Source of the DNA: a virus
Virus record (IMG/VR): IMGVR_UViG_3300003323_000115
Coordinates: 1 to 64,000 of that record
Length of the DNA: 64,000 bases
Strand: one strand, 5' to 3'
Each line of letters starts with the position of its first letter. Within the stretch, counting starts at the first letter, position 1. Both the position numbers and the translations under genes were made by a program. The notes under the pieces were generated by a model. The model saw only the letters and a list, made by a program, of their open reading frames with translations, had not been told where the DNA came from and ran no database searches. Shown piece by piece: positions 1-64,000 of the stretch.

Positions 1-68
1 TCGCCAAGCGGTAAGGCAGCGGGTTTTGATCCCGCCATACGTAGGTTCGATCCCTACACCCGGTGCCA
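1..68 (+). tRNA. tRNA-Gln (TTG), 5' end outside window
   Basis: The visible part has a D arm, an anticodon arm GCGGG-TTTTGAT-CCCGC with anticodon TTG, a T arm GTAGG-TTCGATC-CCTAC (41-57), acceptor strand ACCCGGT, discriminator G and encoded CCA (66-68). The 5' acceptor strand, about 8 bases, lies before position 1. It decodes CAA/CAG and probably belongs to a phage tRNA cluster that continues leftwards. Confidence 0.93.
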
Positions 69-78
69 CATGACAAAC

Positions 79-154
79 AGCGACGTAGCACAATTGGTGG
101 TGCACCCGGTTCATAACCGGTCGGTTGCAGGTTCGACTCCTGCCGTCGCTACCA
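79..154 (+). tRNA. tRNA-Met (CAT)
   Basis: A complete cloverleaf. The acceptor stem AGCGACG (79-85) pairs with CGTCGCT (144-150), the anticodon loop is TTCATAA, the T arm is GCAGG-TTCGACT-CCTGC (127-143), and CCA is encoded at 152-154. The top pair of the anticodon stem (105/121) is a C-T mismatch. Anticodon CAT could be elongator Met, or Ile2 if lysidine-modified; the sequence alone does not decide. It lies 10 bases after the Gln tRNA, so the two are probably processed from one transcript. Confidence 0.93.
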
Positions 155-183
155 CTTCCCAACCTGAACCAAGAAAGAAGACC

Positions 184-432
184 ATGAACTACTACGAGCA
201 TGCACCCTGCCAAGGTCCGAACTGCGGCATCACCAACACCACGCAAGCACATTCGAAAGAATGCCAAGCAGAACTGGATGCAGTTTCCGAGGTGTCCGAA
301 GGTGTCGGCCTCGCTGGCAAGTCCACGCTGCACACCGAATCGAAGGCCATCCCCCTGGAAGACGATAACGACTTCCCCCTGGGCAAAGCCTGTGACCTGT
401 CCGGTGAAGGCACCTGCGAAAGCTGCCAGTAA
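184..432 (+). CDS. small Cys/His-containing conserved phage protein
   Basis: Encodes 82 residues starting MNYYEHAPCQGPNC; the ATG follows a good purine-rich ribosome site (AAGAAAGAAG). The N-terminus holds C-x4-C and a later HSKEC, and the C-terminus has CDLSGEGTCESC, so a small metal-binding fold is possible. Short proteins with an N-terminal EHxPCxGPxCG...HSxEC pattern are common in tailed phages, but I know no function for them. It lies directly after the tRNAs and before a terminator, apart from the early operon that starts at 743. An in-frame upstream extension runs through the Met tRNA and is not credible. Confidence 0.75.
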   Translation: MNYYEHAPCQGPNCGITNTTQAHSKECQAELDAVSEVSEGVGLAGKSTLHTESKAIPLEDDNDFPLGKACDLSGEGTCESCQ

Positions 433-475
433 CCAAGTTGTCTCCCCACTGCTTTCCTCCCTGGCAGTGGTTTAC

Positions 476-508
476 AGCCCCCTCGTCGAAAGACCTGGGG
501 GCTTTTTT
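476..508 (+). terminator. intrinsic terminator
   Basis: Stem AGCCCCC (476-482) pairs with GGGGGCT (497-503), followed by a run of T. It closes the tRNA/small-gene transcript. The stretch 509-610 that follows is AT-rich, has a TATCTC/GAGATA hairpin around 527-543, and shows no gene. Confidence 0.85.
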
Positions 509-610
509 ATAAGAGACCTACAAGATATCTCGCTAGAGAGATAAATTTCTAGCAATATTTTTAGTAGGAAAACTTTTCAATTGGGTGGTATGGAAGTACG
601 GTGACAGTGT

Positions 611-626
611 GGGGGCCTCAGCCCCC
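611..626 (+). promoter_or_regulatory. early-promoter-region hairpin 1
   Basis: A perfect 6-bp stem GGGGGC/GCCCCC with loop CTCA in the non-coding region before the first early gene (743). It is one of three GC-rich hairpins within 100 bases. Its loop has four bases, where known N4 vRNAP promoters have three, so it may be structural rather than a promoter. Confidence 0.45.
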
Positions 627-670
627 TCTACACTTACACCACCCCCCCGGTATGGTTCTACACCTACACT

Positions 671-683
671 GGGGTGGTACCCC
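671..683 (+). promoter_or_regulatory. candidate vRNAP early promoter hairpin 2
   Basis: Stem GGGGT (671-675), 3-base loop GGT, stem ACCCC (679-683). N4 vRNAP recognises promoters that extrude a 5-7 bp hairpin with a 3-base loop centred near -11. By that geometry transcription would start near 688, ahead of the gene at 743. Assignment as a promoter is inferred from shape and place. Confidence 0.5.
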
Positions 684-692
684 CTTGTTATT

Positions 693-705
693 GAGCCTAC
701 GGCTC
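693..705 (+). promoter_or_regulatory. candidate vRNAP early promoter hairpin 3
   Basis: Stem GAGCC (693-697), loop TAC, stem GGCTC (701-705), followed by TGTTGGG. A near-copy (GCC-TAC-GGC core, then TTTTGG) lies at 2186-2198 before another early gene. The 5-bp stem and 3-base loop fit the N4 vRNAP promoter form. A weaker GGGC/GCCC hairpin at 710-723 overlaps the expected start site. Confidence 0.6.
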
Positions 706-742
706 TGTTGGGCGCTATTGCCCTTCATCACAAGGAGTACAC

Positions 743-1066
743 ATGTCCTCAACTCGTATCACCATTGGTGCTCTCTTCAGCACCATCAGTGAGACTGCAA
801 ACACTGTCACCAACCTCGTTGGTACAGTGAACAAGGGCGTTGGCATGGCTAGCAGCTATGTCGATGTCCTTGTCAAGGAACAAGAGCTGGACAACATCGC
901 ACGTGTTGCAACTTACCAGGAGAAACTCATCGAGCGTCTCTCCATGGAAGAAGCAGAACGTCAGTTGGACATCATCAAGTTCACGGAAAAGTCCAACAAC
1001 CACAAAGAGTTGTACATCAAAGCGCAAGATCGCTACACCGCTCTCTTCGCACCGAAGAACAGCTGA
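743..1066 (+). CDS. early hypothetical protein (107 aa)
   Basis: First gene of the early block, with AAGGAG placed well before the ATG. The N-terminal half is rich in Ser/Thr/Val and the C-terminal half is strongly helical and charged (about residues 45-100), which suggests a coiled coil or a small membrane- or surface-binding protein. No family recognised. Its place right behind the hairpin promoters implies expression by the injected virion polymerase within minutes of infection, when host take-over factors are usually made. Confidence 0.75.
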   Translation: MSSTRITIGALFSTISETANTVTNLVGTVNKGVGMASSYVDVLVKEQELDNIARVATYQEKLIERLSMEEAERQLDIIKFTEKSNNHKELYIKAQDRYTALFAPKNS

Positions 1067-1069
1067 AAA

Positions 1070-1180
1070 GGTAAATAGGAGATTCATCTCCTAATTACCC
1101 TTAGGGAAGATCTTCGGATCTTCCTTCCCGATAGACATCTCAGAGTTAAAAAGTAGATTGTCATTTCTACTTTTTCACTT
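1070..1180 (+). terminator. three consecutive stem-loops, the last terminator-like
   Basis: Hairpin one: 1070-1099, GGTAAaTAGGAGA pairing with TCTCCTAaTTACC around loop TTCA. Hairpin two: 1105-1124, a perfect 8-bp stem GGAAGATC/GATCTTCC closed by a TTCG tetraloop. Hairpin three: 1148-1175, AAAAAGTAGA/TCTACTTTTT, whose T-run could end transcription in either direction. Together they fill the gap after the first early gene. They could be a terminator or a 3'-end stabilising element. Confidence 0.6.
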
Positions 1181-1211
1181 TGGCATTAGAGATAAATAGG
1201 AGAAACATCTG

Positions 1212-1367
1212 ATGGCAGGAATCTGGATGATCATCATTGCAGCATTGCTGCTCATCTTCGGCATCACCATTGAAGAAACCATCCTTGGGATTCTTCTTCT
1301 CATTGGTGGTGCTATTCATTTGTCCTTCAAGCTCGGCTTGTTGGACACCTTCATTCGACTTAACTAG
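1212..1367 (+). CDS. small membrane protein (51 aa)
   Basis: The ATG follows AGGAGAAACATCTG. The product is almost wholly hydrophobic, with two predicted membrane segments (about residues 3-17 and 23-35) separated by the charged pair EE. No family recognised. It is the first of three consecutive small membrane proteins in the early operon, each with its own ribosome site. Small early membrane peptides in phages often act on the host envelope or in exclusion; that is inference here. Confidence 0.65.
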   Translation: MAGIWMIIIAALLLIFGITIEETILGILLLIGGAIHLSFKLGLLDTFIRLN

Positions 1368-1379
1368 GAGAAACACATC

Positions 1380-1640
1380 ATGGAAATCACCCACGCTCAA
1401 CTGATCTACGCAGCCATCGCTGTCGTCATTCTGGTGGCGTTCGCCTACCTGCTTGGTGCTGGCCTGCATCGTCAGGACATGCTCATCAAGCTGGAGAACG
1501 CATCCAACTCTGGTGAGAGCATCAAGATCTTTGGTCGCTACCACAAGGTCATGCCTCACAAAACCTATCTGGAGCTGTTGGCCAAGACCAAGCCTCAAGA
1601 GGTCTGGGACTGGAAGTACGCCAACGGCAAGCAACGCTAA
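1380..1640 (+). CDS. small membrane-anchored protein (86 aa)
   Basis: Residues 8-27 form one membrane helix (YAAIAVVILVAFAYLLGAGL); the rest is a soluble tail of about 55 residues with LIKLENASNSGESIKIFGRYH. The start follows CTAGGAGAAACACATC, only 12 bases after the preceding stop. No family recognised. It resembles the next gene in layout (N-terminal anchor, then a short charged domain), so the two may be distant relatives or partners. Confidence 0.7.
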   Translation: MEITHAQLIYAAIAVVILVAFAYLLGAGLHRQDMLIKLENASNSGESIKIFGRYHKVMPHKTYLELLAKTKPQEVWDWKYANGKQR

Positions 1641-1666
1641 CCCATTGATCTACAAGGAGTTTCAAC

Positions 1667-1936
1667 ATGGAATTCGACATCTTCGCTGCTGTGGTGGCAG
1701 CTACCATGATCCTTGTGATCGTGTGGCTGATCGCCTATGACGCTGGCAGACTGAACGCAAGGAAGGCCTGCAACGACAACCTCGACTTCTCTCGTCGTAG
1801 CGGTACCAAGGTTCGTGTGGTCGATGCCGGGGGCAACGTCCACAAGCTCTATCTGGTGTCCGAACACGAACTGGCTACGCTTCGTGGTCAGGCCAGGGCA
1901 CATGGCTATACCGACCAAGGGGAGGAACATTACTGA
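1667..1936 (+). CDS. small membrane-anchored protein (89 aa)
   Basis: An N-terminal membrane helix (about residues 5-24) is followed by a hydrophilic domain with a small beta-rich stretch (TKVRVVDAGGNVHKLYLVSEHEL). The start has the ribosome site AAGGAGTTTCAAC. No family recognised. It is the third membrane protein in a row; context suggests an early membrane-located function. Confidence 0.7.
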   Translation: MEFDIFAAVVAATMILVIVWLIAYDAGRLNARKACNDNLDFSRRSGTKVRVVDAGGNVHKLYLVSEHELATLRGQARAHGYTDQGEEHY

Positions 1937-1960
1937 ACCAAATCAAGGAGTTACACCATC

Positions 1961-2179
1961 ATGGCTATGTTCAAGATCGTCCGTACGGACAACTTCAACG
2001 GAGACTATCCGGACGAGAAGTTCGTGGAGCACCTGCCCATGCTGCTTGACCAAGAGCAGGCCGAGCACATCTGCAAGGCCATCAACGAGGTCGCCTACAA
2101 GCAGCAGGGCTACAACCATCCTCATCACTGGAGGGTTGTGCCTTACGACTACGTTCTCGTTCCAGGCTTCGAAGCTTGA
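1961..2179 (+). CDS. hypothetical protein (72 aa)
   Basis: Soluble, mixed-charge product starting MAMFKIVRTDNFNGDYPDEK. Residues 22-45 are likely helical (MLLDQEQAEHICKAINEVAYKQ) and the end is hydrophobic and aromatic (YDYVLVPGFEA). Small phage proteins with this E-H-I-C...Y layout are frequent, but I know no function. The ribosome site is AAGGAG with long spacing (1945-1950). It is the last gene before the second candidate early promoter hairpin. Confidence 0.7.
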   Translation: MAMFKIVRTDNFNGDYPDEKFVEHLPMLLDQEQAEHICKAINEVAYKQQGYNHPHHWRVVPYDYVLVPGFEA

Positions 2180-2185
2180 GTCCAT

Positions 2186-2198
2186 GCGCCTACGGCGC
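2186..2198 (+). promoter_or_regulatory. candidate vRNAP early promoter hairpin
   Basis: Stem GCGCC (2186-2190), loop TAC, stem GGCGC (2194-2198), followed by TTTTGG. It shares the GCC-TAC-GGC core and downstream spacing with the hairpin at 693-705. It lies in the gap before the gene at 2269, so a separate early transcript could start here. CTCAACTTTCA follows at 2225-2235 and recurs at 2770-2780 before the next gene. Confidence 0.58.
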
Positions 2199-2268
2199 TT
2201 TTGGTTGGGTTCGTATGGTGCGAGCTCAACTTTCAACTTTTCTCGACATTTCTAGGAGTACTTTCATC

Positions 2269-2676
2269 ATGGCTATCGATTTCAAGAAGACCGCTTCCAA
2301 CAACACCGGCAACAAGAACGCCCAGGACGAACGTCCGAAGTCCGAGTTCTGGGTCAACATCGGCTACAACGTCGATGTCCAGGTCACCGGCGAAGGTGGC
2401 GAGAGCAGCACCGAACAGCGCTTCGTGTCGCTGCCGGTCGGCCTGCCGCTGGACATCAGCCAGAAGGTTGCCATCAAGGGCAACGATCCCGAGTTCGTGG
2501 CGCTGCAAACGGCACGCAACGAGCTGCTGGAGCAACTGATCGCTCACGCCGAAGCATCGCTGAAGCCGGGCGAGACCACCGAGCTCAACCTCGTAGTCCA
2601 ACTGCGCCGCATCAACGGTGCACCGCCCGTGATCAAGTCGGCGGACAACCCGTTCAGCAAGAAGCTCACCTTCTGA
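2269..2676 (+). CDS. early hypothetical protein (135 aa)
   Basis: Starts MAIDFKKTASNNTGNKNAQD behind the ribosome site CTAGGAGTACTTTCATC; longer in-frame extensions would run back across the promoter-like hairpin and are not used. The first 25 residues look disordered. The rest has a beta-rich core (FWVNIGYNVDVQV, RFVSLPVGLPLD) and a helical stretch (ALQTARNELLEQLIAHAEA), ending NLVVQLRRIN...FSKKLTF. Its codon use is more GC-rich and uniform than its neighbours', like the virion and SSB genes, suggesting strong expression. No family recognised. It sits alone between a promoter-like hairpin and a terminator, so it is probably a highly expressed single-gene transcript. Confidence 0.75.
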   Translation: MAIDFKKTASNNTGNKNAQDERPKSEFWVNIGYNVDVQVTGEGGESSTEQRFVSLPVGLPLDISQKVAIKGNDPEFVALQTARNELLEQLIAHAEASLKPGETTELNLVVQLRRINGAPPVIKSADNPFSKKLTF

Positions 2677-2690
2677 TCTGTCTGAACCAA

Positions 2691-2725
2691 GGAGGAATAC
2701 CAGCAATGGTGTTCCTCCTTTTTAG
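2691..2725 (+). terminator. intrinsic terminator
   Basis: GGAGGAATACC (2691-2701) pairs with GGTGTTCCTCC (2708-2718) with one mismatch, then TTTTT. It ends the single-gene transcript of 2269-2676. Confidence 0.85.
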
Positions 2726-2801
2726 TTCTAGTTGATGGATAGTCAAACTAAGGACTAAGTAGACCAAAACTCAACTTTCAGGCGATAGCCTACCAAACAC
2801 T

Positions 2802-3368
2802 ATGCTTCATCATGACAAGCTCCGTTTCGCTGGCATTGGGCCGCGAGACACACCCAAGCATATCTTGGGGCAAATGACCGAGATCGGTCGAATCTTCGCC
2901 CAGGCAGGCTGGATTGGCGTCTCAGGCTATGCCGAGGGAGCCGATCAAGCATGGATGGCTGCGATCCCCGAGAACCAACAAGAGATCTGGTTGCCCTGGT
3001 GGACCTACAACGGTGCACGTGAGCACCAAGATCCTCATGGCCGGTTCAACCGTGTCCAGGTGACCCTGGAGATCCGTCAGGTTGCCATGGAGCACTACTC
3101 TGGCAACTGGGACGATCTCAAGGACGGTGCACGCCTGCTGTTCGCAAGGAACGTGGCCATCATGGCTCGTGACACGCTCGACACAGCCGTGAACCTGGTG
3201 GCCTATTGGCAAGATCCCAAGAAAATCGACAGCCAGTATGGCGGCACCAACCATGCCATTCGTGTCGCCAAGACTGCTGGCATTCCCACTTTCAACATCG
3301 GCAACGAGGATGAACTCGATGCGATGGGAGAACTCGTCACCAAGCTCACCGAGGAACACGCCAAGTGA
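2802..3368 (+). CDS. SLOG-fold (DprA/LOG-like Rossmann) protein
   Basis: 188 residues with the hallmarks of SLOG-superfamily nucleotide-binding proteins: FAGIGPRDTP near the N-terminus (about residues 9-18), then GVSGYAEGADQAW (about 38-50), the G-G/S-x-G-A-D loop that binds nucleotide or ADP-ribose-like ligands. The middle holds aromatic residues (WLPWWTYNGAREH) and a later NVAIMARDTLDTAVNLVAYW. Some SLOG proteins sense or process NAD-derived signals in host defence (for example Thoeris ThsA), while others are DprA-like. As an early phage gene it could bind or destroy such a signal; this is inference. It overlaps the next gene (GTGA), implying coupled translation. Confidence 0.78.
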   Translation: MLHHDKLRFAGIGPRDTPKHILGQMTEIGRIFAQAGWIGVSGYAEGADQAWMAAIPENQQEIWLPWWTYNGAREHQDPHGRFNRVQVTLEIRQVAMEHYSGNWDDLKDGARLLFARNVAIMARDTLDTAVNLVAYWQDPKKIDSQYGGTNHAIRVAKTAGIPTFNIGNEDELDAMGELVTKLTEEHAK

Positions 3369-3547
3369 ACTGCTCAATCTGCCACAAGCCGATTGTGCTG
3401 GTCCCTTCGGCTGAAGAACGTGCACGTAAGTATGGGGGACAACCCTCGTACTACGTGCGTCTGTTCAAAACCCACAACCACTGCTTCATCGAACAACGCA
3501 ATCGTGACACACGACTGCTGATGCAAAGGACTTCAAATGACCAATGA
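3365..3547 (+). CDS. small zinc-ribbon-like protein (60 aa)
   Basis: The GTG start overlaps the previous stop (GTGA). The N-terminus is MNCSICHKPIVLVP with C-x2-C, and a later HNHC may complete a zinc site (C3, C6, H37/H39, C40). The rest is basic (ERARKYGGQPSYYVRLFKTH). No specific family. It is part of a tightly packed run of coupled early genes. Confidence 0.68.
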   Translation: MNCSICHKPIVLVPSAEERARKYGGQPSYYVRLFKTHNHCFIEQRNRDTRLLMQRTSNDQ

Positions 3548-3875
3548 AGAAATCGCACAAGCCCGCAAGGACTTCGAACTGGGACTGCTGTTCCACTTCG
3601 CAGACATGTTCCCTGACGAGAAACCGATTGGTTCACTTGTCATGGACGACGATGGTCGCTACCAGAACAAGCAGGTGCAAGCCGCATGGCGTGGCTATCT
3701 GATGGGTCACAAGCACACCCGTGGCATGTTGGAGCGCTTCCATCCGGATCGCTTCGTCAGCAACGCGATGACCACCGAACTGTGCGTGGCAATGGAGATG
3801 GCAGATTCGGACCAGGAATGGGCCGAGGACATCTTCAACAACGTGCTCAAGATCGCGGGAGCATTCCCGAAATGA
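3537..3875 (+). CDS. hypothetical protein (112 aa)
   Basis: Soluble and helical. The start overlaps the preceding gene by 11 bases. Contains DKPIGSLVMDDDGRYQN-like acidic turns and AAWRGYLMGHKHTRGMLERFHP, with His/Arg/Trp residues clustered about residues 50-70. Phage proteins with a central NxxVQAAWxGY segment are common and uncharacterised. The next gene starts inside its stop (ATGA). Confidence 0.7.
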   Translation: MTNEEIAQARKDFELGLLFHFADMFPDEKPIGSLVMDDDGRYQNKQVQAAWRGYLMGHKHTRGMLERFHPDRFVSNAMTTELCVAMEMADSDQEWAEDIFNNVLKIAGAFPK

Positions 3876-4069
3876 GCAACCCTCTCGATCGTCTAGCCGT
3901 CCTCATGTGGGACGAGTTCAATCAACACTGGAAAGCTCGTGCACGCGGCAGCAACAGCTACGTGCACGACGAGGATCCTGAACAAGCGATCCTCAAAGCC
4001 ACTGAACCAAAGGAAGAAGATGGAAGTACCACCCAATCTGAGACCGATCATCAGGAGAACCTGGGATAG
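3872..4069 (+). CDS. hypothetical protein (65 aa)
   Basis: The ATG overlaps the preceding stop (ATGA). The product MSNPLDRLAVLMWDEFNQHW has an amphipathic N-terminal helix; the second half is acidic and polar (EPKEEDGSTTQSETDHQENLG) and probably disordered. No family recognised. The downstream gene begins inside it at 4020. Confidence 0.6.
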   Translation: MSNPLDRLAVLMWDEFNQHWKARARGSNSYVHDEDPEQAILKATEPKEEDGSTTQSETDHQENLG

Positions 4070-4214
4070 GTTCACGGGCGAATTCAAGTGGATAGCTGAA
4101 GGACGCCACGTTGGTGGATGGGTCAACCTGTCCACACCTGCCAAGGCTCTGATCTTGGCACAGATGCATGCCAACAAACTCAACGACCAGGAGAAAGAAC
4201 ATGGTTCTGACTGA
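4020..4214 (+). CDS. hypothetical protein (64 aa)
   Basis: Begins MEVPPNLRPIIRRTWDRF behind AAAGGAAGAAG and overlaps the end of the preceding gene in another frame. Basic and aromatic N-terminal half, helical C-terminal half (AKALILAQMHANKLNDQEKE). No family recognised. The AGGAG for the next gene lies within its last codons. Confidence 0.6.
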   Translation: MEVPPNLRPIIRRTWDRFTGEFKWIAEGRHVGGWVNLSTPAKALILAQMHANKLNDQEKEHGSD

Positions 4215-4542
4215 GAAAGAGATCCTTCAAACCCTCCAGGACTTCTACAAGGACTGGATGGACTGGGTGAAAGATGGTGCACCCAAGATCATTGGTGGAC
4301 CTTTCCATCGTGCTGATGGCCTGTGCACTGCTATTGGCCAATGGGCCTACGTCAACAAGCTCTCCCATGAGCTATGCAAGAAGGCCAAGGAATACATGAA
4401 ACTGGACTTCAAGCAGATGGGTCTCGACACCTGCTATCCCTTTGGCTATCAACAATGGGATATCGAATGGTCCGGAGAGACCATGCACAGAAATCCCAAC
4501 CGCATCAACTTCGTGAAAACGATGCTGCAACGGAGAATCTGA
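4201..4542 (+). CDS. tandem early paralogue 1 (YPFG/NPxRI family)
   Basis: 113 residues. First of four neighbouring genes with one layout: an N-terminal FYKDWMDWVKDGAP block, a short basic link with FHRADGLC, a helix with an aromatic pair, a CYPFG motif, and a terminal NPNRINFVK block. The ATG is chosen for its ribosome site (CCAGGAGAAAGAAC). Short phage proteins with LCxxxxxW, YPFN and NPxRxxWI motifs occur widely as hypothetical proteins; no function is known to me. The next copy starts at the stop codon (TGATG). Confidence 0.75.
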   Translation: MVLTEKEILQTLQDFYKDWMDWVKDGAPKIIGGPFHRADGLCTAIGQWAYVNKLSHELCKKAKEYMKLDFKQMGLDTCYPFGYQQWDIEWSGETMHRNPNRINFVKTMLQRRI

Positions 4543-4859
4543 TGGAACGAGTGATCCAACAAAACAAGATTCTCAGACAGTTCTACAAAGAGCTCTGGGA
4601 ATGGGTCACTCAAGGTTGCCCACCACACAACAAATTTCACAGGACTAGTGCTATTTGCACGAACCTGCGTAACAACTTGGGATGGCAACCAACCATATAC
4701 GTGGAAGAAATACACAACGAACTGTTGATGAGATTCTTCGGCAGCAATCTCCCATTCAACACCGACATCGGTGACTTCCAAGACGAGCGCTATTCCAACG
4801 AGCTCGGCTACTACAACAACCCTTTGCGCCTGGCATGGATCTGGCGCCAAACACGTTAG
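4542..4859 (+). CDS. tandem early paralogue 2
   Basis: 105 residues; the start overlaps the previous stop (TGATG). Aligns by eye with its neighbours: ILRQFYKELWEWVTQGCPP, then FHRTSAICTNLRNNLGW, LPFNTDIGDFQDERYSNE and NNPLRLAWIW at the end. The YPFN position reads LPFN here, so this copy has drifted most in that motif. Confidence 0.75.
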   Translation: MERVIQQNKILRQFYKELWEWVTQGCPPHNKFHRTSAICTNLRNNLGWQPTIYVEEIHNELLMRFFGSNLPFNTDIGDFQDERYSNELGYYNNPLRLAWIWRQTR

Positions 4860-4869
4860 GAGTGTGAGC

Positions 4870-5244
4870 ATGTGGAAATGGATCAAGAGCTTCTTCTCCA
4901 GGCAGAAGAAGATGAGCAACGAGCTTGCCGCGTTCTACAGCGACATCAACCTCTGGATCATGTATGGCTGTCAGCCTTCCATGGTCTTCAAGAAGAAACA
5001 TGGCCTGTGCAAGGCCCTGATGATGTGGCTGGACTTCTACTATCCGCACAGGACCCTTGAGTTCCGCACCAAGGTCTATGACGAGATGCAGGCACAGTTC
5101 CAGTTGGAAACGGGTAATCGTTATTACCCCTTCAACCAGGAAAAGAAGTGGACTCAATACTTCGAAGAACACGGTAAAGAGACCATGTATGACAACCCCA
5201 AGCGTATAGCTTGGATCAAGACCCATCAAAGGAGCCTCAAGTGA
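4870..5244 (+). CDS. tandem early paralogue 3, with basic N-terminal extension
   Basis: 124 residues. Starts MWKWIKSFFSRQKKM behind TTAGGAGTGTGAGC; this amphipathic basic extension is absent from the other copies and may contact membrane or nucleic acid. The conserved part follows: ELAAFYSDINLWIMYGCQP, KHGLCKALMMWLDFYYP, YYPFNQEKKW and DNPKRIAWIK. An internal ATG (4912, MSNELAAFY) would give the family length, so both starts may be used. Confidence 0.75.
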   Translation: MWKWIKSFFSRQKKMSNELAAFYSDINLWIMYGCQPSMVFKKKHGLCKALMMWLDFYYPHRTLEFRTKVYDEMQAQFQLETGNRYYPFNQEKKWTQYFEEHGKETMYDNPKRIAWIKTHQRSLK

Positions 5245-5606
5245 TCAAGCCTCCCAAGTTCAATCCAGTGCTCTATCTGTTCTACAACGAGCTCTGGCAA
5301 TGGATCATCAATGGCTTCCCGAAGCACTATGCGTTCGACAAACAAGTCGCACTTTGTGCAACGCTGGACAGTTGGTTGTACAGGCGTTTCAACGTGGTAG
5401 CTGATGAGAAACTCATCAGTGAAGCACACAGACTTCAAGCAAAGCTGTTCTATGACAACTACGGGACACCGGACTTTCCTTTCAACGAGAAACCGGATGG
5501 TCTCTACGACGAGTGCAACAGCCACGAGATCTTCGAGAACGTGTATCGCCTCGCCTTCATTTACACCTACCAACAACGCACAAGCTGGCAAGGGCCATTC
5601 TGGTGA
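5241..5606 (+). CDS. tandem early paralogue 4
   Basis: 121 residues from a GTG that overlaps the previous stop (GTGA), with AAAGGAG 8 bases upstream. Conserved blocks: VLYLFYNELWQWIINGFPK, KQVALCATLDSWLYRRFN, DFPFNEKPDGLYDE and NVYRLAFIY. Last member of the array. Divergence between the copies is high, so the duplications are old or the genes evolve fast, as expected of host-interacting proteins. Confidence 0.73.
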   Translation: MIKPPKFNPVLYLFYNELWQWIINGFPKHYAFDKQVALCATLDSWLYRRFNVVADEKLISEAHRLQAKLFYDNYGTPDFPFNEKPDGLYDECNSHEIFENVYRLAFIYTYQQRTSWQGPFW

Positions 5607-5698
5607 CCACACTCTGCAAAGCAACCATTTGGATCTGCATCATCGCTCTCATCATCTTGATATCAGCGGTGGTGCAAGTCCTATTCATAGGAGATTGA
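5603..5698 (+). CDS. membrane micro-protein (31 aa)
   Basis: The GTG start overlaps the preceding stop (GTGA). Almost the whole product is one membrane helix (IWICIIALIILISAVVQVLFI) with a short polar N-terminus. Very small, so the call rests on the coupled start, the hydrophobicity and the exact fit between genes. Confidence 0.5.
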   Translation: MTTLCKATIWICIIALIILISAVVQVLFIGD

Positions 5699-5699
5699 T

Positions 5700-6080
5700 G
5701 TGATTAGACGCATCTTCGTCTTTGGATCCAACGAAGCAGGGATCCACGGTGCTGGTGCAGCCAAGACTGCATACCAGGAGCATGGTGCACGCTGGGGTGA
5801 AGGCATTGGTGCCTGGGGCCATAGCTATGGCATCCCAACCAAGGACCACAACATCCAAACGCTGCCCATGGACAAGATCGAGAGCTATGTTCTCGACTTC
5901 ATCGGCTACGCCAAGATGTTCCGTGAGAAGGAGTTTCAAGTCACACGCATCGGCTGTGGCTTGGCTGGCTTCCGTGATGAGGACATCGCTCCGCTATTCA
6001 TGGATGCACCAGAGAATTGCTACTTCGATCTGAGGTGGCGTGACTGGTACCCAACTCACCCTTTCTGGGGCACCTTCTGA
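5700..6080 (+). CDS. macro-domain-like protein (A1S_2505-type)
   Basis: 126 residues from a GTG behind TAGGAGATTGAT. The N-terminus IFVFGSNEAGIHGAGAAKTA followed by HGA...GEGIGAWGHSYGIPTKD matches the phage and bacterial family with a macro-domain-like ligand site (G-S-N-x-x-G-x-H-G-A-G). Later IGCGLAGFRDEDIAPLF fits the second substrate loop. Macro domains bind or hydrolyse ADP-ribose and its derivatives; activity for this family is not settled as far as I know. As an early gene near a SLOG-fold gene it may act on NAD/ADP-ribose signals of host defence, which is inference. Confidence 0.82.
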   Translation: MIRRIFVFGSNEAGIHGAGAAKTAYQEHGARWGEGIGAWGHSYGIPTKDHNIQTLPMDKIESYVLDFIGYAKMFREKEFQVTRIGCGLAGFRDEDIAPLFMDAPENCYFDLRWRDWYPTHPFWGTF

Positions 6081-6256
6081 TGGCTTACAAAGCCATGACC
6101 TACTTGAAGCCTGTTCCTTCACGCTATCCCAATGGCGTGATTCATCGTGAGATGACACATGGCTTCTTCGTCTACCGCTACGAGTTCCGTGGCGGCCTTC
6201 TTCCGGACCTTGTGAGTGTCCATTACGTTCCTTACTCGGAGATCACTATCCAATGA
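6080..6256 (+). CDS. hypothetical protein (58 aa)
   Basis: The ATG overlaps the preceding stop (TGATG). Product MAYKAMTYLKPVPSRYPNG..., beta-rich with many Tyr, His and Arg, ending SVHYVPYSEITIQ. No family recognised. The next gene begins in its stop (ATGA). Confidence 0.6.
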   Translation: MAYKAMTYLKPVPSRYPNGVIHREMTHGFFVYRYEFRGGLLPDLVSVHYVPYSEITIQ

Positions 6257-6486
6257 ACATCATCACCGCTGAGCTTCCCATCGAGATGCTCGACAACCCC
6301 ACAACGGTGGAAGAAGAGAGCTACATCGAGGTTCGCACCTCACGTGCACCCTCGATGCAGTTCAACAGGGCCGACAAGGCCATCCAGTGGATCAAGGAGC
6401 GTCGTGAGTTCCTGGGCAGTTCCTGCCCCAACTACTCGATCTACCGGGTCACCAAGACCGTGACTCGCACTCGTATCGACTTCTGA
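6253..6486 (+). CDS. hypothetical protein (77 aa)
   Basis: The start overlaps the preceding stop (ATGA). Contains YIEVRTSRAPSMQF, then a helix FNRADKAIQWIKERREFL, then IYRVTKTVTRTRIDF: a beta-alpha-beta layout like small phage proteins of unknown role. It is followed directly by CTGAACCAAGGA, the recurrent element that supplies the ribosome site of the next gene. Confidence 0.65.
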   Translation: MNIITAELPIEMLDNPTTVEEESYIEVRTSRAPSMQFNRADKAIQWIKERREFLGSSCPNYSIYRVTKTVTRTRIDF

Positions 6487-6500
6487 ACCAAGGAGAAGAA

Positions 6501-6635
6501 GTGACTGCTGAAGAGTACCTGCAAACCCTGATCTTGGCTTCCAAGAACAGCTCCATCCCACCTCAACTGTCGGAGCTCGAATTCCTGATGCGGCTGATCA
6601 AGGCCGAGAATGGAACTGGTCCCGCCGTTTTCTAA
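6501..6635 (+). CDS. hypothetical protein (44 aa)
   Basis: GTG start behind AAGGAGAAGAA, within the recurrent element at 6483. Product MTAEEYLQTLILASKNSSIP... is helical with hydrophobic faces and no membrane segment. No family recognised; support is the strong ribosome site and the exact fit between genes. Confidence 0.55.
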   Translation: MTAEEYLQTLILASKNSSIPPQLSELEFLMRLIKAENGTGPAVF

Positions 6636-6647
6636 GGAGACACCTAC

Positions 6648-7241
6648 ATGGCCCGTTTCGCTATCGACCGCAAGAACCGTGATCGCAAGGGTGGACATCG
6701 TTCCACCGGCCTGGAAAGGCGTGATGGCAGCAGCGATGCAGGGATCTACACCCCTGTTCAGCGTGCCTTCATCAAGCGCCAGGGCAAGCGCATGTTGCGC
6801 CGTCAGCACAACAGAGCAATTGAGGAAGGGCTCCTTGCCCTTTCTCAAGAACAAGAAGAGCGTGCTGAGGCCTTCGAAAGGCTCCAGGACGATCTCGATC
6901 TGCGTTCCAACATCGCCTACAGGAGATACCAAGAAGATGGCAACCAACAAGCGTACTACGACGACTACGACCCGTTCTGGGAGGACGATGCTTACGCGCC
7001 GAATAGCCCATATAGCTGCGACGATCCGTTCTGCACTATGTGTGGTAGCGACTCGCTTTTTGGCGATTGGCGGGGACGGCAACGGCGTGCTATCCGTGAA
7101 AGGGATAGCCGCCAGGCAGATGAGTACGTCAACGAAGTACGGTCGGGGCGGATCAGTCCCGATCTCGAAATCATCGAGAGCCGGGACATCGGGAAGTCGC
7201 TCGGGGAGATTCTCCGCGAGAGGCTTCAGCGCCCCTTCTAA
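6648..7241 (+). CDS. basic/acidic hypothetical protein (197 aa)
   Basis: ATG behind TAAGGAGACACCTAC. The N-terminal 55 residues are very basic (RKNRDRKGGHRSTGLERR, KRQGKRMLRRQHNR), the middle is an acidic coiled coil (QEQEERAEAFERLQDDLDL), then an acidic aromatic stretch with CDDPFCTMC (possible metal site) and a basic end with GKSLGEILRERLQRPF. It could bind nucleic acid. Last gene of the early block, directly upstream of the RNA polymerase genes, so a transcription role is possible but unproven. Confidence 0.7.
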   Translation: MARFAIDRKNRDRKGGHRSTGLERRDGSSDAGIYTPVQRAFIKRQGKRMLRRQHNRAIEEGLLALSQEQEERAEAFERLQDDLDLRSNIAYRRYQEDGNQQAYYDDYDPFWEDDAYAPNSPYSCDDPFCTMCGSDSLFGDWRGRQRRAIRERDSRQADEYVNEVRSGRISPDLEIIESRDIGKSLGEILRERLQRPF

Positions 7242-7268
7242 CCACCCATCTCTCAACAAGGAATGAAC

Positions 7269-8090
7269 ATGACTCAGCAGGATCCTCTCTATGCCAAACA
7301 GGTAGAACTCGAACGACTGTTCGACAAGAACCAGACGGTTGACCGTCTGCGTTATGAGTTCGCAAGCTGCGAAGACTTCGACTTCCCAGCTGCCATTGAG
7401 GCAGAGGGGATCCCTGTCAAGTTCGGCATCGACCTGTTGGCACAGATGGCCCTCCACAAGAGGGCCGATCTGACCACACTGATTGGTGTCATGCGGTACC
7501 ACCTCGGCAGCGCACAAGAGACGGCAAACATGCTGCTCAAGTGTGCTGAAGCCGATCTGGTGGACTATCGCAGCGACATCAAGATGTTCATAGTCAAGCT
7601 GGACATCACACGTGATGTTCAGGATGAACTGGACAAGTACCAGTTCCCCCTGCCAATGGTGGTACCACCCAAGCAGGTGGGGTCCAACAGAGATGTTGGG
7701 TACCTGCTTGGCAAAGGCTCCATCATTCTTCGCAAGAACCACCATGAGGATGATGTGTGTCTCGACCACATCAATCGCATGAATCAAGTGAAGTTCTCCC
7801 TCAATAAGCACACCGCTACCATGGTCAAGAACCAATGGAAAGGACTGGACAAGAAGAAGGAAGGTGAGACCGATCAGGACTTCGAGAAACGCAAGGCTGC
7901 ATTCGGTAAGTACGACCGTGTGGGTCGCCAAGTCATCGATCAACTGATCGAGACGGGCAATGAATTTCACTTCACCCACAAGTACGACAAGCGTGGCAGG
8001 ACTTACTGCCAAGGCTATCACGCCAACTATCAAGGCACTCCCTGGAACAAGGCAGTGCTGGAGTTCACCAACATGGAGATCACGAAATGA
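7269..8090 (+). CDS. RNA polymerase subunit 1 (N4 RNAP1/gp15-like)
   Basis: 273 residues from the second ATG; the first (7263) lies too close to AAGGA. It equals the N-terminal part of a T7-like single-subunit RNA polymerase. Near the end is DKRGRTYCQGY (D240-R244), the T/DxxGR motif that contacts the template and RNA-DNA hybrid. The catalytic motifs A, B and C are absent and lie in the gene at 8821. In N4 the two products form RNAPII, which transcribes middle genes. The rest (LFDKNQTVDRLRYEFASCED, the FSLNKHTATMVKNQWKGL stretch) fits the polymerase N-terminal and thumb parts. The next gene overlaps by ATGA. Confidence 0.92.
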   Translation: MTQQDPLYAKQVELERLFDKNQTVDRLRYEFASCEDFDFPAAIEAEGIPVKFGIDLLAQMALHKRADLTTLIGVMRYHLGSAQETANMLLKCAEADLVDYRSDIKMFIVKLDITRDVQDELDKYQFPLPMVVPPKQVGSNRDVGYLLGKGSIILRKNHHEDDVCLDHINRMNQVKFSLNKHTATMVKNQWKGLDKKKEGETDQDFEKRKAAFGKYDRVGRQVIDQLIETGNEFHFTHKYDKRGRTYCQGYHANYQGTPWNKAVLEFTNMEITK

Positions 8091-8320
8091 AAATCACAGT
8101 CACCAAACCCAAGCCGACTTCTTTCAGTCAACTGAAGGTCGGCGATCTCTTCGAACATCAGAACCTGATCTTCGTGAAGAGCGACGAAGGCGAAGCAGTG
8201 GTGATAGTGCACAACGAGGGTGCTCGACCCAATGCAGTGCCTGTCGGCAAGACAAGCAGCTTCTACCCATCAACCCATGTGAATCCCATCGAGGAAGCAC
8301 ACTTCGTCATCAGGCCCTGA
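8087..8320 (+). CDS. hypothetical protein inserted between RNAP subunits, copy 1 (77 aa)
   Basis: The start overlaps the RNAP1 stop (ATGA). Begins MKITVTKPKPTSFSQLKVGDLFEHQNLIFVKSDEGEA; an all-beta product. It resembles the next gene in the order VT-K-P-(T)-F-xx-LK-xx-xLF-xxxx-IxFK, so the pair are tandem duplicates. Phage proteins with a short F-xx-L-xx-GxxF-xxxxxx-KxxxxxA pattern are usually unannotated. Confidence 0.7.
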   Translation: MKITVTKPKPTSFSQLKVGDLFEHQNLIFVKSDEGEAVVIVHNEGARPNAVPVGKTSSFYPSTHVNPIEEAHFVIRP

Positions 8321-8321
8321 C

Positions 8322-8561
8322 ATGCAAGTCACTGTTAAGAAACTTGATCCTGATGTCACACGATTTCAGGATCTGAAGATCAATACCCTGTTCTTCACAG
8401 ATAGGGTTATCTACTTCAAGAATGGTGACAACTGTGCGTTGCCCATCATGCAGACCCACGACAGGGACAGAGGTGAGGTCATCATTGGTGTGAATATGCC
8501 GTTCACCCAAATGACGGTCGTCAAGCCCGTCGAATCCATTCAACTCACGATCAAGGACTAA
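8322..8561 (+). CDS. hypothetical protein inserted between RNAP subunits, copy 2 (79 aa)
   Basis: Starts one base after the preceding stop. Begins MQVTVKKLDPDVTRFQDLKINTLFF...VIYFKNGDNCALPI, parallel to copy 1 through its first 40 residues; the later halves differ. No separate ribosome site is clear, so translation is probably coupled. Function unknown. Confidence 0.7.
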   Translation: MQVTVKKLDPDVTRFQDLKINTLFFTDRVIYFKNGDNCALPIMQTHDRDRGEVIIGVNMPFTQMTVVKPVESIQLTIKD

Positions 8562-8563
8562 CT

Positions 8564-8761
8564 ATGCCTACTTGGCTCCTGACCGCACTGATCATCATCC
8601 TGGTCCTCTGGACCATTCTCGACTTCTGGGGCTGGTATGGGTTAGCTGTCTACAAGCAGCGATACCCATTCATACCGATCAAGATCAACAGATCAGCAGC
8701 ACCGGTGACACTGTTCATCATCTGCTGCTGGATCTTCTTGATCTGCTACTGGCTCCGCTAA
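8564..8761 (+). CDS. small membrane protein (65 aa)
   Basis: Two hydrophobic helices (about residues 3-25 and 47-63, the second PVTLFIICCWIFLICYW) joined by a short basic loop. Starts two bases after the preceding stop. No family recognised. Last gene of the RNAP1 transcript; a terminator follows. Confidence 0.65.
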   Translation: MPTWLLTALIIILVLWTILDFWGWYGLAVYKQRYPFIPIKINRSAAPVTLFIICCWIFLICYWLR

Positions 8762-8764
8762 AAG

Positions 8765-8786
8765 AAGGCCCTCAGGGGCCTTTTTC
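8765..8786 (+). terminator. intrinsic terminator between the RNAP subunit genes
   Basis: AAGGCCC (8765-8771), loop TCAG, GGGCCTT (8776-8782), then T. It lies between the two genes for one enzyme, so read-through or a second promoter must supply subunit 2. Confidence 0.85.
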
Positions 8787-8820
8787 AATTCCCTCCCATC
8801 AATGAACCAAAGGAACAACC

Positions 8821-10053
8821 ATGCAAACTTTCACCGGCCTTCAGTACCTCAAGATCGATATCGCATCCAACTTCGGACTGGACAAGGCCAACTGGGACGA
8901 ACGTCTGCAATGGTTCGACAAGCATGAAAGCCAACTCGAAGAACTGGTCAATGCTGCGGATACTCCTGCACTCTTCTTCGCAGGTGTCCAGGCCTACCGG
9001 AAAGCTCAGCGAGGTGAACCGAGCGGCTACCCTATTTCTCTCGATGCAACGTCGAGTGGATTGCAGATCCTCGCTTGTCTCACTGGTGATGCTTCAGCAG
9101 CACAGCTTTGCAACGTGGTGGACTACGTACAAGACGGTGCTGTACAACGTCGAGATGCATACACCGTTGTCTATCGATCCATGGTCGATGCCATCGGTGA
9201 AGAAGGACGTATCGAACGGGACCATGTGAAGAAGGCAGTGATGACTGCTCTCTATGGTTCCAAGGCACAGCCCAAGCGCGTCTTCGGTGAAGGCGAACTG
9301 CTCAACGTGTTTTACGACACGATGGTGGAGCTTGCACCGGCAGCATGGGAACTCAACGAGACCATGCCTTGCTTCTGGAATCCACACGCGACAGAACATG
9401 CGTGGGTGTTGCCTGATAACTTCCATGTGCATGTCAAGGTCATGGACACCGAAGAAGAGATCGTGCACTTTTTGAACGAGCCTTACAGCGTGTTCTCGCA
9501 AGTGAACAGGCCAACAGACACCGGGAGGTCTCTGGGTGCCAACACCATCCATTCACTGGATGGCATGATCGTTCGTGAGATGACCCGTCGTTGCAACTAC
9601 GACGTGAAGAAGGTGGGCCTGCTCAAGGACTTGTGCTACAGCATCATGTACAACAATGCCGACATCATCGGCGCTGTGGTGGAGAACGAGGATGCTGAGA
9701 TGGTCCGCACACTGTGGGGACATTACGAGCGGACGGGTTACCTGTCTGCTCGCATCATCGATCACCTGCACATGCACAACCTCAAACTGGTGGGTATCAA
9801 GGCACTGGCTGAACTTCTGTGGAGCTTGCCCGAGAAGCCTTTCGAGATCATCTCGATCCACGACTGCTTCCGGTGCCTGCCCAACTACGGCAATGACCTG
9901 CGCAAGCAGTATGCATTGCAGCTTCAACTGATCGCCAAGTCCACGATCCTGGAAGACATGCTGAGCCAAATCACTGGTCAGCACATCCCCGTCAAGAAGC
10001 TGGATGAATCGATGTGGAAAATGGTAGGTGACGCCGAGTACGCACTTAGCTGA
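8821..10053 (+). CDS. RNA polymerase subunit 2 (N4 RNAP2/gp16-like)
   Basis: 410 residues: the catalytic part of a T7-like RNA polymerase. Motif A PISLDATSSGLQ with metal ligand D75; motif B R133-x3-K137-x7-Y145-G (spacing as in T7 R627/K631/Y639); motif C SIHDCF with H347 and D348. The start MQTFTGLQYLKIDIASNFGLDK matches the segment just before motif A in T7-type enzymes, so the break lies between T/DxxGR and motif A. With the product of 7269-8090 it should form the middle-gene polymerase. The start follows AAAGGAACAACC, and a strong terminator follows the gene. Confidence 0.94.
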   Translation: MQTFTGLQYLKIDIASNFGLDKANWDERLQWFDKHESQLEELVNAADTPALFFAGVQAYRKAQRGEPSGYPISLDATSSGLQILACLTGDASAAQLCNVVDYVQDGAVQRRDAYTVVYRSMVDAIGEEGRIERDHVKKAVMTALYGSKAQPKRVFGEGELLNVFYDTMVELAPAAWELNETMPCFWNPHATEHAWVLPDNFHVHVKVMDTEEEIVHFLNEPYSVFSQVNRPTDTGRSLGANTIHSLDGMIVREMTRRCNYDVKKVGLLKDLCYSIMYNNADIIGAVVENEDAEMVRTLWGHYERTGYLSARIIDHLHMHNLKLVGIKALAELLWSLPEKPFEIISIHDCFRCLPNYGNDLRKQYALQLQLIAKSTILEDMLSQITGQHIPVKKLDESMWKMVGDAEYALS

Positions 10054-10058
10054 TAATA

Positions 10059-10092
10059 GGGAGCCCCGTCAAGGGGTTCCCTTAATTTTTTC
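10059..10092 (+). terminator. intrinsic terminator
   Basis: GGGAGCCCC (10059-10067) pairs with GGGGTTCCC (10073-10081) with one G-T pair, then TTAATTTTTT. Ends the RNAP2 transcript. Confidence 0.88.
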
Positions 10093-10107
10093 CTCTGAGG
10101 AAAGATC

Positions 10108-10869
10108 ATGCAATACAAAGTCGCCCTGAACAATTCCAACCCGCTGGCACCTCTGGTGCAGGTGTTGGCCTCTGGTGCCTCCATCCCTGGTGACTACACG
10201 AACATCGGTACCTTCGAACACCCTGGTCTCGATACCATGGGTCCCGAGGTCAGCCACGTGATCTTCCAGCACGTCCAGGAACTGATGTACAAGGTCAGCC
10301 CTCACAACATCGCCCTGGAGAACCTCCAGAACACACACATCACGTGGCCCGGCAAGGTGGTTGCAACGGCTGTGGCTGTGGCCGACCAGTTCGTCGATGC
10401 CGGTAGCGAGAAGCAACTGACGCCGACGTTCACGCCCACGGACATCAGCCGCAAGCGTGTTCGCTGGTCCACCCGTGACGACAAGATCGCCTACATCGAT
10501 CCCCGTGGCAAGCTCATCGCCCGTGCTCCAGGCAAGACCATTGGTCAAGCCCAAGTCGTGGACGGTGGCGTCTACAAGGAGTTCGACATCACGGTCTATG
10601 CAGACTACGTGGCACCCACTGGTGTGACCATCACGCCTGCTGGTGCCGTGACGCTGACGGTGGCTGCACCCACGGCTCAACTGACGGCTACGGTGGCTCC
10701 TGCGAATGCCTCCAACAAGACTCTCGTGTGGGCTTCCAGCGCACCGGCCATCGCCACTGTGTCCCAGACTGGTCTGGTCACCCGTGTGTCGAACGGCTCG
10801 GCCAACATCACGGCAACCACCGTCGATGGCGCTATCGTTGGAACCAAGGCAATCACGACGACCGCTTGA
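10108..10869 (+). CDS. Ig-like (BIG2) capsid decoration protein, N4 gp17/Hoc-like
   Basis: 253 residues. Residues about 165-250 form a bacterial Ig-like group 2 domain (VAPTGVTITPAGAVTLTV, LTATVAPANASNKTLVWASS, TGLVTRVSNGSANITATT). Residues about 90-160 look like a second, weaker Ig-type unit. In N4, gp17 follows the RNAP2 gene and is a Hoc-like protein on the head surface, so place and fold agree. Such Ig domains can bind carbohydrate. It is set off by terminators on both sides and has GC-rich codon use like other structural genes, which suggests its own promoter and high expression although it lies far from the late block. Confidence 0.83.
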   Translation: MQYKVALNNSNPLAPLVQVLASGASIPGDYTNIGTFEHPGLDTMGPEVSHVIFQHVQELMYKVSPHNIALENLQNTHITWPGKVVATAVAVADQFVDAGSEKQLTPTFTPTDISRKRVRWSTRDDKIAYIDPRGKLIARAPGKTIGQAQVVDGGVYKEFDITVYADYVAPTGVTITPAGAVTLTVAAPTAQLTATVAPANASNKTLVWASSAPAIATVSQTGLVTRVSNGSANITATTVDGAIVGTKAITTTA

Positions 10870-10899
10870 TCGTTTGGTTTTTTGGTTCCCTTCCACAAG

Positions 10900-10926
10900 A
10901 GGCCACTTCGGTGGCCTTTTTCATTT
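10900..10926 (+). terminator. intrinsic terminator with TTCG loop
   Basis: AGGCCAC (10900-10906), TTCG, GTGGCCT (10911-10917), then TTTTCATTT. Ends the decoration-protein transcript. Confidence 0.9.
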
Positions 10927-10943
10927 CTTTTTGGAGAGTCTCC

Positions 10944-11204
10944 ATGTCCCAAATCAAACCTGAACCCAAGAGTTACGATCCGACAAGCGCAGCTGATCTG
11001 CTTACCGTAACCACCCAGGTGGATCGCAGCACCATCTATGCCCTCAATGAGAAGGGCGAGAACATCTACTCGATGCAGGTACAGCCCGGCTTCTTGATCA
11101 TCGATGGTCAACGAGTCCGTATCTCGGACAAAGCATGCGAAGACCTCGCTGCATGCTTTCAGCACGCCATCATCCATTGCTACGGCCTTCTTCAGAAGGA
11201 TTGA
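10944..11204 (+). CDS. hypothetical protein (86 aa)
   Basis: Starts MSQIKPEPKSYDPTSAADL after TTGGAGAGTCTCC. Disordered N-terminus, then a beta region (STIYALNEKGENIYSMQVQPGFLIIDGQRVRI) and a C-terminal helix with Cys and His (CEDLAACFQHAIIHCYGLL). No family recognised. First gene of a dense operon that runs to the rII genes. Confidence 0.68.
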   Translation: MSQIKPEPKSYDPTSAADLLTVTTQVDRSTIYALNEKGENIYSMQVQPGFLIIDGQRVRISDKACEDLAACFQHAIIHCYGLLQKD

Positions 11205-11206
11205 GC

Positions 11207-11365
11207 ATGGACTACATCCTCATGATCGTCATCATGTTCTGGGTTGGCTGGTACTCTGGCCAAACAACCCGTGATGACGAAATCAAAACCAAGTGCTTGA
11301 CCGAACAGAGCATCAAGCTCGGTGATGCTCGCTTCAAGTGCGAGTACATCGGCAAGCAACTATGA
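11207..11365 (+). CDS. small membrane-anchored protein (52 aa)
   Basis: N-terminal membrane helix (MDYILMIVIMFWVGWYSG), then a short charged tail with two Cys (C26 and C45). Two bases after the preceding stop. No family recognised. Confidence 0.6.
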   Translation: MDYILMIVIMFWVGWYSGQTTRDDEIKTKCLTEQSIKLGDARFKCEYIGKQL

Positions 11366-11712
11366 CAACTGAACAGGATCGACGAAGTGAAATCATCATT
11401 CGAATCCATTCTCGCTGTGACATCGTTCACATGGGGTTTGAGATCGACGGAATACCAAGCCCCTGCCACCTTTGGAAAGGACCAACCTCCGGTGAAGGAC
11501 GAGGCGGCGGCTATGGACGAATGTCCCTCAACGGACAGACAGTTGCAGTCCACCTTGTGACGTATACGCACTTCTTCGGATACATCCCCAAGAAGAAGCA
11601 GATAGACCACAAGTGCAACAACCGACTGTGCTGCAACCCGGCACACCTGGAGATGGTTTCACACCTCATCAATCAACGGCGGCGAGCCGCCAGAGCCAAG
11701 GAAGCAACATGA
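11362..11712 (+). CDS. HNH endonuclease
   Basis: 116 residues. Contains CHLWKGPTSGEGRGGGYGR and then the zinc-binding HNH core IDHKCNNRLCCNPAHLEMV (about residues 81-99), with the catalytic DH and the C-x4-C-C-NP-x-H motif, and a basic tail. This is the usual small free-standing phage HNH enzyme, possibly a homing endonuclease. The start overlaps the preceding stop (ATGA). The gene interrupts a run of unrelated small genes, as expected for a mobile gene. Confidence 0.9.
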   Translation: MTTEQDRRSEIIIRIHSRCDIVHMGFEIDGIPSPCHLWKGPTSGEGRGGGYGRMSLNGQTVAVHLVTYTHFFGYIPKKKQIDHKCNNRLCCNPAHLEMVSHLINQRRRAARAKEAT

Positions 11713-12023
11713 GCATCGTGAATCCCAAGCAGTATCAACGACGTGTCGTGTGTGCTGCTGCACGCCTGAACAACCCGAATGGTGGTGAAGGCATCATCGT
11801 GATCGGTGCACGTCCCTGGGACAAGTGGATGCGCATGCAAGCGTTCACCTTGTACCGCTCCCATATCATCAGCGAGCCCTCGGCTCTGACGTGGGAACCC
11901 GGCTTCATCGATCAGGACGAGAAGTTCATGAACGTCACCGAAGCCACCCATGTTGCCATTGCAGCAGGTCAGGTGGATCCCAATGACGTGAAGGAAGGCT
12001 TGTCCTCCCATCATCTCTACTGA
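11709..12023 (+). CDS. hypothetical protein (104 aa)
   Basis: The start overlaps the HNH stop (ATGA). Contains QRRVVCAAARLNNPNGGEGIIVIGARPWDKWM and GFIDQDEKFMNVTEATHVAIAAGQV. Phage proteins with an IIVGARHWD...EQGFIDQ.G.F..REEA..IA...GQ pattern are widespread and uncharacterised; this one fits that family. Confidence 0.78.
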   Translation: MSIVNPKQYQRRVVCAAARLNNPNGGEGIIVIGARPWDKWMRMQAFTLYRSHIISEPSALTWEPGFIDQDEKFMNVTEATHVAIAAGQVDPNDVKEGLSSHHLY

Positions 12024-12028
12024 TCACC

Positions 12029-12265
12029 ATGGAAGCACAAAGACATACCGGGGTAACAACTCGGTTGGCTCTTGAGCTTGCTTTGCATGCTCTGAACAGT
12101 GCAGGTACCTGGGTCTACGCTGTAGATCACTATGCAGATGTGAACTCAGATTGCATGCTATGCGATCTGGTGTCAGACATCTTTCACAGGTTAGGGGTTG
12201 ATCATGAAACCCGTAACTACTCTATCCGAGTCATCCCCATCCAACACAAGGAGTATCCCAAGTGA
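12029..12265 (+). CDS. hypothetical protein (78 aa)
   Basis: Helical N-terminal half (TTRLALELALHALNSAGTW), then C-x2-C (CMLC) and a C-terminal basic stretch. No family recognised. The next gene starts within its stop (GTGA). Confidence 0.62.
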   Translation: MEAQRHTGVTTRLALELALHALNSAGTWVYAVDHYADVNSDCMLCDLVSDIFHRLGVDHETRNYSIRVIPIQHKEYPK

Positions 12266-13302
12266 GCATCGAAAACACCATCCGTGCTGTTACCCCCAAG
12301 CAAGCCAAGAAGCATATCGCACGCATCATGCGTGCAGGCTTGGTGGCCTTCATGAAAGGCTCACCCGGCATTGGCAAGTCTGCCATCGTTCGTGAACTGG
12401 CTGAAGAGTTCAACCTCAAGATGATCGACCATCGTCTGAGCACCAGTGCTCCGGAAGACCTCTCGGGCTTGCCTCACTTCAACAGCAAGGGTGAAGCTGT
12501 CTTTGCTCCCTTCTCGGATCTCTTTCCGTTGAAGGACACGCCCCTACCTGAAGGCAAGGACGGCTGGCTGCTCTTCCTGGACGAGTTCACCTCGGCACAC
12601 AAGGATGTGCAAGCAGCAGCCTATAAGCTGGTGCTCGACAAGATGGTCGGTCAGCATCCGCTGAACGAACGTGTTGTCATCGTCTGTGCTGGCAACAAGG
12701 AAACGGATCGGGCCATCGTGAACAAGATCGGTACTGCCATGCAGTCCCGCATCATCACGCTGGAACTCCAGATCTCGTTCGATGACTGGCTGACGAAGGT
12801 GGCCCTGCCCCAGCACTACGACAACCGCATCATCGCCTTCCTGTCGATGTACAACGACAAGCTGTTCGACTTCAACCCGGAACACGAGGGCAACACATTC
12901 TGCTGCCCGCGTACCTGGGAGTTCATGAACAAGCTGGTCGATGGCGAGGACGTGAACGAAGACGATGCACCCCTGTTCGGTGGCACGATCACCAACGCAG
13001 TTGGCGTGGAGTTCATCGCATTCTCCAAGCTGTACAAGGAACTGGTGACGATCAACGAGATCCTCAAGGATCCCGAGCACGCCAAGATTCCAACGGACAA
13101 TGCCCTCAAGTGGGCGACGATCACCCATCTCTTCGAGAAGACCACTAAGGACAACTTCGACGATGTAGTGACGTACATCCTCCGCTACAGCAGCACCTTC
13201 CAAGTGCTGTTCTTCCGTGGTCTGTTGGTTCGCAAGCCCGAACTGAAGAGCGAGAAGCCCTTCGTACGTGGTGCTGCGGCCATCGGCAAGTACCTTTTCT
13301 GA
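12262..13302 (+). CDS. MoxR-like AAA+ ATPase (N4 gp24-like)
   Basis: 346 residues. Walker A GSPGIGKS (33-40), Walker B WLLFLDEF (102-109), then a sensor-1-like VVIVCAGNKE and an arginine-bearing GTAMQSRIITLEL. The C-terminal 150 residues are helical. MoxR ATPases work with VWA-domain partners as metal-inserting or protein-remodelling chaperones; the VWA partner follows four genes later, as in N4 (gp24/gp25). The substrate in phages is unknown. The GTG start overlaps the preceding stop. Confidence 0.88.
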   Translation: MSIENTIRAVTPKQAKKHIARIMRAGLVAFMKGSPGIGKSAIVRELAEEFNLKMIDHRLSTSAPEDLSGLPHFNSKGEAVFAPFSDLFPLKDTPLPEGKDGWLLFLDEFTSAHKDVQAAAYKLVLDKMVGQHPLNERVVIVCAGNKETDRAIVNKIGTAMQSRIITLELQISFDDWLTKVALPQHYDNRIIAFLSMYNDKLFDFNPEHEGNTFCCPRTWEFMNKLVDGEDVNEDDAPLFGGTITNAVGVEFIAFSKLYKELVTINEILKDPEHAKIPTDNALKWATITHLFEKTTKDNFDDVVTYILRYSSTFQVLFFRGLLVRKPELKSEKPFVRGAAAIGKYLF

Positions 13303-13314
13303 ACCAAGGAAATC

Positions 13315-13533
13315 ATGAGCACCATCACTCCCATCAACAAGCGTGGCCTGAAGGACGTGGCATACGTCGCAGGCTTCAACAACCAGAAGATCGGTCTGTG
13401 GGCACAAAGCGCGGCAGAAGCCAAGCAACGTGCCACCGAGCACTTCAAGCCGAAGAAGTCGGCAAAACACCTGGTCTGGGTCGAACGCGCTGTCGAAGAA
13501 GATGCTGACAACGTGGCAACCGAACAAGGGTGA
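13315..13533 (+). CDS. hypothetical protein (72 aa)
   Basis: Follows the MoxR gene behind CTGAACCAAGGAAATC. Contains VAYVAGFNNQKIGLWAQSAAEAKQRATEHFKPKKSAKHLVWVERA, a beta-alpha-beta layout seen in small phage proteins of unknown function. The end is acidic. Overlaps the next gene by 32 bases. Confidence 0.68.
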   Translation: MSTITPINKRGLKDVAYVAGFNNQKIGLWAQSAAEAKQRATEHFKPKKSAKHLVWVERAVEEDADNVATEQG

Positions 13534-13801
13534 ATCCGAGGCTGAGTACATGCAGCGCATGTTCCGTGAGCACCCTGACATGGGTATCCGGGACATCCTG
13601 CGTGTGCGTAATCAGCCTGTGATGAACCCTGTGCTGAAGGAAGCACCCAAGGCTACGGCTCCCAAGAGCAATGCTCGTGAACTGGAGCTTGAACGAGAGA
13701 TCGCAGCCATGCGTCTCGAAAACAACCGGCTTCAGCAACGCCTGAAGATGTTCCAACGCATGATCAAGGATCTTCAAGATGAGCGCCTTCGGATGGCCTG
13801 A
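13502..13801 (+). CDS. coiled-coil protein (99 aa)
   Basis: Starts MLTTWQPNKGESEAEYMQRMF; the ATG has GAAGAAG upstream, inside the previous gene. Residues 50-96 form a long coiled coil (ARELELEREIAAMRLENNRLQQ...). It could be an adaptor for the flanking MoxR/VWA pair, which is inference from place. Confidence 0.65.
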   Translation: MLTTWQPNKGESEAEYMQRMFREHPDMGIRDILRVRNQPVMNPVLKEAPKATAPKSNARELELEREIAAMRLENNRLQQRLKMFQRMIKDLQDERLRMA

Positions 13802-14159
13802 AAAGGCAAGCATCAGTCCACCTGTCTATTACTACCGTTATGACGATGTACGGTACTCAAGTGGTGTGGATGAATTCGACAATCCACTCCCCGGCTATCA
13901 GCTAAAAGTGGAACTCACCAAAGTACGTGTGCACCACTTCACACCTTCTGGTGTTCGCTTTGACAATGGCGTGTTCATGTTGAACAAGGCCACAAAGCGC
14001 TATGCGTGTGCAACAGAAGCAGAGGCCAAGGCCTCATTCATCGCACGCAAGAAGCGCCAAATCGAGATTCACAAAGGCCGTATCGAGCAAGCGCTCAAGG
14101 CAATGAAGCTCGTAGGTGCTCCCGTCCCTGCCCATCTTCACATGAACCTATTCACATGA
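13779..14159 (+). CDS. hypothetical protein (126 aa)
   Basis: Overlaps the preceding gene by 23 bases. Beta-rich aromatic N-terminal half (PPVYYYRYDDVRYSSGVDEFDNPLPGYQL) and a basic C-terminal helix (EAKASFIARKKRQIEIHKGRIEQALKAMKL). No family recognised. The VWA gene starts in its stop (ATGA). Confidence 0.66.
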   Translation: MSAFGWPEKASISPPVYYYRYDDVRYSSGVDEFDNPLPGYQLKVELTKVRVHHFTPSGVRFDNGVFMLNKATKRYACATEAEAKASFIARKKRQIEIHKGRIEQALKAMKLVGAPVPAHLHMNLFT

Positions 14160-15286
14160 CTTTCAAATCCATCCCCCAATCGGAGATCACCGAAGAACTG
14201 ACCCGTGGTCTCGACCGCGTACAAGGACAGGTCTTCATCGGCAAGGCAGCTGCCTTCCTTGGTTCCCTCATGGGGGGGACAGAGGTCATCTGGACTCGTG
14301 ACATCCCCACTGCTTGTACCAACGGTATCAACATCTGGTGGAACCCGGACTTCTTCAAGCAAGGTTCTCTGAACCTGAATAAGGCCGTCATCGTTCACGA
14401 GCTCTGGCACATCGCTCGTCTACACGTGCTTCGTCGTGGTTCCCGTGATCCAGACATCTGGACCAGGGCCTGCGACTATGTGCAGAACGCAGACATGGTG
14501 GACGATGGTTTCGTCTTCGAAGGCTTTCCAGCTTTGCTAGATAAGCAATACAAGGGCATGGCCGAGGAAGCGGTCTATGACCTGCTTATGCAGATGAAGT
14601 TGCCACCTATGCCCGATGAACTCAAGGACATGGGTTTCGAACCAACGGACGAAGAACGCAACATCGTGCTGAACAAGGTCATCACCGCTGTACAAGCAGC
14701 GCACATGGCCAATGATGCAGGGAGCATTCCAGGCAACATCAGCGAGATGATCAACAAGTTCCTGACGCCAATCGTCCCTTGGCAGAAGCTCTTGCATGAC
14801 TTCTTTCAGGATCTGCAAGACACCCGCTACTCGTGGGCTCGCCCCAATCGTCGGTACACAGACGTGTATCTGCCTTCAAGGGTAGAAGACGAGGGACGCC
14901 TGCAACATCTCAGATACTACTGCGATGTGTCAGGTTCGATCAGCTCTGCTGATGCGCTTCGATTCAACTCGGAACTCAAGTTCGTGCATGACACCTTCCG
15001 CCCCAAGCGTCTTACTGCTGTGCAGTTCGATACGCACATCCAAAAAGAGGATGAATGGACTGATGAGGATGGCTTCAACGAAGTCGAAATCATCGGTCGT
15101 GGCGGTACATCGCTGGATTGTGTCCAACAGGACATCATCAAGCACAGGCCTACAGCAGCGATCATCTTTAGTGATCTCTACTGTTCACCAATGGGTCCCA
15201 TCCCCAAGGACATTCCTGTCATTTGGGTCGTTGTCAACAATGCCGGGGCTACCGTGCCTTACGGTAAGAAGATTCACATCACATGA
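14156..15286 (+). CDS. VWA-like metallopeptidase-type protein (N4 gp25-like)
   Basis: 376 residues. The N-terminal part has a zinc-protease motif HELWHIAR (H81-E82-x2-H85) in the setting VIVHELWHIARLHVLR, as in putative metallopeptidase domains. The C-terminal part is a VWA domain with a MIDAS motif YCDVSGSIS (D257-x-S-x-S) and RGGTSLDC as the conserved Thr region. This zinc-domain plus VWA architecture pairs with MoxR-type ATPases and is found in N4 gp25. In this phage MoxR is encoded at 12262. Longer upstream starts would overlap the preceding gene heavily; the ATGA overlap decides the start. Confidence 0.86.
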   Translation: MTFKSIPQSEITEELTRGLDRVQGQVFIGKAAAFLGSLMGGTEVIWTRDIPTACTNGINIWWNPDFFKQGSLNLNKAVIVHELWHIARLHVLRRGSRDPDIWTRACDYVQNADMVDDGFVFEGFPALLDKQYKGMAEEAVYDLLMQMKLPPMPDELKDMGFEPTDEERNIVLNKVITAVQAAHMANDAGSIPGNISEMINKFLTPIVPWQKLLHDFFQDLQDTRYSWARPNRRYTDVYLPSRVEDEGRLQHLRYYCDVSGSISSADALRFNSELKFVHDTFRPKRLTAVQFDTHIQKEDEWTDEDGFNEVEIIGRGGTSLDCVQQDIIKHRPTAAIIFSDLYCSPMGPIPKDIPVIWVVVNNAGATVPYGKKIHIT

Positions 15287-15615
15287 AACATCCGACTCGT
15301 CCCAATCAGAAGTGTCGAGTGATCAAGACTTCCAGTCCCCGTGGCATTGCCGTGGGTCTGGAGGTGTTCACTCGCTGGTCCCACAACGAAGAACTCCGCC
15401 TCGACAAAGTCGAAAACGGCAAGGTCGTTGGTGTGGAGAACTTGGGCATGGTTTGGCGTGTGCAAGGCCCTGGCCTTGTCAACGTACCCAAGCATCCCGG
15501 AATGCTGGGCAAGGTGCCCGCAGACCAAGCTGACTTCCCTGCTGTCTGGCTCGAAGTGATCGAAGAGCCCGGTCAGGTGAAGACGAACCAAGAACACAAG
15601 GAACTCTCGCAATGA
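15283..15615 (+). CDS. hypothetical protein (110 aa)
   Basis: The start overlaps the VWA stop (ATGA). Small beta-rich product: basic N-terminus (MKHPTRPNQKCRVIKTS), SPRGIAVGLEVFTRW, a central VWRVQGPGL and a polar tail. It resembles small SH3-like barrel proteins of phages by layout only; no family recognised. The next gene starts in its stop. Confidence 0.65.
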   Translation: MKHPTRPNQKCRVIKTSSPRGIAVGLEVFTRWSHNEELRLDKVENGKVVGVENLGMVWRVQGPGLVNVPKHPGMLGKVPADQADFPAVWLEVIEEPGQVKTNQEHKELSQ

Positions 15616-16250
15616 TCTACAACGGTCACTCTCTCATCAACACCAAGGTGATCACTCCGATGTTCCTGGAGAAGCACCAGCACAAGGAGTCCGGCACGAG
15701 CTACGGTCTGGGTGAAGCGGGTTATGACATCCGCATCAAGCAAGGCGTTCACTTCGTGCCGCATCCTCTGGAGCGTTTCCAGTTTGCCAACGAGGTGCAA
15801 GATGGTCACAAAGTGACCACCCGTTTTGGACGCTTCGTATTGGCCTCTGCCATCGAGCACTTCCAGATGCCCGAGCATCTCGTGGCCATCGTCCACGACA
15901 AGTCCACCTGGGCACGTCGTGGCCTCTCTGTTTTCAACACCGTGATCGAGCCCGGCTGGCACGGTTTCCTTACCCTGGAGCTTGTCTACCATGGTTCCGA
16001 AGAGCTTTACATCCCCGCTGGAAGTGGCATTGCACAAGTCGTCTTCCACGGTACTTCACAGCCAGCTCGGTATGACGGCAAGTACCAGGGACAAGCGGAC
16101 GAGCCTGTTTGTGCAAGACATGGTGGGCACAAAGATGCGATTGATGGTGACGCAAACGTTACTACTTCAAAATGCCCCGAGTGCTCGGAGATCCTCTCAA
16201 CTTGCCCGAGTGGACTCGTTTGCAAGAACGGCCATGGCTTCGGTTACTGA
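15612..16250 (+). CDS. dcd: dCTP deaminase-like protein with C-terminal Cys-rich tail
   Basis: 212 residues, trimeric dUTPase/dCTP deaminase fold. Visible motifs: GEAGYDIRI (N-terminal), DKSTWARRGL (catalytic Ser/Arg loop), VIEPGWHGFLTLEL (catalytic Glu), GSGIAQVVF and YDGKYQGQ (C-terminal nucleotide lid). It would turn dCTP into dUTP for thymidylate synthesis by the ThyX encoded at 17548. The tail after about residue 165 is unusual: CARHGG, then CPEC and CPSGLVCKNGHG could form a small zinc ribbon. The enzyme core is near full length for the family. Overlaps neighbours on both sides. Confidence 0.85.
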   Translation: MIYNGHSLINTKVITPMFLEKHQHKESGTSYGLGEAGYDIRIKQGVHFVPHPLERFQFANEVQDGHKVTTRFGRFVLASAIEHFQMPEHLVAIVHDKSTWARRGLSVFNTVIEPGWHGFLTLELVYHGSEELYIPAGSGIAQVVFHGTSQPARYDGKYQGQADEPVCARHGGHKDAIDGDANVTTSKCPECSEILSTCPSGLVCKNGHGFGY

Positions 16251-16485
16251 CGAAGGCCTCTGCGAGCGGTGCAGAGAGCCCAATGGATGGCGTTTTATCG
16301 ATCCTGAACACAAGTACCTATGTGGTCCTTGTTCGGAATCGAAAGACGCCTCTTACCTCGGCAATCACTACCGCTACACAAAGAAATGTTCTGGTAGCAA
16401 TTGCAGCACCCTTGGGGTGGTGAACTATCACTCCAAGGATGAAGACTTGTTCTACTGCGGCGCCTCACCTCGCTGCATTCCTTAG
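16234..16485 (+). CDS. small multi-cysteine zinc-finger-like protein (83 aa)
   Basis: Contains CERCREPNGW, YLCGPC, KKCSGSNC and FYCGASPRC, four Cys pairs that could hold two zinc ions. Overlaps the end of the preceding gene by 17 bases in another frame. No specific family recognised. The start is uncertain, since its ribosome site is weak. Confidence 0.62.
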   Translation: MASVTDEGLCERCREPNGWRFIDPEHKYLCGPCSESKDASYLGNHYRYTKKCSGSNCSTLGVVNYHSKDEDLFYCGASPRCIP

Positions 16486-16494
16486 GAGTTCACC

Positions 16495-16983
16495 ATGCAT
16501 GCAAAAGACACCCTGATCCGTTTGAAAGAATGGATCCTCAATGGCACTTATAACGGTGTCGTCACACAGCCCACAGAGATGGTGGAGAAGATCGATGCAG
16601 TACTGGCCTTGCCAGCTGACATCAATGAGGCGGAGGTCCACAAGGCCATCAAGCCACATCTGTCACCAACTCTCCAGGGCAAGGTCATGGGTGCTCTTCG
16701 TCAAGTGCTGGACATGTACCAGCCCGCTGCTACGAAGCATTCAATGCTGCATCGTGCCACTCAGGTGCACAACGCAGTCATCACCCTCATGGAAGATGAG
16801 ATCCTCGGTGCTGAAGGCTCAGTGCATGCGATCAGCATGCGAGTCGATCTCTGGGAAGAGGTCGTTCAAGCTGTGAAGCGTGATCGTGAAGCAGCACAGG
16901 CTCTTCGCTACGCTGGCCTGCACATGGTGCATACCGTGCATGGCTATGCGGTGAAGCCCCTGGAAAAAATCACCACTCGTTGA
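16495..16983 (+). CDS. hypothetical helical protein (162 aa)
   Basis: Starts MHAKDTLIRLKEWILNGTYNG behind TTAGGAGTTCACC. The product is predicted all-helical with an even charge spread (AVLALPADINEAEVHKAI, HRATQVHNAVITLMEDEIL, WEEVVQAVKRDREAAQALRYA). No family recognised. Confidence 0.68.
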   Translation: MHAKDTLIRLKEWILNGTYNGVVTQPTEMVEKIDAVLALPADINEAEVHKAIKPHLSPTLQGKVMGALRQVLDMYQPAATKHSMLHRATQVHNAVITLMEDEILGAEGSVHAISMRVDLWEEVVQAVKRDREAAQALRYAGLHMVHTVHGYAVKPLEKITTR

Positions 16984-16984
16984 G

Positions 16985-17185
16985 ATGAAGTGCCCTACAT
17001 GTGGGGGCAGCACTGAAGTGCGTGCCACCCGTGGAGAAGAGCGCCATCGTCAATGCAAAGCTGACTCCACTCATCGTTTCGTAACGATTGAGATCATCCT
17101 ATTCACTGGTGCTCGTCGTCCTGGACGACCTTCTAAACAGAAGAGCACGAAGGACCAGATGAAGCGTTGGTCAAACCTGTCTTAA
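16985..17185 (+). CDS. NrdR-type zinc ribbon with AT-hook-like tail (66 aa)
   Basis: N-terminal MKCPTCGGSTEVRATRGEE...RQCKADSTHRFVTIE matches the zinc-ribbon layout of the NrdR N-terminus, with the second pair reduced (C...H). The tail GARRPGRPSKQKS holds the AT-hook core RPGRP. A nucleic-acid-binding regulator is likely; the NrdR ATP-cone is absent. The start is one base after the preceding stop. Confidence 0.72.
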   Translation: MKCPTCGGSTEVRATRGEERHRQCKADSTHRFVTIEIILFTGARRPGRPSKQKSTKDQMKRWSNLS

Positions 17186-17194
17186 GGAACCAAG

Positions 17195-17548
17195 ATGAAA
17201 GACACTGAAGATGTTTACATCGGGTGCGATCCGGGTACTTCCGCAACGGTACTTGTCAGAGCTTCTCTGACTGGTAGAGCAGTGCAGGTGATCATCTTGG
17301 ATGAAGTCACCCTGATGAGCGAAGAGTTCAAGGAAGCAGCAAAGCAATTGCTCGAAGAGGCAAAGCAAAGTCTCTTACAACAGGATCTTTCGGCCTTGGA
17401 AGAGCGCATCTTGGCTCACCAAGATCTGCCCTACATCAACGACATCAGTTGGCCTTGTAAGGCCGCTGTGGAAGTTAAGCCCAAACACAACCCACACCCC
17501 AAGGCGAAAGCCAAACTCCCCTACTACCACCAAAGAAGGCGTTTCTGA
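17195..17548 (+). CDS. hypothetical protein (117 aa)
   Basis: The ATG directly follows the recurrent GAACCAAG element. Residues 5-33 look like an actin/RNase-H-type start (VYIGCDPGTSATVLVRASL), a D-x-G-T-S loop. A coiled-coil stretch follows (SEEFKEAAKQLLEEAKQSLLQ), then a basic Pro/Lys-rich end (KPKHNPHPKAKAKLPYYHQRRRF). Too short for a complete RNase-H-fold enzyme. Function unknown. The ThyX start overlaps its stop. Confidence 0.62.
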   Translation: MKDTEDVYIGCDPGTSATVLVRASLTGRAVQVIILDEVTLMSEEFKEAAKQLLEEAKQSLLQQDLSALEERILAHQDLPYINDISWPCKAAVEVKPKHNPHPKAKAKLPYYHQRRRF

Positions 17549-18465
17549 TGACCATCACTGCCCGCATCATTGCTGACTCGATCAGCAATCAAGACATCCG
17601 CATGACGACGCTCCTGCTTCGTTATCCGCGATTCATCCACGCCGAACTGCTGACGCACAAGGACTTGTCCCGTTCGTCCAGCAGCAGCCGTGCCATTCCC
17701 ACTGCGAAGCTCATCGAGGACATGCGCCGTGATCCGGCCATGCCGAGCTACTGGGGCAGCAACAAGGCTGGCATGCAAGCTGGTGCCGAACTGGATCCCG
17801 ATCTGATCGCCTACTCGAAAGAGACGTGGATTGAAGGCATGGAGAAGGCCATCAGCATTGCTGTGGCACTCCAAGCTGTGGGCCTGCATAAGCAGATCGC
17901 CAACCGTGTGCTGGAGCCCTTCTCTCACATCAACGTGCTGGTGACAGCCACTCGCTGGAACAACACGTTCTCTCTTCGTCGTCACGAAGCAGCACAGCCG
18001 GAGATCCACGAACTCTTCGACCGGATCTACGAAGCCATGGAAGGCAGCGTCCCACGTTTCCTGTGTCCTGGTGAATGGCACATGCCGTTCGCTGATGACC
18101 AACAGTCGTGGGAGGATGCCAGAGCATTCCTGAAAGAAGGTCGCATCATCCGCAGCGAACCAACCATCGAGGAAATCCGTGGTGTTCTGCTGAAGGTCAG
18201 CACGGCCCGCTGTGCTCGCACCAGCTACATGACCTTCGAAGGCAAGCGTTCCACGGTTGCTGACGATGTGGCTCTGTACCGCAAGCTCATCGAGAGCAAA
18301 CCGGTGCATGCAAGCCCCAGCGAGCATCAAGGTACGCCGGACACCCAGTACGAGACCGACGCCTTCCCTGGCGCACTCGAATGGGAGAACCCCGAGCGCC
18401 ATGGCAACCTGCACGGATGGATCCAGCATCGCAAGCTGATCCATGGCGAATATGTTCGTAGTTGA
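17548..18465 (+). CDS. thyX: flavin-dependent thymidylate synthase ThyX
   Basis: 305 residues. ThyX makes dTMP from dUMP with FAD and methylene-tetrahydrofolate. The signature region is HAELLTHKDLSRSSSSSRA (31-49), the phage-type form of the RHRxxSxxxxSxR motif with HKDLSR in place of RHR. Supporting segments are NRVLEPFSHINVLVTATRWNNTF and the later ARCARTSY. Together with the deaminase at 15612 it gives a dCTP to dUTP/dUMP to dTMP route. N4-type phages carry a ThyX in this region. The gene overlaps the previous stop by one base. Confidence 0.93.
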   Translation: MTITARIIADSISNQDIRMTTLLLRYPRFIHAELLTHKDLSRSSSSSRAIPTAKLIEDMRRDPAMPSYWGSNKAGMQAGAELDPDLIAYSKETWIEGMEKAISIAVALQAVGLHKQIANRVLEPFSHINVLVTATRWNNTFSLRRHEAAQPEIHELFDRIYEAMEGSVPRFLCPGEWHMPFADDQQSWEDARAFLKEGRIIRSEPTIEEIRGVLLKVSTARCARTSYMTFEGKRSTVADDVALYRKLIESKPVHASPSEHQGTPDTQYETDAFPGALEWENPERHGNLHGWIQHRKLIHGEYVRS

Positions 18466-18613
18466 TCTTTGGATCGGCGATGAACTGATCGACTCTCACA
18501 CTGTGAAGTATGAGAGTGAATGCATCAACATCGGAGAGCGTCACGTCATGAAGCACAGTGACGATGACTCCGATGAAGATTGCCAACCATCCTTCTCTTG
18601 GTACCCCCTGTAG
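18452..18613 (+). CDS. acidic hypothetical protein (53 aa)
   Basis: Starts MFVVDLWIGDELIDSHTVKY inside the last codons of thyX. The second half is acidic (KHSDDDSDEDC) and ends PSFSWYPL. The beta-hairpin start and acidic tail could bind a basic partner or mimic DNA; the function is unknown. Confidence 0.55.
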   Translation: MFVVDLWIGDELIDSHTVKYESECINIGERHVMKHSDDDSDEDCQPSFSWYPL

Positions 18614-18664
18614 AAGGTCTTTCCCCCTCTCACATCAACTTCATTTCTGAACCAAGGAATTCAA

Positions 18665-21127
18665 ATGGAAGTCTCCCACGTCAACGACCACGTGACACAC
18701 GCTGTCATCGGTGGTGGTGAAAACATCAGCTTCGGGATCTCCGACAGTGCTGAGTTTTTCAACATCCTGTCGAGCACGCTCTACAAGGATCAGTACCTTG
18801 CTGTGATTCGTGAAGTCCTGTGCAATGCATGGGACGCACACATTGCAGCAGGTAAGCAGGGCATCCCTGTCACCATCACCCTGACCAATGAAGAATTCGT
18901 GATCCGTGACTATGGTTCGGGCATCCCTCACGAACTCATTGGACCGATCTACACCGTCTATGGCAACTCCACCAAGAAGCACGACGGTAAGCAGACCGGT
19001 GGCTTCGGCCTGGGCTGCAAGGCACCCTTTGCTTACACGGACCACTTCGAGGTGATCTCGTGGAGCCAAGGACAGAAGTCTGTTTACAACGTCAGCAAGT
19101 CTGCTGCCGAGGTGATGGGCAAGCCGGGCATGAAGTTGATCCAGCAATTCCCTTGCGGCACGGAAACGGGCCTGCAAGTTCGCATCAAGCTCAAGACCAG
19201 CTACGACCGATCCAAGTTCTATGAACTGATCAAGATGATCACCCGCAACGGTGACATGAACATCGAGCTCAATAAGGAAGCGTTGCCACGCATCCCCTTC
19301 GGGAAGATGCAGCTGGACTTCCTCATCACCGGTCGGCCGCTCACTGGTGATGCAAATCAGCACATCTTGCTGCGATACGGCAACGTGATCTACCCGATCA
19401 CGCAGCACGAGTCGTACTGCGAGGTGTACAAGCAGGCCAAGAAAATCATCGACACACTCGGTGGTGGTATGTACAGCCAACGCAGCTACTACTTGGTGCT
19501 GCAAGCTCCGCCTCACTCCATCAGTGTGACTCCCAGCCGGGAGGAACTCTCGATGCAAGAGCACACCATCAAGACGCTGGACAAGCTCCTGAACGTGTGG
19601 CTCGACCGCTTCCACAAGCACTACAGGGGCGAGGTGGAAAACCTGCTCGAAGAGTGCATCGACCGTGTGTGGAAGGAGAAGAAGTACAACGAGTTGTTGA
19701 CCGAGGACAAGAGAATCCCCGGCAACGTGGTGGAGCACCTCACTAGCGACAACGTGATCACAACCATTCCCTCCTTGGTTCGTTATCACGCAGCCCGTGA
19801 GTATCCGAAGGGCTACCGCCAGACGGAAATCATCAAGCGTCTCAACGTGATGATCGAAGGCAAGTGGGGCAACCTTGGGCTGCTTCAGAGCTACCGTGCT
19901 CTGGTGCAACTGCACGGTACCGAGGCCTACCCACAGGACATGAAGTGGTTCCATGACCACATCGTGAGTCCTCTGACTCGTCGCATGGCCAACAACGACA
20001 TGATGGATCCATCTCGTCTACTTGTGCTGGGCTGGAATGTGGCTGGTGGTGACTACCGTCTGACCAGTTCCAAGAGCAGCAAGGAGATGCTCCAGCCCGT
20101 GACGGCTCTGACAAGCATCGCCGTCGAACGCATGTGGCCGTTCATTCGCAACATCGTTGTCATCTCGTACACACGAGGTGATGTGGCTGAGCGTCTGCGT
20201 AGCTTCCCTGAGATCAGAGATCAAGGTGGCGGCATGAACTACGGTCTGATGGTCTACATCGTGCCCCGAAACAGTGACAAAGCCAAAGCAGCAAAGGACT
20301 ACTTCAACAGTCTGCATGGTGTGAAGGTGATCGATCTGACGGTGGCAGCAGCTTGGGAATCCAAGGAAATTGCCGATCCGGCACCCCGCGTCTACACCAA
20401 ACGCAAGAAGCAGGTGGGTTGGCCCTCGATCAAATCCATCATCAACAAATACGGCTCCATTTCCATGGAACTTGGACGAAGCGAAGATGCGGCTCGTATC
20501 GAGAAGCCGGAGTGGTATACGTTCTTGACCACCAAGACGAAAAGCATACCGGAACCTCAATCCCTTGATCGCTTTAACAAACTGGAGACCATGGCCATCC
20601 TTGAGCTCTTTGGTTCCACTGGAGCAATCTGCCTCAGCAAGATCCAAGAAGAAAAACTCAAGGAAGCGGGAGCGTTGCCTATCGCGGACTTTGTTCGTGA
20701 CAAGGTGATTGAGTACGTGAGCGAAAGCGAACCGATCTGTGCCTACTTTCAAGAGCACAGTGAGTTCGTACACATGCGTGATCGCGGCGAGATCCTGGAG
20801 ATGGTCTGCCATGTGCAAGCATTGCGTGATCACTTCCAACTGGGTCAAGGCACGTCCATGGACGACAGGCGTTACTTGCGTCTGTGGGAAGACGTGAAGT
20901 CATACTGTCTCCATGGTTGGAGAAACCACAAGCCAGCTGAAGAGCTGAACAAAGCAATTGAGGAACATCCAACGAACCCTTTGTTGCTGAAAGCACGAGC
21001 CGTAATCGAAGAGAGCGACATGCTGCCCTTCATCGACACGAGCTACATGAAGTCCGCCTTGAATGGGCGTGATGCGAACCTTCGTAAGAAGGCCCTGGAC
21101 CTTTTCATTACTGCTATCAACAGTTAG
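18665..21127 (+). CDS. rIIA: rIIA-like protein (GHKL ATPase fold)
   Basis: 820 residues. The N-terminal GHKL/HATPase fold is clear: N-box VLCNAWDAHI (N54, D57), G1 box RDYGSGIP (81-87) and G2 TGGFGLGCKAPF (111-122). The remaining 650 residues are helical with a topoisomerase-like transducer region. T4 rIIA and relatives are linked to membrane events, lysis inhibition and exclusion; rIIA-type proteins occur in N4-type phages. The rIIB-like gene follows, as in T4. The start is preceded by CTGAACCAAGGA. Confidence 0.9.
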   Translation: MEVSHVNDHVTHAVIGGGENISFGISDSAEFFNILSSTLYKDQYLAVIREVLCNAWDAHIAAGKQGIPVTITLTNEEFVIRDYGSGIPHELIGPIYTVYGNSTKKHDGKQTGGFGLGCKAPFAYTDHFEVISWSQGQKSVYNVSKSAAEVMGKPGMKLIQQFPCGTETGLQVRIKLKTSYDRSKFYELIKMITRNGDMNIELNKEALPRIPFGKMQLDFLITGRPLTGDANQHILLRYGNVIYPITQHESYCEVYKQAKKIIDTLGGGMYSQRSYYLVLQAPPHSISVTPSREELSMQEHTIKTLDKLLNVWLDRFHKHYRGEVENLLEECIDRVWKEKKYNELLTEDKRIPGNVVEHLTSDNVITTIPSLVRYHAAREYPKGYRQTEIIKRLNVMIEGKWGNLGLLQSYRALVQLHGTEAYPQDMKWFHDHIVSPLTRRMANNDMMDPSRLLVLGWNVAGGDYRLTSSKSSKEMLQPVTALTSIAVERMWPFIRNIVVISYTRGDVAERLRSFPEIRDQGGGMNYGLMVYIVPRNSDKAKAAKDYFNSLHGVKVIDLTVAAAWESKEIADPAPRVYTKRKKQVGWPSIKSIINKYGSISMELGRSEDAARIEKPEWYTFLTTKTKSIPEPQSLDRFNKLETMAILELFGSTGAICLSKIQEEKLKEAGALPIADFVRDKVIEYVSESEPICAYFQEHSEFVHMRDRGEILEMVCHVQALRDHFQLGQGTSMDDRRYLRLWEDVKSYCLHGWRNHKPAEELNKAIEEHPTNPLLLKARAVIEESDMLPFIDTSYMKSALNGRDANLRKKALDLFITAINS

Positions 21128-21134
21128 GAAACAC

Positions 21135-22982
21135 ATGAACCAAGCAGAAAACAAGATCGTCCGCGTCGTCTCGGCGATCCTCGATACCAAAGAACTCACG
21201 CTCTATCTGGTCGATGGATCAACGGTCACGATTCAACAAGGCGATCCCCGCGTCAAGCGCATCGTGGACGAGATCACGCCGAAGCTGGCAGGCAAGCAAG
21301 GTGCCGTAGCTGAAGTCAATCTCGACTACGACAAGACCACCACGTTTGCCGACTTCGAGAAGAAGACCAACGGCGTGGTGAAGTTCTTCCGTGTGGCGAA
21401 AGCCAAGCTCAAGAATTTCCTTCAGACCACCGAAGAACTGGTAGTCGAGTCACTGACTCCCCGTGTCATCGGCCTGCCCGCTGCCGGTGTGATGGTCGAG
21501 CCGGAAGACGAGTCCGAAGAAGACGACGGCATCAAACAGGACGAAGACCTGAACGAAGTCGAAGAAGCCAAGCCCGAACCGAAGACCGAACTGACGCCGG
21601 TGGAGAAGCTGCAAGCTGCAACCGCTGACATCCTGAAGCATGCAGTACCGGTGACCTCGCACCACTTCGCTGACCACCATGTCAGCGACACCCAGGACAA
21701 GCACGCCCTGGTTGCTGTGGTGGACGACAAGGTGATCCCGAACGCGCAGAACCTGCACACGCAGATCAAGCACGTCGTGGACGGTGCTGAAAGCACCGGC
21801 CTGGTGAACCTGATGAAGCGCCTGGCCACCGTCAAACGTGGCCACAGCGTGGATGATCTGATGAAGTTCCTGAAGCACGGCGATCTTCCGATTGCCGACG
21901 ACGGCTCCATCATCATCTACAAGCGCCTCAACACGTCAGAGAGCAGCCTCGGTGACTTCGTGGATGTGCACAGCGGCAAGGTGAACCAGAGCGTCGGCGA
22001 TATCGTGTGCATGGCTGAAGAGCTTGTGGACCACAACCGCCGAATCGAGTGCTCGAATGGTCTCCACGTTGCACGACGCCAGTACCTCCATAGCTTCAGC
22101 GGGAACCGCATGGTTCTCGCTAAGGTCAACCCCGAGGACGTGATCGCCGTGCCGGAGTACGACGCCAACAAGATGCGTGTGTGCGGCTACCACATCCTCT
22201 TCGAGATCCCTCGAAATGATGCGGCCAAGCTCAGCGCAAACCGTCCCATTGTGGCTACGGACGAAACGGCAGTCCTGCTGGCCCGTGCCCTGGCTGGTGA
22301 CTATCCCCCTGCGAAACGCAAGGTGGAGATCACTGGTCACAAGGGCGAGGGGATGGTCTACACTTCCTTGGCTCAACCGGGGGAAAAGAAGCCTCGCTTC
22401 GAGCCGAAGGAAGATCTGGTACCGGTGGCAGCACTCGAAGATCAGCAAGTTGCAGATCCTTCGCAGGCCACCGGCCCGAAGATCGATCCCAGCAAGGTCG
22501 TGGAGAAGGTCGCACCCGTGGAACCGGTCAAGCTGACCCGGCAGGAAGAGACAAGTCAACTGGTGGACACCATCATGTTCGGCACGACGAACCTGGAAAA
22601 GACCGAGGCAGCAACCAAGCTCGACAAGCTCCGCAAGGAGTGGAAGAAAAGCTGGTCGGCCCTCGGTCTGAACGAGAAGCAGACCAACACGATCCTGAAG
22701 CTCCTGGGCACGCCCGCCAAGGCACCGCAGAAGCCCGCCAAGAAGGCGAAGCCGAAAGCTGAGCCCAAGGTAGCACCGACGCCTGTGAAGGCCTCTGTGA
22801 CGCCTGTGGCTCCCGTTGGACCCAAGGCCAACATCGCAGCCAAGCTGGAAGCAGCACTGGCAGGCGACAAGGCCCTGGCAGCTGAGATCCTCCAGATCAA
22901 GAAAGCAGCCAAGAAGTCTTGGGACATCCTCGGCGTGACGGCGGTCCAGGTCCAGAAGCTGGATCAAATCGCCAAGAAGTAA
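21135..22982 (+). CDS. rIIB: rIIB-like protein with Lys/Pro/Ala-rich C-terminus
   Basis: 615 residues from the ATG after TTAGGAAACAC; an earlier in-frame start would overlap rIIA by 65 bases. The middle third carries the rIIB core: KRGHSVDDLMKFLKHGDLPI, DGSIIIYKRLN, VGDIVCMAEELVDHNRRIEC, SNGLHVARRQYLH and ANKMRVCGYHILFEI. The N-terminal 120 residues are charged and beta-rich. The C-terminal 250 residues are unusual: two similar helical repeats (KLDKLRKEWKKSWSALGL and EILQIKKAAKKSWDILGV) separated by a Pro/Ala/Lys linker. The repeats may bind nucleic acid or a partner. Confidence 0.88.
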   Translation: MNQAENKIVRVVSAILDTKELTLYLVDGSTVTIQQGDPRVKRIVDEITPKLAGKQGAVAEVNLDYDKTTTFADFEKKTNGVVKFFRVAKAKLKNFLQTTEELVVESLTPRVIGLPAAGVMVEPEDESEEDDGIKQDEDLNEVEEAKPEPKTELTPVEKLQAATADILKHAVPVTSHHFADHHVSDTQDKHALVAVVDDKVIPNAQNLHTQIKHVVDGAESTGLVNLMKRLATVKRGHSVDDLMKFLKHGDLPIADDGSIIIYKRLNTSESSLGDFVDVHSGKVNQSVGDIVCMAEELVDHNRRIECSNGLHVARRQYLHSFSGNRMVLAKVNPEDVIAVPEYDANKMRVCGYHILFEIPRNDAAKLSANRPIVATDETAVLLARALAGDYPPAKRKVEITGHKGEGMVYTSLAQPGEKKPRFEPKEDLVPVAALEDQQVADPSQATGPKIDPSKVVEKVAPVEPVKLTRQEETSQLVDTIMFGTTNLEKTEAATKLDKLRKEWKKSWSALGLNEKQTNTILKLLGTPAKAPQKPAKKAKPKAEPKVAPTPVKASVTPVAPVGPKANIAAKLEAALAGDKALAAEILQIKKAAKKSWDILGVTAVQVQKLDQIAKK

Positions 22983-23003
22983 GCAACCGCTAACTTCATA
23001 AGT

Positions 23004-23038
23004 ACCTCCTAGTCAAGTAGACTAGGAGGTATTTTTTA
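23004..23038 (+). terminator. strong intrinsic terminator
   Basis: A perfect 12-bp stem TACCTCCTAGTC (23004-23015) and GACTAGGAGGTA (23021-23032), loop AAGTA, then TTTTTT. It ends the long operon from 10944 to the rIIB-like gene. Confidence 0.95.
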
Positions 23039-23051
23039 TGGAGTCTTGATC

Positions 23052-23375
23052 ATGTCGAATGTCCACCGTGTCAATCGAAAAGCAACCGATGCTGACATCC
23101 TGCGCCTGAACAGCGTTGGACTCTCCCTCGGGACCATTGCTGCTCAGCTAGGTACCCACCCCACGACCATCACCATCCGGTTGCGGTCGTTGGGGGTACC
23201 TCCGGCAGATACCCGGCGAACCTTCATGGAAGATGTGTTCAAGACTCTATCCCCGGCAGAGCAAGAGTGGCTTGCAGATCAGCTGGGTCCATCAATTCCG
23301 ATCAAGACCTTCGTGAGCAACATGCTCAAGAACGAGTACTACCGGAACCAACAGAACCAAGGAAACACACCGTGA
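23052..23375 (+). CDS. helix-turn-helix DNA-binding protein (107 aa)
   Basis: Residues about 15-50 form a resolvase/sigma-type helix-turn-helix (DILRLNSVGLSLGTIAAQLGTHPTTITIRLRSLGV). The rest is helical. It probably binds DNA and could regulate middle or late genes, or assist replication, as it opens the replication operon. The ATG at 23052 is preferred over an upstream TTG. Confidence 0.75.
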   Translation: MSNVHRVNRKATDADILRLNSVGLSLGTIAAQLGTHPTTITIRLRSLGVPPADTRRTFMEDVFKTLSPAEQEWLADQLGPSIPIKTFVSNMLKNEYYRNQQNQGNTP

Positions 23376-23929
23376 GCCAATCCAACACCAACTTCGCCCT
23401 CGTCTCCAACATGAACGTCGCCTTCGGCAATCCGCAAGGTGACCCGAAGCAACTGAGCATCAAGAAGATCCGCAAGCAGTGCCTCAACATCGTCGATGAA
23501 CTCGGTGAACTGTTCGTGGCCCTGGGCGGTGACAAAGAGCTCATGAAGCACGCTGTGGCCCATTTTAAGTGGATCGCCAACAAGACGGGCAACCCCGTCG
23601 ATACGGACAAGATCCGTGACAGCCTCACCGACATCCATGTGTTCGCCTATGGCGCTCATCACCTCATGGGTGTGGACGCCAACGAAGACATGCGCTCGGT
23701 CATCAACGGTGTCATGACCCGCTTCATCAAGAACGAGCAAGACAAGATCGATACCATCGCCAAGCACGCTGCCCTGGGCGTGACCGATGTACGATTCGAA
23801 GGCGTCTTCCCCTTCGGCATCATGAAGTCCAATTCGGACCAACCCGATGCACCGGAAGGCAAGTTCCTGAAGTCCGCAAGTTACCAGGAAGAGAGGCTGT
23901 ACCCCGTGGAATTCGTTTTCGTGGATTGA
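23372..23929 (+). CDS. MazG-like NTP pyrophosphohydrolase
   Basis: 185 residues. The all-alpha NTP-PPase pattern is visible: VDELGELFVAL (E43-x2-E46) and IRDSLTDIHVFAYG (D83, D87), the two metal-binding helix pairs of the MazG/HisE superfamily. Such enzymes remove dUTP or odd nucleotides, or lower ppGpp in some phages. A later HLMGVDANEDMRSVINGVMTRF fits phage members. The GTG start overlaps the preceding stop (GTGA). Confidence 0.8.
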   Translation: MSQSNTNFALVSNMNVAFGNPQGDPKQLSIKKIRKQCLNIVDELGELFVALGGDKELMKHAVAHFKWIANKTGNPVDTDKIRDSLTDIHVFAYGAHHLMGVDANEDMRSVINGVMTRFIKNEQDKIDTIAKHAALGVTDVRFEGVFPFGIMKSNSDQPDAPEGKFLKSASYQEERLYPVEFVFVD

Positions 23930-23947
23930 CCCACAACGAACATAGTT

Positions 23948-23972
23948 GAAGGCCCTTCGGGGCCTTCTTCAT
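23948..23972 (+). terminator. terminator-like hairpin with TTCG loop
   Basis: GAAGGCCC (23948-23955), TTCG, GGGCCTTC (23960-23967), then TTCATTTC. The T-run is broken, so termination may be partial and allow read-through into the helicase gene. Confidence 0.75.
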
Positions 23973-23988
23973 TTCTGAAAGACTTTCA

Positions 23989-25278
23989 ATGGCAAACAAA
24001 CTGAACCAAGGACAACAAGAAGCCGCCGATGGTGTCTTCCAGTTCCTTCTGAGTGACGAAAAGGAGATGATCATCTCCGGTCCTGGTGGCGTTGGTAAGA
24101 CCTTCTTGATGGGAGAGATCATCGATGACGTGATCCCCCGCTACCAGAGCACATGCAAAGCAATTGGTGTCAAGGCAGACTATGTGGATGTCTACATGAC
24201 TGCCACCACCAACAAGGCAGCTGACGTTCTGAGTAACGCAACCAATCGCCCCACCGGTACCATCCACAACCACTTGAGCCTCAAGGTTCAAGAGGATTAC
24301 AGCACCGGTCGCAGCACCCTTTCGAAGACCCGTGAGTGGAAAGTCCATCAGAACCAGGTTCTGTTTGTGGACGAGTGCTCAATGATCGATACGCCTCTGC
24401 GCAAATTGATCCGTGAAGGCACCTTCCAGTCTAAGATCATCTACGTGGGTGACCATTGTCAGTTGGCCCCTGTCATGGAGAAGCTGTCACCCATCTATCG
24501 TGACGGTCTTCGTACCTACGAACTGACCCAACCGATGCGTACCGATAATCCGGAGCTTCAGGCACTGAACCAGCAGCTTCGGACAACGGTAGAAACTGGT
24601 GTCTTCAAGCCGATCCAGATCGTGCCCGGCATCATCGACTGGTTGAACCAAGACCAGATGGTCGATGAGATTCAACAGCACTTCGTGGACAAACAGACCA
24701 CGGATCGCATCCTGGCCTACACGAACAAGCAAGTCATGGCGCTCAACCGCTATGTGCGTGATCTTCGTGGCCTGCCCATGGAGCTTGGTGTGGGGGAAAA
24801 CCTCATCAACAACTCGATGGTCAAGGTCAAGAATGGCACTCTGTCCGTGGAAGAAGAAGTGCAGATCATCGAGATGGACGAGGACATCGAGGACTACTAC
24901 CCGCATCCTGAAGCCAAGGTGCAGATCCGTCGAGCCACGATTCGCACACCAGTGAAGGGCACCTTCACGAACGTGCCGATCCCCGTGGATCGTGTGCATG
25001 CACAGAACGTGGTGAAGTGGCTGGCCCAACGCAAGTACTGGTCGGACTACTTCAACATGAAGCAGATGATCCCCGACCTTCGTGAACGGGATGCTGCAAC
25101 AACCCACAAGGCACAAGGAAGCACCTATGGCACGGTCTATATCGATGCGGCGGATATCTCGACATGCAGAGACCCTGATCAAGCTGCACGCCTACTCTAT
25201 GTCGCTGCAAGTCGAGCCAGATCCCGAGTTGTTTTCTACGGGGATCTGGTCGAAAAGTTCGGCGGATTCATTCGTTAG
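23989..25278 (+). CDS. SF1 DNA helicase (RecD2/Dda-like; N4 gp37-like)
   Basis: 429 residues. Walker A GPGGVGKT (31-38); motif Ia TATTNKAADVL (71-81); motif II VLFVDECSM (124-132); motif III VGDHCQLAPV; C-terminal motif V/VI TTHKAQGSTY and YVAASRARSRVVFYG. This is the Dda/RecD 5'-3' helicase layout, placed before the DNA polymerase as in N4. It should unwind DNA at the phage fork. The next gene overlaps its last bases only through its ribosome site. Confidence 0.93.
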   Translation: MANKLNQGQQEAADGVFQFLLSDEKEMIISGPGGVGKTFLMGEIIDDVIPRYQSTCKAIGVKADYVDVYMTATTNKAADVLSNATNRPTGTIHNHLSLKVQEDYSTGRSTLSKTREWKVHQNQVLFVDECSMIDTPLRKLIREGTFQSKIIYVGDHCQLAPVMEKLSPIYRDGLRTYELTQPMRTDNPELQALNQQLRTTVETGVFKPIQIVPGIIDWLNQDQMVDEIQQHFVDKQTTDRILAYTNKQVMALNRYVRDLRGLPMELGVGENLINNSMVKVKNGTLSVEEEVQIIEMDEDIEDYYPHPEAKVQIRRATIRTPVKGTFTNVPIPVDRVHAQNVVKWLAQRKYWSDYFNMKQMIPDLRERDAATTHKAQGSTYGTVYIDAADISTCRDPDQAARLLYVAASRARSRVVFYGDLVEKFGGFIR

Positions 25279-25288
25279 GAGGGCCAAG

Positions 25289-25795
25289 ATGCTTGACCAA
25301 GGCGTGACGATCATCGATCAGATCATCGACAGGCTATTCGGTAAATACGACACTGAGTTCCAAAAGAACATCACATCGTTGTGTGATCGAATGGGCAGAG
25401 ATGAGCATGGAACAGAGTCGCTCGGTTTCATCTACAACGGCAAGTGGTACGTGAGGCGTAACAGCCCCAACGCTCATCGCAGGCACTCCCAGCGAAAGGC
25501 TCTGCCACTTCATCTGGTACCCGAGATGGACAAGATCCATCGAGAGTACGAGATCGTCCAGACCGACAGAAGGCAGATCAACCAATTGCTGGTGAAGCTG
25601 CTGTACCAGTGCAACGATCTCGAAGAGATCAGGGATGCACTGCCCAATTCACTTTGGGTGTACGCCGGTTTCTCTGGTCATCAGCGACAGTTCAACCAAG
25701 AGGTTTACTTCTTCAAGGACGAACGCCTGCAACGTGACTACGAGAGACTTCTCCCGAAAATCGAGCTCTACCTCGGTATGTCTCTGATCCTGTGA
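25289..25795 (+). CDS. hypothetical protein between helicase and DNA polymerase (168 aa)
   Basis: The ATG follows TTAGGAGGGCCAAG. Starts MLDQGVTIIDQIIDRLFGKYD; contains ESLGFIYNGKWYVRRNSPNAHRRHSQRKALP (basic) and a helical C-terminal half. Holds the same place as an N4 gene of unknown function (gp38). Probably part of the replication set. Confidence 0.75.
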   Translation: MLDQGVTIIDQIIDRLFGKYDTEFQKNITSLCDRMGRDEHGTESLGFIYNGKWYVRRNSPNAHRRHSQRKALPLHLVPEMDKIHREYEIVQTDRRQINQLLVKLLYQCNDLEEIRDALPNSLWVYAGFSGHQRQFNQEVYFFKDERLQRDYERLLPKIELYLGMSLIL

Positions 25796-25802
25796 GGAAT
25801 GC

Positions 25803-28421
25803 ATGAACCATCTCACCTTGGGTGAGAGCCAAGAAAGCTACCCAGTGGCTTTCTTGGTTCCTACCATTCAAAGTGCCCCCATTCTCGATGCGTATGTCAA
25901 ACCATTTGCATTGGATCAAGATTCGGTGTTGATCCTCGACCTGCACTACAGCAGGGAGAAGAAGAAGACACCGGTAGCAGAGTTGAAGCAATACATCGAA
26001 ACGATGGTTGCTCCTGTGCTGCAAGACTTCAAAACACAATACGTCCTGGTGGCTGACGTGGAGTACTTCAAGGTGCTCACGAAACAAGCAAAGGGCGAAG
26101 CCATGCTGGGCTATCTTCTTGATAGCCCCTATGGCGATTTCAAGGTTGGGTACGTGCCCAACTACCGGTCTATCTTTTATGACCCGGTGAAGATCAAAGC
26201 GAAGATCGCTCAGACCATGGAGGCTGTGAAAGCCCATGCAAATGGGAACTACCAAGACCCTGGTGCAAGCATCATTCACTTCGCTGAGTACCCAACCACC
26301 GATGAAGAGATCGAACAGTGGCTTGAAAAGCTGCTGGAGATGGACAAGCCGCTTGCCATCGACATCGAAGCATTCGATCTGAAGCACTACAAAGCAGGCA
26401 TTGGCACGATCACTTTCTGCTGGTCACAGCACGAAGGGATTGCATTCGCTGTGGATTATGTGCCCATAGAAGGAGCAACCGAAGCTCCTTATGGGATGAA
26501 CGTTCGCAATGAACCAAGAAGAAAATTGCTGCGGCGATTCTTCGAACGACTGTCGCAGCGAGCGATGTATCACCACATCAGCTTCGACGTTTACGTTCTG
26601 ATTTATCAGCTCTTCATGAAAGACTTGCTCGATCAAGAAGGACTGCTGTATGGCCTATCGGTCATGCTGAAGAATTGGGATGACACAAAGCTCGTCACTT
26701 ACCTAGCCACCAACTCGTGTGCTGGAAACAAACTGGGCTTGAAGGAACAAGCCCAAGAGTTTGCTGGTAACTATGCCGTGGAAGAGATCCACGACATCAC
26801 CAAGATCCCACTGGACAGCCTGTTGCAATACAACCTTGTTGACGGGCTGAGCACACACTACACCTACAACAAGTGGTGGGACAAGATGGTCAACGACCAG
26901 CAACTGGAGATCTACAAGACCCTGTTCCAACCCGCCATCGTTGACATCATCCAGATGCAATTGACTGGAATGCCCTTGAGCATGCCCAAGGTGTTGGAAA
27001 CAGAAGCTGAGCTTCAGATCGACTACGACAATGCCTTACAAGGCATGAATGCAACCAACGTAGTGCAGCGGTTCAACTATCTGAGAGTTGAGCAGTACGT
27101 CGAAGAAAAGAATGCAGAGTGGAAGAAGAAGCGGACCACTGTCAGTGAAGTGTTGGCAGAGCTGCCGAACAATCCGAAGCTACGTGAAGCGATTGAGTTC
27201 AATCCCAACTCGGGACCCCAGTTGCAGCAACTGCTATTCAAGATGCTTGGACTGCCCGTGTTGGGCCTCACAGCAAGCAAGCAGCCAGAGACAGGTGGCG
27301 ATGTCATCAAAGACTTGAGGAACCACACCTCGAATCAAGATGAGCTAGCTTTCCTGAATCACCTGATGGACTACAAGGCGGTGGACAAGATCCTCACCTC
27401 GTTCATCCCAGCCATGAAGGCAGCGCCCATGGGGCCTGACGGATGGCACTACCTCTTCGGGAACTTCAATCTCGGTGGCACCGTCTCCGGACGACTATCG
27501 AGTTCAGACCCGAATCTGCAGAACCTGCCAGCAAACAGCAAGTACGCGAAGAAGATCAAGGCCTGCTTCCAGGCACCTCCTGGTTGGCTCCTGTGCGGGT
27601 TGGATTTCGCCTCCTTGGAGGATCGGATCTCAGCCCTCACTACCAAGGATCCAAACAAGCTGAAGGTCTATACCGATGGCTACGATGGGCACTGCCTACG
27701 CACCTTTGCGTACTTCCCCGAGAAGATGATCGGCATCGTCAACACTGTCGAGTCGATCAACACAATCGCAGCGAAGTACCCACATGAGCGTTTCCTGTCA
27801 AAGGCACCGACCTTCGCACTGACGTACCAGGGTACTTACATCACCCTGATGAGGAACTGCGGTTTCTCGAAGGAAGTGGCTCAGCAGATCGAAGGGCGCT
27901 ACAAAGAGCTCTACAAGGTCAGCATCGACTGGGTGCAGGACAAGCTCACACAGGCCAGCAAGGACGGCTACGTCATTGCTGCTTTCGGTCTTCGAGTCCG
28001 TACCCCACTGCTGCATCAGGTCATTCGTGGAACACGAAGCACACCACATGAGGCAGAAGCTGAAGGACGCACAGCCGGTAATGCTCTTGGGCAAAGCTGG
28101 TGCCTACTGAACAGCCGAGCTTGGTCGGAGTTCATGCAGAAAGTGAGGGCATCCTCACATCGTCTGGATATCAGGCCATGTGCCCAGATCCATGACGCCG
28201 GATACGCAATGATCCGGGACAGCATCGAGCCTATCCTTTACACCAACAAACATCTAGTTGAAGCCGTAGAATGGCAGGCTCACCCCGAGATTGCTCACCC
28301 TGACGTGAAGCTCGGCGGGGAGCTTTCCATCTTCTGGCCGAGTTGGAAAGAGGAAATCGGCATCCCGAATGGAGCGACCAGAGAAGAGGTCTTCCAGATC
28401 ATCGACAAGGCCATGGCGTGA
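25803..28421 (+). CDS. family A DNA polymerase (N4 gp39-like)
   Basis: 872 residues. The 3'-5' proofreading exonuclease motif I is LAIDIEAFD (D187, E189). The polymerase domain has GTVSGRLSSSDPNLQNLP (fingers/template), motif A GLDFASLEDR (D601), motif B RFLSKAPTFALTYQ and motif C QIHDAGY (D about 797). It is the phage replicative polymerase. No 5'-3' exonuclease domain is present, as expected for phage enzymes. The first 150 residues are specific to this group. It sits eight bases after the preceding gene. Confidence 0.96.
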   Translation: MNHLTLGESQESYPVAFLVPTIQSAPILDAYVKPFALDQDSVLILDLHYSREKKKTPVAELKQYIETMVAPVLQDFKTQYVLVADVEYFKVLTKQAKGEAMLGYLLDSPYGDFKVGYVPNYRSIFYDPVKIKAKIAQTMEAVKAHANGNYQDPGASIIHFAEYPTTDEEIEQWLEKLLEMDKPLAIDIEAFDLKHYKAGIGTITFCWSQHEGIAFAVDYVPIEGATEAPYGMNVRNEPRRKLLRRFFERLSQRAMYHHISFDVYVLIYQLFMKDLLDQEGLLYGLSVMLKNWDDTKLVTYLATNSCAGNKLGLKEQAQEFAGNYAVEEIHDITKIPLDSLLQYNLVDGLSTHYTYNKWWDKMVNDQQLEIYKTLFQPAIVDIIQMQLTGMPLSMPKVLETEAELQIDYDNALQGMNATNVVQRFNYLRVEQYVEEKNAEWKKKRTTVSEVLAELPNNPKLREAIEFNPNSGPQLQQLLFKMLGLPVLGLTASKQPETGGDVIKDLRNHTSNQDELAFLNHLMDYKAVDKILTSFIPAMKAAPMGPDGWHYLFGNFNLGGTVSGRLSSSDPNLQNLPANSKYAKKIKACFQAPPGWLLCGLDFASLEDRISALTTKDPNKLKVYTDGYDGHCLRTFAYFPEKMIGIVNTVESINTIAAKYPHERFLSKAPTFALTYQGTYITLMRNCGFSKEVAQQIEGRYKELYKVSIDWVQDKLTQASKDGYVIAAFGLRVRTPLLHQVIRGTRSTPHEAEAEGRTAGNALGQSWCLLNSRAWSEFMQKVRASSHRLDIRPCAQIHDAGYAMIRDSIEPILYTNKHLVEAVEWQAHPEIAHPDVKLGGELSIFWPSWKEEIGIPNGATREEVFQIIDKAMA

Positions 28422-28467
28422 GCCACGCCGAACACAACAGGCAACAGCCTATTCCAGAAAGATTTAA

Positions 28468-28899
28468 ATGAGCAGCAAATCCCCAATCAAGCAGCATTAC
28501 TTCCTGCTGGCAGCAACCTGCATCACCATCGATGCAGCAGACCGTGAAGCAGCCAAGAGCCCTGACAACGTGGTTGGCGTGAGCCGAATCCCGGTCCAGG
28601 TTCTCTTGGTTCAACCGAACCGTGAGTTCACGGCCAACAGCATCGCCAAGGGCCAGATGGGCGCACAGCAATCGCTGTACCGTGTGGTCCACAAGGACAA
28701 GGTGGATGTGGTCGATGTGATTATCGACAGCATCATGCATCTGGGCTTCATGACCCCGGAACAGTTCAATGGTCCCAAGAGCCCCGAACAACTCGTCCAG
28801 GAGGCCATTGCAGTGGCCAAGGCAGCAGGCGTGGAGGTGAGCAATGCCAAGGCCCCCATCGCTGGCGAGAGCGCCCCTGGATGCGACTCCCTGGAGTGA
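28468..28899 (+). CDS. hypothetical protein (143 aa)
   Basis: Starts MSSKSPIKQHYFLLAATCITIDAADREAA. A beta-rich first half (SRIPVQVLLVQPNREF) and a helical second half with RVVHKDKVDVVDVIIDSIMHLGFMTPEQF. N4-type phages have similar-sized genes between DNA polymerase and gp42; function unknown. Confidence 0.75.
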   Translation: MSSKSPIKQHYFLLAATCITIDAADREAAKSPDNVVGVSRIPVQVLLVQPNREFTANSIAKGQMGAQQSLYRVVHKDKVDVVDVIIDSIMHLGFMTPEQFNGPKSPEQLVQEAIAVAKAAGVEVSNAKAPIAGESAPGCDSLE

Positions 28900-28901
28900 T
28901 C

Positions 28902-29324
28902 ATGGCAGAAGGACTTGATCTAGCCTCGGCTGTCAAGATGTGCAACAAGATCGTGCCCAATTACGGACCGTGCAAACGATCCGCTGGACATCTCGGACCT
29001 TGCGCCCACAGCATTCAGCCTGATCTTCTTGGACCTGCAATCGAGCCGCGAAACAAGCTGACAGGGGGCCTCACGAACTATTACCTGGTTCGTGTGACAC
29101 ACCCCCAACGCTCGGATCAGGCCCCATACACGGCAGAGTGCGAGGACATCATCGATGCCCTTGGACTCGACCCGAACGAGGCCAACATCTTCAAGGAGAT
29201 CTGGCGCTCAGCCAATGCCCGTCAAGGCAATGGCAAGCCTGATCACAAGGCACTGTACGGTGCCGAAAAGATCGTTCATTACGCTGGACGCATCCTGAAG
29301 AAGCTGCAACGCCAAGCAAGCTGA
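28902..29324 (+). CDS. conserved phage protein (140 aa)
   Basis: The ATG lies two bases after the preceding stop. N-terminal Cys motif (KMCNKIVPNYGPCKRSAGHLGPCAH) is a possible small zinc site. The C-terminal domain GLTNYYLVRV...YTAECEDIIDALGLDPNEANIFKEIWRSANAR...DAEKIVHYAGRIL-like (here ALYGAEKIVHYAG) is a domain found in many tailed phages without known function. Fusion of a Cys-rich N-terminus to that domain is less usual. Confidence 0.78.
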   Translation: MAEGLDLASAVKMCNKIVPNYGPCKRSAGHLGPCAHSIQPDLLGPAIEPRNKLTGGLTNYYLVRVTHPQRSDQAPYTAECEDIIDALGLDPNEANIFKEIWRSANARQGNGKPDHKALYGAEKIVHYAGRILKKLQRQAS

Positions 29325-29330
29325 ACCAAG

Positions 29331-29370
29331 GAAACAGGGGCCGGTTTTTCTGGTCCCTGTTTCGTTTCAT
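29331..29370 (+). terminator. intrinsic terminator
   Basis: GAAACAGGG (29331-29339) pairs with CCCTGTTTC (29355-29363); the inner part holds GCCGG...CTGGT. The tail is GTTTCATTT, so it may be partial. Confidence 0.75.
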
Positions 29371-29389
29371 TTCCCCTCGGAGCCTACGT

Positions 29390-30358
29390 ATGAGATTCAC
29401 CAACAATCATGGCATTGCATTGCCTCTTGCCGTCTGGCTGGCCCATGACGACTACGACTACATCGACGAAGAGAACTACATCTCAGCGACTCGCTTGATG
29501 AAGCCTTTGCGACACATCGTGTTGCCCCAGCGTATGGCTCCGGCAGATCGTGAGCAGATCGATGTGGCAGATCGCATCGCCACAACGTTCGGCCATGCTG
29601 TGCACGACTCCATCGAGAAGGCATGGGCCAAAGGCTATCGTGAGAATCTTGCGAAGCTCGGCTACCCTGAAGACATCATCGCCCGTGTGGCGATCAACCC
29701 GACGCCTGAACAGGCTGCACATCCGGATGTCATTCCGGTTTACATGGAACAACGAGTGATCAAGTCGTTCCGTGGCTACCGCATCGGTGGCAAGTTCGAC
29801 TTGGTGGCAGAAGGCCAAGTTCAGGATCACAAGTCCACTTCAGCATTCGTCTGGGTGGCAGGCTCTCGTGATGACGAACACATCCTGCAAGGTTCGTTGT
29901 ATCGCTGGCTCAACCCAACGATCATCACGCAGGACACCATGGTGATCAACTACATCTTCACCGACTGGTCCAAGGCAAAGGCCAAGCAGGATCCACGCTA
30001 TCCCCAGATGCGTGTGATGTCGAAGGAGCTCAAGCTCCTGAGTCTCCAAGAGACAGAGAACTGGGTGACCCGCAAGCTCGACTTGATCGAGAAGCACTGG
30101 AACACACCGCAAGAGCAACTTCCGGAATGTTCCGACGAAGAACTCTGGCGTTCTGATCCGCAGTACAAGTACTACGCCGATCCAACCAAGACCACACGTT
30201 CCACCAGGAACTTTGAAGACATGGCATCTGCCAAGCAGTTCATGTCGGAGAAGGGTGGCAAGGGCATCATCAAGATCGTGCCCGGCGAGGTCAAGCGTTG
30301 CGACTACTGCGATGCTTTCAACATTTGCACTCAGAAGGATAAGTACTTCAATGATTAA
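29390..30358 (+). CDS. PD-(D/E)XK nuclease (Cas4/RecB-like)
   Basis: 322 residues. The nuclease core is GHAVHDSIEKAW (H72), GGKFDLVAEG (D137) and VQDHKST (D146-x-K148), the H-D-(D/E)xK set of RecB/Cas4-type exonucleases. C-terminal CDYCDAFNIC adds a Cys cluster that in Cas4/AddB-like enzymes holds an iron-sulphur site, but only three Cys are seen here. It may process DNA ends in replication or recombination, with the Sak4-like ATPase and SSB downstream. Overlaps the next gene by 8 bases. Confidence 0.85.
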   Translation: MRFTNNHGIALPLAVWLAHDDYDYIDEENYISATRLMKPLRHIVLPQRMAPADREQIDVADRIATTFGHAVHDSIEKAWAKGYRENLAKLGYPEDIIARVAINPTPEQAAHPDVIPVYMEQRVIKSFRGYRIGGKFDLVAEGQVQDHKSTSAFVWVAGSRDDEHILQGSLYRWLNPTIITQDTMVINYIFTDWSKAKAKQDPRYPQMRVMSKELKLLSLQETENWVTRKLDLIEKHWNTPQEQLPECSDEELWRSDPQYKYYADPTKTTRSTRNFEDMASAKQFMSEKGGKGIIKIVPGEVKRCDYCDAFNICTQKDKYFND

Positions 30359-32507
30359 CCTTGACGGAGTTTCGCATCACCCTGCAATCGAAGAGATTGT
30401 GGACGTGCTGTGTGCTCGTACCCAAAACACCGACCGGGGCTTCTTCCGTGTAGAAGCCGCTTACTTCCTTGGGAAGATGGCAAGCAGCATGCGAGCGACC
30501 ATCAACACCAAGGATCGAGGCAAGATCCCGGTGAATATCTACGCTCTTGCACTCGCCACTTCTGGTTTCGGCAAGGGTCACTCCGTCAACATCGTGGAGA
30601 ACGAATTCATGGGCGGCTTCAAGCGCCGCTTCATGGACGAGACTCTGCCAGTGATTGCCGAAAAGAATCTCTGGAAGATCGCAGCAGAGCGTGCACAACG
30701 TGATGCCACCGATCCTCAGGAAGAGTACGACAAGGCAGAACGGGAGTTCCGTGGTGCGGGTGCATTCCCGTTCACCTTCGACAGTGGCACGCCACCAGCA
30801 GTGAAGCAATTGCGACACAAGTTGCTGATGGCGAATGTCGGTTCGATCAATCTCCAGATCGACGAAATTGGATCCAATCTGATCGGTGCAACCGACGTGC
30901 TCACATTGTTCCTGGAGCTTTATGACCAGGGCATGGTCAAACAGAAGCTCACCAAGAACACGGCTGACAACCAGCGTGGTGAAGAGGTCGATGGCAAGAC
31001 GCCAACGAACATGCTTCTGTTTGGTACCCCCTCGAAGCTTTTCGATGGATCCCAGACCGAAGAGCAGTTCTACAGCATGCTGGAGACTGGCTATGCCCGT
31101 CGATGCCTGTTCGGTATCGGGATCCAAGAACGAAAGGCACACAACACACAATCGGCTGCGGAGATCTACGCCAAGTTGATCGCCCCAACCAACAGCCAAG
31201 CTGTGTCGAAGTGGCAGCAGCAGTTCCACAAGCTTGCAGACCCGGCCATGTATGGCTGGGAAATGGAAGTGGAAGACGATGTGGCCATCGAACTGCTGAC
31301 CTACAAGATCGAGTGTGAGAAGGCAGCTGACCTGCTGGCCGAACACGAAGAGATCAAGAAGGCAGAACTGTCACATCGCTACTTCAAGGCACTGAAGTTG
31401 GCTGGAGCACTGGCGTTCATCGACGAATCCCTGCAAGTGGAAATGGGTCATCTCCGACAAGCCATCAAGCTGGTCGAGGAATCAGGATTGGCTTTCCAGT
31501 CGATACTGTCCCGTGAGAAGACCTACGTGAAGTTGGCCAAGTACATCGCTGCGGTGAAAACCGACGTGACGCATGCTGACCTCATGGAGGCATTGCCCTT
31601 CTACAAGAGCAGTGCTGCTGGACGCAACGAGATGATGACCCTGGCAACTGCCTGGGGCTACAAGAAGCACATCGTCATCAAGAAGTCCTTCGTGGATGGC
31701 ATCGAGTTCTTTGCAGGCGAAACCCTGGCAGAGACCAACACCGACGAGATGTATGTGGCCTACAGCGATCACTTTGCCTACAACTACAGCAACGAGAAGG
31801 TGCCCTTCGATGCCTTGGGTCCAATGCTGTTCCAGCAAGCCGGGTACCACTGGGCCAACCACTTCTTCAGCAAGGGTCACCGTGCAGAAGAGAACGTGGT
31901 ACCGGGGTTCAACATGATCGTGATCGACGTGGACACCGGACAGTCCCTGGACAGTGCCCACGAGCTTTTGAAGGACTACAAGTTCATTACCTACACGACC
32001 AAGCGTCATCGTACCGAAGGGCACGGTGATCGCTTCCGATTGGTTCTGCCGATCAACTACGTGTTGGAGCTCGACAGTGAGGACTACAAGGGGTTCATGG
32101 AAAGCGTGACCCAGTGGTTGCCATTCAAGATCGATGAGTCTGCGAATCAGCGTTCCCGCAAGTGGGAGTGCTATGACAAGGGCGAACTGAAGATCAACGA
32201 TGGTGAGCTGCTGGATGCTCTGCCGTTCATTCCCAAGACCAGCAAGAACGAGCAGTACAAGCGAGGCATGCAACAGGTTCAGTCTTTGGACAACTTGGAG
32301 CGCTGGTTCGCTCAGCGTATTGCAACGGGCAGCAGGAACAACCAGATGATCAAGTACGCCTTGGCTCTGGTGGATAGCGGCATGGATCTCATGACCGTGA
32401 ACAAGCAGGTCCATGCTTTCAACACCAAACTCAACAACCCGTTGAGTGCGGAAGAAATCGACATGACGATCCTGACTACTGTTGCGAAGAAGTTCGTGCA
32501 AAAGTGA
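30351..32507 (+). CDS. primase/ATPase-like replication protein (N4 gp43-like)
   Basis: 718 residues. The N-terminal region has a P-loop-like ALATSGFGKGHSVN (68-80; the usual GKS/T is GKGHS) and a Walker-B-like INLQIDEIGSN (about 178), as in DUF3987-type proteins. The C-terminal region has MIVIDVDTG (D526, D528), then YKFITYTTKRHRTEGHGDRFRLVLPI, a pattern like the catalytic motifs of archaeo-eukaryotic primases (DxD, then a His/Arg segment). Its size, order and place fit N4 gp43. The likely role is priming of DNA synthesis; both domain calls are by eye. The start overlaps the nuclease gene. Confidence 0.75.
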   Translation: MINLDGVSHHPAIEEIVDVLCARTQNTDRGFFRVEAAYFLGKMASSMRATINTKDRGKIPVNIYALALATSGFGKGHSVNIVENEFMGGFKRRFMDETLPVIAEKNLWKIAAERAQRDATDPQEEYDKAEREFRGAGAFPFTFDSGTPPAVKQLRHKLLMANVGSINLQIDEIGSNLIGATDVLTLFLELYDQGMVKQKLTKNTADNQRGEEVDGKTPTNMLLFGTPSKLFDGSQTEEQFYSMLETGYARRCLFGIGIQERKAHNTQSAAEIYAKLIAPTNSQAVSKWQQQFHKLADPAMYGWEMEVEDDVAIELLTYKIECEKAADLLAEHEEIKKAELSHRYFKALKLAGALAFIDESLQVEMGHLRQAIKLVEESGLAFQSILSREKTYVKLAKYIAAVKTDVTHADLMEALPFYKSSAAGRNEMMTLATAWGYKKHIVIKKSFVDGIEFFAGETLAETNTDEMYVAYSDHFAYNYSNEKVPFDALGPMLFQQAGYHWANHFFSKGHRAEENVVPGFNMIVIDVDTGQSLDSAHELLKDYKFITYTTKRHRTEGHGDRFRLVLPINYVLELDSEDYKGFMESVTQWLPFKIDESANQRSRKWECYDKGELKINDGELLDALPFIPKTSKNEQYKRGMQQVQSLDNLERWFAQRIATGSRNNQMIKYALALVDSGMDLMTVNKQVHAFNTKLNNPLSAEEIDMTILTTVAKKFVQK

Positions 32508-32537
32508 GTGTGTTTTCCCCCACCAGGGGGAGCACAC
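32508..32537 (+). other. intergenic hairpin without T-tract
   Basis: GTGTG (32508-32512) and CACAC (32533-32537) enclose CCCCC-ACCA-GGGGG (32517-32530). No T-run follows; GAACCAAGG begins directly after. It may be an RNA-stability or processing site between the primase-like and ATPase genes. Confidence 0.6.
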
Positions 32538-32555
32538 CTGAACCAAGGAAAGAGA

Positions 32556-33314
32556 ATGGAAGATACCGATGATCAAATCCTGGAGCAAAACGATCAGTTG
32601 ATTCTGATCGGTGGCTACTCGGGTGAAGGCAAGTCTGCCTCACTGCAAGGCATCCCCAACCAGGAACGCTGGGCCTACCTCAACACCGAGGCTGGCAAAC
32701 GTCTGCCGTTCAAGAACAAGTTTCAGCAGTTCCGCATCGAGGATCCTTATCAGGTCCACGAGGCATTCGATCATTACACCACCGGCGAAGGTGCTGGAGA
32801 GATCGACGGCATCATCGTGGACTCGCTGACTTTCCTGATGGACATGTTCGAGACCCAGTATGTCTTGGGTCAAGCAGACACCATGAAGGGCTGGAGCAAC
32901 TATGCCCAGTTCTTCAAGCGGCTGATGCAGCAGAAGGTGACAGCCTTCGGAAAGCCAGTCATCATCATCGCCCACGTTCTGGATATCCTGGACGAACGAG
33001 CGATGGAGATGAAGGTCAGTGTGCCCATCAAGGGCTCGCTGAAGAACAACGGTGTGGAAGCCTACTTCTCCACTGTGGTTCATGCCAAGAAGATTGACGT
33101 GAAGTCCCTCAAGGACTACAAGTCTTCCCTCTTGAACATCACGGAAGAAGAGAAGGAACTGGGCTACAAGCACGTGTTCCAGACTCGTCCGACCAAGACC
33201 ACCGTTGGTGCACGTATCCGTTCACCGATGGGGCTGTTCACGAAGGATCAAACCTTCATGGACAACAACGCAGCACTCCTGCTGCAACACCTGGAAGATT
33301 TCTACAAGCCGTAA
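32556..33314 (+). CDS. AAA ATPase, Sak4-like recombinase family (N4 gp44-like)
   Basis: 252 residues. Walker A IGGYSGEGKSAS (18-29) and Walker B GIIVDSLTFLMD, RecA/Sak4-type. Later KPVIIIAHVLDI fits the conserved His region of phage Sak4 ATPases. Such proteins promote single-strand annealing or recombination with SSB, whose gene follows. The start is set by CTGAACCAAGGAAAGAG. Confidence 0.85.
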   Translation: MEDTDDQILEQNDQLILIGGYSGEGKSASLQGIPNQERWAYLNTEAGKRLPFKNKFQQFRIEDPYQVHEAFDHYTTGEGAGEIDGIIVDSLTFLMDMFETQYVLGQADTMKGWSNYAQFFKRLMQQKVTAFGKPVIIIAHVLDILDERAMEMKVSVPIKGSLKNNGVEAYFSTVVHAKKIDVKSLKDYKSSLLNITEEEKELGYKHVFQTRPTKTTVGARIRSPMGLFTKDQTFMDNNAALLLQHLEDFYKP

Positions 33315-33368
33315 GCAAAAGCAGAGATCAACCATAGAGAAACCAAGAGATAGAGAAGAGAGAAAATC

Positions 33369-34118
33369 ATGAGCTTGTTTGGAAACCTCAGCAAGAATGG
33401 CCTCGAAGAATCGCAAGACCGCATTGGCGGCTTCGGTGCGGTCGAGTCCGACTACTACGCCGCCATCATCAGGCAGGCGTACGCCACGACTGCCAAGAGC
33501 GGTGCCAAGGCAGTGAACTTCGAGTTCGCACTGCCGGGTGGCAAGCCGCTGCGCACGACGATCTACGTCACGGACAAGGAAGGGAAGAACTACTTCCTGA
33601 ACAAGGACGACAAGACGAAGAAGGTGCCGCTGCCTGGCTTCACGACCGTGGACGACATCTGCCTGTGCACGGTGGAGAAGGATCTGTCCGAGGTGGATGT
33701 CGAAGAGAAGGTCGTCAAGATCTACGACTTCGAAGCCAAGAAGGAAGTCCCGACCAACGTGCCGGTGCTGATCGAACTGATCGGCAAGACGGTCGGCCTG
33801 GGCATCCTCAAGGTGCTGGAGAACAAGTCCGTCAAGGACGCCAACGGCGAGTACCAGCCCACCAACGAAACCCGTGAGATCAATGAGATCGACAAGGTGT
33901 TTCACGACGAGACCGGCTACACCGTCGTCGAAGTGCGTGCTGGCCTGGAAGCGCCATCCTTCAAGGATGGCTGGATCGAACGCAACAAGGGCAAGACCCG
34001 TGACAAGCGTAAGCTGAAGGAAGGCCAAGCCGGTGCTCCCCAGAGCAACGCCAAGGCAGCACCTCAAGCCGGTGCGGCTCCGGCCGGTGAACGCAAGAGC
34101 CTCTTCGGCAAGAAGTAA
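33369..34118 (+). CDS. single-stranded DNA-binding protein (N4 gp45-like)
   Basis: 249 residues. The start is MSLFGNLSKNGLEESQDRIGG; the middle is beta-rich, ending in a basic KGKTRDKRKL stretch and a flexible Ala/Gln/Gly tail finishing RKSLFGKK. In N4 the SSB (gp45) is needed for replication and recombination, and activates host RNA polymerase at late promoters through its C-terminal basic tail. Place, size and the Ala-rich then basic C-terminus agree. GC-rich codon use suggests high expression. Confidence 0.85.
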   Translation: MSLFGNLSKNGLEESQDRIGGFGAVESDYYAAIIRQAYATTAKSGAKAVNFEFALPGGKPLRTTIYVTDKEGKNYFLNKDDKTKKVPLPGFTTVDDICLCTVEKDLSEVDVEEKVVKIYDFEAKKEVPTNVPVLIELIGKTVGLGILKVLENKSVKDANGEYQPTNETREINEIDKVFHDETGYTVVEVRAGLEAPSFKDGWIERNKGKTRDKRKLKEGQAGAPQSNAKAAPQAGAAPAGERKSLFGKK

Positions 34119-34123
34119 GGCTG

Positions 34124-34681
34124 ATGCGTATCCCAGTCGTGGGCTTCGACCCCAGTATGAGGCACTGGGGTATTGCTGAAGGCACTCTCGATCTGGAGAC
34201 GGGCTTTCTTGATGACCTTCACCTGTCGCTCATTGAGCCAAAGGAGAAGACTCACAAGCAAGTCCGTACCAATTCAATTGACATGACCATCGCTGAAGAG
34301 TTGTATTTCACTGCTCTGCCTGCCGCGAAGAAGGCAAAGGCCATCTTCGTAGAGGTGCCCGTGGGCTCCCAGTCGGCATCCGGCATGAAGGCCTATGGCA
34401 TGTGTGTTGGCATCCTTGGTTCCATGAGAGCCGAGGGCATCCAACTGATCGAGGTAACGGCCTCCGAAGTCAAGGTTGCCTTGGCGGGCAAGAAGCTCGC
34501 AACGAAGGAAGAGATGATTTCAGCAGGCGTGAGCCTGTATCCGCAAGCGAACTGGCCCCGACACAGGGGTGAGATCGTAGCGAGAGCAGAGCATGTCGCT
34601 GATGCCATCGGAGCCATTCATGCAGGAGTTCGTACTCCTGTATTCCAAAACATGCTCCGATTACTCGGAGCGAAACCGTGA
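34124..34681 (+). CDS. RuvC-like Holliday junction resolvase
   Basis: 185 residues with a RNase-H fold: VVGFDPSMRHWGIA (D9), AIFVEVPVG (E77) and AEHVADAIGAIHAG (E156, D160). The pattern is that of phage RuvC-type resolvases, which cut branched DNA before packaging. The gene lies six bases after ssb. Confidence 0.87.
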   Translation: MRIPVVGFDPSMRHWGIAEGTLDLETGFLDDLHLSLIEPKEKTHKQVRTNSIDMTIAEELYFTALPAAKKAKAIFVEVPVGSQSASGMKAYGMCVGILGSMRAEGIQLIEVTASEVKVALAGKKLATKEEMISAGVSLYPQANWPRHRGEIVARAEHVADAIGAIHAGVRTPVFQNMLRLLGAKP

Positions 34682-34692
34682 GAGAACAGCGT

Positions 34693-35211
34693 ATGCAAAT
34701 TCAACTGAACCAAGCCGAGATCGAGACCGCGATCCGTGAGTACGTGCACCAGCAGATCAACGTGCGCGAAGGCATGCAGATCGACATCACCCTCAAGGCC
34801 ACCCGTGGCGAAGACGGCCAGACGGCCATCATCGACATCGTGCCCAAGAAGGAACCCGTTGTCGCAGCCCCGGCTGTCCAACGTCGTCCTCGTGTGACTC
34901 CCGTCAACCAGACCAAGGAAGAACCGAACACCGCTGGTGTTCGCACCGATCTGGTCCTGGACAAGGCAACTGGCACCATCAAGACCGAGACGGCCGGTGA
35001 AGCCCAGGGCGAAGTCGAACAGGGAAACGTCGGCGACGGCGAGCAGCAGAGCCTGGACGAAGGCAGCAACTCGACTTCTTCGGATGTGGGTGCGACGGAT
35101 GGCACTGCCGACGCTGCTTCCCAGTCGGGTGAACAACAAGCAGTGGAGCAAGCGGGCGAGAAACCGCGTAGCTCCCTGTTCGCAGGTCTCAGCCGTCCGA
35201 AGAACTCCTGA
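34693..35211 (+). CDS. acidic hypothetical protein (172 aa)
   Basis: ATG at 34693 behind AGAGAACAGC; an in-frame GTG at 34678 overlapping the previous stop is possible. Residues 1-55 are a folded part (MQIQLNQAEIETAIREYVHQ, INVREGMQIDITLKA). The remainder is low-complexity Glu/Thr/Ser/Gln/Gly and probably disordered, ending with KPRSSLFAGLSRPKN. The end RSSLF... recalls the SSB C-terminus (KSLFGKK), so the two may share a partner. Confidence 0.7.
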   Translation: MQIQLNQAEIETAIREYVHQQINVREGMQIDITLKATRGEDGQTAIIDIVPKKEPVVAAPAVQRRPRVTPVNQTKEEPNTAGVRTDLVLDKATGTIKTETAGEAQGEVEQGNVGDGEQQSLDEGSNSTSSDVGATDGTADAASQSGEQQAVEQAGEKPRSSLFAGLSRPKNS

Positions 35212-35213
35212 GC

Positions 35214-35366
35214 ATGCTCAAGGCCCTCCTAGTTGGGGCCTTGGCTGTGATGGCAGTTCTAGCGATAGCACAGGCCATTGTCGTCATCGCCCCCTATTTG
35301 GCGATCTGCGTTGTGATAGGATTCTTCGTGTGGTTAGCCTTCAAGGATGACCCACCTAAGAAGTAG
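35214..35366 (+). CDS. small membrane protein (50 aa)
   Basis: Starts two bases after the preceding stop. Two hydrophobic stretches (LLVGALAVMAVLAIAQAI and PYLAICVVIGFFVWLAF) with a polar end DDPPKK. Likely a two-helix membrane peptide of unknown role. Confidence 0.6.
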   Translation: MLKALLVGALAVMAVLAIAQAIVVIAPYLAICVVIGFFVWLAFKDDPPKK

Positions 35367-35394
35367 CCCAGCAACATCCGCACAGGGGCAAAAA

Positions 35395-35428
35395 CAAAAG
35401 GCCTCCCAGAAATGGGAGGCCTTTTTCT
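35395..35428 (+). terminator. intrinsic terminator
   Basis: GGCCTCCC (35400-35407), loop AGAAAT, GGGAGGCC (35414-35421), then TTTTT. Ends the main rightward replication operon. Confidence 0.93.
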
Positions 35429-35519
35429 TTGGGGGTGCTTAGTGTCTAGGGTGCCAGCCAGAACGACTGGCAACGGGGAGATTACGCAGCCCCGTCACCT
35501 CCACCATCAAGGAACCAAC

Positions 35520-35927
35520 ATGAGATACATCATCAACACGGAGATCGGACTGCTTGCCGATGCCATCCTACGTGGTGGTTTTACTGGCGAGGCCAAGTTC
35601 TCCAACAACGGTTGTACAGGTACCGTTGAGATCTTCGGGGACGACTTCATTGCATTGGAGCTCACCGGCTTCTGCAAAGAGACGTTGTTCATCGCTTACG
35701 ACACCGAAGAAAAAGACTACATCCTGGTCGGTCGCTACGACATCCGTAATCGTTTCATCGAAGTACCCACTGTAGACGATATCGTCAAGCTGGCTTGGAG
35801 TACCTACAAGGACTACAAGAGCAGCAAGGAATGGGGCCGTCCTACCGAGTGGGACAGCCTCTGGAAGAAAGCGGGCTACATCACCACCAAGACCATCCAG
35901 AAGACGGTCGAGGTGGAGAAGGATTAG
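35520..35927 (+). CDS. hypothetical protein at the convergence point (135 aa)
   Basis: Starts MRYIINTEIGLLADAILRGGFTGEA after CAAGGAACCAAC. Beta-rich, ending in a helical part (DIVKLAWSTYKDYKSSKEWG). No family recognised. It lies after the terminator, so it needs its own promoter; 35429-35519 shows no clear one, though it has CAGCC...GGCTG-type short repeats. Its stop overlaps the stop of the vRNAP gene on the other strand. Confidence 0.7.
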   Translation: MRYIINTEIGLLADAILRGGFTGEAKFSNNGCTGTVEIFGDDFIALELTGFCKETLFIAYDTEEKDYILVGRYDIRNRFIEVPTVDDIVKLAWSTYKDYKSSKEWGRPTEWDSLWKKAGYITTKTIQKTVEVEKD

Positions 35928-38900
35928 AACAGGATGTTCGCCCAGGGATTCAAGTGCAGTGCACGGAAGCCCTGACCAATACCCAACGACCCCCACAGGG
36001 AGCCACTGAGCCCCTTGCTGAACAGGTTATCCCCGAGAGGTGTACCCACCCCACTGGGAGCCGGTGTCAGGCCCGCCAGCAGTGCGTTGACGGGGTTGTT
36101 GCGGATCATGGACAGAGCCACCTTGGTCGAACGAATCTTGAAGTTGTAGAACCACATCATCCCCATGGCTTCCATGTAGCCACGGAAGCGTCCAGGCAGA
36201 CGATCGTAGTTGACGAACTCTTCGGTCACTCGTGCCAACGCTTGCTCCTTCGTGAGCTTCTTCCGCATCGTCAGATCGTCATAGAGGACGGCCTTGGCCA
36301 GGAAGTCACCATACTCGACCGCCTTCTGAAGGCCTTCGAACAGTGCGGTGTCTTTCGTGACAAGTGCATACCGTCCCACGGTCTGGGCAGCGCCCGGAAG
36401 TTTGCTCACGAGACGTTCCATGTACGCATGGAGTCGTCCTTCGCTCAGCAGGATCTCATCCCTGCTGATACCTGCGTCGGAAATGGAACTGAACTCACCT
36501 GCTTCAATCAGGGGCCAGATCGACAGACGGCGATGGCTGTCTTCAATCGACTGGATCTCTGCTTGCAACTTCCTGGTGAGCACGGTGTTGCCTTCAGCAG
36601 CACGTAGCTCAGCCTCAGCATCGATTGCTCGCAGCTTGCTCTTCACATAGGCGTTGACCTCCGCAGTCTTGCGGGGGAATTGACGCACCATGGAACCAAG
36701 AGGAACACCACGTCCGGCGAGTTGATACAAATTCGAGACGAAGTTTGCAGCAGGAACGATCATCGACTTCACGACGATGATCACTCGTGCATCCTGCACG
36801 AAGTTCTGGACCGTCTTTTCCGCTTGGACCAGGTAACGATACGCTTCGTTGCCGAAGACGGAGATTGCCAGATTGCGAACCTGATCTTGAGTTGCTTGGC
36901 TCCAGCGAGTGGTACCAGTCCATGCGTCACCAATGGACGCCTGACGGTACCCCATCGCATCCTCAAGCATGTCCTTGCGCACCCAGAAATGGTCTTTGCC
37001 AAACAGAGCCTGTGCAGTCCTCTTGGTCTGTGCAGTCATCAACGACACCGCGTCACTCAGAACCGGATCCTTAGCCAGTGCCCTCTTGTCAAAGAGGTCC
37101 ACGTATTGATCTTTCCCAGTGCCTCGCTGTTGGTCGGCTTCCCATACCTTGTGCAGGGCCTCGATCAGATACTCGTTATAGATCTGACCCGATTGCTCTT
37201 CTGCTTGACGACCACGCCAGATGCCGATGTTCTTGGCAAGGTGCGTGTTGTATTGCAGACGCTGAAGCTGTGCGGGATCGATGCTGCGTTCGAACGCAAC
37301 CGCAACACCCATCTCGTTGTACACGGGGAGAAGATTCTCCGTTGCTTTCTCCTTACCCATATCACGGAAGATCTTGGCCACAAGCTGACGATCCGTAATG
37401 CGACCAGCAGTCATCCCCATGGTGAAGCCAGTTGCAGCATCCACACCGTTCACGGTAGTGCGAACGTTCTGGAGAATGCCTTGATTGAAGGTTGCACGAC
37501 TCGGCGTTGCCGAGAAGTAGTAACCACGGCTGGACTTGGTTGGATCGATGTTCGATCCAGCATAGTCACCGATGCGCTTGTACGAGCGCTCAGCCAAGTC
37601 CTTGAAATTGCTGTCATCAGCAACGATGAGAGACAGACTCTCCGCTTGATTGGAGGGGATGTAGCCCTTGTAGTTGTTGAACTCAGCCTTGCCCGAGATG
37701 GAAGTCTTCGACTGTTCCTCGGCACGCTGACCAACCAGATACGACAGAGCAAATGCAACCCCAACCTTCTCGGTTTGAACCAAGGAAGACAGGGACTTGA
37801 GATCAGGCTCGGCCTGTGCATCGAGTGCATACAGCGAGGTCAGATGGTCCACTGCACGAATGAGTGCATCACTGGGTTTGTCTCGACCACGAGACACTTT
37901 TTCTCCGAACAGATTTGCAATGGCGGTAGCGTTGCGCAGCAGGTTCACACCAGCTTCGCCAGTACGCATGAACGTTGCAAGCTGTTCGGATTTTTCTTTG
38001 AGGCGCTTGGCATTATCCGGATCGATCCGAGCAATGTCGGCTTCCAGAGACTTGATCTCTGCGGTCCGTGCAGTCTTGTCGTCGATCAGGTTGAGCACCT
38101 TGGTGGTGGTCATGCCCGTTGCAACAAGAGATGCAAGGTCAGTCTTCGCCACACCATTGTGAAGAGTGGTCCACTCACTGTCAGACAGTGAACGAGTGAA
38201 CTTCTTGGCAATGGTGGTGGGCACGTGTTCCACGTAAGCCTGACGGACTTGAGTCACGTATGCACGAACCTTCTTGATCTTGTCGTAGACCTCAGCGTTC
38301 TCGCTGGTACGACCGATCATGTCAGTGAGCAGATTCTTCAGCGGAGCCCACAGCTTCGAACGATTCACCTCATGCTGGAGACCGTTGGCAACCTTCTCAG
38401 CAATAGATTCGCTGGTGATTGCAGCCATGATCTTGGCCAGCTTTGCAGTCTGAGTCACGAGAGTTCCGCTGTTGCTGTTGATGACAGCATCAGCCTTGTC
38501 CACAACCTTCTTCGACAGGGCTTCGAGAGCCTGCTTGGCCTTCTCATTGGCTTGATCCACGAAACCGCCAGTCTTCGAGAAGTACTCTTCGAAGGTGTTG
38601 TTTCGTTCTTGGGTCGAGTCGATGATGTGATTCATCAGCGCATCAAGCTGACCTTGAACATTTGTGCTCTTGCCTTCACCAGACATGCGAGCAGCCAGCG
38701 ATTCCATGGCAGTGTTGCCAATCGCTTCGAGCACACCATCCAGAGTACCCCAGTTCTTATCAGCACCCTTAGGCAGTTCCATCTTGGACAGTGCCGTACG
38801 CAGCTTCTCCGAGGTCATCGAGAGAGCCAGGAACTGAGAGAGAAGGGTCGAACGACCTTCCGAATCCACGCCAACACCGAAGTTGCCCATAAGGGTGTTG

Positions 38901-41900
38901 TACTGATCTTGGGCGTAGTACAGATCAGCAGGATGCTGACTATTCGGGTTGTCCATCAGATCTTCCATCACGAGGTTCTTCACGACGTGATCGTAGAGAG
39001 CGTGTGCACGGGACATCGAGGCACCGTTGATACGTGCCTCGGTACCCAGAGCAGATACCACCATCGAGAAAGCGTCACGTTCCTGTTGCGTGGGCAGCAG
39101 GCCATGGGCAGCGAACTCGTTGGTCAGGTCCACGTCTTGCAGCAGAGCAGCAGTCTCAGCACGACGCTTCTGTTCCATCGCAGGCGTGAGTTGCACGTCA
39201 CGATCAAAGCGAGCATTCACCGTGTCAACGATGATCTGCTGGAAGCCTTGCTTCACACGTTCCAGACGGTCACTCGTTCCGTACAGCGTGTTGTGAGCCT
39301 GGATGCCGGGAGCACCCTGGAAGCTCACACCCTTTTCTGCTTGGTTCCGAATCACGACAGCCGTGTTGAACAACAGGTTCGACAGCATGTCGTTCTTGGG
39401 AACAGAAGGTGCAACCTTGCGGCCCCACACCATCTTTTTGATGCCTTGCCAGACCTTCTCGGCAATGGCCACCAGGGGCGAGAAAACCTTGTTCTTCTGG
39501 ATCTCAGCCAGCTTGCGATTGGCCAAGCTCCATGCCATGAACTCGTTCACAGCCGAGGCCATATTCCCGAGGTTGACCTCACGATTCACGACAGCGACAG
39601 CGTGCTCGTACAGCGCACGAGTTTCCGGCGTACCAAACCGATTGGTCTGAGTCGCCAGAAACTGCTTCATCATCGCTTCGATATTTTCGATGGCAGTCTT
39701 GGTCGTGGGCTCGACGGTACCGCCGTTGTAGTGAGCCGTCAGGGAATCGGTGACCGATGCATGGATGAGTTCATGCAGCGTCGTTTCCAGAGAGCCATTC
39801 ATCACAGCGATGATCTTGTGCTGGGCATCCGAGAAGCCAGCCAGATTGCCACGTGCAAGCTCTTCAGGCGAAGGTTGATAGGTAGGCATGCCCTTGGCAT
39901 TGAACCAAGCAAGAACAGCCTCAGGCGTGCCCGTCACGAGACGCCAGCCATCAGCAGCCTTGGCTCGGACGATCTCACCAATGATCTGACCTTCAGCATC
40001 TGTGGCCGAAGTCTTCTTGACCTTGCGCAGGAGCTTGTTGATGTCCTTCACATCACCAACCCGCACATCACCATCGGCAGTACCGAACTTCGAGAAGTCA
40101 GCCTGCACATCGATGTTCCAGGGGCTCGTACTCTTCGGTGCTTCCGGCAGGTCAGCAACGACGGGGATGGGACGAATAGTCTCATCCTGCACAACCGGAT
40201 CTTCGAGCACCACAGGCTCAGTGGTGAACTCTTCAGGAGGCGTCATCACCTCGGGAAGATCTTCGATGGTGCGTTGCTTCAGTTCCAGCGCAGGCTGGTT
40301 CTGACGCTCTTCGAGCAGCAGTTGTTGAAGTGCTTCTGCCTTCTGCTCGTTGTCACCCACGAGCTCGATCTTTCCAGGCGTCTGGTAGGGTGCACCCACT
40401 GATGCCATTTGATCCAAGGAAGCAGAGACCTTCGCCAGCACAGCATGGCGTGCATCGATGTCACGGGCAGCGTACTGCACATCATGTTCCAGGATTTGCA
40501 GAGCACCCAGGATGTCTTCCGGGGTCAGGTCTTCAGGAACAGTCTTGCGATCAAAGATCGCCTTGGCGAGTTGCTTCTTGACCTCCAGGTCATTCAACGG
40601 AGCCAAGGACAAACCATCCAGCATTGCCGAGAACATCTCAGCAACAGCCTTCATCGGGTTGCCTTGCCAGGACTCATAGACAGCCTTGTTCATGCCTTGG
40701 CTGGCACCAACGATGTTGTCCAGGGGCAGATTGATACCGTCGAACACAGGCAGGGTTCCACGGATCACTGATGCATCTTGGGATGCGTGCTGCATCATGG
40801 CACCGTCACCGGTACCGATTACCAAGGAGGCGATGCCAGCCACACCTGCATTTGCAGGGCCTTGCACGAACTGGCGAACTTCCATGCCGCCATTGACATG
40901 CTCGGTCATCACTCGACGCTTCTGCTCTACCGACTGGCTGTCAGCGATATAGAACCGCTGGCTACCGGTGTCGATGAACGGATGCAGCGGAGCAAGCTGC
41001 TTCTGGATATCGTCGAGTTCTGCTTGAGTCAGGAACTCGGATTCAGAGAAGTTGGGATTGGCTTCCTTCTTCTCTGCCAGCTTTTGATTCACAAGACGCT
41101 GGAACTCATGCGACAGGAAGATCGACTGCACCTGAGTTGCTTTGCGGATCATCGTGGTTGCATCGTTCAACGACTCGCCAGTGTTGTACGAGATCGCATC
41201 ACGCATCGGACCAACGAAGATGTTGAGCATATTCGTTGCCATATTGTCGAGCTCACCACTGGTGAACTGGAACTTCTCCAGGTTCACATTCGAGTAGCTG
41301 CGACGGTTATCGATCGGTGTATCGATGACAACTTGTTCACCGCGAACAACACGGACTTGCTTGTTGATCAGCGAGTCCAGAGCCGAAGCGAAGGTGGCCA
41401 TGTCAGCCTCTGCATTGGGACCAGGAAACAGACGTTGTGCAGTCGTTCCTTCGTCACCTTGCAGAGCTTCGCTCATGCGTTCATAGATCTTCTCGACGAG
41501 GTTCTGCACGACCTTGCCAGCAATGCCCTTTGCACCCGAACCGTAGACGGTGATCGTCAGCGGGTTCTTGGCGATGCCACGATCCAGCTTGAGCACACCG
41601 GTGTCTTCATCGAAGGACAGATCCTTGCCAAAGAACAGATCCATGACCTTGAACAGGTGACGCATCTGATCACCAACAGGCGAACCAGCAGGATTGGCCT
41701 TGAGACCCATCACCATGGTTTCGGACATCGTGTTCGTGGTTGCCTTGTAGAGGTCAGTGCCGTCATCGAATTCACGATGCTGGTTCATCGTCTTGTCAGG
41801 CTGACCGAAGAACAGGCCACCCTTGCCCATGTTCTTCACCCAGTCAGCAGTGAAGTCACCCATGGAGAGCAGGCCCATCGAGTTGACCGGACCATTGGTC

Positions 41901-44900
41901 ACACCGTCCGCTTCAACGTACAGGTGCGTCTCGAATGCCTTCTTGTCCGTGGTATTGCGAAAGCGTGCTTCTTCCATCAAGGCATGTAGAGCCACAGCGG
42001 ACATGTCACCACCGAGGTTGTCCTTCAGACCCTGCACCGTTGCTTCATCGATCACACCACCAGTTTGGAGCCAAGAAGCAAGGGACTCCACGCTATCACG
42101 CAGTCGGCCTTCGAACAGATCCGACAGTTGCTTTTGCATGGTCTCACGGCTGATCTGATGGACCTTGATACCAAGGGCTTGTGCCTGTGCGAGACGGAAG
42201 GCTTCCAGTTGATCTGCTTGGGTCAGATCCATCACCGAACGAGTCGGCATGATCATCTCACGCAGCATCTTGTTCGACTGAGGGGTGTAGGCACCCAGCA
42301 TCTGAAGACGGCCAACCTTGGACATGTTGAAGCCATAGTGGATCGGGTGACGATCTGCTTCGACACCTGCCACGTCAGCAGCATTCGAGAGCTCGGCCAT
42401 CAAGCCCTCGGCGTAATGGAAGGCATCGACGATTGCTGCATTCTGTCCTTCCACAGTCTTGCGATGCCCATCGTTCCACTTCTGGGCAGCAAGGTCACCA
42501 TTGCCTAGGAGATGCAGCACAGCATCCAGGCCCAGACCTTCCAGGAAGAAAGACGACATCGTGTCGTTCTTGAAGTACGGAGTCTCCTGGTTGGCCTTGA
42601 TCGCTGCCTTCTGTGCAGGCGTGTTCTCGGTGTAGCGGCTGCGCATTTGATGCGTAGCAACCGGAGGACGTTCATCACCGAAGTAGTGAACAGGCGTGGG
42701 CTTCACCAGCATAGCCACATCGATGGCATTCGGGAAACCTGCAATCACACTGTCCTTGCCCATCTTGCTCGTGGTCTTCCAACGAGTCTGCGAGACAGTT
42801 TCCTTGTTGGATCCAACGAGATCAGTGAACGTGAACTCAGCACGTTCAACCAAATCAGCAGCTTCCATGGCAGCAAGCACTTCCGTGGCGATTGCCATGG
42901 GAATGCCTTGCGTGAGACCGGTACCCACATCCTTCGTGGGTTGCAGTCCCCAGTACTGCTCGATCTTGTTGGCGATGGACTGGAGGGTCTCCAGATTCGT
43001 CGTACCAGCACGCAGCATGTCCAGCATCTCTTGGGTCACGAATGCTTCAGGAATACCCAATTGCTTGGCTGCATCGCTGGCATCTTCGACACCACGAGTC
43101 GATGCAGCAGTGATGAACCATTGCAATCCAGCCAGTGCAGCAGCTTGAGCAAGTTGCTCGTTGTAGCGCATGCCACCCTTGCCATCATCCTCCAGCAGGT
43201 TGAAAGCCTTGGTGTTCGGGAAGCGCAGCACATCCTCACCAGCTTGCAGGCGAGACAGCAGGGTCTTTCCTTCATTGGCTCCGCTCTTCGGTGCCTTACT
43301 CAATGCCTTCTTGGCAGCAGCATTCATGGCATCCACCAGCGTGGGTACCATGCCAAGGATGCTCTCCTGGTAGAAGTCAGAGATCTCTTTGGTCAGTGCA
43401 CGAGTAGGCGTAGAACCAAGAAGGGAAGTCAGGCCCTGTTCAGACGACAGTGCTTCGGTCAGCATGTCCAACGGAGATTCCGTTCGGAGCATGCGACTCG
43501 ATTCCTCAGCACGTGGACGGAATCCACGGGTGAAGTAGTTGTTGGTGTTGCCCACGAGACCGGGAAAGACTGCAGCCAGTCCCTTCGGAGAAGGGTTATT
43601 GTCCGGGGCTCGTTCAGCAACCTCGGGGGCAACAGACGAAGGTTGCTTCTCTTCTGAAGTTGTCTCGGTAGGACGTACAGCCGAAGTCTCTGTAGGTTCT
43701 TGCTTACCCTTGGGGGATTCAGTTGTCTGGTTCTCTGCAACAGTACCCTTGGTATCACCTGTTGCACCTTCGGTAACTTCCTGGTTGGAAACCTTCGTGG
43801 TAGCTTCTACGGTAGCATTCGTGCTCACCGTGGGCTCCGTTGCAGGAGCCTTTTCTACAACCAGTCTCTGCGAATCCTTGTATGCCTTTGCCAGATCGGC
43901 GGGGGTGCCGACCAACGAGGAATCCAACGGAGTGACATCAAAATGACCAATTCCCAGTTCCGGGTACGCATCAGCGAGCGCATTCGCAACGCGGCCCACA
44001 GACTGAGCCTCTGCGGCAACACGTTGAGCAAATTGGATCGATCCCTGGGAACCACGGTGAATCTGGATCGGCGTCGTCCCATCACGCCACTCCCGCTCGG
44101 GAGCGGAGACCAGAGTACGGTAGAAGCTCTGACCCTTCGAATTCACATCCCGGCCAGCTACGTTGGCGTTGATCGCACCTACCTTGTTGCTCATGTGCTC
44201 CACGAATTGCATCAGGTCACTGAGCCGGGCAGCAGCCTCATCGAGATTACCCGCGTTGTGCGCAGACCGAACCCCCTTCGCGTATTGGGTCAGCGACTGC
44301 TTAGCCAAGCCCGCCGATTCACCATCAGCCGTCAGAACACCACGGCTCACCCAGTCTTCACTCTTTAGGCCTTGTGCTTGACGCACAGCGTCAAGGTCAC
44401 GAGCAGCCTTGAGTTCTTCACTGATCACCATCAGGCTACGACGACGGGTTGCATTGATGCCGAGTTCCTCGGCACGCTTCAGCATCGCATCCACCGATTC
44501 CGGAGAGAGTCGGCTCGGATCCAGCTCCAGCATGGCGATATGGGCACGCAGCGAGGCACCCCCTTCAGGCGTGGAGATGTCCGTTTGCTCGGTGAAGGGG
44601 TTTGCCTGCACTCGCTTCGAAAGGCTCTCTGCGGCCTTGGCAACAGCCTCACGTGCACGTTCCACGGTGGGGGTCTGTTCCATGTCGTTGATCAGCGACC
44701 GGTATTGTTGGATGAACTGAACAGCCGGGTGATCGTCCGGAAGGTTCTTGAGAGCAGCAGGCTCCTTGACCAGAGTATCAGACAGACCATCGAGAAGCAG
44801 TTGTGCAACCCGTGCGGACAGGTCACCTTCTTCACCGCCCTTCTTGGCATGCTCAGTCAAACGACGCAGCACATCCAGCTTGTCGGTAGAACCATCAAGC

Positions 44901-46576
44901 AGAGAACCAAGGAAAGGAAGAGCCTGCGTCAATTCCGAGAATTGCTCGGGATCGTATTGGCTGGACTTCACCAACTCATCCACGTAGGCATTGGCTTCTT
45001 GCTTGGCCTCCGGGGCAACGGTCTCGGGCAGATCGTTCACAGCGGTCTTGACCGTTTCTGCGGCAGCAGGTGCTTCAGCAGCGGCAGCAGCAACAGCTTC
45101 TCCCACCTTGGCATCAGCCACAGGGGATGCTTCGGTGTTCTGTGCTTGGATACGTTTGCCTCGTTCCAGGAGCGGATTCACGAGAGCAGAGCCAAGGTTC
45201 ACAGCAGTGGTGCCAAGGGTCGTTGCAGCACCTTCAACCAGGTGCGCACCAGTGCGGGGAGCTTGAACCAAGCCAGCAGAGGTGAAACCACCGAGGCCAC
45301 CCAGACCAGCTTGTTCGCCTACCTTATCCAAGAGGTCTTGGTTCTGGTTGGCATATGCCTTCTGGCCTACGTTCTGTGCAAATTGGCCGGTACCGGACTG
45401 GATGGTTTCCTCGACCGTCTCACGCAGTACATTGGCACCTGCATGACGCAGGTTTGCCACCGAGAAGGGGGCACCTTCGAACTTGCTCACCAGGGTACCC
45501 GTTGCAGCAGCGAGAGGCGCAGCAATGGCACCAGCAGTCAGACCTGCCTTGTTAGCAACAGCAACACGTGCCTGCTCGGGAGAAGCACCTTCCATGACCA
45601 GACGACTGAACTCGGGAGACTCTGCGAAGAGCTTCGAGAACGGCGTCTTCATCACTTCGTCTGCGGTCTGCTGGTAGGCACCACCACCTTCCATGGCACC
45701 AATAGCAATCGGAATACGAGTGGCTTCACCGATCTTGGCGAGTTGGGTAGCAGCAGCCGAACCTTCGGTCACCAGACCTGTACGGGCAGCACCAGCACCC
45801 AGGGCCTTGCCACCTGCACCAACCACCTTGCCAACAGGTCCAGCAGCCAGAAGGGAACCTGCACCGGTTGCAGTGAGGTCACCCAGCAGAACAGAGTCGC
45901 TGGCCTGATTCGACACAGCAGTCTTGAGATTGCGTGCCTCACGGCTGATCTTGGCAAGCGTAGGACTGATGCCCGTACCAATGTCAGCTTGTGCCTGGGC
46001 TTCGGAGTCACGGTACTCCAGTTGATTTTCTACTTGGTTCAGATCCCGTCGAGCCTGGAGAGTTGAGCTTTGGCTCTTCTGGAAGGCATCGTTGATCTCA
46101 CCAATGACCTGTGCAGTACGAGCACCAGCGTTGTCATTGATGGCACCCAGGCCGAATGCAGCGATGCCACCAACGGCATTGCCAAGGCCAAGCCCAAGAC
46201 CAGTGGCGGTGTCGTAGAAGGCTTCACCATTGCTTCGAACACCGGAGGCATCTTGTCGTGCCTGACTTGATGCACCTGCTTGACCCAAGAGAAGATTCAT
46301 CCCCTCGTTGGGATACTTCGCCAGGATCTGAGCAGGAGACAGGGTAGCAAGATCGAGCTCTAGACCTTGAGAGGTCTGACGGCCTGCATCTCGCATGGCA
46401 CCAACTGCTGCATTGCGTTGCAGTTGATCCATTTTCGCTTGAGAGGCTGCTGCCACCTCCCCTTGTTTCACCCCCGTCAATCCTTGGATTGCGGACAGGG
46501 GTGTCGCTTCCACAGTAGGCTGGGGAGAAACCGGAGTTGCAGTGGCTTGATTCATCAAGTCTTGAAACGTGGCCAT
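35924..46576 (-). CDS. virion-encapsidated RNA polymerase (N4 gp50-like), giant protein
   Basis: 3550 residues from MATFQDLMNQ; an ATG 16 codons earlier lies in the tail of the upstream terminator and is not used. Polymerase motifs sit in the middle: T/DxxGR SKVGR (R1423), motif A EADGVTNG (D1557), motif B RGIAKNPLTITVYGSG (K1670, Y1678) and motif C VFDGINLP (D1946). The K-to-Y spacing of 8 is that of T7 and N4. The N-terminal 400 residues have Gly/Ala-rich hydrophobic stretches that could enter the membrane in ejection. Residues about 2250-2350 hold a metallopeptidase-like HELIH and EFMAW. In N4 it is injected with DNA and transcribes early genes from hairpin promoters; it is the last gene of the late block. 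Confidence 0.95.
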   Translation of the reverse strand: MATFQDLMNQATATPVSPQPTVEATPLSAIQGLTGVKQGEVAAASQAKMDQLQRNAAVGAMRDAGRQTSQGLELDLATLSPAQILAKYPNEGMNLLLGQAGASSQARQDASGVRSNGEAFYDTATGLGLGLGNAVGGIAAFGLGAINDNAGARTAQVIGEINDAFQKSQSSTLQARRDLNQVENQLEYRDSEAQAQADIGTGISPTLAKISREARNLKTAVSNQASDSVLLGDLTATGAGSLLAAGPVGKVVGAGGKALGAGAARTGLVTEGSAAATQLAKIGEATRIPIAIGAMEGGGAYQQTADEVMKTPFSKLFAESPEFSRLVMEGASPEQARVAVANKAGLTAGAIAAPLAAATGTLVSKFEGAPFSVANLRHAGANVLRETVEETIQSGTGQFAQNVGQKAYANQNQDLLDKVGEQAGLGGLGGFTSAGLVQAPRTGAHLVEGAATTLGTTAVNLGSALVNPLLERGKRIQAQNTEASPVADAKVGEAVAAAAAEAPAAAETVKTAVNDLPETVAPEAKQEANAYVDELVKSSQYDPEQFSELTQALPFLGSLLDGSTDKLDVLRRLTEHAKKGGEEGDLSARVAQLLLDGLSDTLVKEPAALKNLPDDHPAVQFIQQYRSLINDMEQTPTVERAREAVAKAAESLSKRVQANPFTEQTDISTPEGGASLRAHIAMLELDPSRLSPESVDAMLKRAEELGINATRRRSLMVISEELKAARDLDAVRQAQGLKSEDWVSRGVLTADGESAGLAKQSLTQYAKGVRSAHNAGNLDEAAARLSDLMQFVEHMSNKVGAINANVAGRDVNSKGQSFYRTLVSAPEREWRDGTTPIQIHRGSQGSIQFAQRVAAEAQSVGRVANALADAYPELGIGHFDVTPLDSSLVGTPADLAKAYKDSQRLVVEKAPATEPTVSTNATVEATTKVSNQEVTEGATGDTKGTVAENQTTESPKGKQEPTETSAVRPTETTSEEKQPSSVAPEVAERAPDNNPSPKGLAAVFPGLVGNTNNYFTRGFRPRAEESSRMLRTESPLDMLTEALSSEQGLTSLLGSTPTRALTKEISDFYQESILGMVPTLVDAMNAAAKKALSKAPKSGANEGKTLLSRLQAGEDVLRFPNTKAFNLLEDDGKGGMRYNEQLAQAAALAGLQWFITAASTRGVEDASDAAKQLGIPEAFVTQEMLDMLRAGTTNLETLQSIANKIEQYWGLQPTKDVGTGLTQGIPMAIATEVLAAMEAADLVERAEFTFTDLVGSNKETVSQTRWKTTSKMGKDSVIAGFPNAIDVAMLVKPTPVHYFGDERPPVATHQMRSRYTENTPAQKAAIKANQETPYFKNDTMSSFFLEGLGLDAVLHLLGNGDLAAQKWNDGHRKTVEGQNAAIVDAFHYAEGLMAELSNAADVAGVEADRHPIHYGFNMSKVGRLQMLGAYTPQSNKMLREMIMPTRSVMDLTQADQLEAFRLAQAQALGIKVHQISRETMQKQLSDLFEGRLRDSVESLASWLQTGGVIDEATVQGLKDNLGGDMSAVALHALMEEARFRNTTDKKAFETHLYVEADGVTNGPVNSMGLLSMGDFTADWVKNMGKGGLFFGQPDKTMNQHREFDDGTDLYKATTNTMSETMVMGLKANPAGSPVGDQMRHLFKVMDLFFGKDLSFDEDTGVLKLDRGIAKNPLTITVYGSGAKGIAGKVVQNLVEKIYERMSEALQGDEGTTAQRLFPGPNAEADMATFASALDSLINKQVRVVRGEQVVIDTPIDNRRSYSNVNLEKFQFTSGELDNMATNMLNIFVGPMRDAISYNTGESLNDATTMIRKATQVQSIFLSHEFQRLVNQKLAEKKEANPNFSESEFLTQAELDDIQKQLAPLHPFIDTGSQRFYIADSQSVEQKRRVMTEHVNGGMEVRQFVQGPANAGVAGIASLVIGTGDGAMMQHASQDASVIRGTLPVFDGINLPLDNIVGASQGMNKAVYESWQGNPMKAVAEMFSAMLDGLSLAPLNDLEVKKQLAKAIFDRKTVPEDLTPEDILGALQILEHDVQYAARDIDARHAVLAKVSASLDQMASVGAPYQTPGKIELVGDNEQKAEALQQLLLEERQNQPALELKQRTIEDLPEVMTPPEEFTTEPVVLEDPVVQDETIRPIPVVADLPEAPKSTSPWNIDVQADFSKFGTADGDVRVGDVKDINKLLRKVKKTSATDAEGQIIGEIVRAKAADGWRLVTGTPEAVLAWFNAKGMPTYQPSPEELARGNLAGFSDAQHKIIAVMNGSLETTLHELIHASVTDSLTAHYNGGTVEPTTKTAIENIEAMMKQFLATQTNRFGTPETRALYEHAVAVVNREVNLGNMASAVNEFMAWSLANRKLAEIQKNKVFSPLVAIAEKVWQGIKKMVWGRKVAPSVPKNDMLSNLLFNTAVVIRNQAEKGVSFQGAPGIQAHNTLYGTSDRLERVKQGFQQIIVDTVNARFDRDVQLTPAMEQKRRAETAALLQDVDLTNEFAAHGLLPTQQERDAFSMVVSALGTEARINGASMSRAHALYDHVVKNLVMEDLMDNPNSQHPADLYYAQDQYNTLMGNFGVGVDSEGRSTLLSQFLALSMTSEKLRTALSKMELPKGADKNWGTLDGVLEAIGNTAMESLAARMSGEGKSTNVQGQLDALMNHIIDSTQERNNTFEEYFSKTGGFVDQANEKAKQALEALSKKVVDKADAVINSNSGTLVTQTAKLAKIMAAITSESIAEKVANGLQHEVNRSKLWAPLKNLLTDMIGRTSENAEVYDKIKKVRAYVTQVRQAYVEHVPTTIAKKFTRSLSDSEWTTLHNGVAKTDLASLVATGMTTTKVLNLIDDKTARTAEIKSLEADIARIDPDNAKRLKEKSEQLATFMRTGEAGVNLLRNATAIANLFGEKVSRGRDKPSDALIRAVDHLTSLYALDAQAEPDLKSLSSLVQTEKVGVAFALSYLVGQRAEEQSKTSISGKAEFNNYKGYIPSNQAESLSLIVADDSNFKDLAERSYKRIGDYAGSNIDPTKSSRGYYFSATPSRATFNQGILQNVRTTVNGVDAATGFTMGMTAGRITDRQLVAKIFRDMGKEKATENLLPVYNEMGVAVAFERSIDPAQLQRLQYNTHLAKNIGIWRGRQAEEQSGQIYNEYLIEALHKVWEADQQRGTGKDQYVDLFDKRALAKDPVLSDAVSLMTAQTKRTAQALFGKDHFWVRKDMLEDAMGYRQASIGDAWTGTTRWSQATQDQVRNLAISVFGNEAYRYLVQAEKTVQNFVQDARVIIVVKSMIVPAANFVSNLYQLAGRGVPLGSMVRQFPRKTAEVNAYVKSKLRAIDAEAELRAAEGNTVLTRKLQAEIQSIEDSHRRLSIWPLIEAGEFSSISDAGISRDEILLSEGRLHAYMERLVSKLPGAAQTVGRYALVTKDTALFEGLQKAVEYGDFLAKAVLYDDLTMRKKLTKEQALARVTEEFVNYDRLPGRFRGYMEAMGMMWFYNFKIRSTKVALSMIRNNPVNALLAGLTPAPSGVGTPLGDNLFSKGLSGSLWGSLGIGQGFRALHLNPWANILF

Positions 46577-46626
46577 AGTGTACCCTGAATTCGAGATATG
46601 TTGGAGGTAGTGTATCACCCCCAAAT

Positions 46627-46657
46627 GAAAAAAGCCCCGTCTGGGAAGACGAGGCTT
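46627..46657 (-). terminator. intrinsic terminator (leftward)
   Basis: Read leftward: AAGCCTCGTCT, loop TCCC, AGACGGGGCTT with one U-G pair, then TTTTTTCATTT. It lies between the 691-residue virion gene and vRNAP, so vRNAP needs read-through or its own promoter. Confidence 0.88.
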
Positions 46658-46682
46658 CGGCAGGACTACCCGAGTCTACCGT

Positions 46683-48758
46683 TTACCAGGATCCAAGCAT
46701 CGCCTTGTTCATCCGATCCTGTTCACTTTCGGGGGTCGAAACTGCCACAGGTGCCTTACGGCCGGTCGGGTTGTACCCCGGATCGATCAGAGTTTCAGCC
46801 CGTACCGAGTTGAATGCAGCCGTGGCCTGAGCCAGTGCCTGTTGAGCACGAGCCAAGGATTCACGAGCACCGGGCTGGATGTTCACCCGTTGCTGCCACA
46901 TCGTCACGGCGTCCTGGGCCTTCTGCACATTGTCCCGTGCAGTGTTGACCTGTTCGATCTTCGCTTGACGCTGGGTGTTCGCCAGGGCCTGCTGAAGGAT
47001 CGGGGAATTGTCCTGACGCAGTTGTTGGATGGTGGCCTTGACACCATCATCATTCAACCGCTGACCATTCCCCAGGTTCACCGTGTTGCCGAGCAGTCGG
47101 TTCGGGATCACGTCGGCAATGTTGGTACCGAAGAAGCCGCCCTTGTTCGACGCTACGATGTTCTGACGCATGATCTCACCAGCCAGAGCGGGGTTGACCT
47201 TGCCGTCTTGGACGATCCGATTGATCTGACCCAAGAGGAACTGACGGGAAGTTCCCTTGAACGGGCCTGCACGTAGTTCATCAGCAATCGTTCCCGCATC
47301 AGCATCGATGCGCTGTGCAGCTTTCACGTACTGACTTGCAACAGAGCCAGCGTTGTCCTGCATTCCACGCTCAGCAATCGAACCAACAGAAGCAGCAGCC
47401 TGCAAATTCTGAAGTTGTTGAGTGTTGGCACGTGCAGTGAACGGATCAGTTGCCGGTGCAGTTGCAGTGACACTGGCTGGACCCAGAGTTCCACCAACTT
47501 CACCTTGGGTGATGAGACCACGCATCTGTTCCCAGGGAACATCCTTGTATGCTCCGGGCTTGGAGTCCGGAAGAGAGGTCCAGGTGTCCTTGAGATTGCC
47601 GCCCTTGCGAGCATCGAAGATGGCCTTGGCCACAGCTTCTTGATTCGCAGGAGTGAACGGCTGACTACGCCAGTTGTCACCCAGTACCTTGGGAGCGAAG
47701 TCTTCGAGGGTCTGACCGGTGATCTGGAATGCACCAGAAGCCGAAGAACCCATGCCAGGAGCATTGCCGAACTTGCCCTTGTTGCCGGGAATGAGAGTGT
47801 TCTTGCCGAAGTCCTGAACCTCGCCCATGGTCATCTGGGTCAACGGCTTCGGAGTGGCAACACCACCAACCGTCATGTCCCAGCCAGAACCCTGAGTGGT
47901 ACCGAAACCAGCGGTACCGGCAGCACGGCCCAGAGAGCCACCACCGGTTGCAGGTGCTCCACCTTGACCAGGGTTGAGACCCATGTTCGAACCAGGCACA
48001 CCAGGAACACCACCTACCGAGCCGTTGTAGGCACCGGGGAATGCTTGCAGGAACAGGGCACGTTGACCAGGCGTCATCGGTGCCTGTTCGGCATAGGCCA
48101 GAGCAGTCGTCGGATCCAGATTTGCACCCTTGCGGATAGCATCCTGGATGTAGGCCTGTGCACCTTGGGTGTCTTGATCGTTGCGGACCACAGCTTGAGT
48201 CTGCACAGCACCCTGGGTTGCTTGCTGACGGCCAGTTTCTGCACCACGAGCAGCGGTCAGAAGATCGAAGCCAGCATTAGCCGGAGCCTGTGCAAGCAGC
48301 GGTTGAGCTCGGGACATGATGCCCCGGAGTGCTTCAGGATTCCCTTGGTTCGCTGCGATCTCAGCAGCAAACGGGCGAAGAGCATCCGTGGCAGCAAGAT
48401 CACGTTGGCTTCGGTCGAACGAGGCAACATCACGGGTGTTGGCAATACGACCGGTGTCATCACGAACCAAGCCAGAAGCAAGGTCGATCAGACGAGCCGA
48501 AGCAGCAGCCGTAGGGGTACGGCCATTGAGCAGGGTACCGGATGCAAGAGCCTGATCGATGGCAGGAGCCGTCCGGTACTTCAGAGCGTCAGCCAGGATG
48601 GCTTGATCGTTCTGACGGTTCTGGTCAGCACGGTATGCACCCAGGGCATCCGAAATGCCTTGAGTGCCCGCACTGAACATGTTGGCGAATTGGCGATAGC
48701 CTTCGAGAGCACCGCTGAAGTTCGGCGCATCGACATTGCGCCAAGTGATTTGGGCCAT
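46683..48758 (-). CDS. internal virion protein with muramidase-like region (N4 gp51-like)
   Basis: 691 residues from MAQITWRNVDAPNFSG behind AAGGAGTCGCA. Helical N-terminal 230 residues (RQFANMFSAGTQGISDALGAYR), then a Gly/Pro-rich linker, then a lysozyme-like stretch about residues 320-420 (MTMGEVQDFGKNT, GSSASGAFQITGQTLEDFAPKVLG). The C-terminal third is helical. Placed directly upstream of vRNAP, as N4 gp51, which is a virion protein. It probably helps make a path through peptidoglycan during DNA entry. The muramidase match is by pattern and no full catalytic set is proven. Confidence 0.78.
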   Translation of the reverse strand: MAQITWRNVDAPNFSGALEGYRQFANMFSAGTQGISDALGAYRADQNRQNDQAILADALKYRTAPAIDQALASGTLLNGRTPTAAASARLIDLASGLVRDDTGRIANTRDVASFDRSQRDLAATDALRPFAAEIAANQGNPEALRGIMSRAQPLLAQAPANAGFDLLTAARGAETGRQQATQGAVQTQAVVRNDQDTQGAQAYIQDAIRKGANLDPTTALAYAEQAPMTPGQRALFLQAFPGAYNGSVGGVPGVPGSNMGLNPGQGGAPATGGGSLGRAAGTAGFGTTQGSGWDMTVGGVATPKPLTQMTMGEVQDFGKNTLIPGNKGKFGNAPGMGSSASGAFQITGQTLEDFAPKVLGDNWRSQPFTPANQEAVAKAIFDARKGGNLKDTWTSLPDSKPGAYKDVPWEQMRGLITQGEVGGTLGPASVTATAPATDPFTARANTQQLQNLQAAASVGSIAERGMQDNAGSVASQYVKAAQRIDADAGTIADELRAGPFKGTSRQFLLGQINRIVQDGKVNPALAGEIMRQNIVASNKGGFFGTNIADVIPNRLLGNTVNLGNGQRLNDDGVKATIQQLRQDNSPILQQALANTQRQAKIEQVNTARDNVQKAQDAVTMWQQRVNIQPGARESLARAQQALAQATAAFNSVRAETLIDPGYNPTGRKAPVAVSTPESEQDRMNKAMLGSW

Positions 48759-48767
48759 TGCGACTCC

Positions 48768-49217
48768 TTAACCGTTGCGACGGTCACGCAGAGAGTTCTG
48801 AGCGACGTATTGATCCACTTGAGCTTGGCTCTGGCCCTCCATTGCCCCACGTGCACGTGCACGGTCAGCAAGCGTGGTGTTGTAGCTCTGGATCGAGTTC
48901 GCCAGATTAGTATCGGTGATGCCCTTCTGGTACTCGAATTGCTTCTTGGCCAGTTTCTGGGCATTGAATGCCGACATGATGTTGCCGATGGCACCCAGAC
49001 CCGACAGAGCAAGCTGCGCAGTGGGCACATTGAAGCCCAGGCCGGAAAGAGCACCGGTAGCCGGAGTCGAACCCGCAGCAGGCGTCAGACCATAACCACC
49101 ATTCGTGGCACCCAGCGTGGACGTGTCATATCCACCGGTGGCACCGGCACCCCAGTTGGGAGTAGCACCTGCAAACTGAAAGTCGGCAGGGTTGTAGGTC
49201 GTAGTGGGAAGGTACAT
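48768..49217 (-). CDS. internal virion protein (N4 gp52-like)
   Basis: 149 residues. Gly/Thr/Ala-rich N-terminal half (MYLPTTTYNPADFQFAGATP, GYGLTPAAGSTPATGALSG), then helices (GLGAIGNIMSAFNAQKLAKKQFEYQK). The end is helical with Gln/Ala (RARGAMEGQSQAQVDQYVAQN). Size and place fit N4 gp52, a virion protein. The pattern of hydrophobic helix plus flexible N-terminus resembles ejected internal proteins. Confidence 0.7.
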   Translation of the reverse strand: MYLPTTTYNPADFQFAGATPNWGAGATGGYDTSTLGATNGGYGLTPAAGSTPATGALSGLGFNVPTAQLALSGLGAIGNIMSAFNAQKLAKKQFEYQKGITDTNLANSIQSYNTTLADRARARGAMEGQSQAQVDQYVAQNSLRDRRNG

Positions 49218-49219
49218 GG

Positions 49220-51883
49220 TTACACCCGTAGATCTAGATTCAAGGTAACTTGAGTGAAATTGGTCAGAAGCGTCTGGGACATCTCTGCAATCTCACCCCC
49301 GGTCATCAGTGTCCGGCCAAGGAAGCTATCCAGTGATTCGGGGCGGAACCCCAGCTGGGTTGCAGCATCTGTGAATCCGGTGGGGTCAATGACCGCCCGG
49401 TCGTAGCCGATATTATCGCTGTAAGCCTGTTGGATCTGCTTTTGAACAGCTTCACCCTGCTTTACATATTCCTCTGTTTCCTTCTGAATGTCCATAGTGG
49501 CCTTGTTGATATATTCAACAATGCCCTTCCCCACAGCCTCGGTCAGCTTGATCAGGTTGTCAGCTTTCATGAGGTTGGAGAACCCATCCAGGGCAGAACC
49601 ACCGTTGGCAATCGAGGTTCCGACATTGATCGCCACCATCGAAGCAATGGCACCAATAATCCCGCCGATCTTCTCGCCGAACAGTTGAGTGGATGCAGAC
49701 GTAATGATCTGGGTCAGGATCATTGCTGCCACAGCATTCGCCACAGCACCAACGATTACTGCCAGGGTTCCACTGAAGCCCAGGGAAGTGCCTATGCTCA
49801 GCGAAGAACCAAGAAGACCAGCAGAGGCACCACCCGTGAACACGGAGACGACAGCGATGACGATCACAACCAAAACCTGGAACAGGCCAGTCTGGTACCA
49901 CTTCTTTTTGTAGATGGTGTAGCAGTTGAAGACCAGATAGCAGCAAGCAGTGCTCATCTGCGTAGTCTTCACGATGTTCATCTGCTTGTAGAGCTCGACA
50001 TGCAGGGGAACCAAGAAGCCAGATTCTTCAACATCAGCCAGGGCCTCAACACCCGTGATCTTCACAACGTTACCGTTGTAGACATTGTTCAGGTGATACA
50101 GATCGAAGAACTGTAGAGCACGCCACGAGTTGTCAGTCTCCTGCCAGTTGAGGATCAGTCGTTGCACACGACGCTCACCGACTTCAACGTAGGTACCGTT
50201 GAACACAATGTCAGGGAAGATCTCATCAGACAGAGCATCCCACCAGAGTTCACCTCTCTTGGCTCCAGGCCTACGCTGACCGGTACCAACAGTCTCAGCC
50301 ATGCCAGCCCAACCGATGACCATGTTGAAGTTCATCATGGGCACGCCACCAGAAGCAATCTGGATCAACCGCATGGGCATCACCGGAGGCACAGGAACAC
50401 TGGGTGCAGGAGTGCCCCAAAGCGGATCTGATTCATCACCAGCTTCCTGCACTTCTTTCCAGTGGTTGTAGGCATCCGTTGCAGCTTTGTAGTCGGCAGT
50501 CTTGGTCTTGTATTCCTGGTACGCAGCATCCTCGTAGGTATCACTGAGCATGTACTGGAACAGTCGATAGATGTACTCCTTCGATGCGTTCTCCATTGTG
50601 TTCAGCGAGACACCAAACATCCCATACACGAAGTCGAGTTGATCGATGTCTTCGTTGTCTTGGATCTGATCAATGGTCTTGTCAAAGCGACCATTCACAG
50701 CTTTCTTGAAAGCCTTCTTCGCAGGCCCATAAACGATGGGCGCAGTCGCTTCAGTGATCGGGTTGTTGTCGATCCGGAAAGGAATGTAGGGAAAGAACTG
50801 TCCCTTGTTCTCAGTCGGATTGAACATCGCATCAAGAACAGCATCACCAGACTGGTACTTGTAGTTCCAGGCCTTGATCGCAGAGCGAGACTCCAGAGTC
50901 ACGTCCTGCGTGTCGATACGGTAGTAGCGGTTGAGCTTGAGCTCTTGATCGAGCGTCGTGGTCTTGGTCGTCTTGGTGACTCCGCCACCAATGTCTTCAT
51001 CCTCGGTGACCACAACAGGATCCAGGTCCACAGCTTCTGCATCTTGCTTGTGGTACTGCCATTGCTTCTGCTGCTTGATCTCGGTAGGAGGTGCAGGCAT
51101 TGCAATGCTTCGCGTGTACTCCCCATCGATCTTGTCATAGTTCTCATCACGGGGGGTTTCTGTGTGGCTCGTTTCATCAGGCCTCCCATCGCTGTACGTG
51201 ATCAACACATCAACCGTCTTGGTCAGAACCAAGACAGAAGGAACAGGCGTGTCGTCATGGACCTCGGTCCAATCGGTCATGTCAGGATAAGGATCACCCA
51301 CAGCCACATCGACAGGAGTGCCTTCGACAACTGGGCCTTCCGTGTCGTTCTGTGCAAGGATGTACCGCACGTTGAGGTACCGTGCAGTCGGATCGAAAGC
51401 AGGAGACGGCGTATAGGTAGCCGTGCTACTGTCTTCGAATTCGATTTGAATGTCACCACTGGGCAGGAGAGAGGCTACCCAAGCTGTGTTCCACAGAGCA
51501 GGGTAGTTCTCATAGACGTACGGCTCGGAAAATCGAGCTACGTCATTGAATGTGATGTCTGCTGATTGAACCAAGACAGACTCATCGGGATCGTGCGGTA
51601 CACGAGTGGCAACAACATCAGCATCAATGCTGTCACCGATGTTCACATGGGCATAGGTGAAGCCCATCAGTGCGTTGTACCCGCTGGAATCAGCCCATCG
51701 TGCGAAGTTGCGGAGCTTGATCCCAGGACCACTGATGTACCCAGCATTGATGGTCTCACCCATGGAGAACTGGCTATTGGAAATCACATTTCCAATGACC
51801 AGTGTCTTCAGGTAGTTGGGTCTCTTCGCAATGTCGCCTGCAAGGTTGTAGACGACAGAGGAAACACTGACGGTTGCACCCAT
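49220..51883 (-). CDS. large tail/ejection protein with multiple membrane segments (N4 gp53-like)
   Basis: 887 residues. The first 600 residues are beta-rich and tail-like (VSVSSVVYNLAGDIAKRPNYLKT, many D/T/P loops). A hydrophobic block at about residues 660-790 contains several membrane-grade stretches (FQVLVVIVIAVVSVFTGG, LGFSGTLAVIVGAVANAVAA, IIGAIASMVAINVGTS), and the end is helical and amphipathic. Such a fusion could be part of the tail tube or a channel inserted in the host membrane. Located between gp54- and gp52-like genes. Confidence 0.72.
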   Translation of the reverse strand: MGATVSVSSVVYNLAGDIAKRPNYLKTLVIGNVISNSQFSMGETINAGYISGPGIKLRNFARWADSSGYNALMGFTYAHVNIGDSIDADVVATRVPHDPDESVLVQSADITFNDVARFSEPYVYENYPALWNTAWVASLLPSGDIQIEFEDSSTATYTPSPAFDPTARYLNVRYILAQNDTEGPVVEGTPVDVAVGDPYPDMTDWTEVHDDTPVPSVLVLTKTVDVLITYSDGRPDETSHTETPRDENYDKIDGEYTRSIAMPAPPTEIKQQKQWQYHKQDAEAVDLDPVVVTEDEDIGGGVTKTTKTTTLDQELKLNRYYRIDTQDVTLESRSAIKAWNYKYQSGDAVLDAMFNPTENKGQFFPYIPFRIDNNPITEATAPIVYGPAKKAFKKAVNGRFDKTIDQIQDNEDIDQLDFVYGMFGVSLNTMENASKEYIYRLFQYMLSDTYEDAAYQEYKTKTADYKAATDAYNHWKEVQEAGDESDPLWGTPAPSVPVPPVMPMRLIQIASGGVPMMNFNMVIGWAGMAETVGTGQRRPGAKRGELWWDALSDEIFPDIVFNGTYVEVGERRVQRLILNWQETDNSWRALQFFDLYHLNNVYNGNVVKITGVEALADVEESGFLVPLHVELYKQMNIVKTTQMSTACCYLVFNCYTIYKKKWYQTGLFQVLVVIVIAVVSVFTGGASAGLLGSSLSIGTSLGFSGTLAVIVGAVANAVAAMILTQIITSASTQLFGEKIGGIIGAIASMVAINVGTSIANGGSALDGFSNLMKADNLIKLTEAVGKGIVEYINKATMDIQKETEEYVKQGEAVQKQIQQAYSDNIGYDRAVIDPTGFTDAATQLGFRPESLDSFLGRTLMTGGEIAEMSQTLLTNFTQVTLNLDLRV

Positions 51884-51886
51884 GGC

Positions 51887-52747
51887 TTAGTCCAGATTGT
51901 TGTTGGCCTTGATGTGACCCAACACGATATCCACCGAAGCATTCTGGAAGTTCGGGGGTGCCAGCAGACCTTCGTCAATCGTCTTCTGGGTGATCCAGGC
52001 ATCCGTGAAGATCTTCGCAGCCTTGATCTCAGCATCACGCTGGTAGCTCGTGATCTGCTGGGTGTACAGATCCTTCTGCTTGCCCAGGGTACCGGCAACC
52101 GTGGTGCCATCAGCACGAGTATCCAGGGTCTGTGCACGCTGAGCATCCGTCTGTTCCTTGAGCAGGAGAAGCTGCTGCGGGAGCATGAACTCCAGCGTGA
52201 ACTTCGCTTGGCAGAACGTTTCGGATTCGGTGGCCAGCTTGAGCTTGGTGAGAGCATAGCCAGCAGCGGATGCAGCAGCATCCACCTTGGATTTCTCGTA
52301 GTCAGCCTTGGTCGTGGCAAGCTGCACACGGCTGATGACCACAGCCACTTGAGCAGCCAGAGCTTGCTGCTGGGCCAGAACAGATTGCCAGTACTGCTGA
52401 TCCTTCCCAAGAAGGAACTGCACAGCCTGTCCCATGGCTGCTTCCGTGAGAGCAATGTATGCCTTCACGTAATCAGCACCAGTGATGCGGTTCGCTTTGA
52501 ACTCCATCACCAAGTGGGCCTTGAAGCCCCGCATGATCACGTCGAAGGTACCCGGTCCTTCTGGATCACCCGTCGTGAGCATGTCATTTGTGATTGGTTC
52601 GATCTGCGTCGTTGGCAGAGTCGGAAGATTGTCAGTGGGAATCTGGTACTCAGGCCCACTCAGATCGATGTCCGGCAGGGTGAAATTGGCATCAGCAACA
52701 AGTGCCTCAAATAGCGCTTGTGCTTCGGTATCGGCACCACAGGACAT
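51887..52747 (-). CDS. structural protein, tail-hub type (N4 gp54-like)
   Basis: 286 residues. Pro/Asp-rich N-terminal 60 residues, then long coiled-coil helices ([36 protein letters not shown]), then a helix-turn region ([30 protein letters not shown]) and a C-terminal extension. It lies four bases from the next gene (49220-51883), so the two are translated together. Place and size suggest the N4 tail protein gp54; the specific role is inferred. Confidence 0.72.
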
Positions 52748-52761
52748 GACTGCACCTCAAA

Positions 52762-52794
52762 GAAAAAAGCCCGAAGTCTTCTCAACTTCGGGCT
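52762..52794 (-). terminator. intrinsic terminator (leftward)
   Basis: Read leftward: AGCCCGAAGT, loop TGAGAAG, ACTTCGGGCT, then TTTTTTC. Lies between the gp55-like and gp54-like genes. Confidence 0.93.
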
Positions 52795-52815
52795 ATGTTG
52801 ATGGACGGTCCGATT

Positions 52816-53658
52816 TTAGTTCAGACTGCCTGCTGCGGCCTGGGAGGCAGCAAGTCGGGCCAGTTCCTCCTTGGTCAGGGGATCCAGCACTTCCAGGCTG
52901 TACTCCAGAGCCATGTTGTGCTCGACCTTGATCTGCTTCGTCACACGGTCACGAGTCGTGCGGATGTTCAGGAAGCGCTTGGTCTTCAGGAACTCGTAGA
53001 TGCAGTAGGGGACATGGTAGCCGTTGTCCGTGACTTCACCGTAGGGCACGAACTTCTTGACCGTACCCAGGTACTCGTTGGCGACCGTGATGATCTCGCC
53101 TTGCAGATCCTTCTTCTTCGGGTCCAGGTTCTGGATGCGCAGACGGACCAGCTTGGTCTGCTCTTCACGCATCATCTGTTGCAGAGTGCGCTTGCGAACC
53201 GGCTGGGCACTGCCAGTCAGGGGATTCACGACATCCTGGGACTTCTTTTCCAGGTCCGCTTCCGACGCAGCGGGAGCATCGGCGATGACACGGCTGGCGG
53301 TCAGAGCTTCCAGCTTGGCCTTGAGTTCTTCGACGGTCTCCTGGTTCTGGGCACCTTCCGCCGCCACTTGGGTTGCTTGAGCCGTCTGGGCAACCGGATT
53401 GGTCCGACCCAAGGAGAAAAGGGACGTGCTCTGGGCAGCAGCCGGTTTGCTTTCCGTCACCGTTTCCGGCAGTGCCGGGTTGAAGTTCTCGCCCTTGCCC
53501 TCCTGCTTCTCTGCGATCTTCTGACGCAGAGCCTCGACACCGATGTTGTTCGAATGGACGATGCCCATCTTCTTGGCACGTTCCTTCAGGACTTCGAGCT
53601 CGGTGGGTTGACGAACATCTTCCTCACCTTGGTTCAGGGGGTTGTTTGCTTCAGACAT
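52816..53658 (-). CDS. structural/assembly protein with HeH/SAP-like N-terminus (N4 gp55-like)
   Basis: 280 residues from MSEANNPLNQGEEDVRQP behind AGAGGAACTGAC; a longer in-frame extension enters the terminator of the capsid gene. Residues 19-48 resemble the HeH/SAP two-helix fold (LEVLKERAKKMGIVHSNNIGVEALRQKI). A disordered Ala/Gln-rich region follows, then a folded basic C-terminal domain (KTKRFLNIRTTRDRVTKQIKVEH). The HeH fold is common in phage structural or DNA-contact proteins. It is the first gene after the capsid protein. Confidence 0.75.
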   Translation of the reverse strand: MSEANNPLNQGEEDVRQPTELEVLKERAKKMGIVHSNNIGVEALRQKIAEKQEGKGENFNPALPETVTESKPAAAQSTSLFSLGRTNPVAQTAQATQVAAEGAQNQETVEELKAKLEALTASRVIADAPAASEADLEKKSQDVVNPLTGSAQPVRKRTLQQMMREEQTKLVRLRIQNLDPKKKDLQGEIITVANEYLGTVKKFVPYGEVTDNGYHVPYCIYEFLKTKRFLNIRTTRDRVTKQIKVEHNMALEYSLEVLDPLTKEELARLAASQAAAGSLN

Positions 53659-53675
53659 GTCAGTTCCTCTATATG

Positions 53676-53703
53676 AAAAAGGGGGAGTGTAAAACACTCC
53701 CCC
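53676..53703 (-). terminator. intrinsic terminator after the major capsid gene (leftward)
   Basis: Read leftward: GGGGGAGTGT, loop TTT, ACACTCCCCC, then TTTTTC. A perfect 10-bp stem between the capsid and gp55-like genes; it lets capsid mRNA exceed downstream genes. Confidence 0.95.
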
Positions 53704-53731
53704 ATTCTGCCTCAATTCAGGCCGCTACGAC

Positions 53732-54961
53732 TTAGATCGGAGCAACCGTCTTGAGAACCGCCAGACGTTCCGGGCGCTTGATCAGGATACCGTAGTACCA
53801 CTTGATCGAAGAGAAGCCCGTTTCGCCGTACGGATCGTTGCGGTCAGCCGTCTCACGACCCGGCATCTTGGTCATCACGGTGAACTTCACCGTCTTGCCA
53901 TCGGTCTGGAAACCGATGGTGGTGAACGAGTCGTCACCCACGACCAGCATCGGGTACACGTCGTAGCGTTCCTGGCCACTGACCGTCGAGGTACGGAAAC
54001 CGGGGTTGTCGGTCACGACGGCACCGGCACCTGCCCAGTGCAGCATTTCCGGAACCTGGATGATCCGCCACTTGTCGATGGAGCCGACTTCACCATTCAT
54101 GATGGTACCGGCGTCAGCGTAGTGCTGGATCTCGATGAAGGCCTTGTTGCCGAACAGGTCGGTCAGACCCTTCAGCAGCGGAACCAGTTCCGAGCCGACG
54201 TAGATCACACGGGTGGCACCGATGACCTTCGTATCGATCAGGCGGGAGCCCGTGATGATGGTCGTCGAAGTCGGCGTGCGGTTGTCGGTCAGGATCTGGT
54301 CCAGACGCATCAGGTTCTTGTAGCTCACGATGGAAGCCGGGATCTCCGGGTTGCCACCACCGGCCGGGGTCACTTCACCCGTGATGGTTGCATCCGAAGT
54401 GGCGGCGCCTGCGAACAGAACGGTACCGGCACCCAGCAGCAGGTCACGCTGAAGAACGGCTTCGGTCAGTTGGACCGCACCGTTCATCAGTTCACGGCTG
54501 AGGTGATCCATCAGTTCGGCGTCCGAGTCGAAGTCCATGGACTCCTGGGTGAACTCGTGGAAGAAGCCGAACTTGTGGATCGAACCTTCACGCTGGATAC
54601 GGGTGAAGCCGACACGGTTCACACGGCCACCGTTCTCGGTCAGGGTCGGCAGCTTGTTGGTGATCGTACCGATGTCCTTCGACGAACCGTAGAGGTTGCC
54701 GTTGGCGATGGTGACACCGGCTGCGTCGATACCCTGGTCGTTGATGTTGCGGTCGTCCAGCAGGGGGATGTACTCGTACACCTTGATCGACTTGCCGAAG
54801 TTCTTCGGCATGTTCGTCACGTTCGCCAGAGGCATGAAATACTGCTCTTTGCGGGCAGTGATGATCGCCTTCTTCAGATAGAAGAAAGTGACCATCTGGT
54901 CGGAACCAGCACCGTCGATGCTGGACTTTTGGCCATCGGCCGGGGCGTTGTAGTTCAACAT
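53732..54961 (-). CDS. major capsid protein (N4 gp56-like)
   Basis: 409 residues. N4-type capsid layout: N-terminal [19 protein letters not shown], then [42 protein letters not shown], a helix-rich spine with [18 protein letters not shown], and P-domain strands ([25 protein letters not shown]). The HK97-type fold is expected from its order (portal, scaffold, capsid) and size close to N4 gp56. The highest codon uniformity in the window and a dedicated terminator fit very high expression. Confidence 0.93.
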
Positions 54962-54978
54962 TTCACTTCTCTCTCAGG

Positions 54979-56238
54979 TTAAACACGGTTTTCCATTTGC
55001 TTGAGGAATTCCTCATCGCTCATGGCAAGGGGGTTCACGACCTTGGCAGGCGTCTTGGCAGAAGTGCGGGTTGCTGCTGCTGCTCTGGCTTGTGCCTCGT
55101 TCTTGACCACCGGATTCGGGGTAGCGACCGTCTTTGCCACCGGAGCTTTCTGTCCAGGGTTATTGCCTGAACCAGCTAACTCATTGAAGGCACCGGCTTT
55201 CGCCATTTCGTCCCCCACCAGCTTGTAGGCGTCGAGGAACGGGGTTTCCATCGGAATCTGACCGAGCGTCCTCTTGCGGTCGATTTCAGCGTTGATGAGC
55301 CCGTAGACACCGGACTCGATCTGCTGATGCATGACCTTCATGAGTGCAGGTTGCTTCCACAACACTTCCTTGCTGGCTTGATCCCATGTTTGGTTCATCA
55401 GCACCAGAGACTCTTGACCCTTTGGTTGCGAACGCACGTCGTCCAAAGCAGTTTTGAAGAGCACTTCTTCGTCTGCGACCCGGTGATTGCCAGGTTGGTA
55501 ATTCGATTCGGCCTCGATGTCCATTTCTTGTGGATTGAGACCGGAATCCTTCACGAGCTTTTTGATGGCCTCGGGATCCTTCTTACTCAGGTCAATGAGG
55601 AAGGAGAGTTTGCCTTCATCCAGCAAATCGTGATTTTCCAACATCATAAGCAATTTCTTGCTTGGTTGGAGCTCTTGTAGCTTTCTGGTGTAGTTGGCGC
55701 CCATTTGAGCCAACTGAATCAACTCTTCCGGCGACTTGAGCTCGATCATCCGACCATTCGCCTTGAATGGCTTCATGAGAGCTTCATAAGCAGCCTTGTA
55801 GTCGATCTCCTGAGTCTGGGTCTTCCCAGCTTCAGTACCACCCTTTTCCTTTTCGGTCTGGGTTTGATCACCCTGACCACCGGCAGGAGTGCCGTCTTTT
55901 CCAGGAGTCTTGCCAGCTTCCGCTGCCAGACGTTCCTTTTCAGCCTTCTGTTCTGGGGTTTCTTCACCCTCGGTTTCACCTTCAGCTTGAGCAGCACGCT
56001 CAGCTTCGGTCAGGCCATCTTCTTGACCGGGCTGCTTGCCCTGTTCTTCTTGGTTCTGGGTAGCAGCCTTGGCAGCTTCTTCTTCAGCCAGACGGGCAGC
56101 TTCAGCTTCGTCATTGGCCTTCTTTTCAGCATCCAGTTCTTCCTGCGTCTTGGCCGGAGGTGCCTCGGGCAATTCCTCCGGGGAACCAAGAGCAGCAAAG
56201 TCAGCGTCGGTCAGAGCAAGGGGATTGACAGTTGCCAT
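54979..56238 (-). CDS. acidic scaffolding-like head assembly protein (N4 gp57-like)
   Basis: 419 residues from MATVNPLALTDADF; the upstream ATG six bases before is too close to AAGGAG. The N-terminal half is low-complexity Glu/Lys/Ala/Gln with coiled coil (KTQEELDAEKKANDEAEAARLAEEEAAKAA). The middle has helical NYTRKLQELQPSKKLLMML; the C-terminus ends NPLAMSDEEFLKQMENR. An N-terminal NPLALTDADF and C-terminal NPLAMSDEEF repeat one motif at both ends. The acidic coiled-coil nature and place before the capsid gene point to a scaffold. Confidence 0.82.
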   Translation of the reverse strand: MATVNPLALTDADFAALGSPEELPEAPPAKTQEELDAEKKANDEAEAARLAEEEAAKAATQNQEEQGKQPGQEDGLTEAERAAQAEGETEGEETPEQKAEKERLAAEAGKTPGKDGTPAGGQGDQTQTEKEKGGTEAGKTQTQEIDYKAAYEALMKPFKANGRMIELKSPEELIQLAQMGANYTRKLQELQPSKKLLMMLENHDLLDEGKLSFLIDLSKKDPEAIKKLVKDSGLNPQEMDIEAESNYQPGNHRVADEEVLFKTALDDVRSQPKGQESLVLMNQTWDQASKEVLWKQPALMKVMHQQIESGVYGLINAEIDRKRTLGQIPMETPFLDAYKLVGDEMAKAGAFNELAGSGNNPGQKAPVAKTVATPNPVVKNEAQARAAAATRTSAKTPAKVVNPLAMSDEEFLKQMENRV

Positions 56239-56249
56239 GATCATTCTCC

Positions 56250-56624
56250 TTATTCAGCCGACGTATCGTCGTCTTCTTCGACTTCACCGCCAGCCCGGAC
56301 TCGGTCCAATTCGGCATCCATTTCGTGGATGCTGTTCTTGGCGACCTGTGCCTGCTGGCGAATTGCCTCGACCCAACGTTTGAAATGACCCGAAGCTGCG
56401 GCCATCTGGATGCAGTCCTTCTGGATTTCCGGTGCAAGCGCCGGATCCTGGGACAGTTGGGCGTACCGTGCGGTCTCGTCCTTCATCCAGAATTCCAGAA
56501 CCAAGGACTTGAAGTCCTGGTTCTTGCAAAGGCGTTCCAGCCTTTCACCGATTTCAACCATTTTCTGGTTGCCAGCCTTTTGGGCTTCGAGTTCTTCGAC
56601 GTATTCGTTGATGTCGGTAGACAT
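56250..56624 (-). CDS. small head assembly/structural protein (124 aa)
   Basis: All-helical, acidic end. Starts MSTDINEYVEELEAQKAGN; helices NQKMVEIGERLERLCKNQDF and SGHFKRWVEAIRQQAQVAKNSIHEMDAELDR, ending EEDDDTSAE. Located between the portal and scaffold-like genes, the place of N4 gp58. A head-completion or portal accessory role is likely by place only. Confidence 0.75.
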   Translation of the reverse strand: MSTDINEYVEELEAQKAGNQKMVEIGERLERLCKNQDFKSLVLEFWMKDETARYAQLSQDPALAPEIQKDCIQMAAASGHFKRWVEAIRQQAQVAKNSIHEMDAELDRVRAGGEVEEDDDTSAE

Positions 56625-56637
56625 GATGTGCTAGTCC

Positions 56638-58944
56638 TTAGATGCGAAGGTTGGGATTGGTAGCTGGATCACGGCTCGGATCAAAGTACATCGAACCGAG
56701 ATTTGCTGAGGGATCAGATCCTGCCAACGCATCTCTTTCGACAGTGCTCACCGGTGCCTGCTGTCCGGAGCCGAGTCTATCAGAGATTGAATTGAATCCA
56801 ATTGCGGCATCGATGTCTGGCTTGGTTTCAGAACCGTCTGCCTTTTTGGTCGTATTGAGTAGAGCCTTGGTGACTTCCAGCTTCTGGTTACCCTGGGCTT
56901 GACCTTCTTGTTTTTCCATATCACGGGCGTGAGTGGTACCAGACTCTTGTTCCACGTAGTCCAGATTCTTCTTGTCCTTGTTGGCAATAGCTTCTTGAGC
57001 CTTGGCCTTGTTCAGGTCAATTTCGGACTGGAGCTTTTCGATTTCCTTCTTCTTGGCTTCGACTTCCAGTTGAGCCAATTCCTGCTGAATCGGATCAGGT
57101 TCCGGCTTGTAGGTCAGAAGTTCATGAGCCAGTTCAGGCATGCGCTTCAGCTTGCAGATCTCGGCCAGGATCTTCACAACGAGTGCCCAGTCACCCTTCG
57201 GACCGAGGGTCTGGAGCATGAACGACAGATCTTCGGACTTCTGGTTGTCCACCTCAGCCGTGGAAATGTCCACTTCCAGGTCGAAGTTGCCTTGCAGATC
57301 CTCACGGTTGACCGTGACGAACTGGGTATTGGTGACACGAACGACTTCCTTCTCAGACAGGAAGACAGCATTCATGGAGATGATCTTGACCCCGATGTCG
57401 GTCATGCCCTTGGCAAGACGACGCAGAATGGCCATTTCACGCTTGCTGGATGCATCGAGAACACCTCGAATACCGGCAGCAACATCCCCATAAGCCTCAC
57501 CAGAGACACCACCAGCGAAGCTTTTCACACCCGTGAGTGCTTCAGCTTCGTTGTTGTTCATCTGGATCACGGTCAGAGCAGATGCAGGTACCTCAGGGTA
57601 CTTGTGCTCGACCCGGCCGATGTTCGGATTTTGTTGAGGGTTGTACTCGTAGTCCTCACCATTCTCGAACTTGCGCTTGTTGATGGCATCGAGCATGCCC
57701 TTTGCCATGCCCTGTTGGGCATTGGCAGAGCGACCCATCAGGTCGATGATGCCTCGGGTGATCGCACCAAGCACAGCTTGGTTGTCTCCCAGGAGTTCAG
57801 CATCCGGTTCACCGTAGAGCTCACGCTTCTTCGGCATGTAGTTCGCCAAAACGAAGGGCAGCTTCTGATCCGGGAACGGGTTGAGTTCCATGCGGACCAT
57901 GACGTTGCCGATCCAAGTAGCCACGATGGCTTGCAGGATCCCGTCATTGTTGATGTCGTAGTAGCCCCAGTACTCATACGCAACGATCTTCTTCCGGGCC
58001 TTATCCGAGAAGTTGAAGTTGTCCGGAGTCGTGCTGGCATGGTCCGGCGTCGTCAGGGTACCGCCATCTTCCCAATTGACCGCATCGAGGTTCTTGTAGG
58101 TACCAGGACGCTTCAGCAGGTCAGCACGGTTCGTCTCGAAGGAGACGACAGCAAACATGGCCTTGTTGATGTCACCACCGCAGGACGGGTCGATGACCAC
58201 GTTCTCCATGTTCATGACTTCAACGGTGGGTTGGTTCAACAGAACCTTGTCCACCGTCACGATTTCAGTGCCTTCTTGCTCTGCGTAGTTCGGGATCCCC
58301 GACTCTTCGTAGAACTTGATGGCAGCTTTCATTTCCTCCGTTGCGTTCTCATCGAAGCCACGAGGATTGCTGTTCTTGAGCTCCAGGGCTTGCTTGAACT
58401 CTTCAGCCTGTTGCTCGTCCATCTCATCGTAGTGAGCGAAGGTAGGCACTTCCTTTTTCACCGGAGTGGTGAGACGTTCCCACCCAAGACGGACAACAAC
58501 AGTGCCTTCATCGACTGCTGCACGAACGTAGTCATCCACGAACTTCACTCGGTTGAGCTTGGTTCGGAACTGCCAGTTCAAGACCAGTTCATTCTGGTCT
58601 GCTGCTTCCTTGTCTTCGAAGGTTGTCGGCGTGACCTTGAAGATCTTGTTGTTGCCGACGAAGGGCTCAGTCAGTGCAGAGTACCGCCACTCTGCCTGAC
58701 GACGGATGAGCTTGGGTTGAACCTGGGAACGGTTCTTTGCACCCGTCTTCTTCCGACGAGCAGCCATGAGATCGTTCCATTTCTGGACCTGACTCATGTG
58801 CGCATCGTGAGCAGGCTTGGCTGCATCCCAGTCGCTCTTCAAGCGAGCCTGGGTCGGCTCATTCTTCCAGGAGGTCAGTTTTTGAGCCACAGCATCGCTG
58901 GGCTTCATCTTCAGAGTCTGGTCGTCGGTGGGTTGCAGTGCCAT
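56638..58944 (-). CDS. portal protein (N4 gp59-like)
   Basis: 768 residues. The start [26 protein letters not shown] is followed by a basic stretch ([24 protein letters not shown]). The wing and stem parts have [40 protein letters not shown] and many T/V-rich strands. The C-terminal part is long coiled helices ([31 protein letters not shown]). The size and the portal-scaffold-capsid order match N4 gp59. It forms the ring where DNA enters the head. Confidence 0.9.
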
Positions 58945-58949
58945 GATGT

Positions 58950-59453
58950 TTACTCAAAAAGTTTGCGATCAGCCCGAATCTGGGTGCTCAAGGCTTCAAT
59001 GGCAGCGTCACGCTGTCCAAGAGTGAGCCGGAGCTCTTGTACCAATCCTCGGCCTTCTTCGAGACTTCGGTCGAGTCGGGCTGCATGAGCTGCAAGATCT
59101 CGGCACTGAGCGGGGCCAGCTTCGGCTTGACGTTGATATACGTTGGCTCGCTCTTGAGAGCCCCGCAGCCGCTTATCGTACTCAGCACGCACAGCAGCAA
59201 GAGCCACTTCGTGTAGCCTCGTTTGCTCGGCAATCTTGGACTGGAGACGGCTTGTTTCGGCTGCATGTTCTTGCTCCTTGGTTCGAATCAGGGTTTGCTG
59301 TCTGTTGATCTCTCGACTGTATTCAAGTTTGTCTTGTGCCCATTTGGCTTGCCACTGAGCATCCTTGTAGTTGGAACCAAGAAAGAAAATAGCCCCGATC
59401 ATCAGGGCTACACCTCCAACCAGTCCAACCCATTTCAGGGCCGTTGTGTACAT
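58950..59453 (-). CDS. inner-membrane spanin (Rz-like)
   Basis: 167 residues. An N-terminal anchor (about residues 7-27, [19 protein letters not shown]) precedes a long periplasmic coiled coil ([29 protein letters not shown]). This is the i-spanin layout, which with the outer-membrane spanin fuses inner and outer membranes after endolysin action. The ATG is chosen by GCAAGGAGTGACC; in-frame extensions run into the endolysin gene. The o-spanin gene is nested inside in another frame. Confidence 0.9.
58988..59266 (-). CDS. outer-membrane spanin lipoprotein (Rz1-like), nested in Rz
   Basis: 92 residues wholly inside the Rz gene in another frame. A basic start ([20 protein letters not shown]) leads into [13 protein letters not shown], a lipobox with the lipidated Cys at about residue 34; the mature part is Pro/Ser-rich with [19 protein letters not shown]. 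The nested arrangement and lipobox are typical of Rz/Rz1. The signal peptide is long, so a shorter non-ATG start is possible. Confidence 0.85.
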   Translation of the reverse strand: MQPKQAVSSPRLPSKRGYTKWLLLLCVLSTISGCGALKSEPTYINVKPKLAPLSAEILQLMQPDSTEVSKKAEDWYKSSGSLLDSVTLPLKP

Positions 59454-59455
59454 GG

Positions 59456-60052
59456 TCACTCCTTGCACCGGCTCAGCGGTACGTTGCCAATTCGGTGGTC
59501 CAGCCACCCAACGGTGAATTCCGGGAGGTTCGTCAGCGAGAGGTAGTAGGCACCTTGCTGGGCATCGATCGCTTTGATGACCAGTTCGCAAGCCTTCACT
59601 TTCCCACGAACCCTGACCAGCCCTTGATAGGCCGCCACCGTGCCGGGACCAACTTTACCATCGACTTGAATTGTAGGGAAATCCTTCCCACCCCGATTCA
59701 GACGATTGAGGCTGGTCTGGAGCCAAACAGAAGGGCGACCAGGGCCAGTGTTCACACCGGCATCGATCAGCTTGTGAGCCACAGCAGGCGACAGCACAGC
59801 GAATGCATCGAATCCCGGCTTCTTGGCGTACTGGTTGGTGTAGATCTCAACCGCTACTTCCTGCGGCATTTCCTTCATGGGACCGGTGTAGCCATTGGCT
59901 ACAGCAACAGTCTTGGTGACCCCATGGTTGGTTTCACCACCCGGATCCTTCGGGTTGTTGACATAGCCACCCTCCACACCCAGTACCGCAATGATGATGG
60001 TGGCAATAGCTCCGGAGACACCACCTACTACTTTGGTCTTAGTTGTCGCCAT
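59456..60052 (-). CDS. SAR endolysin, N-acetylmuramidase (GH108; N4 gp61-like)
   Basis: 198 residues. GH108 motif VEGGYVNNPKDPGGETNHGVT with catalytic E27. The first 25 residues are a weakly hydrophobic Gly/Ala-rich helix (VVGGVSGAIATIIIAVLG), the signal-arrest-release type; N4 gp61 is a known SAR endolysin of this family. The C-terminal part has the peptidoglycan-binding-like region (PTIQVDGKVGPGTVAAYQ). SAR form lets Sec export it and a holin/pinholin release it. Overlaps the upstream membrane gene by 14 bases. Confidence 0.94.
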   Translation of the reverse strand: MATTKTKVVGGVSGAIATIIIAVLGVEGGYVNNPKDPGGETNHGVTKTVAVANGYTGPMKEMPQEVAVEIYTNQYAKKPGFDAFAVLSPAVAHKLIDAGVNTGPGRPSVWLQTSLNRLNRGGKDFPTIQVDGKVGPGTVAAYQGLVRVRGKVKACELVIKAIDAQQGAYYLSLTNLPEFTVGWLDHRIGNVPLSRCKE

Positions 60053-60251
60053 GATCGGCTTCCTCGTCGATGAATTGCTTGACCACTCGGGCGATTGCTA
60101 CACCAGGGCCAGTCAAGTAGAAGATCCAGAACGGCACGGATTCACCGTACTGGCGCAGAACGATGTCCAGGATCGAAAGGATCATGAGGAAACCAGCAAC
60201 CCACATGGTTGCCAGCTTCCAGCTTTGCTTCCAGTTGCTGATGAGCTTCAT
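60039..60251 (-). CDS. holin-like small membrane protein (70 aa)
   Basis: 70 residues from an ATG overlapping the upstream stop (ATGA). Two hydrophobic segments (about residues 16-32, ATMWVAGFLMILSILDI, and 42-56, VPFWIFYLTGPGVAIA) with an amphipathic basic N-terminus and acidic end. Two-helix size fits a class II holin or pinholin for the SAR endolysin. It overlaps the endolysin start. Confidence 0.72.
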   Translation of the reverse strand: MKLISNWKQSWKLATMWVAGFLMILSILDIVLRQYGESVPFWIFYLTGPGVAIARVVKQFIDEEADHGDN

Positions 60252-60589
60252 GACATGATCCAAGACAGAAAGGCCTTGATGTTCTCCCGACTGGTGGCCA
60301 TGAAAGTCAGGAGTGCTGCACCAGCAGCCCAGATGTAGCGCCCAGCAGCGCCAGCACCACTCACCTTGTGCTTGATGGTGATGAATTCTTCGATGGTCGG
60401 ATTGGCCTTTGCCAGACTGGTTTCGACTGCCGAAACCTTGGCACTGAGCAATTGAACGGTGGTCTGTAGAGCCTCCATTTGCTCGTATTGACCCTTACGT
60501 GCCACCTTGGCTTCGCTGAGTTCTCGTTCAATCAGTTTCCATCGTTCGTCCTGTCGGGCGAGTTGGACTTCTACAGATTCACCAGACAT
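60248..60589 (-). CDS. coiled-coil protein with C-terminal membrane helix (113 aa)
   Basis: 113 residues. MSGESVEVQLARQDERWKLIERELSEAK begins a coiled coil through residue 75, then a membrane helix (AAGRYIWAAGAALLTFMA) near 83-100. It may be an antiholin or holin-class protein like phage coiled-coil/TM lysis proteins. First gene of the lysis cluster, linked to the next by ATGA overlap. Confidence 0.72.
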   Translation of the reverse strand: MSGESVEVQLARQDERWKLIERELSEAKVARKGQYEQMEALQTTVQLLSAKVSAVETSLAKANPTIEEFITIKHKVSGAGAAGRYIWAAGAALLTFMATSRENIKAFLSWIMS

Positions 60590-60609
60590 GATTCATTCCT
60601 GTGTTTGGG

Positions 60610-60651
60610 CGGGGCCAAAAGAAAGCCCCGCTAGAGTTGAGCCTAGCGGGG
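60610..60651 (-). terminator. intrinsic terminator (leftward)
   Basis: Read leftward: GCCCCGCTAG, loop GCTCAACT, CTAGCGGGGC, then TTTCTTTT. Separates the tail gene group from the lysis group. Confidence 0.93.
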
Positions 60652-60714
60652 CGAACCATTTGCTGGCAGGGCGATTCTACCGCCCTGTGACGAATTGCAG
60701 CTATATGACTATTT

Positions 60715-61089
60715 TCAACTCTCTTCTGCGAAACCGTAGTGACTTGGCCAGGGTTGTAGTTTGTGCACACCACGCAGCGAATGATCACAATCGTCAAGAA
60801 AAATGATTTCACCAGGCTGTGCGCCGTTGCATCCGACGAACGAATGACAGAGGGTCTTCTGAGGATACTGCTTTCCCTCGTAATCGTGCGCTGGGATGAT
60901 GACATGCACGCTGGGGCTCAGGATTGGCGCATCGTAGTCGCCGTTGAAGTGCCAGTTGCGGTCAGGATCACCGCCCTTGACGGCCACGCTGTGGGCGCAC
61001 TCACAGCCGTGGCACCAGAACGTGATGCCCTCCTGTCCCGTGACTGAGTTGACCCAGCGCCGGATGCCGAATTGACCGTGTGCGCTCAT
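60715..61089 (-). CDS. DUF6527-like phage protein (124 aa)
   Basis: Contains ITFWCHGCECAHSVAV, NWHFNGDYDAPILSPSV, TLCHSFVGCNG and IIFLDDCDHSLRG. This pattern of two CxxC-type and a CHSF/DCxHxLxG motif matches small phage proteins of the DUF6527 type, often near tail-fibre and lysis genes. A zinc-bound beta fold is likely. Function unknown; possibly virion-linked. Confidence 0.85.
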   Translation of the reverse strand: MSAHGQFGIRRWVNSVTGQEGITFWCHGCECAHSVAVKGGDPDRNWHFNGDYDAPILSPSVHVIIPAHDYEGKQYPQKTLCHSFVGCNGAQPGEIIFLDDCDHSLRGVHKLQPWPSHYGFAEES

Positions 61090-61106
61090 GCTGATCTTCT
61101 CCTGTT

Positions 61107-61580
61107 TCAGTTGTACAGCTCGACTTCAAGAAAGCTGTTTGGCACAGCCTTCAGCACCAGGGAATTGGCAACGTTCCAGTTGATGCGCACAGCCACGTAG
61201 TCGCCAGGAACAACGGCAAACTCAGACGTGAACGCCTGATAGTTACCGCCGCCGAAGCCTCCGCTCGCTTGCCATGCTTGCGTCTCGCCTTGTGCTGTGC
61301 CACCCGTCCCGTCGTCGGCCACGCCAGTCATGATCTTGAACGAAAAACCACCAGGGTTATTGTTGTTCGTGACTGTGAGGGAAGCGCGTGCCTTGGCCTT
61401 GGTGTAGCCAGCAGGCACCACGATCTGCCGACCATTCGACACACTCATGTCTCCAGCAGACCAGACGATTACATTTGGACCAGAGGCGGCAGAACCAATA
61501 TTGATGTCTGCCGACAGCTTGGCGCGAAGGAAACGCGATGGCAAAACGATGCCTGTGCGTGATGAGTTCGTTGATGCCAT
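61107..61580 (-). CDS. tail/virion beta-sandwich protein (157 aa)
   Basis: Starts MASTNSSRTGIVLPSRFLRAKL. Beta-rich with many Asn/Gly/Ser (GFSFKIMTGVADDGTGGT), ending VPNSFLEVELYN. The N-terminus M-A-S/T-T-N-x-x-R-T-G-I is shared with the next upstream gene (61590-62015). Probably a receptor-binding or fibre-tip protein of the trimeric jelly-roll kind. Confidence 0.72.
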   Translation of the reverse strand: MASTNSSRTGIVLPSRFLRAKLSADINIGSAASGPNVIVWSAGDMSVSNGRQIVVPAGYTKAKARASLTVTNNNNPGGFSFKIMTGVADDGTGGTAQGETQAWQASGGFGGGNYQAFTSEFAVVPGDYVAVRINWNVANSLVLKAVPNSFLEVELYN

Positions 61581-61589
61581 GGTGGTCCT

Positions 61590-62015
61590 TTAGAGCGATT
61601 GCCCTTGGAAATAGGTAAGTGCGGCGCCTCCGTTGATGTCTGTTGCGGTTCCTGTGAAGCAGCGCACGTCGTAGACATCGGTTCCAGAAGCTATGTCTTG
61701 CGCAGCCACGCCAGTTGCATTTGTCGATACAGGTTGATCACCTCGTGCAAATTCGACGCCATTTTTAAAAATGGAAATAACGATGCCGTTGGTGATTTGA
61801 GTGTTGACACTCACCGAGGCGTTCATGTGGATAAGACCGGCTGGCGGCGTCCATGCGCTTGATGCAAAGTCACCTCGTAGGTCGTAGCGCTCCGTGCCAA
61901 AACTCACAGGTAGGAAAGAGCCCGTTGAAAGGCTCTGTGTAGAACCATTCTTATGTGCAGAGAATGCCGACACTCTGTTAGGAATTCCGGTTCTCGCAGG
62001 ATTCGTCGTTGCCAT
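61590..62015 (-). CDS. tail/virion C1q-like protein (141 aa)
   Basis: Starts MATTNPARTGIPNRVSAFSAHKN. A jelly-roll pattern follows (STGSFLPVSFGTERYDL, FTPPAGLIHMNASVSV-like here AWTPPAGLIHMNASVSV, GIVISIFKNGVEFARG, YDVRCFTGTATD), the layout of C1q/TNF-like phage tip domains. The last two residues before the stop are SL. Shares its N-terminal signature with 61107-61580, so both may attach to the same virion protein. Confidence 0.75.
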   Translation of the reverse strand: MATTNPARTGIPNRVSAFSAHKNGSTQSLSTGSFLPVSFGTERYDLRGDFASSAWTPPAGLIHMNASVSVNTQITNGIVISIFKNGVEFARGDQPVSTNATGVAAQDIASGTDVYDVRCFTGTATDINGGAALTYFQGQSL

Positions 62016-62017
62016 GA

Positions 62018-63487
62018 TCAGGTGCCCATGTTGATCGTCACGCTGGCGGCAGTGCCACTGATCGCGGTGACGTTGCTGCGCACGAAGGCATAGCGGTCGT
62101 CGCTCGTGAAGCTGTCGCTGACAGCCGCCGTGCCTAGCGTCAGGCTGAAGGTGCCGATCACATCCCAGTTCGTGCCGTTGTTAGAACCTTCGATGTTGAT
62201 CGTCGCAGCACCCGTCGAGGTAGACACCGTGCCGAACGCTTGGAAGGTCTTGCGACCGGCTGGCGCTGCAGTCGAAGATCCTGCTACGACCGTAGTTGCC
62301 GCGTTTTGCAGCGTAGTCACTTGGACGGTACTACGAATATCGACCAGGGCGCCACGTGCAACTGAGCCGCGTGCACGGACCCACGCAAGAGCGTTGCCGT
62401 CGTAGTACATGTTGCCGAACGCAGGCAAAACGTCAGTACCGGTTCGGCTACGGAATAGTTGCGTGGTGTTGTTATTGATGGTGTCGCTGGTGTTCGATGA
62501 GCCTGCCATGGAAACAAGAACAGCACCGTCCACGTTCATCAGCAAGTCGCTACGCTGGCCGTTGGTGAGCGCCGTGGCCGAAGAGTTGTAGCGACCGCCG
62601 ACCTTGACTGGATTGCCCGAGTCGGTGCCTGCATGTGCAACCCCGCCTTCGACCCACAGACCGCGCTTCGAGCCACGGAAGCGACTGAGGAACGTCGTGT
62701 CGGTGTCATAGAGGTAGCCCAGCGAACGATTCGACTGGTAGGTATTGCTCAGCGACAGGTCGTCCACTGCGGAGCCTGCGCTGTCCGTGAAGAACTTCCA
62801 CAGCCCCTTCAGCACGGCGATGATGCTGCCGCTCGATGTAGCGCTTGCAGCCGCTGCATCTGCCGGCGCACCAGCTGCCGTAGCAATGGTGCCGAGCGAC
62901 GTGTTGCCCGTGGTCTGAGCAGCGCTCGTTGCAGCACCGCTGGGAAGCGGCAGGCTCGCCACGCTGACGGGCGACGTGACACCACTGGGATCGACAGGAA
63001 TACGACCCGAAACAAGTGCCGGAGTTTTCCCATCGATATTGGAAAGACTGGTATTGCCAGTGTCCTGCTTTGCAGCAGTGGCATTCGTGCCATCCTTTAG
63101 CGAGGTGGTTTGCGTTGCCAGAGCCGCAACCAATTGAGCATTGGTGGCACCACCACCGCCACCTGCCAGATCGATGTCTGCTGCCAGAGGTGCAGAAGCC
63201 AGATTGGTACGAGTCGTCTGGTTGTACCAGACCGAGGACTCGATGGCAGGGCTTGCACCACTGACATTGACCACCAGAGTTCCAGTGATCAGATCACCTT
63301 GAGATGCACCCGTGAATGCCTTGTTCGCGGTGTACGACAGGGTGATGAGTTCCTTGTCGGGACCACCAGAACCACCGCCGCCGCCAGCATCGACGAGTTC
63401 GCCAATGCCTTCAGCAATGTCCTCAAGGACATCGAGTTGATTCCGACGTGCAGGCGGTTGAGCAGACGGGATGGTGTTGTGAGACAT
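62018..63487 (-). CDS. tail-appendage/fibre-like virion protein (489 aa)
   Basis: Starts MSHNTIPSAQPPARRNQLDVLEDIAEGIGELVDAGGGGGSGG: a helix and glycine linker precede long Ala/Ser/Thr/Gly-rich repeats (ATKQDTGNTSLSNID, AAQTTGNTSLGTIATA), then a beta-rich C-terminal part. Repeats of the kind x(A)KQDTGNTSLxxI are typical of phage fibre and tip proteins. Located in the tail group; probably the adhesin of this phage. Confidence 0.8.
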   Translation of the reverse strand: MSHNTIPSAQPPARRNQLDVLEDIAEGIGELVDAGGGGGSGGPDKELITLSYTANKAFTGASQGDLITGTLVVNVSGASPAIESSVWYNQTTRTNLASAPLAADIDLAGGGGGATNAQLVAALATQTTSLKDGTNATAAKQDTGNTSLSNIDGKTPALVSGRIPVDPSGVTSPVSVASLPLPSGAATSAAQTTGNTSLGTIATAAGAPADAAAASATSSGSIIAVLKGLWKFFTDSAGSAVDDLSLSNTYQSNRSLGYLYDTDTTFLSRFRGSKRGLWVEGGVAHAGTDSGNPVKVGGRYNSSATALTNGQRSDLLMNVDGAVLVSMAGSSNTSDTINNNTTQLFRSRTGTDVLPAFGNMYYDGNALAWVRARGSVARGALVDIRSTVQVTTLQNAATTVVAGSSTAAPAGRKTFQAFGTVSTSTGAATINIEGSNNGTNWDVIGTFSLTLGTAAVSDSFTSDDRYAFVRSNVTAISGTAASVTINMGT

Positions 63488-63519
63488 GGCAATCTTTCAA
63501 GTAAGTTGCAAGTGCTACA

Positions 63520-64000
63520 TTAGCACCCGCAGATTTTAGCGGTTGTGACAATCACGCTGTCACGTGATACAGCCGAGTAGTCCCACAGGTAAACCGTGGG
63601 CACTTCAGCTTCGAGTGCATGACCCCAAGCGTCATCCACATTCCGCCAAGTGCGGCGCAGATTGCTCGAAGAACCAACAGGACCAAGCGTATAGCTGACC
63701 TGTCCAATGCCGTAGCCAAGTTGCTCCAGAGCCAAGTCAAAAGACTCAGACACCCTAGAAGTCTCACCAGCGGCAACCCATGAATTGTCCTCTACCCTGA
63801 TGAAGTTGTATCGGGGCGACGACCAGTGTGTGACTGCTTGGTTCAAAGCCAGAACATTTGCAGATTCCGGCTCCAGAACCTTGACTGCATCGATTGAGAT
63901 GCCGACTTGAGCCGTGGGCTGGCCTGTCAGAACAGACGTACCCAGTGCGTCTTGCCAGCCAGTCAGCAGACTGTTCAGGTAGATCAGATAGGCTGCTTGG
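63520..64000 (-). CDS. tail protein, N-terminus beyond window
   Basis: The reading frame is open to the right edge, about 159 residues visible. Segments: YLIYLNSLLTGWQDALGTS, QVGISIDAVKVLEPES, then NFIRVEDNSWVAAG and the C-terminus VTTAKICGC. It lies just upstream of the adhesin-like gene. N4-type phages have a tail appendage or sheath gene here; identity cannot be fixed without the rest. Confidence 0.65.
   Translation of the reverse strand, partial: QAAYLIYLNSLLTGWQDALGTSVLTGQPTAQVGISIDAVKVLEPESANVLALNQAVTHWSSPRYNFIRVEDNSWVAAGETSRVSESFDLALEQLGYGIGQVSYTLGPVGSSSNLRRTWRNVDDAWGHALEAEVPTVYLWDYSAVSRDSVIVTTAKICGC

Follow-up and report, generated by a model that had tools for sequence, protein, structure and literature searches.

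The window analysed here is a stretch of 64,000 nucleotides, comprising positions 1 to 64,000 of the IMG/VR virus record IMGVR_UViG_3300003323_000115. Its minus strand encodes a virion RNA polymerase (vRNAP) with homology to N4 gp50 from end to end, in which a putative metallopeptidase domain, C1, lies between the polymerase and the large C-terminal domain C2. The features are as follows.

35924-46576, minus strand: virion RNA polymerase (N4 gp50-like), 3550 aa from the ATG at 46576
40298-43585, minus strand: single-subunit RNA polymerase domain, residues ~998-2093, from phmmer against the mini-vRNAP of PDB 3q0a/2po4 (E~1e-226)
39347-40087, minus strand: C1 domain, probable zincin-like metallopeptidase, residues ~2164-2410 (N4 ~2117-2377), from profile, AlphaFold2 (AF2) and Foldseek
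39761-39775, minus strand: HELIH, the HExxH motif, whose H2268 and H2272 are predicted metal ligands and whose E2269 is the predicted general base
39542-39544, minus strand: E2345 in VNEFMAWSL, predicted third metal ligand, conserved in 100/102
35927-39346, minus strand: C2, large C-terminal domain, residues ~2411-3550, from phmmer to N4 chains through to the end

Residue 1 in this numbering, which is that of an earlier note on this DNA, is the ATG at 46576. With an alternative TTG start 16 codons upstream, the open reading frame covers 35924-46624 (minus strand) and 3566 aa, and the PHROG family phrog_2206 'virion RNA polymerase' covers its residues 41-3565 (E=0). Four Pfam N4 vRNAP domains are found in the protein, and the PDB chains of the full-length N4 vRNAP are matched by phmmer. 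Motif A of the polymerase (EADGVTNG) and the Asp1946 of motif C are invariant across 28 vRNAPs. The boundary between C1 and C2 was placed by homology with C2 of N4, residues 2376-3500 (PMC12633501). Antisense to the C1 region, there is a 725-aa open frame at 38225-40402 on the plus strand, which is apparently an effect of codon usage and not a gene.

The segment TTLHELIHASV is encoded at 39784-39752 and VNEFMAWSL at 39550-39524 (minus strand), so that the HExxH and the downstream glutamate stand exactly where the earlier note had put them. The codons are 39775-39773 for H2268, 39772-39770 for E2269, 39763-39761 for H2272, and 39544-39542 for E2345. H2272 and E2345 are 73 residues apart, as had been stated, and the HExxH lies ~322 residues past motif C (H2268 measured from Asp D1946), in agreement with the ~320 given before. 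The whole vRNAP contains one HExxH, while 0.047 would be expected from its composition.

Structure prediction had been set beforehand as a check, and the AF2 model of C1 gave the zincin layout (mean pLDDT 87.8, pTM 0.87; pLDDT of the trimmed core 93.5). In the model, a helix, a strand, a helix, and two strands are followed by the HExxH helix, long helices and the Glu helix, with the strands at 60-63, 95-98, and 103-106, the HExxH helix at 111-131, and the Glu helix at 187-200 (model numbering). That is, the predicted secondary structure holds a three-stranded sheet with one N-terminal and two C-terminal helices, as in the zincin core, the HExxH is located on a helix, and the third Glu is located on a later one. 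This order fits the zincin core of the MPTase described by Iyer et al. (PMC5512222).

When the model was compared with solved structures by Foldseek, the only significant matches were the N4 vRNAP structures 9pnt (E 4e-8) and 9pnr (E 7e-8); anthrax lethal factor (E 0.23, probability 0.54) and the weaker PPEP-3 were not significant. Among viral models, matches with probability near 1 were vRNAPs, 'large polyvalent protein' phage proteins, and an internal core protein of Ralstonia phage RSB3. In profile searches of the PDB, the cryo-EM chains of N4 vRNAP were found at E~1e-94, and the best matches outside phage proteins were HExxH peptidases, all of them weak, i.e., thermolysin (E 0.027 with alignment A1) and SprT of Spartan (E 0.34 with A1, 0.026 with A4). 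No Pfam or NCBIfam model scored above threshold on C1, and the Pfam SprT-like model was found in 18 of 63 members, always at E >= 0.023. Overall, the zincin assignment rests on the motif, the order of the elements, the conservation, and the published HHpred result, with modest independent support from the fold.

A non-proteolytic HExxH metal enzyme, for example one resembling the alpha-ketoglutarate HExxH oxygenases linked to radical SAM enzymes, might in principle carry the same motif, and the 2025 N4 preprint names both zincins and these oxygenases because they share HExxH (PMC12633501). The model argues against this reading: the glutamate that would be the third ligand follows on a later helix, as in gluzincins, and the predicted core has the zincin layout. 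In addition, the C1 profile reaches the thermolysin and SprT peptidases in the PDB and not the oxygenases. We hold such a non-proteolytic enzyme to be very improbable.

Conservation in relatives, the other check set beforehand, was found for H2268, H2272, and E2345. All 27 phage vRNAPs fetched, which span N4 to LUZ7, Litunavirus, Vibrio, Acinetobacter, and Roseobacter phages, have an HExxH at the equivalent place and the downstream Glu as well. In alignment A1 (14 members), the invariant columns are one Gly plus the H, E, H, and E only. For an unbiased survey, vRNAPs were collected by polymerase motif A, which avoids selection on the HExxH itself, and this yielded 106 distinct vRNAPs, 102 of them assessable. 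HExxH and the distant Glu are present in 98 of these 102. When this set was aligned to the C1 profile, the H, E, and H were found in 101/101 and the Glu in 100/102, and these four positions are the most conserved of the 223 C1 columns (column mean 46%). A chance HExxH is thus ruled out by the conservation, and the claim of a zincin-type metallopeptidase domain with a third-Glu site after the polymerase motifs is backed by this conservation and by the predicted fold.

The conservation figures are taken from the sets picked by polymerase motif A. Another set, A2, was gathered with a pattern containing HE..HA, so that HExxH conservation in it exists by construction; its use was confined to the model and the C1 profile. 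Full-length MAFFT misaligned C1 of distant vRNAPs, which is why the HExxH is missing from its invariant columns, and regional and profile alignments were used instead. A scan of viral contigs with the single protein returned no matches, and alignment-based scans were needed; alignment A7 was too divergent for scanning.

A few vRNAPs have lost the site. In two separate contigs, L208 and L209 (IMGVR_UViG_3300025860_000072 and 3300025632_000022), C1 lacks its N-terminal half, and with it the HExxH, and has Ala in place of the third Glu (QMNAFLLW), but its C-terminal half is still there; what remains scores about E 1e-22 or better against the C1 profile. These two are also both of the exceptions among the 102 vRNAPs at the Glu position. 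Since the Glu is lost only in vRNAPs that are without HExxH, the two elements behave as one site. Losing the HExxH along with a residue over 70 positions distant is the expected pattern for a single metal site, and L208 and L209 are, as far as their sequences tell, a natural dead version of C1. A third case is L174:1120-6633 (IMGVR_UViG_3300049933_000037), a vRNAP without any C1, in which the polymerase and C2 remain, joined by a linker of ~125 residues, and C2 shares ~45% identity with intact relatives over 1128 residues. L174 is a single metagenomic contig, and its absence of C1 could be an assembly artefact. No separate zincin acting in trans was found in the L174 record, which is a fragment, nor any other C1 copy in the records of L174, L208, and L209, all fragments; an HEELHA match in the L174 record belongs to a small unrelated ORF. 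All three losses rest on metagenomic contigs. Since L174 is without C1 and the site of L208 and L209 is dead, C1 is apparently not universally required.

Another apparent loss, L115 / L219 (IMGVR_UViG_2700988792_000001), was rejected, for the record is frameshifted and both elements are encoded in two frames. The vRNAP frame of this record breaks directly after the HExxH and resumes in another frame, probably because of a sequencing error.

These observations bear on whether C1 could be a catalytically dead structural module, kept for the packing of polymerase and C2 or for encapsidation, with metal-site residues that are merely structural. In N4, C1 does contact the polymerase and C2, and the C-terminal third of the vRNAP is needed for encapsidation (PMC12633501, PMC5512222); the retention of the C-terminal half of C1 in L208 and L209 despite the lost site points the same way. 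However, no residues of C1 are better conserved than the four of the site, and a purely structural role does not predict that the HExxH and a Glu 73 residues apart are lost together while the packing parts stay. We thus consider a dead module quite improbable.

The domain type is also found away from the polymerase. The C1 profile finds PDB 9sfn_G at E 3e-13, an 'Internal virion protein' that is gp37 of phiKMV-type Pseudomonas phages. This protein (L105:3250-7263) has no RNA polymerase domain and is annotated with an endolysin domain, and its C1-type zincin lies at residues ~418-557 (HEAVHAAT ... KELVAWGLT); no paper naming a zincin in phiKMV gp37 was found in the open-access literature. An internal virion protein of a Xanthomonas phage and a DarB-like protein of Serratia phage Parlo contain a C1-type domain as well, and all three proteins retain the H, E, H, E set. 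The loci noted for this zincin in internal virion proteins of phiKMV-like phages and in a DarB-like protein are, besides L105, L107:2500-5679 and L106:4431-15725.

Some vRNAPs carry additional domains of this sort. In those of Roseovarius phage RPP1 (L014, at residue ~1290) and Dinoroseobacter phage DFL12phi1 (L015, at residue ~1085), a second, different zincin is located before the polymerase, and it matches Peptidase_M90 above the Pfam curated cutoff. The vRNAP of RPP1 also has an ART-PolyVal (ADP-ribosyltransferase) domain. In two other vRNAPs the C1-type zincin is duplicated, with a copy on either side of the polymerase (L095, ORF residues 207-383 and 2629-2826; L267, residues 318-541 and 1772-1999).

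As for the target of C1, it might cut the vRNAP chain itself once inside the host, for instance at the linker between the RNAP and C1, and so free the polymerase from the autoinhibitory C-terminal domain. Self-processing was already proposed by Iyer et al. in 2017 (PMC5512222), and in N4 the C-terminal domain lowers transcription and the disordered linker of ~23 residues to the RNAP adjoins C1 (PMC12633501). Against this, N4 vRNAP is packaged unprocessed (PMC5512222) and the purified full-length gp50 showed 'no evidence of degradation' (PMC12633501), although the purification conditions may differ from those permitting self-cleavage. The same two observations disfavour the trimming of the polyprotein, which the earlier note had considered. 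In addition, the linker between RNAP and C1 varies in length, and a conserved cleavage-type motif sought there in 77 vRNAPs was not found. The C1-type domain in polymerase-free proteins (phiKMV gp37, DarB-like) also speaks against self-processing, as does L174, where polymerase and C2 form a single chain that has no C1. Overall, self-processing after ejection seems unlikely to us.

Based on the above analyses, C1 is probably an intact zincin-like metallopeptidase domain of the 'MPTase' kind known from polyvalent proteins, placed in an N4-type vRNAP. H2268, H2272, and E2345 are predicted to bind a zinc ion and E2269 to activate water, which would likely make C1 a peptidase. C1 would ride into the host together with the polymerase and would there cut a host protein or a partner ejection protein in trans, and not its own chain in the virion. 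For this cleavage of a host or ejectosome protein after ejection, a weaker claim, we see about an even chance; it is favoured because N4 vRNAP is uncut and undegraded, the linker has no conserved motif, the domain occurs in unrelated virion proteins, and some vRNAPs contain extra peptidases. More tentatively still, it is possible that C1 is a host-directed effector protease injected by schitoviruses with the polymerase, a module common to the phiKMV gp37 and DarB-like proteins that is sometimes duplicated or joined by a second peptidase and is lost where its target is absent. The open-access literature searched holds no report of zinc, activity or substrate for C1. C1 is present in nearly every vRNAP examined, and the active site is its best-conserved part. 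As a laboratory phage with a solved structure, N4 is suited to asking whether an injected protease is needed, and for what.

The domain is already known, and this phage is one more carrier of it. The earlier note was unaware of such a domain in N4 vRNAP, but it has been published repeatedly (PMC5512222, PMC8472413, PMC12633501). Iyer et al. (2017, PMC5512222) described a zincin-like MPTase in N4 vRNAP at aa 2130-2448, used HHpred to unite it with the zincins, reported one or more such domains fused to N4-like RNAPs, and proposed autoproteolysis or processing and host-protein cleavage as functions, the two that the earlier note suggests. A 2021 review (PMC8472413) includes the domain in its drawings of the N4 and Cbunavirus vRNAPs. 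In the 2025 cryo-EM preprint on N4 (PMC12633501), the domain is resolved under the name C1 (residues 2124-2375), and its conserved HExxH is pointed out. Our contribution is one more member and a broad conservation table with a few natural losses; it is no new kind of domain.

The peptidases of the M34/PPEP type (anthrax lethal factor, PPEP-3), thermolysin, and SprT/Spartan are likewise HExxH zincins, though the matches of C1 to them are weak and insignificant, and by sequence the HExxH helix alone aligns. The MPTases of polyvalent proteins (Iyer et al. 2017) are closer: they likewise combine an HExxH with a Glu on a later helix in an ejected multidomain phage protein, and the structural matches of C1 include 'large polyvalent protein associated domain' proteins. 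A difference is that none of the Pfam models searched covers the C1 clade. The direct counterpart is C1 of N4 gp50 (PDB 9pnr, 9pnt, 11gp; PMC12633501), which has the same place in the same protein and the same four residues (N4 H2228, E2229, H2232, E2310). The two are 38% identical in the C1 alignment. The spacer from HExxH to Glu is shorter here than in N4 (77 vs 82 residues), and the linker differs, which is ordinary sequence divergence.
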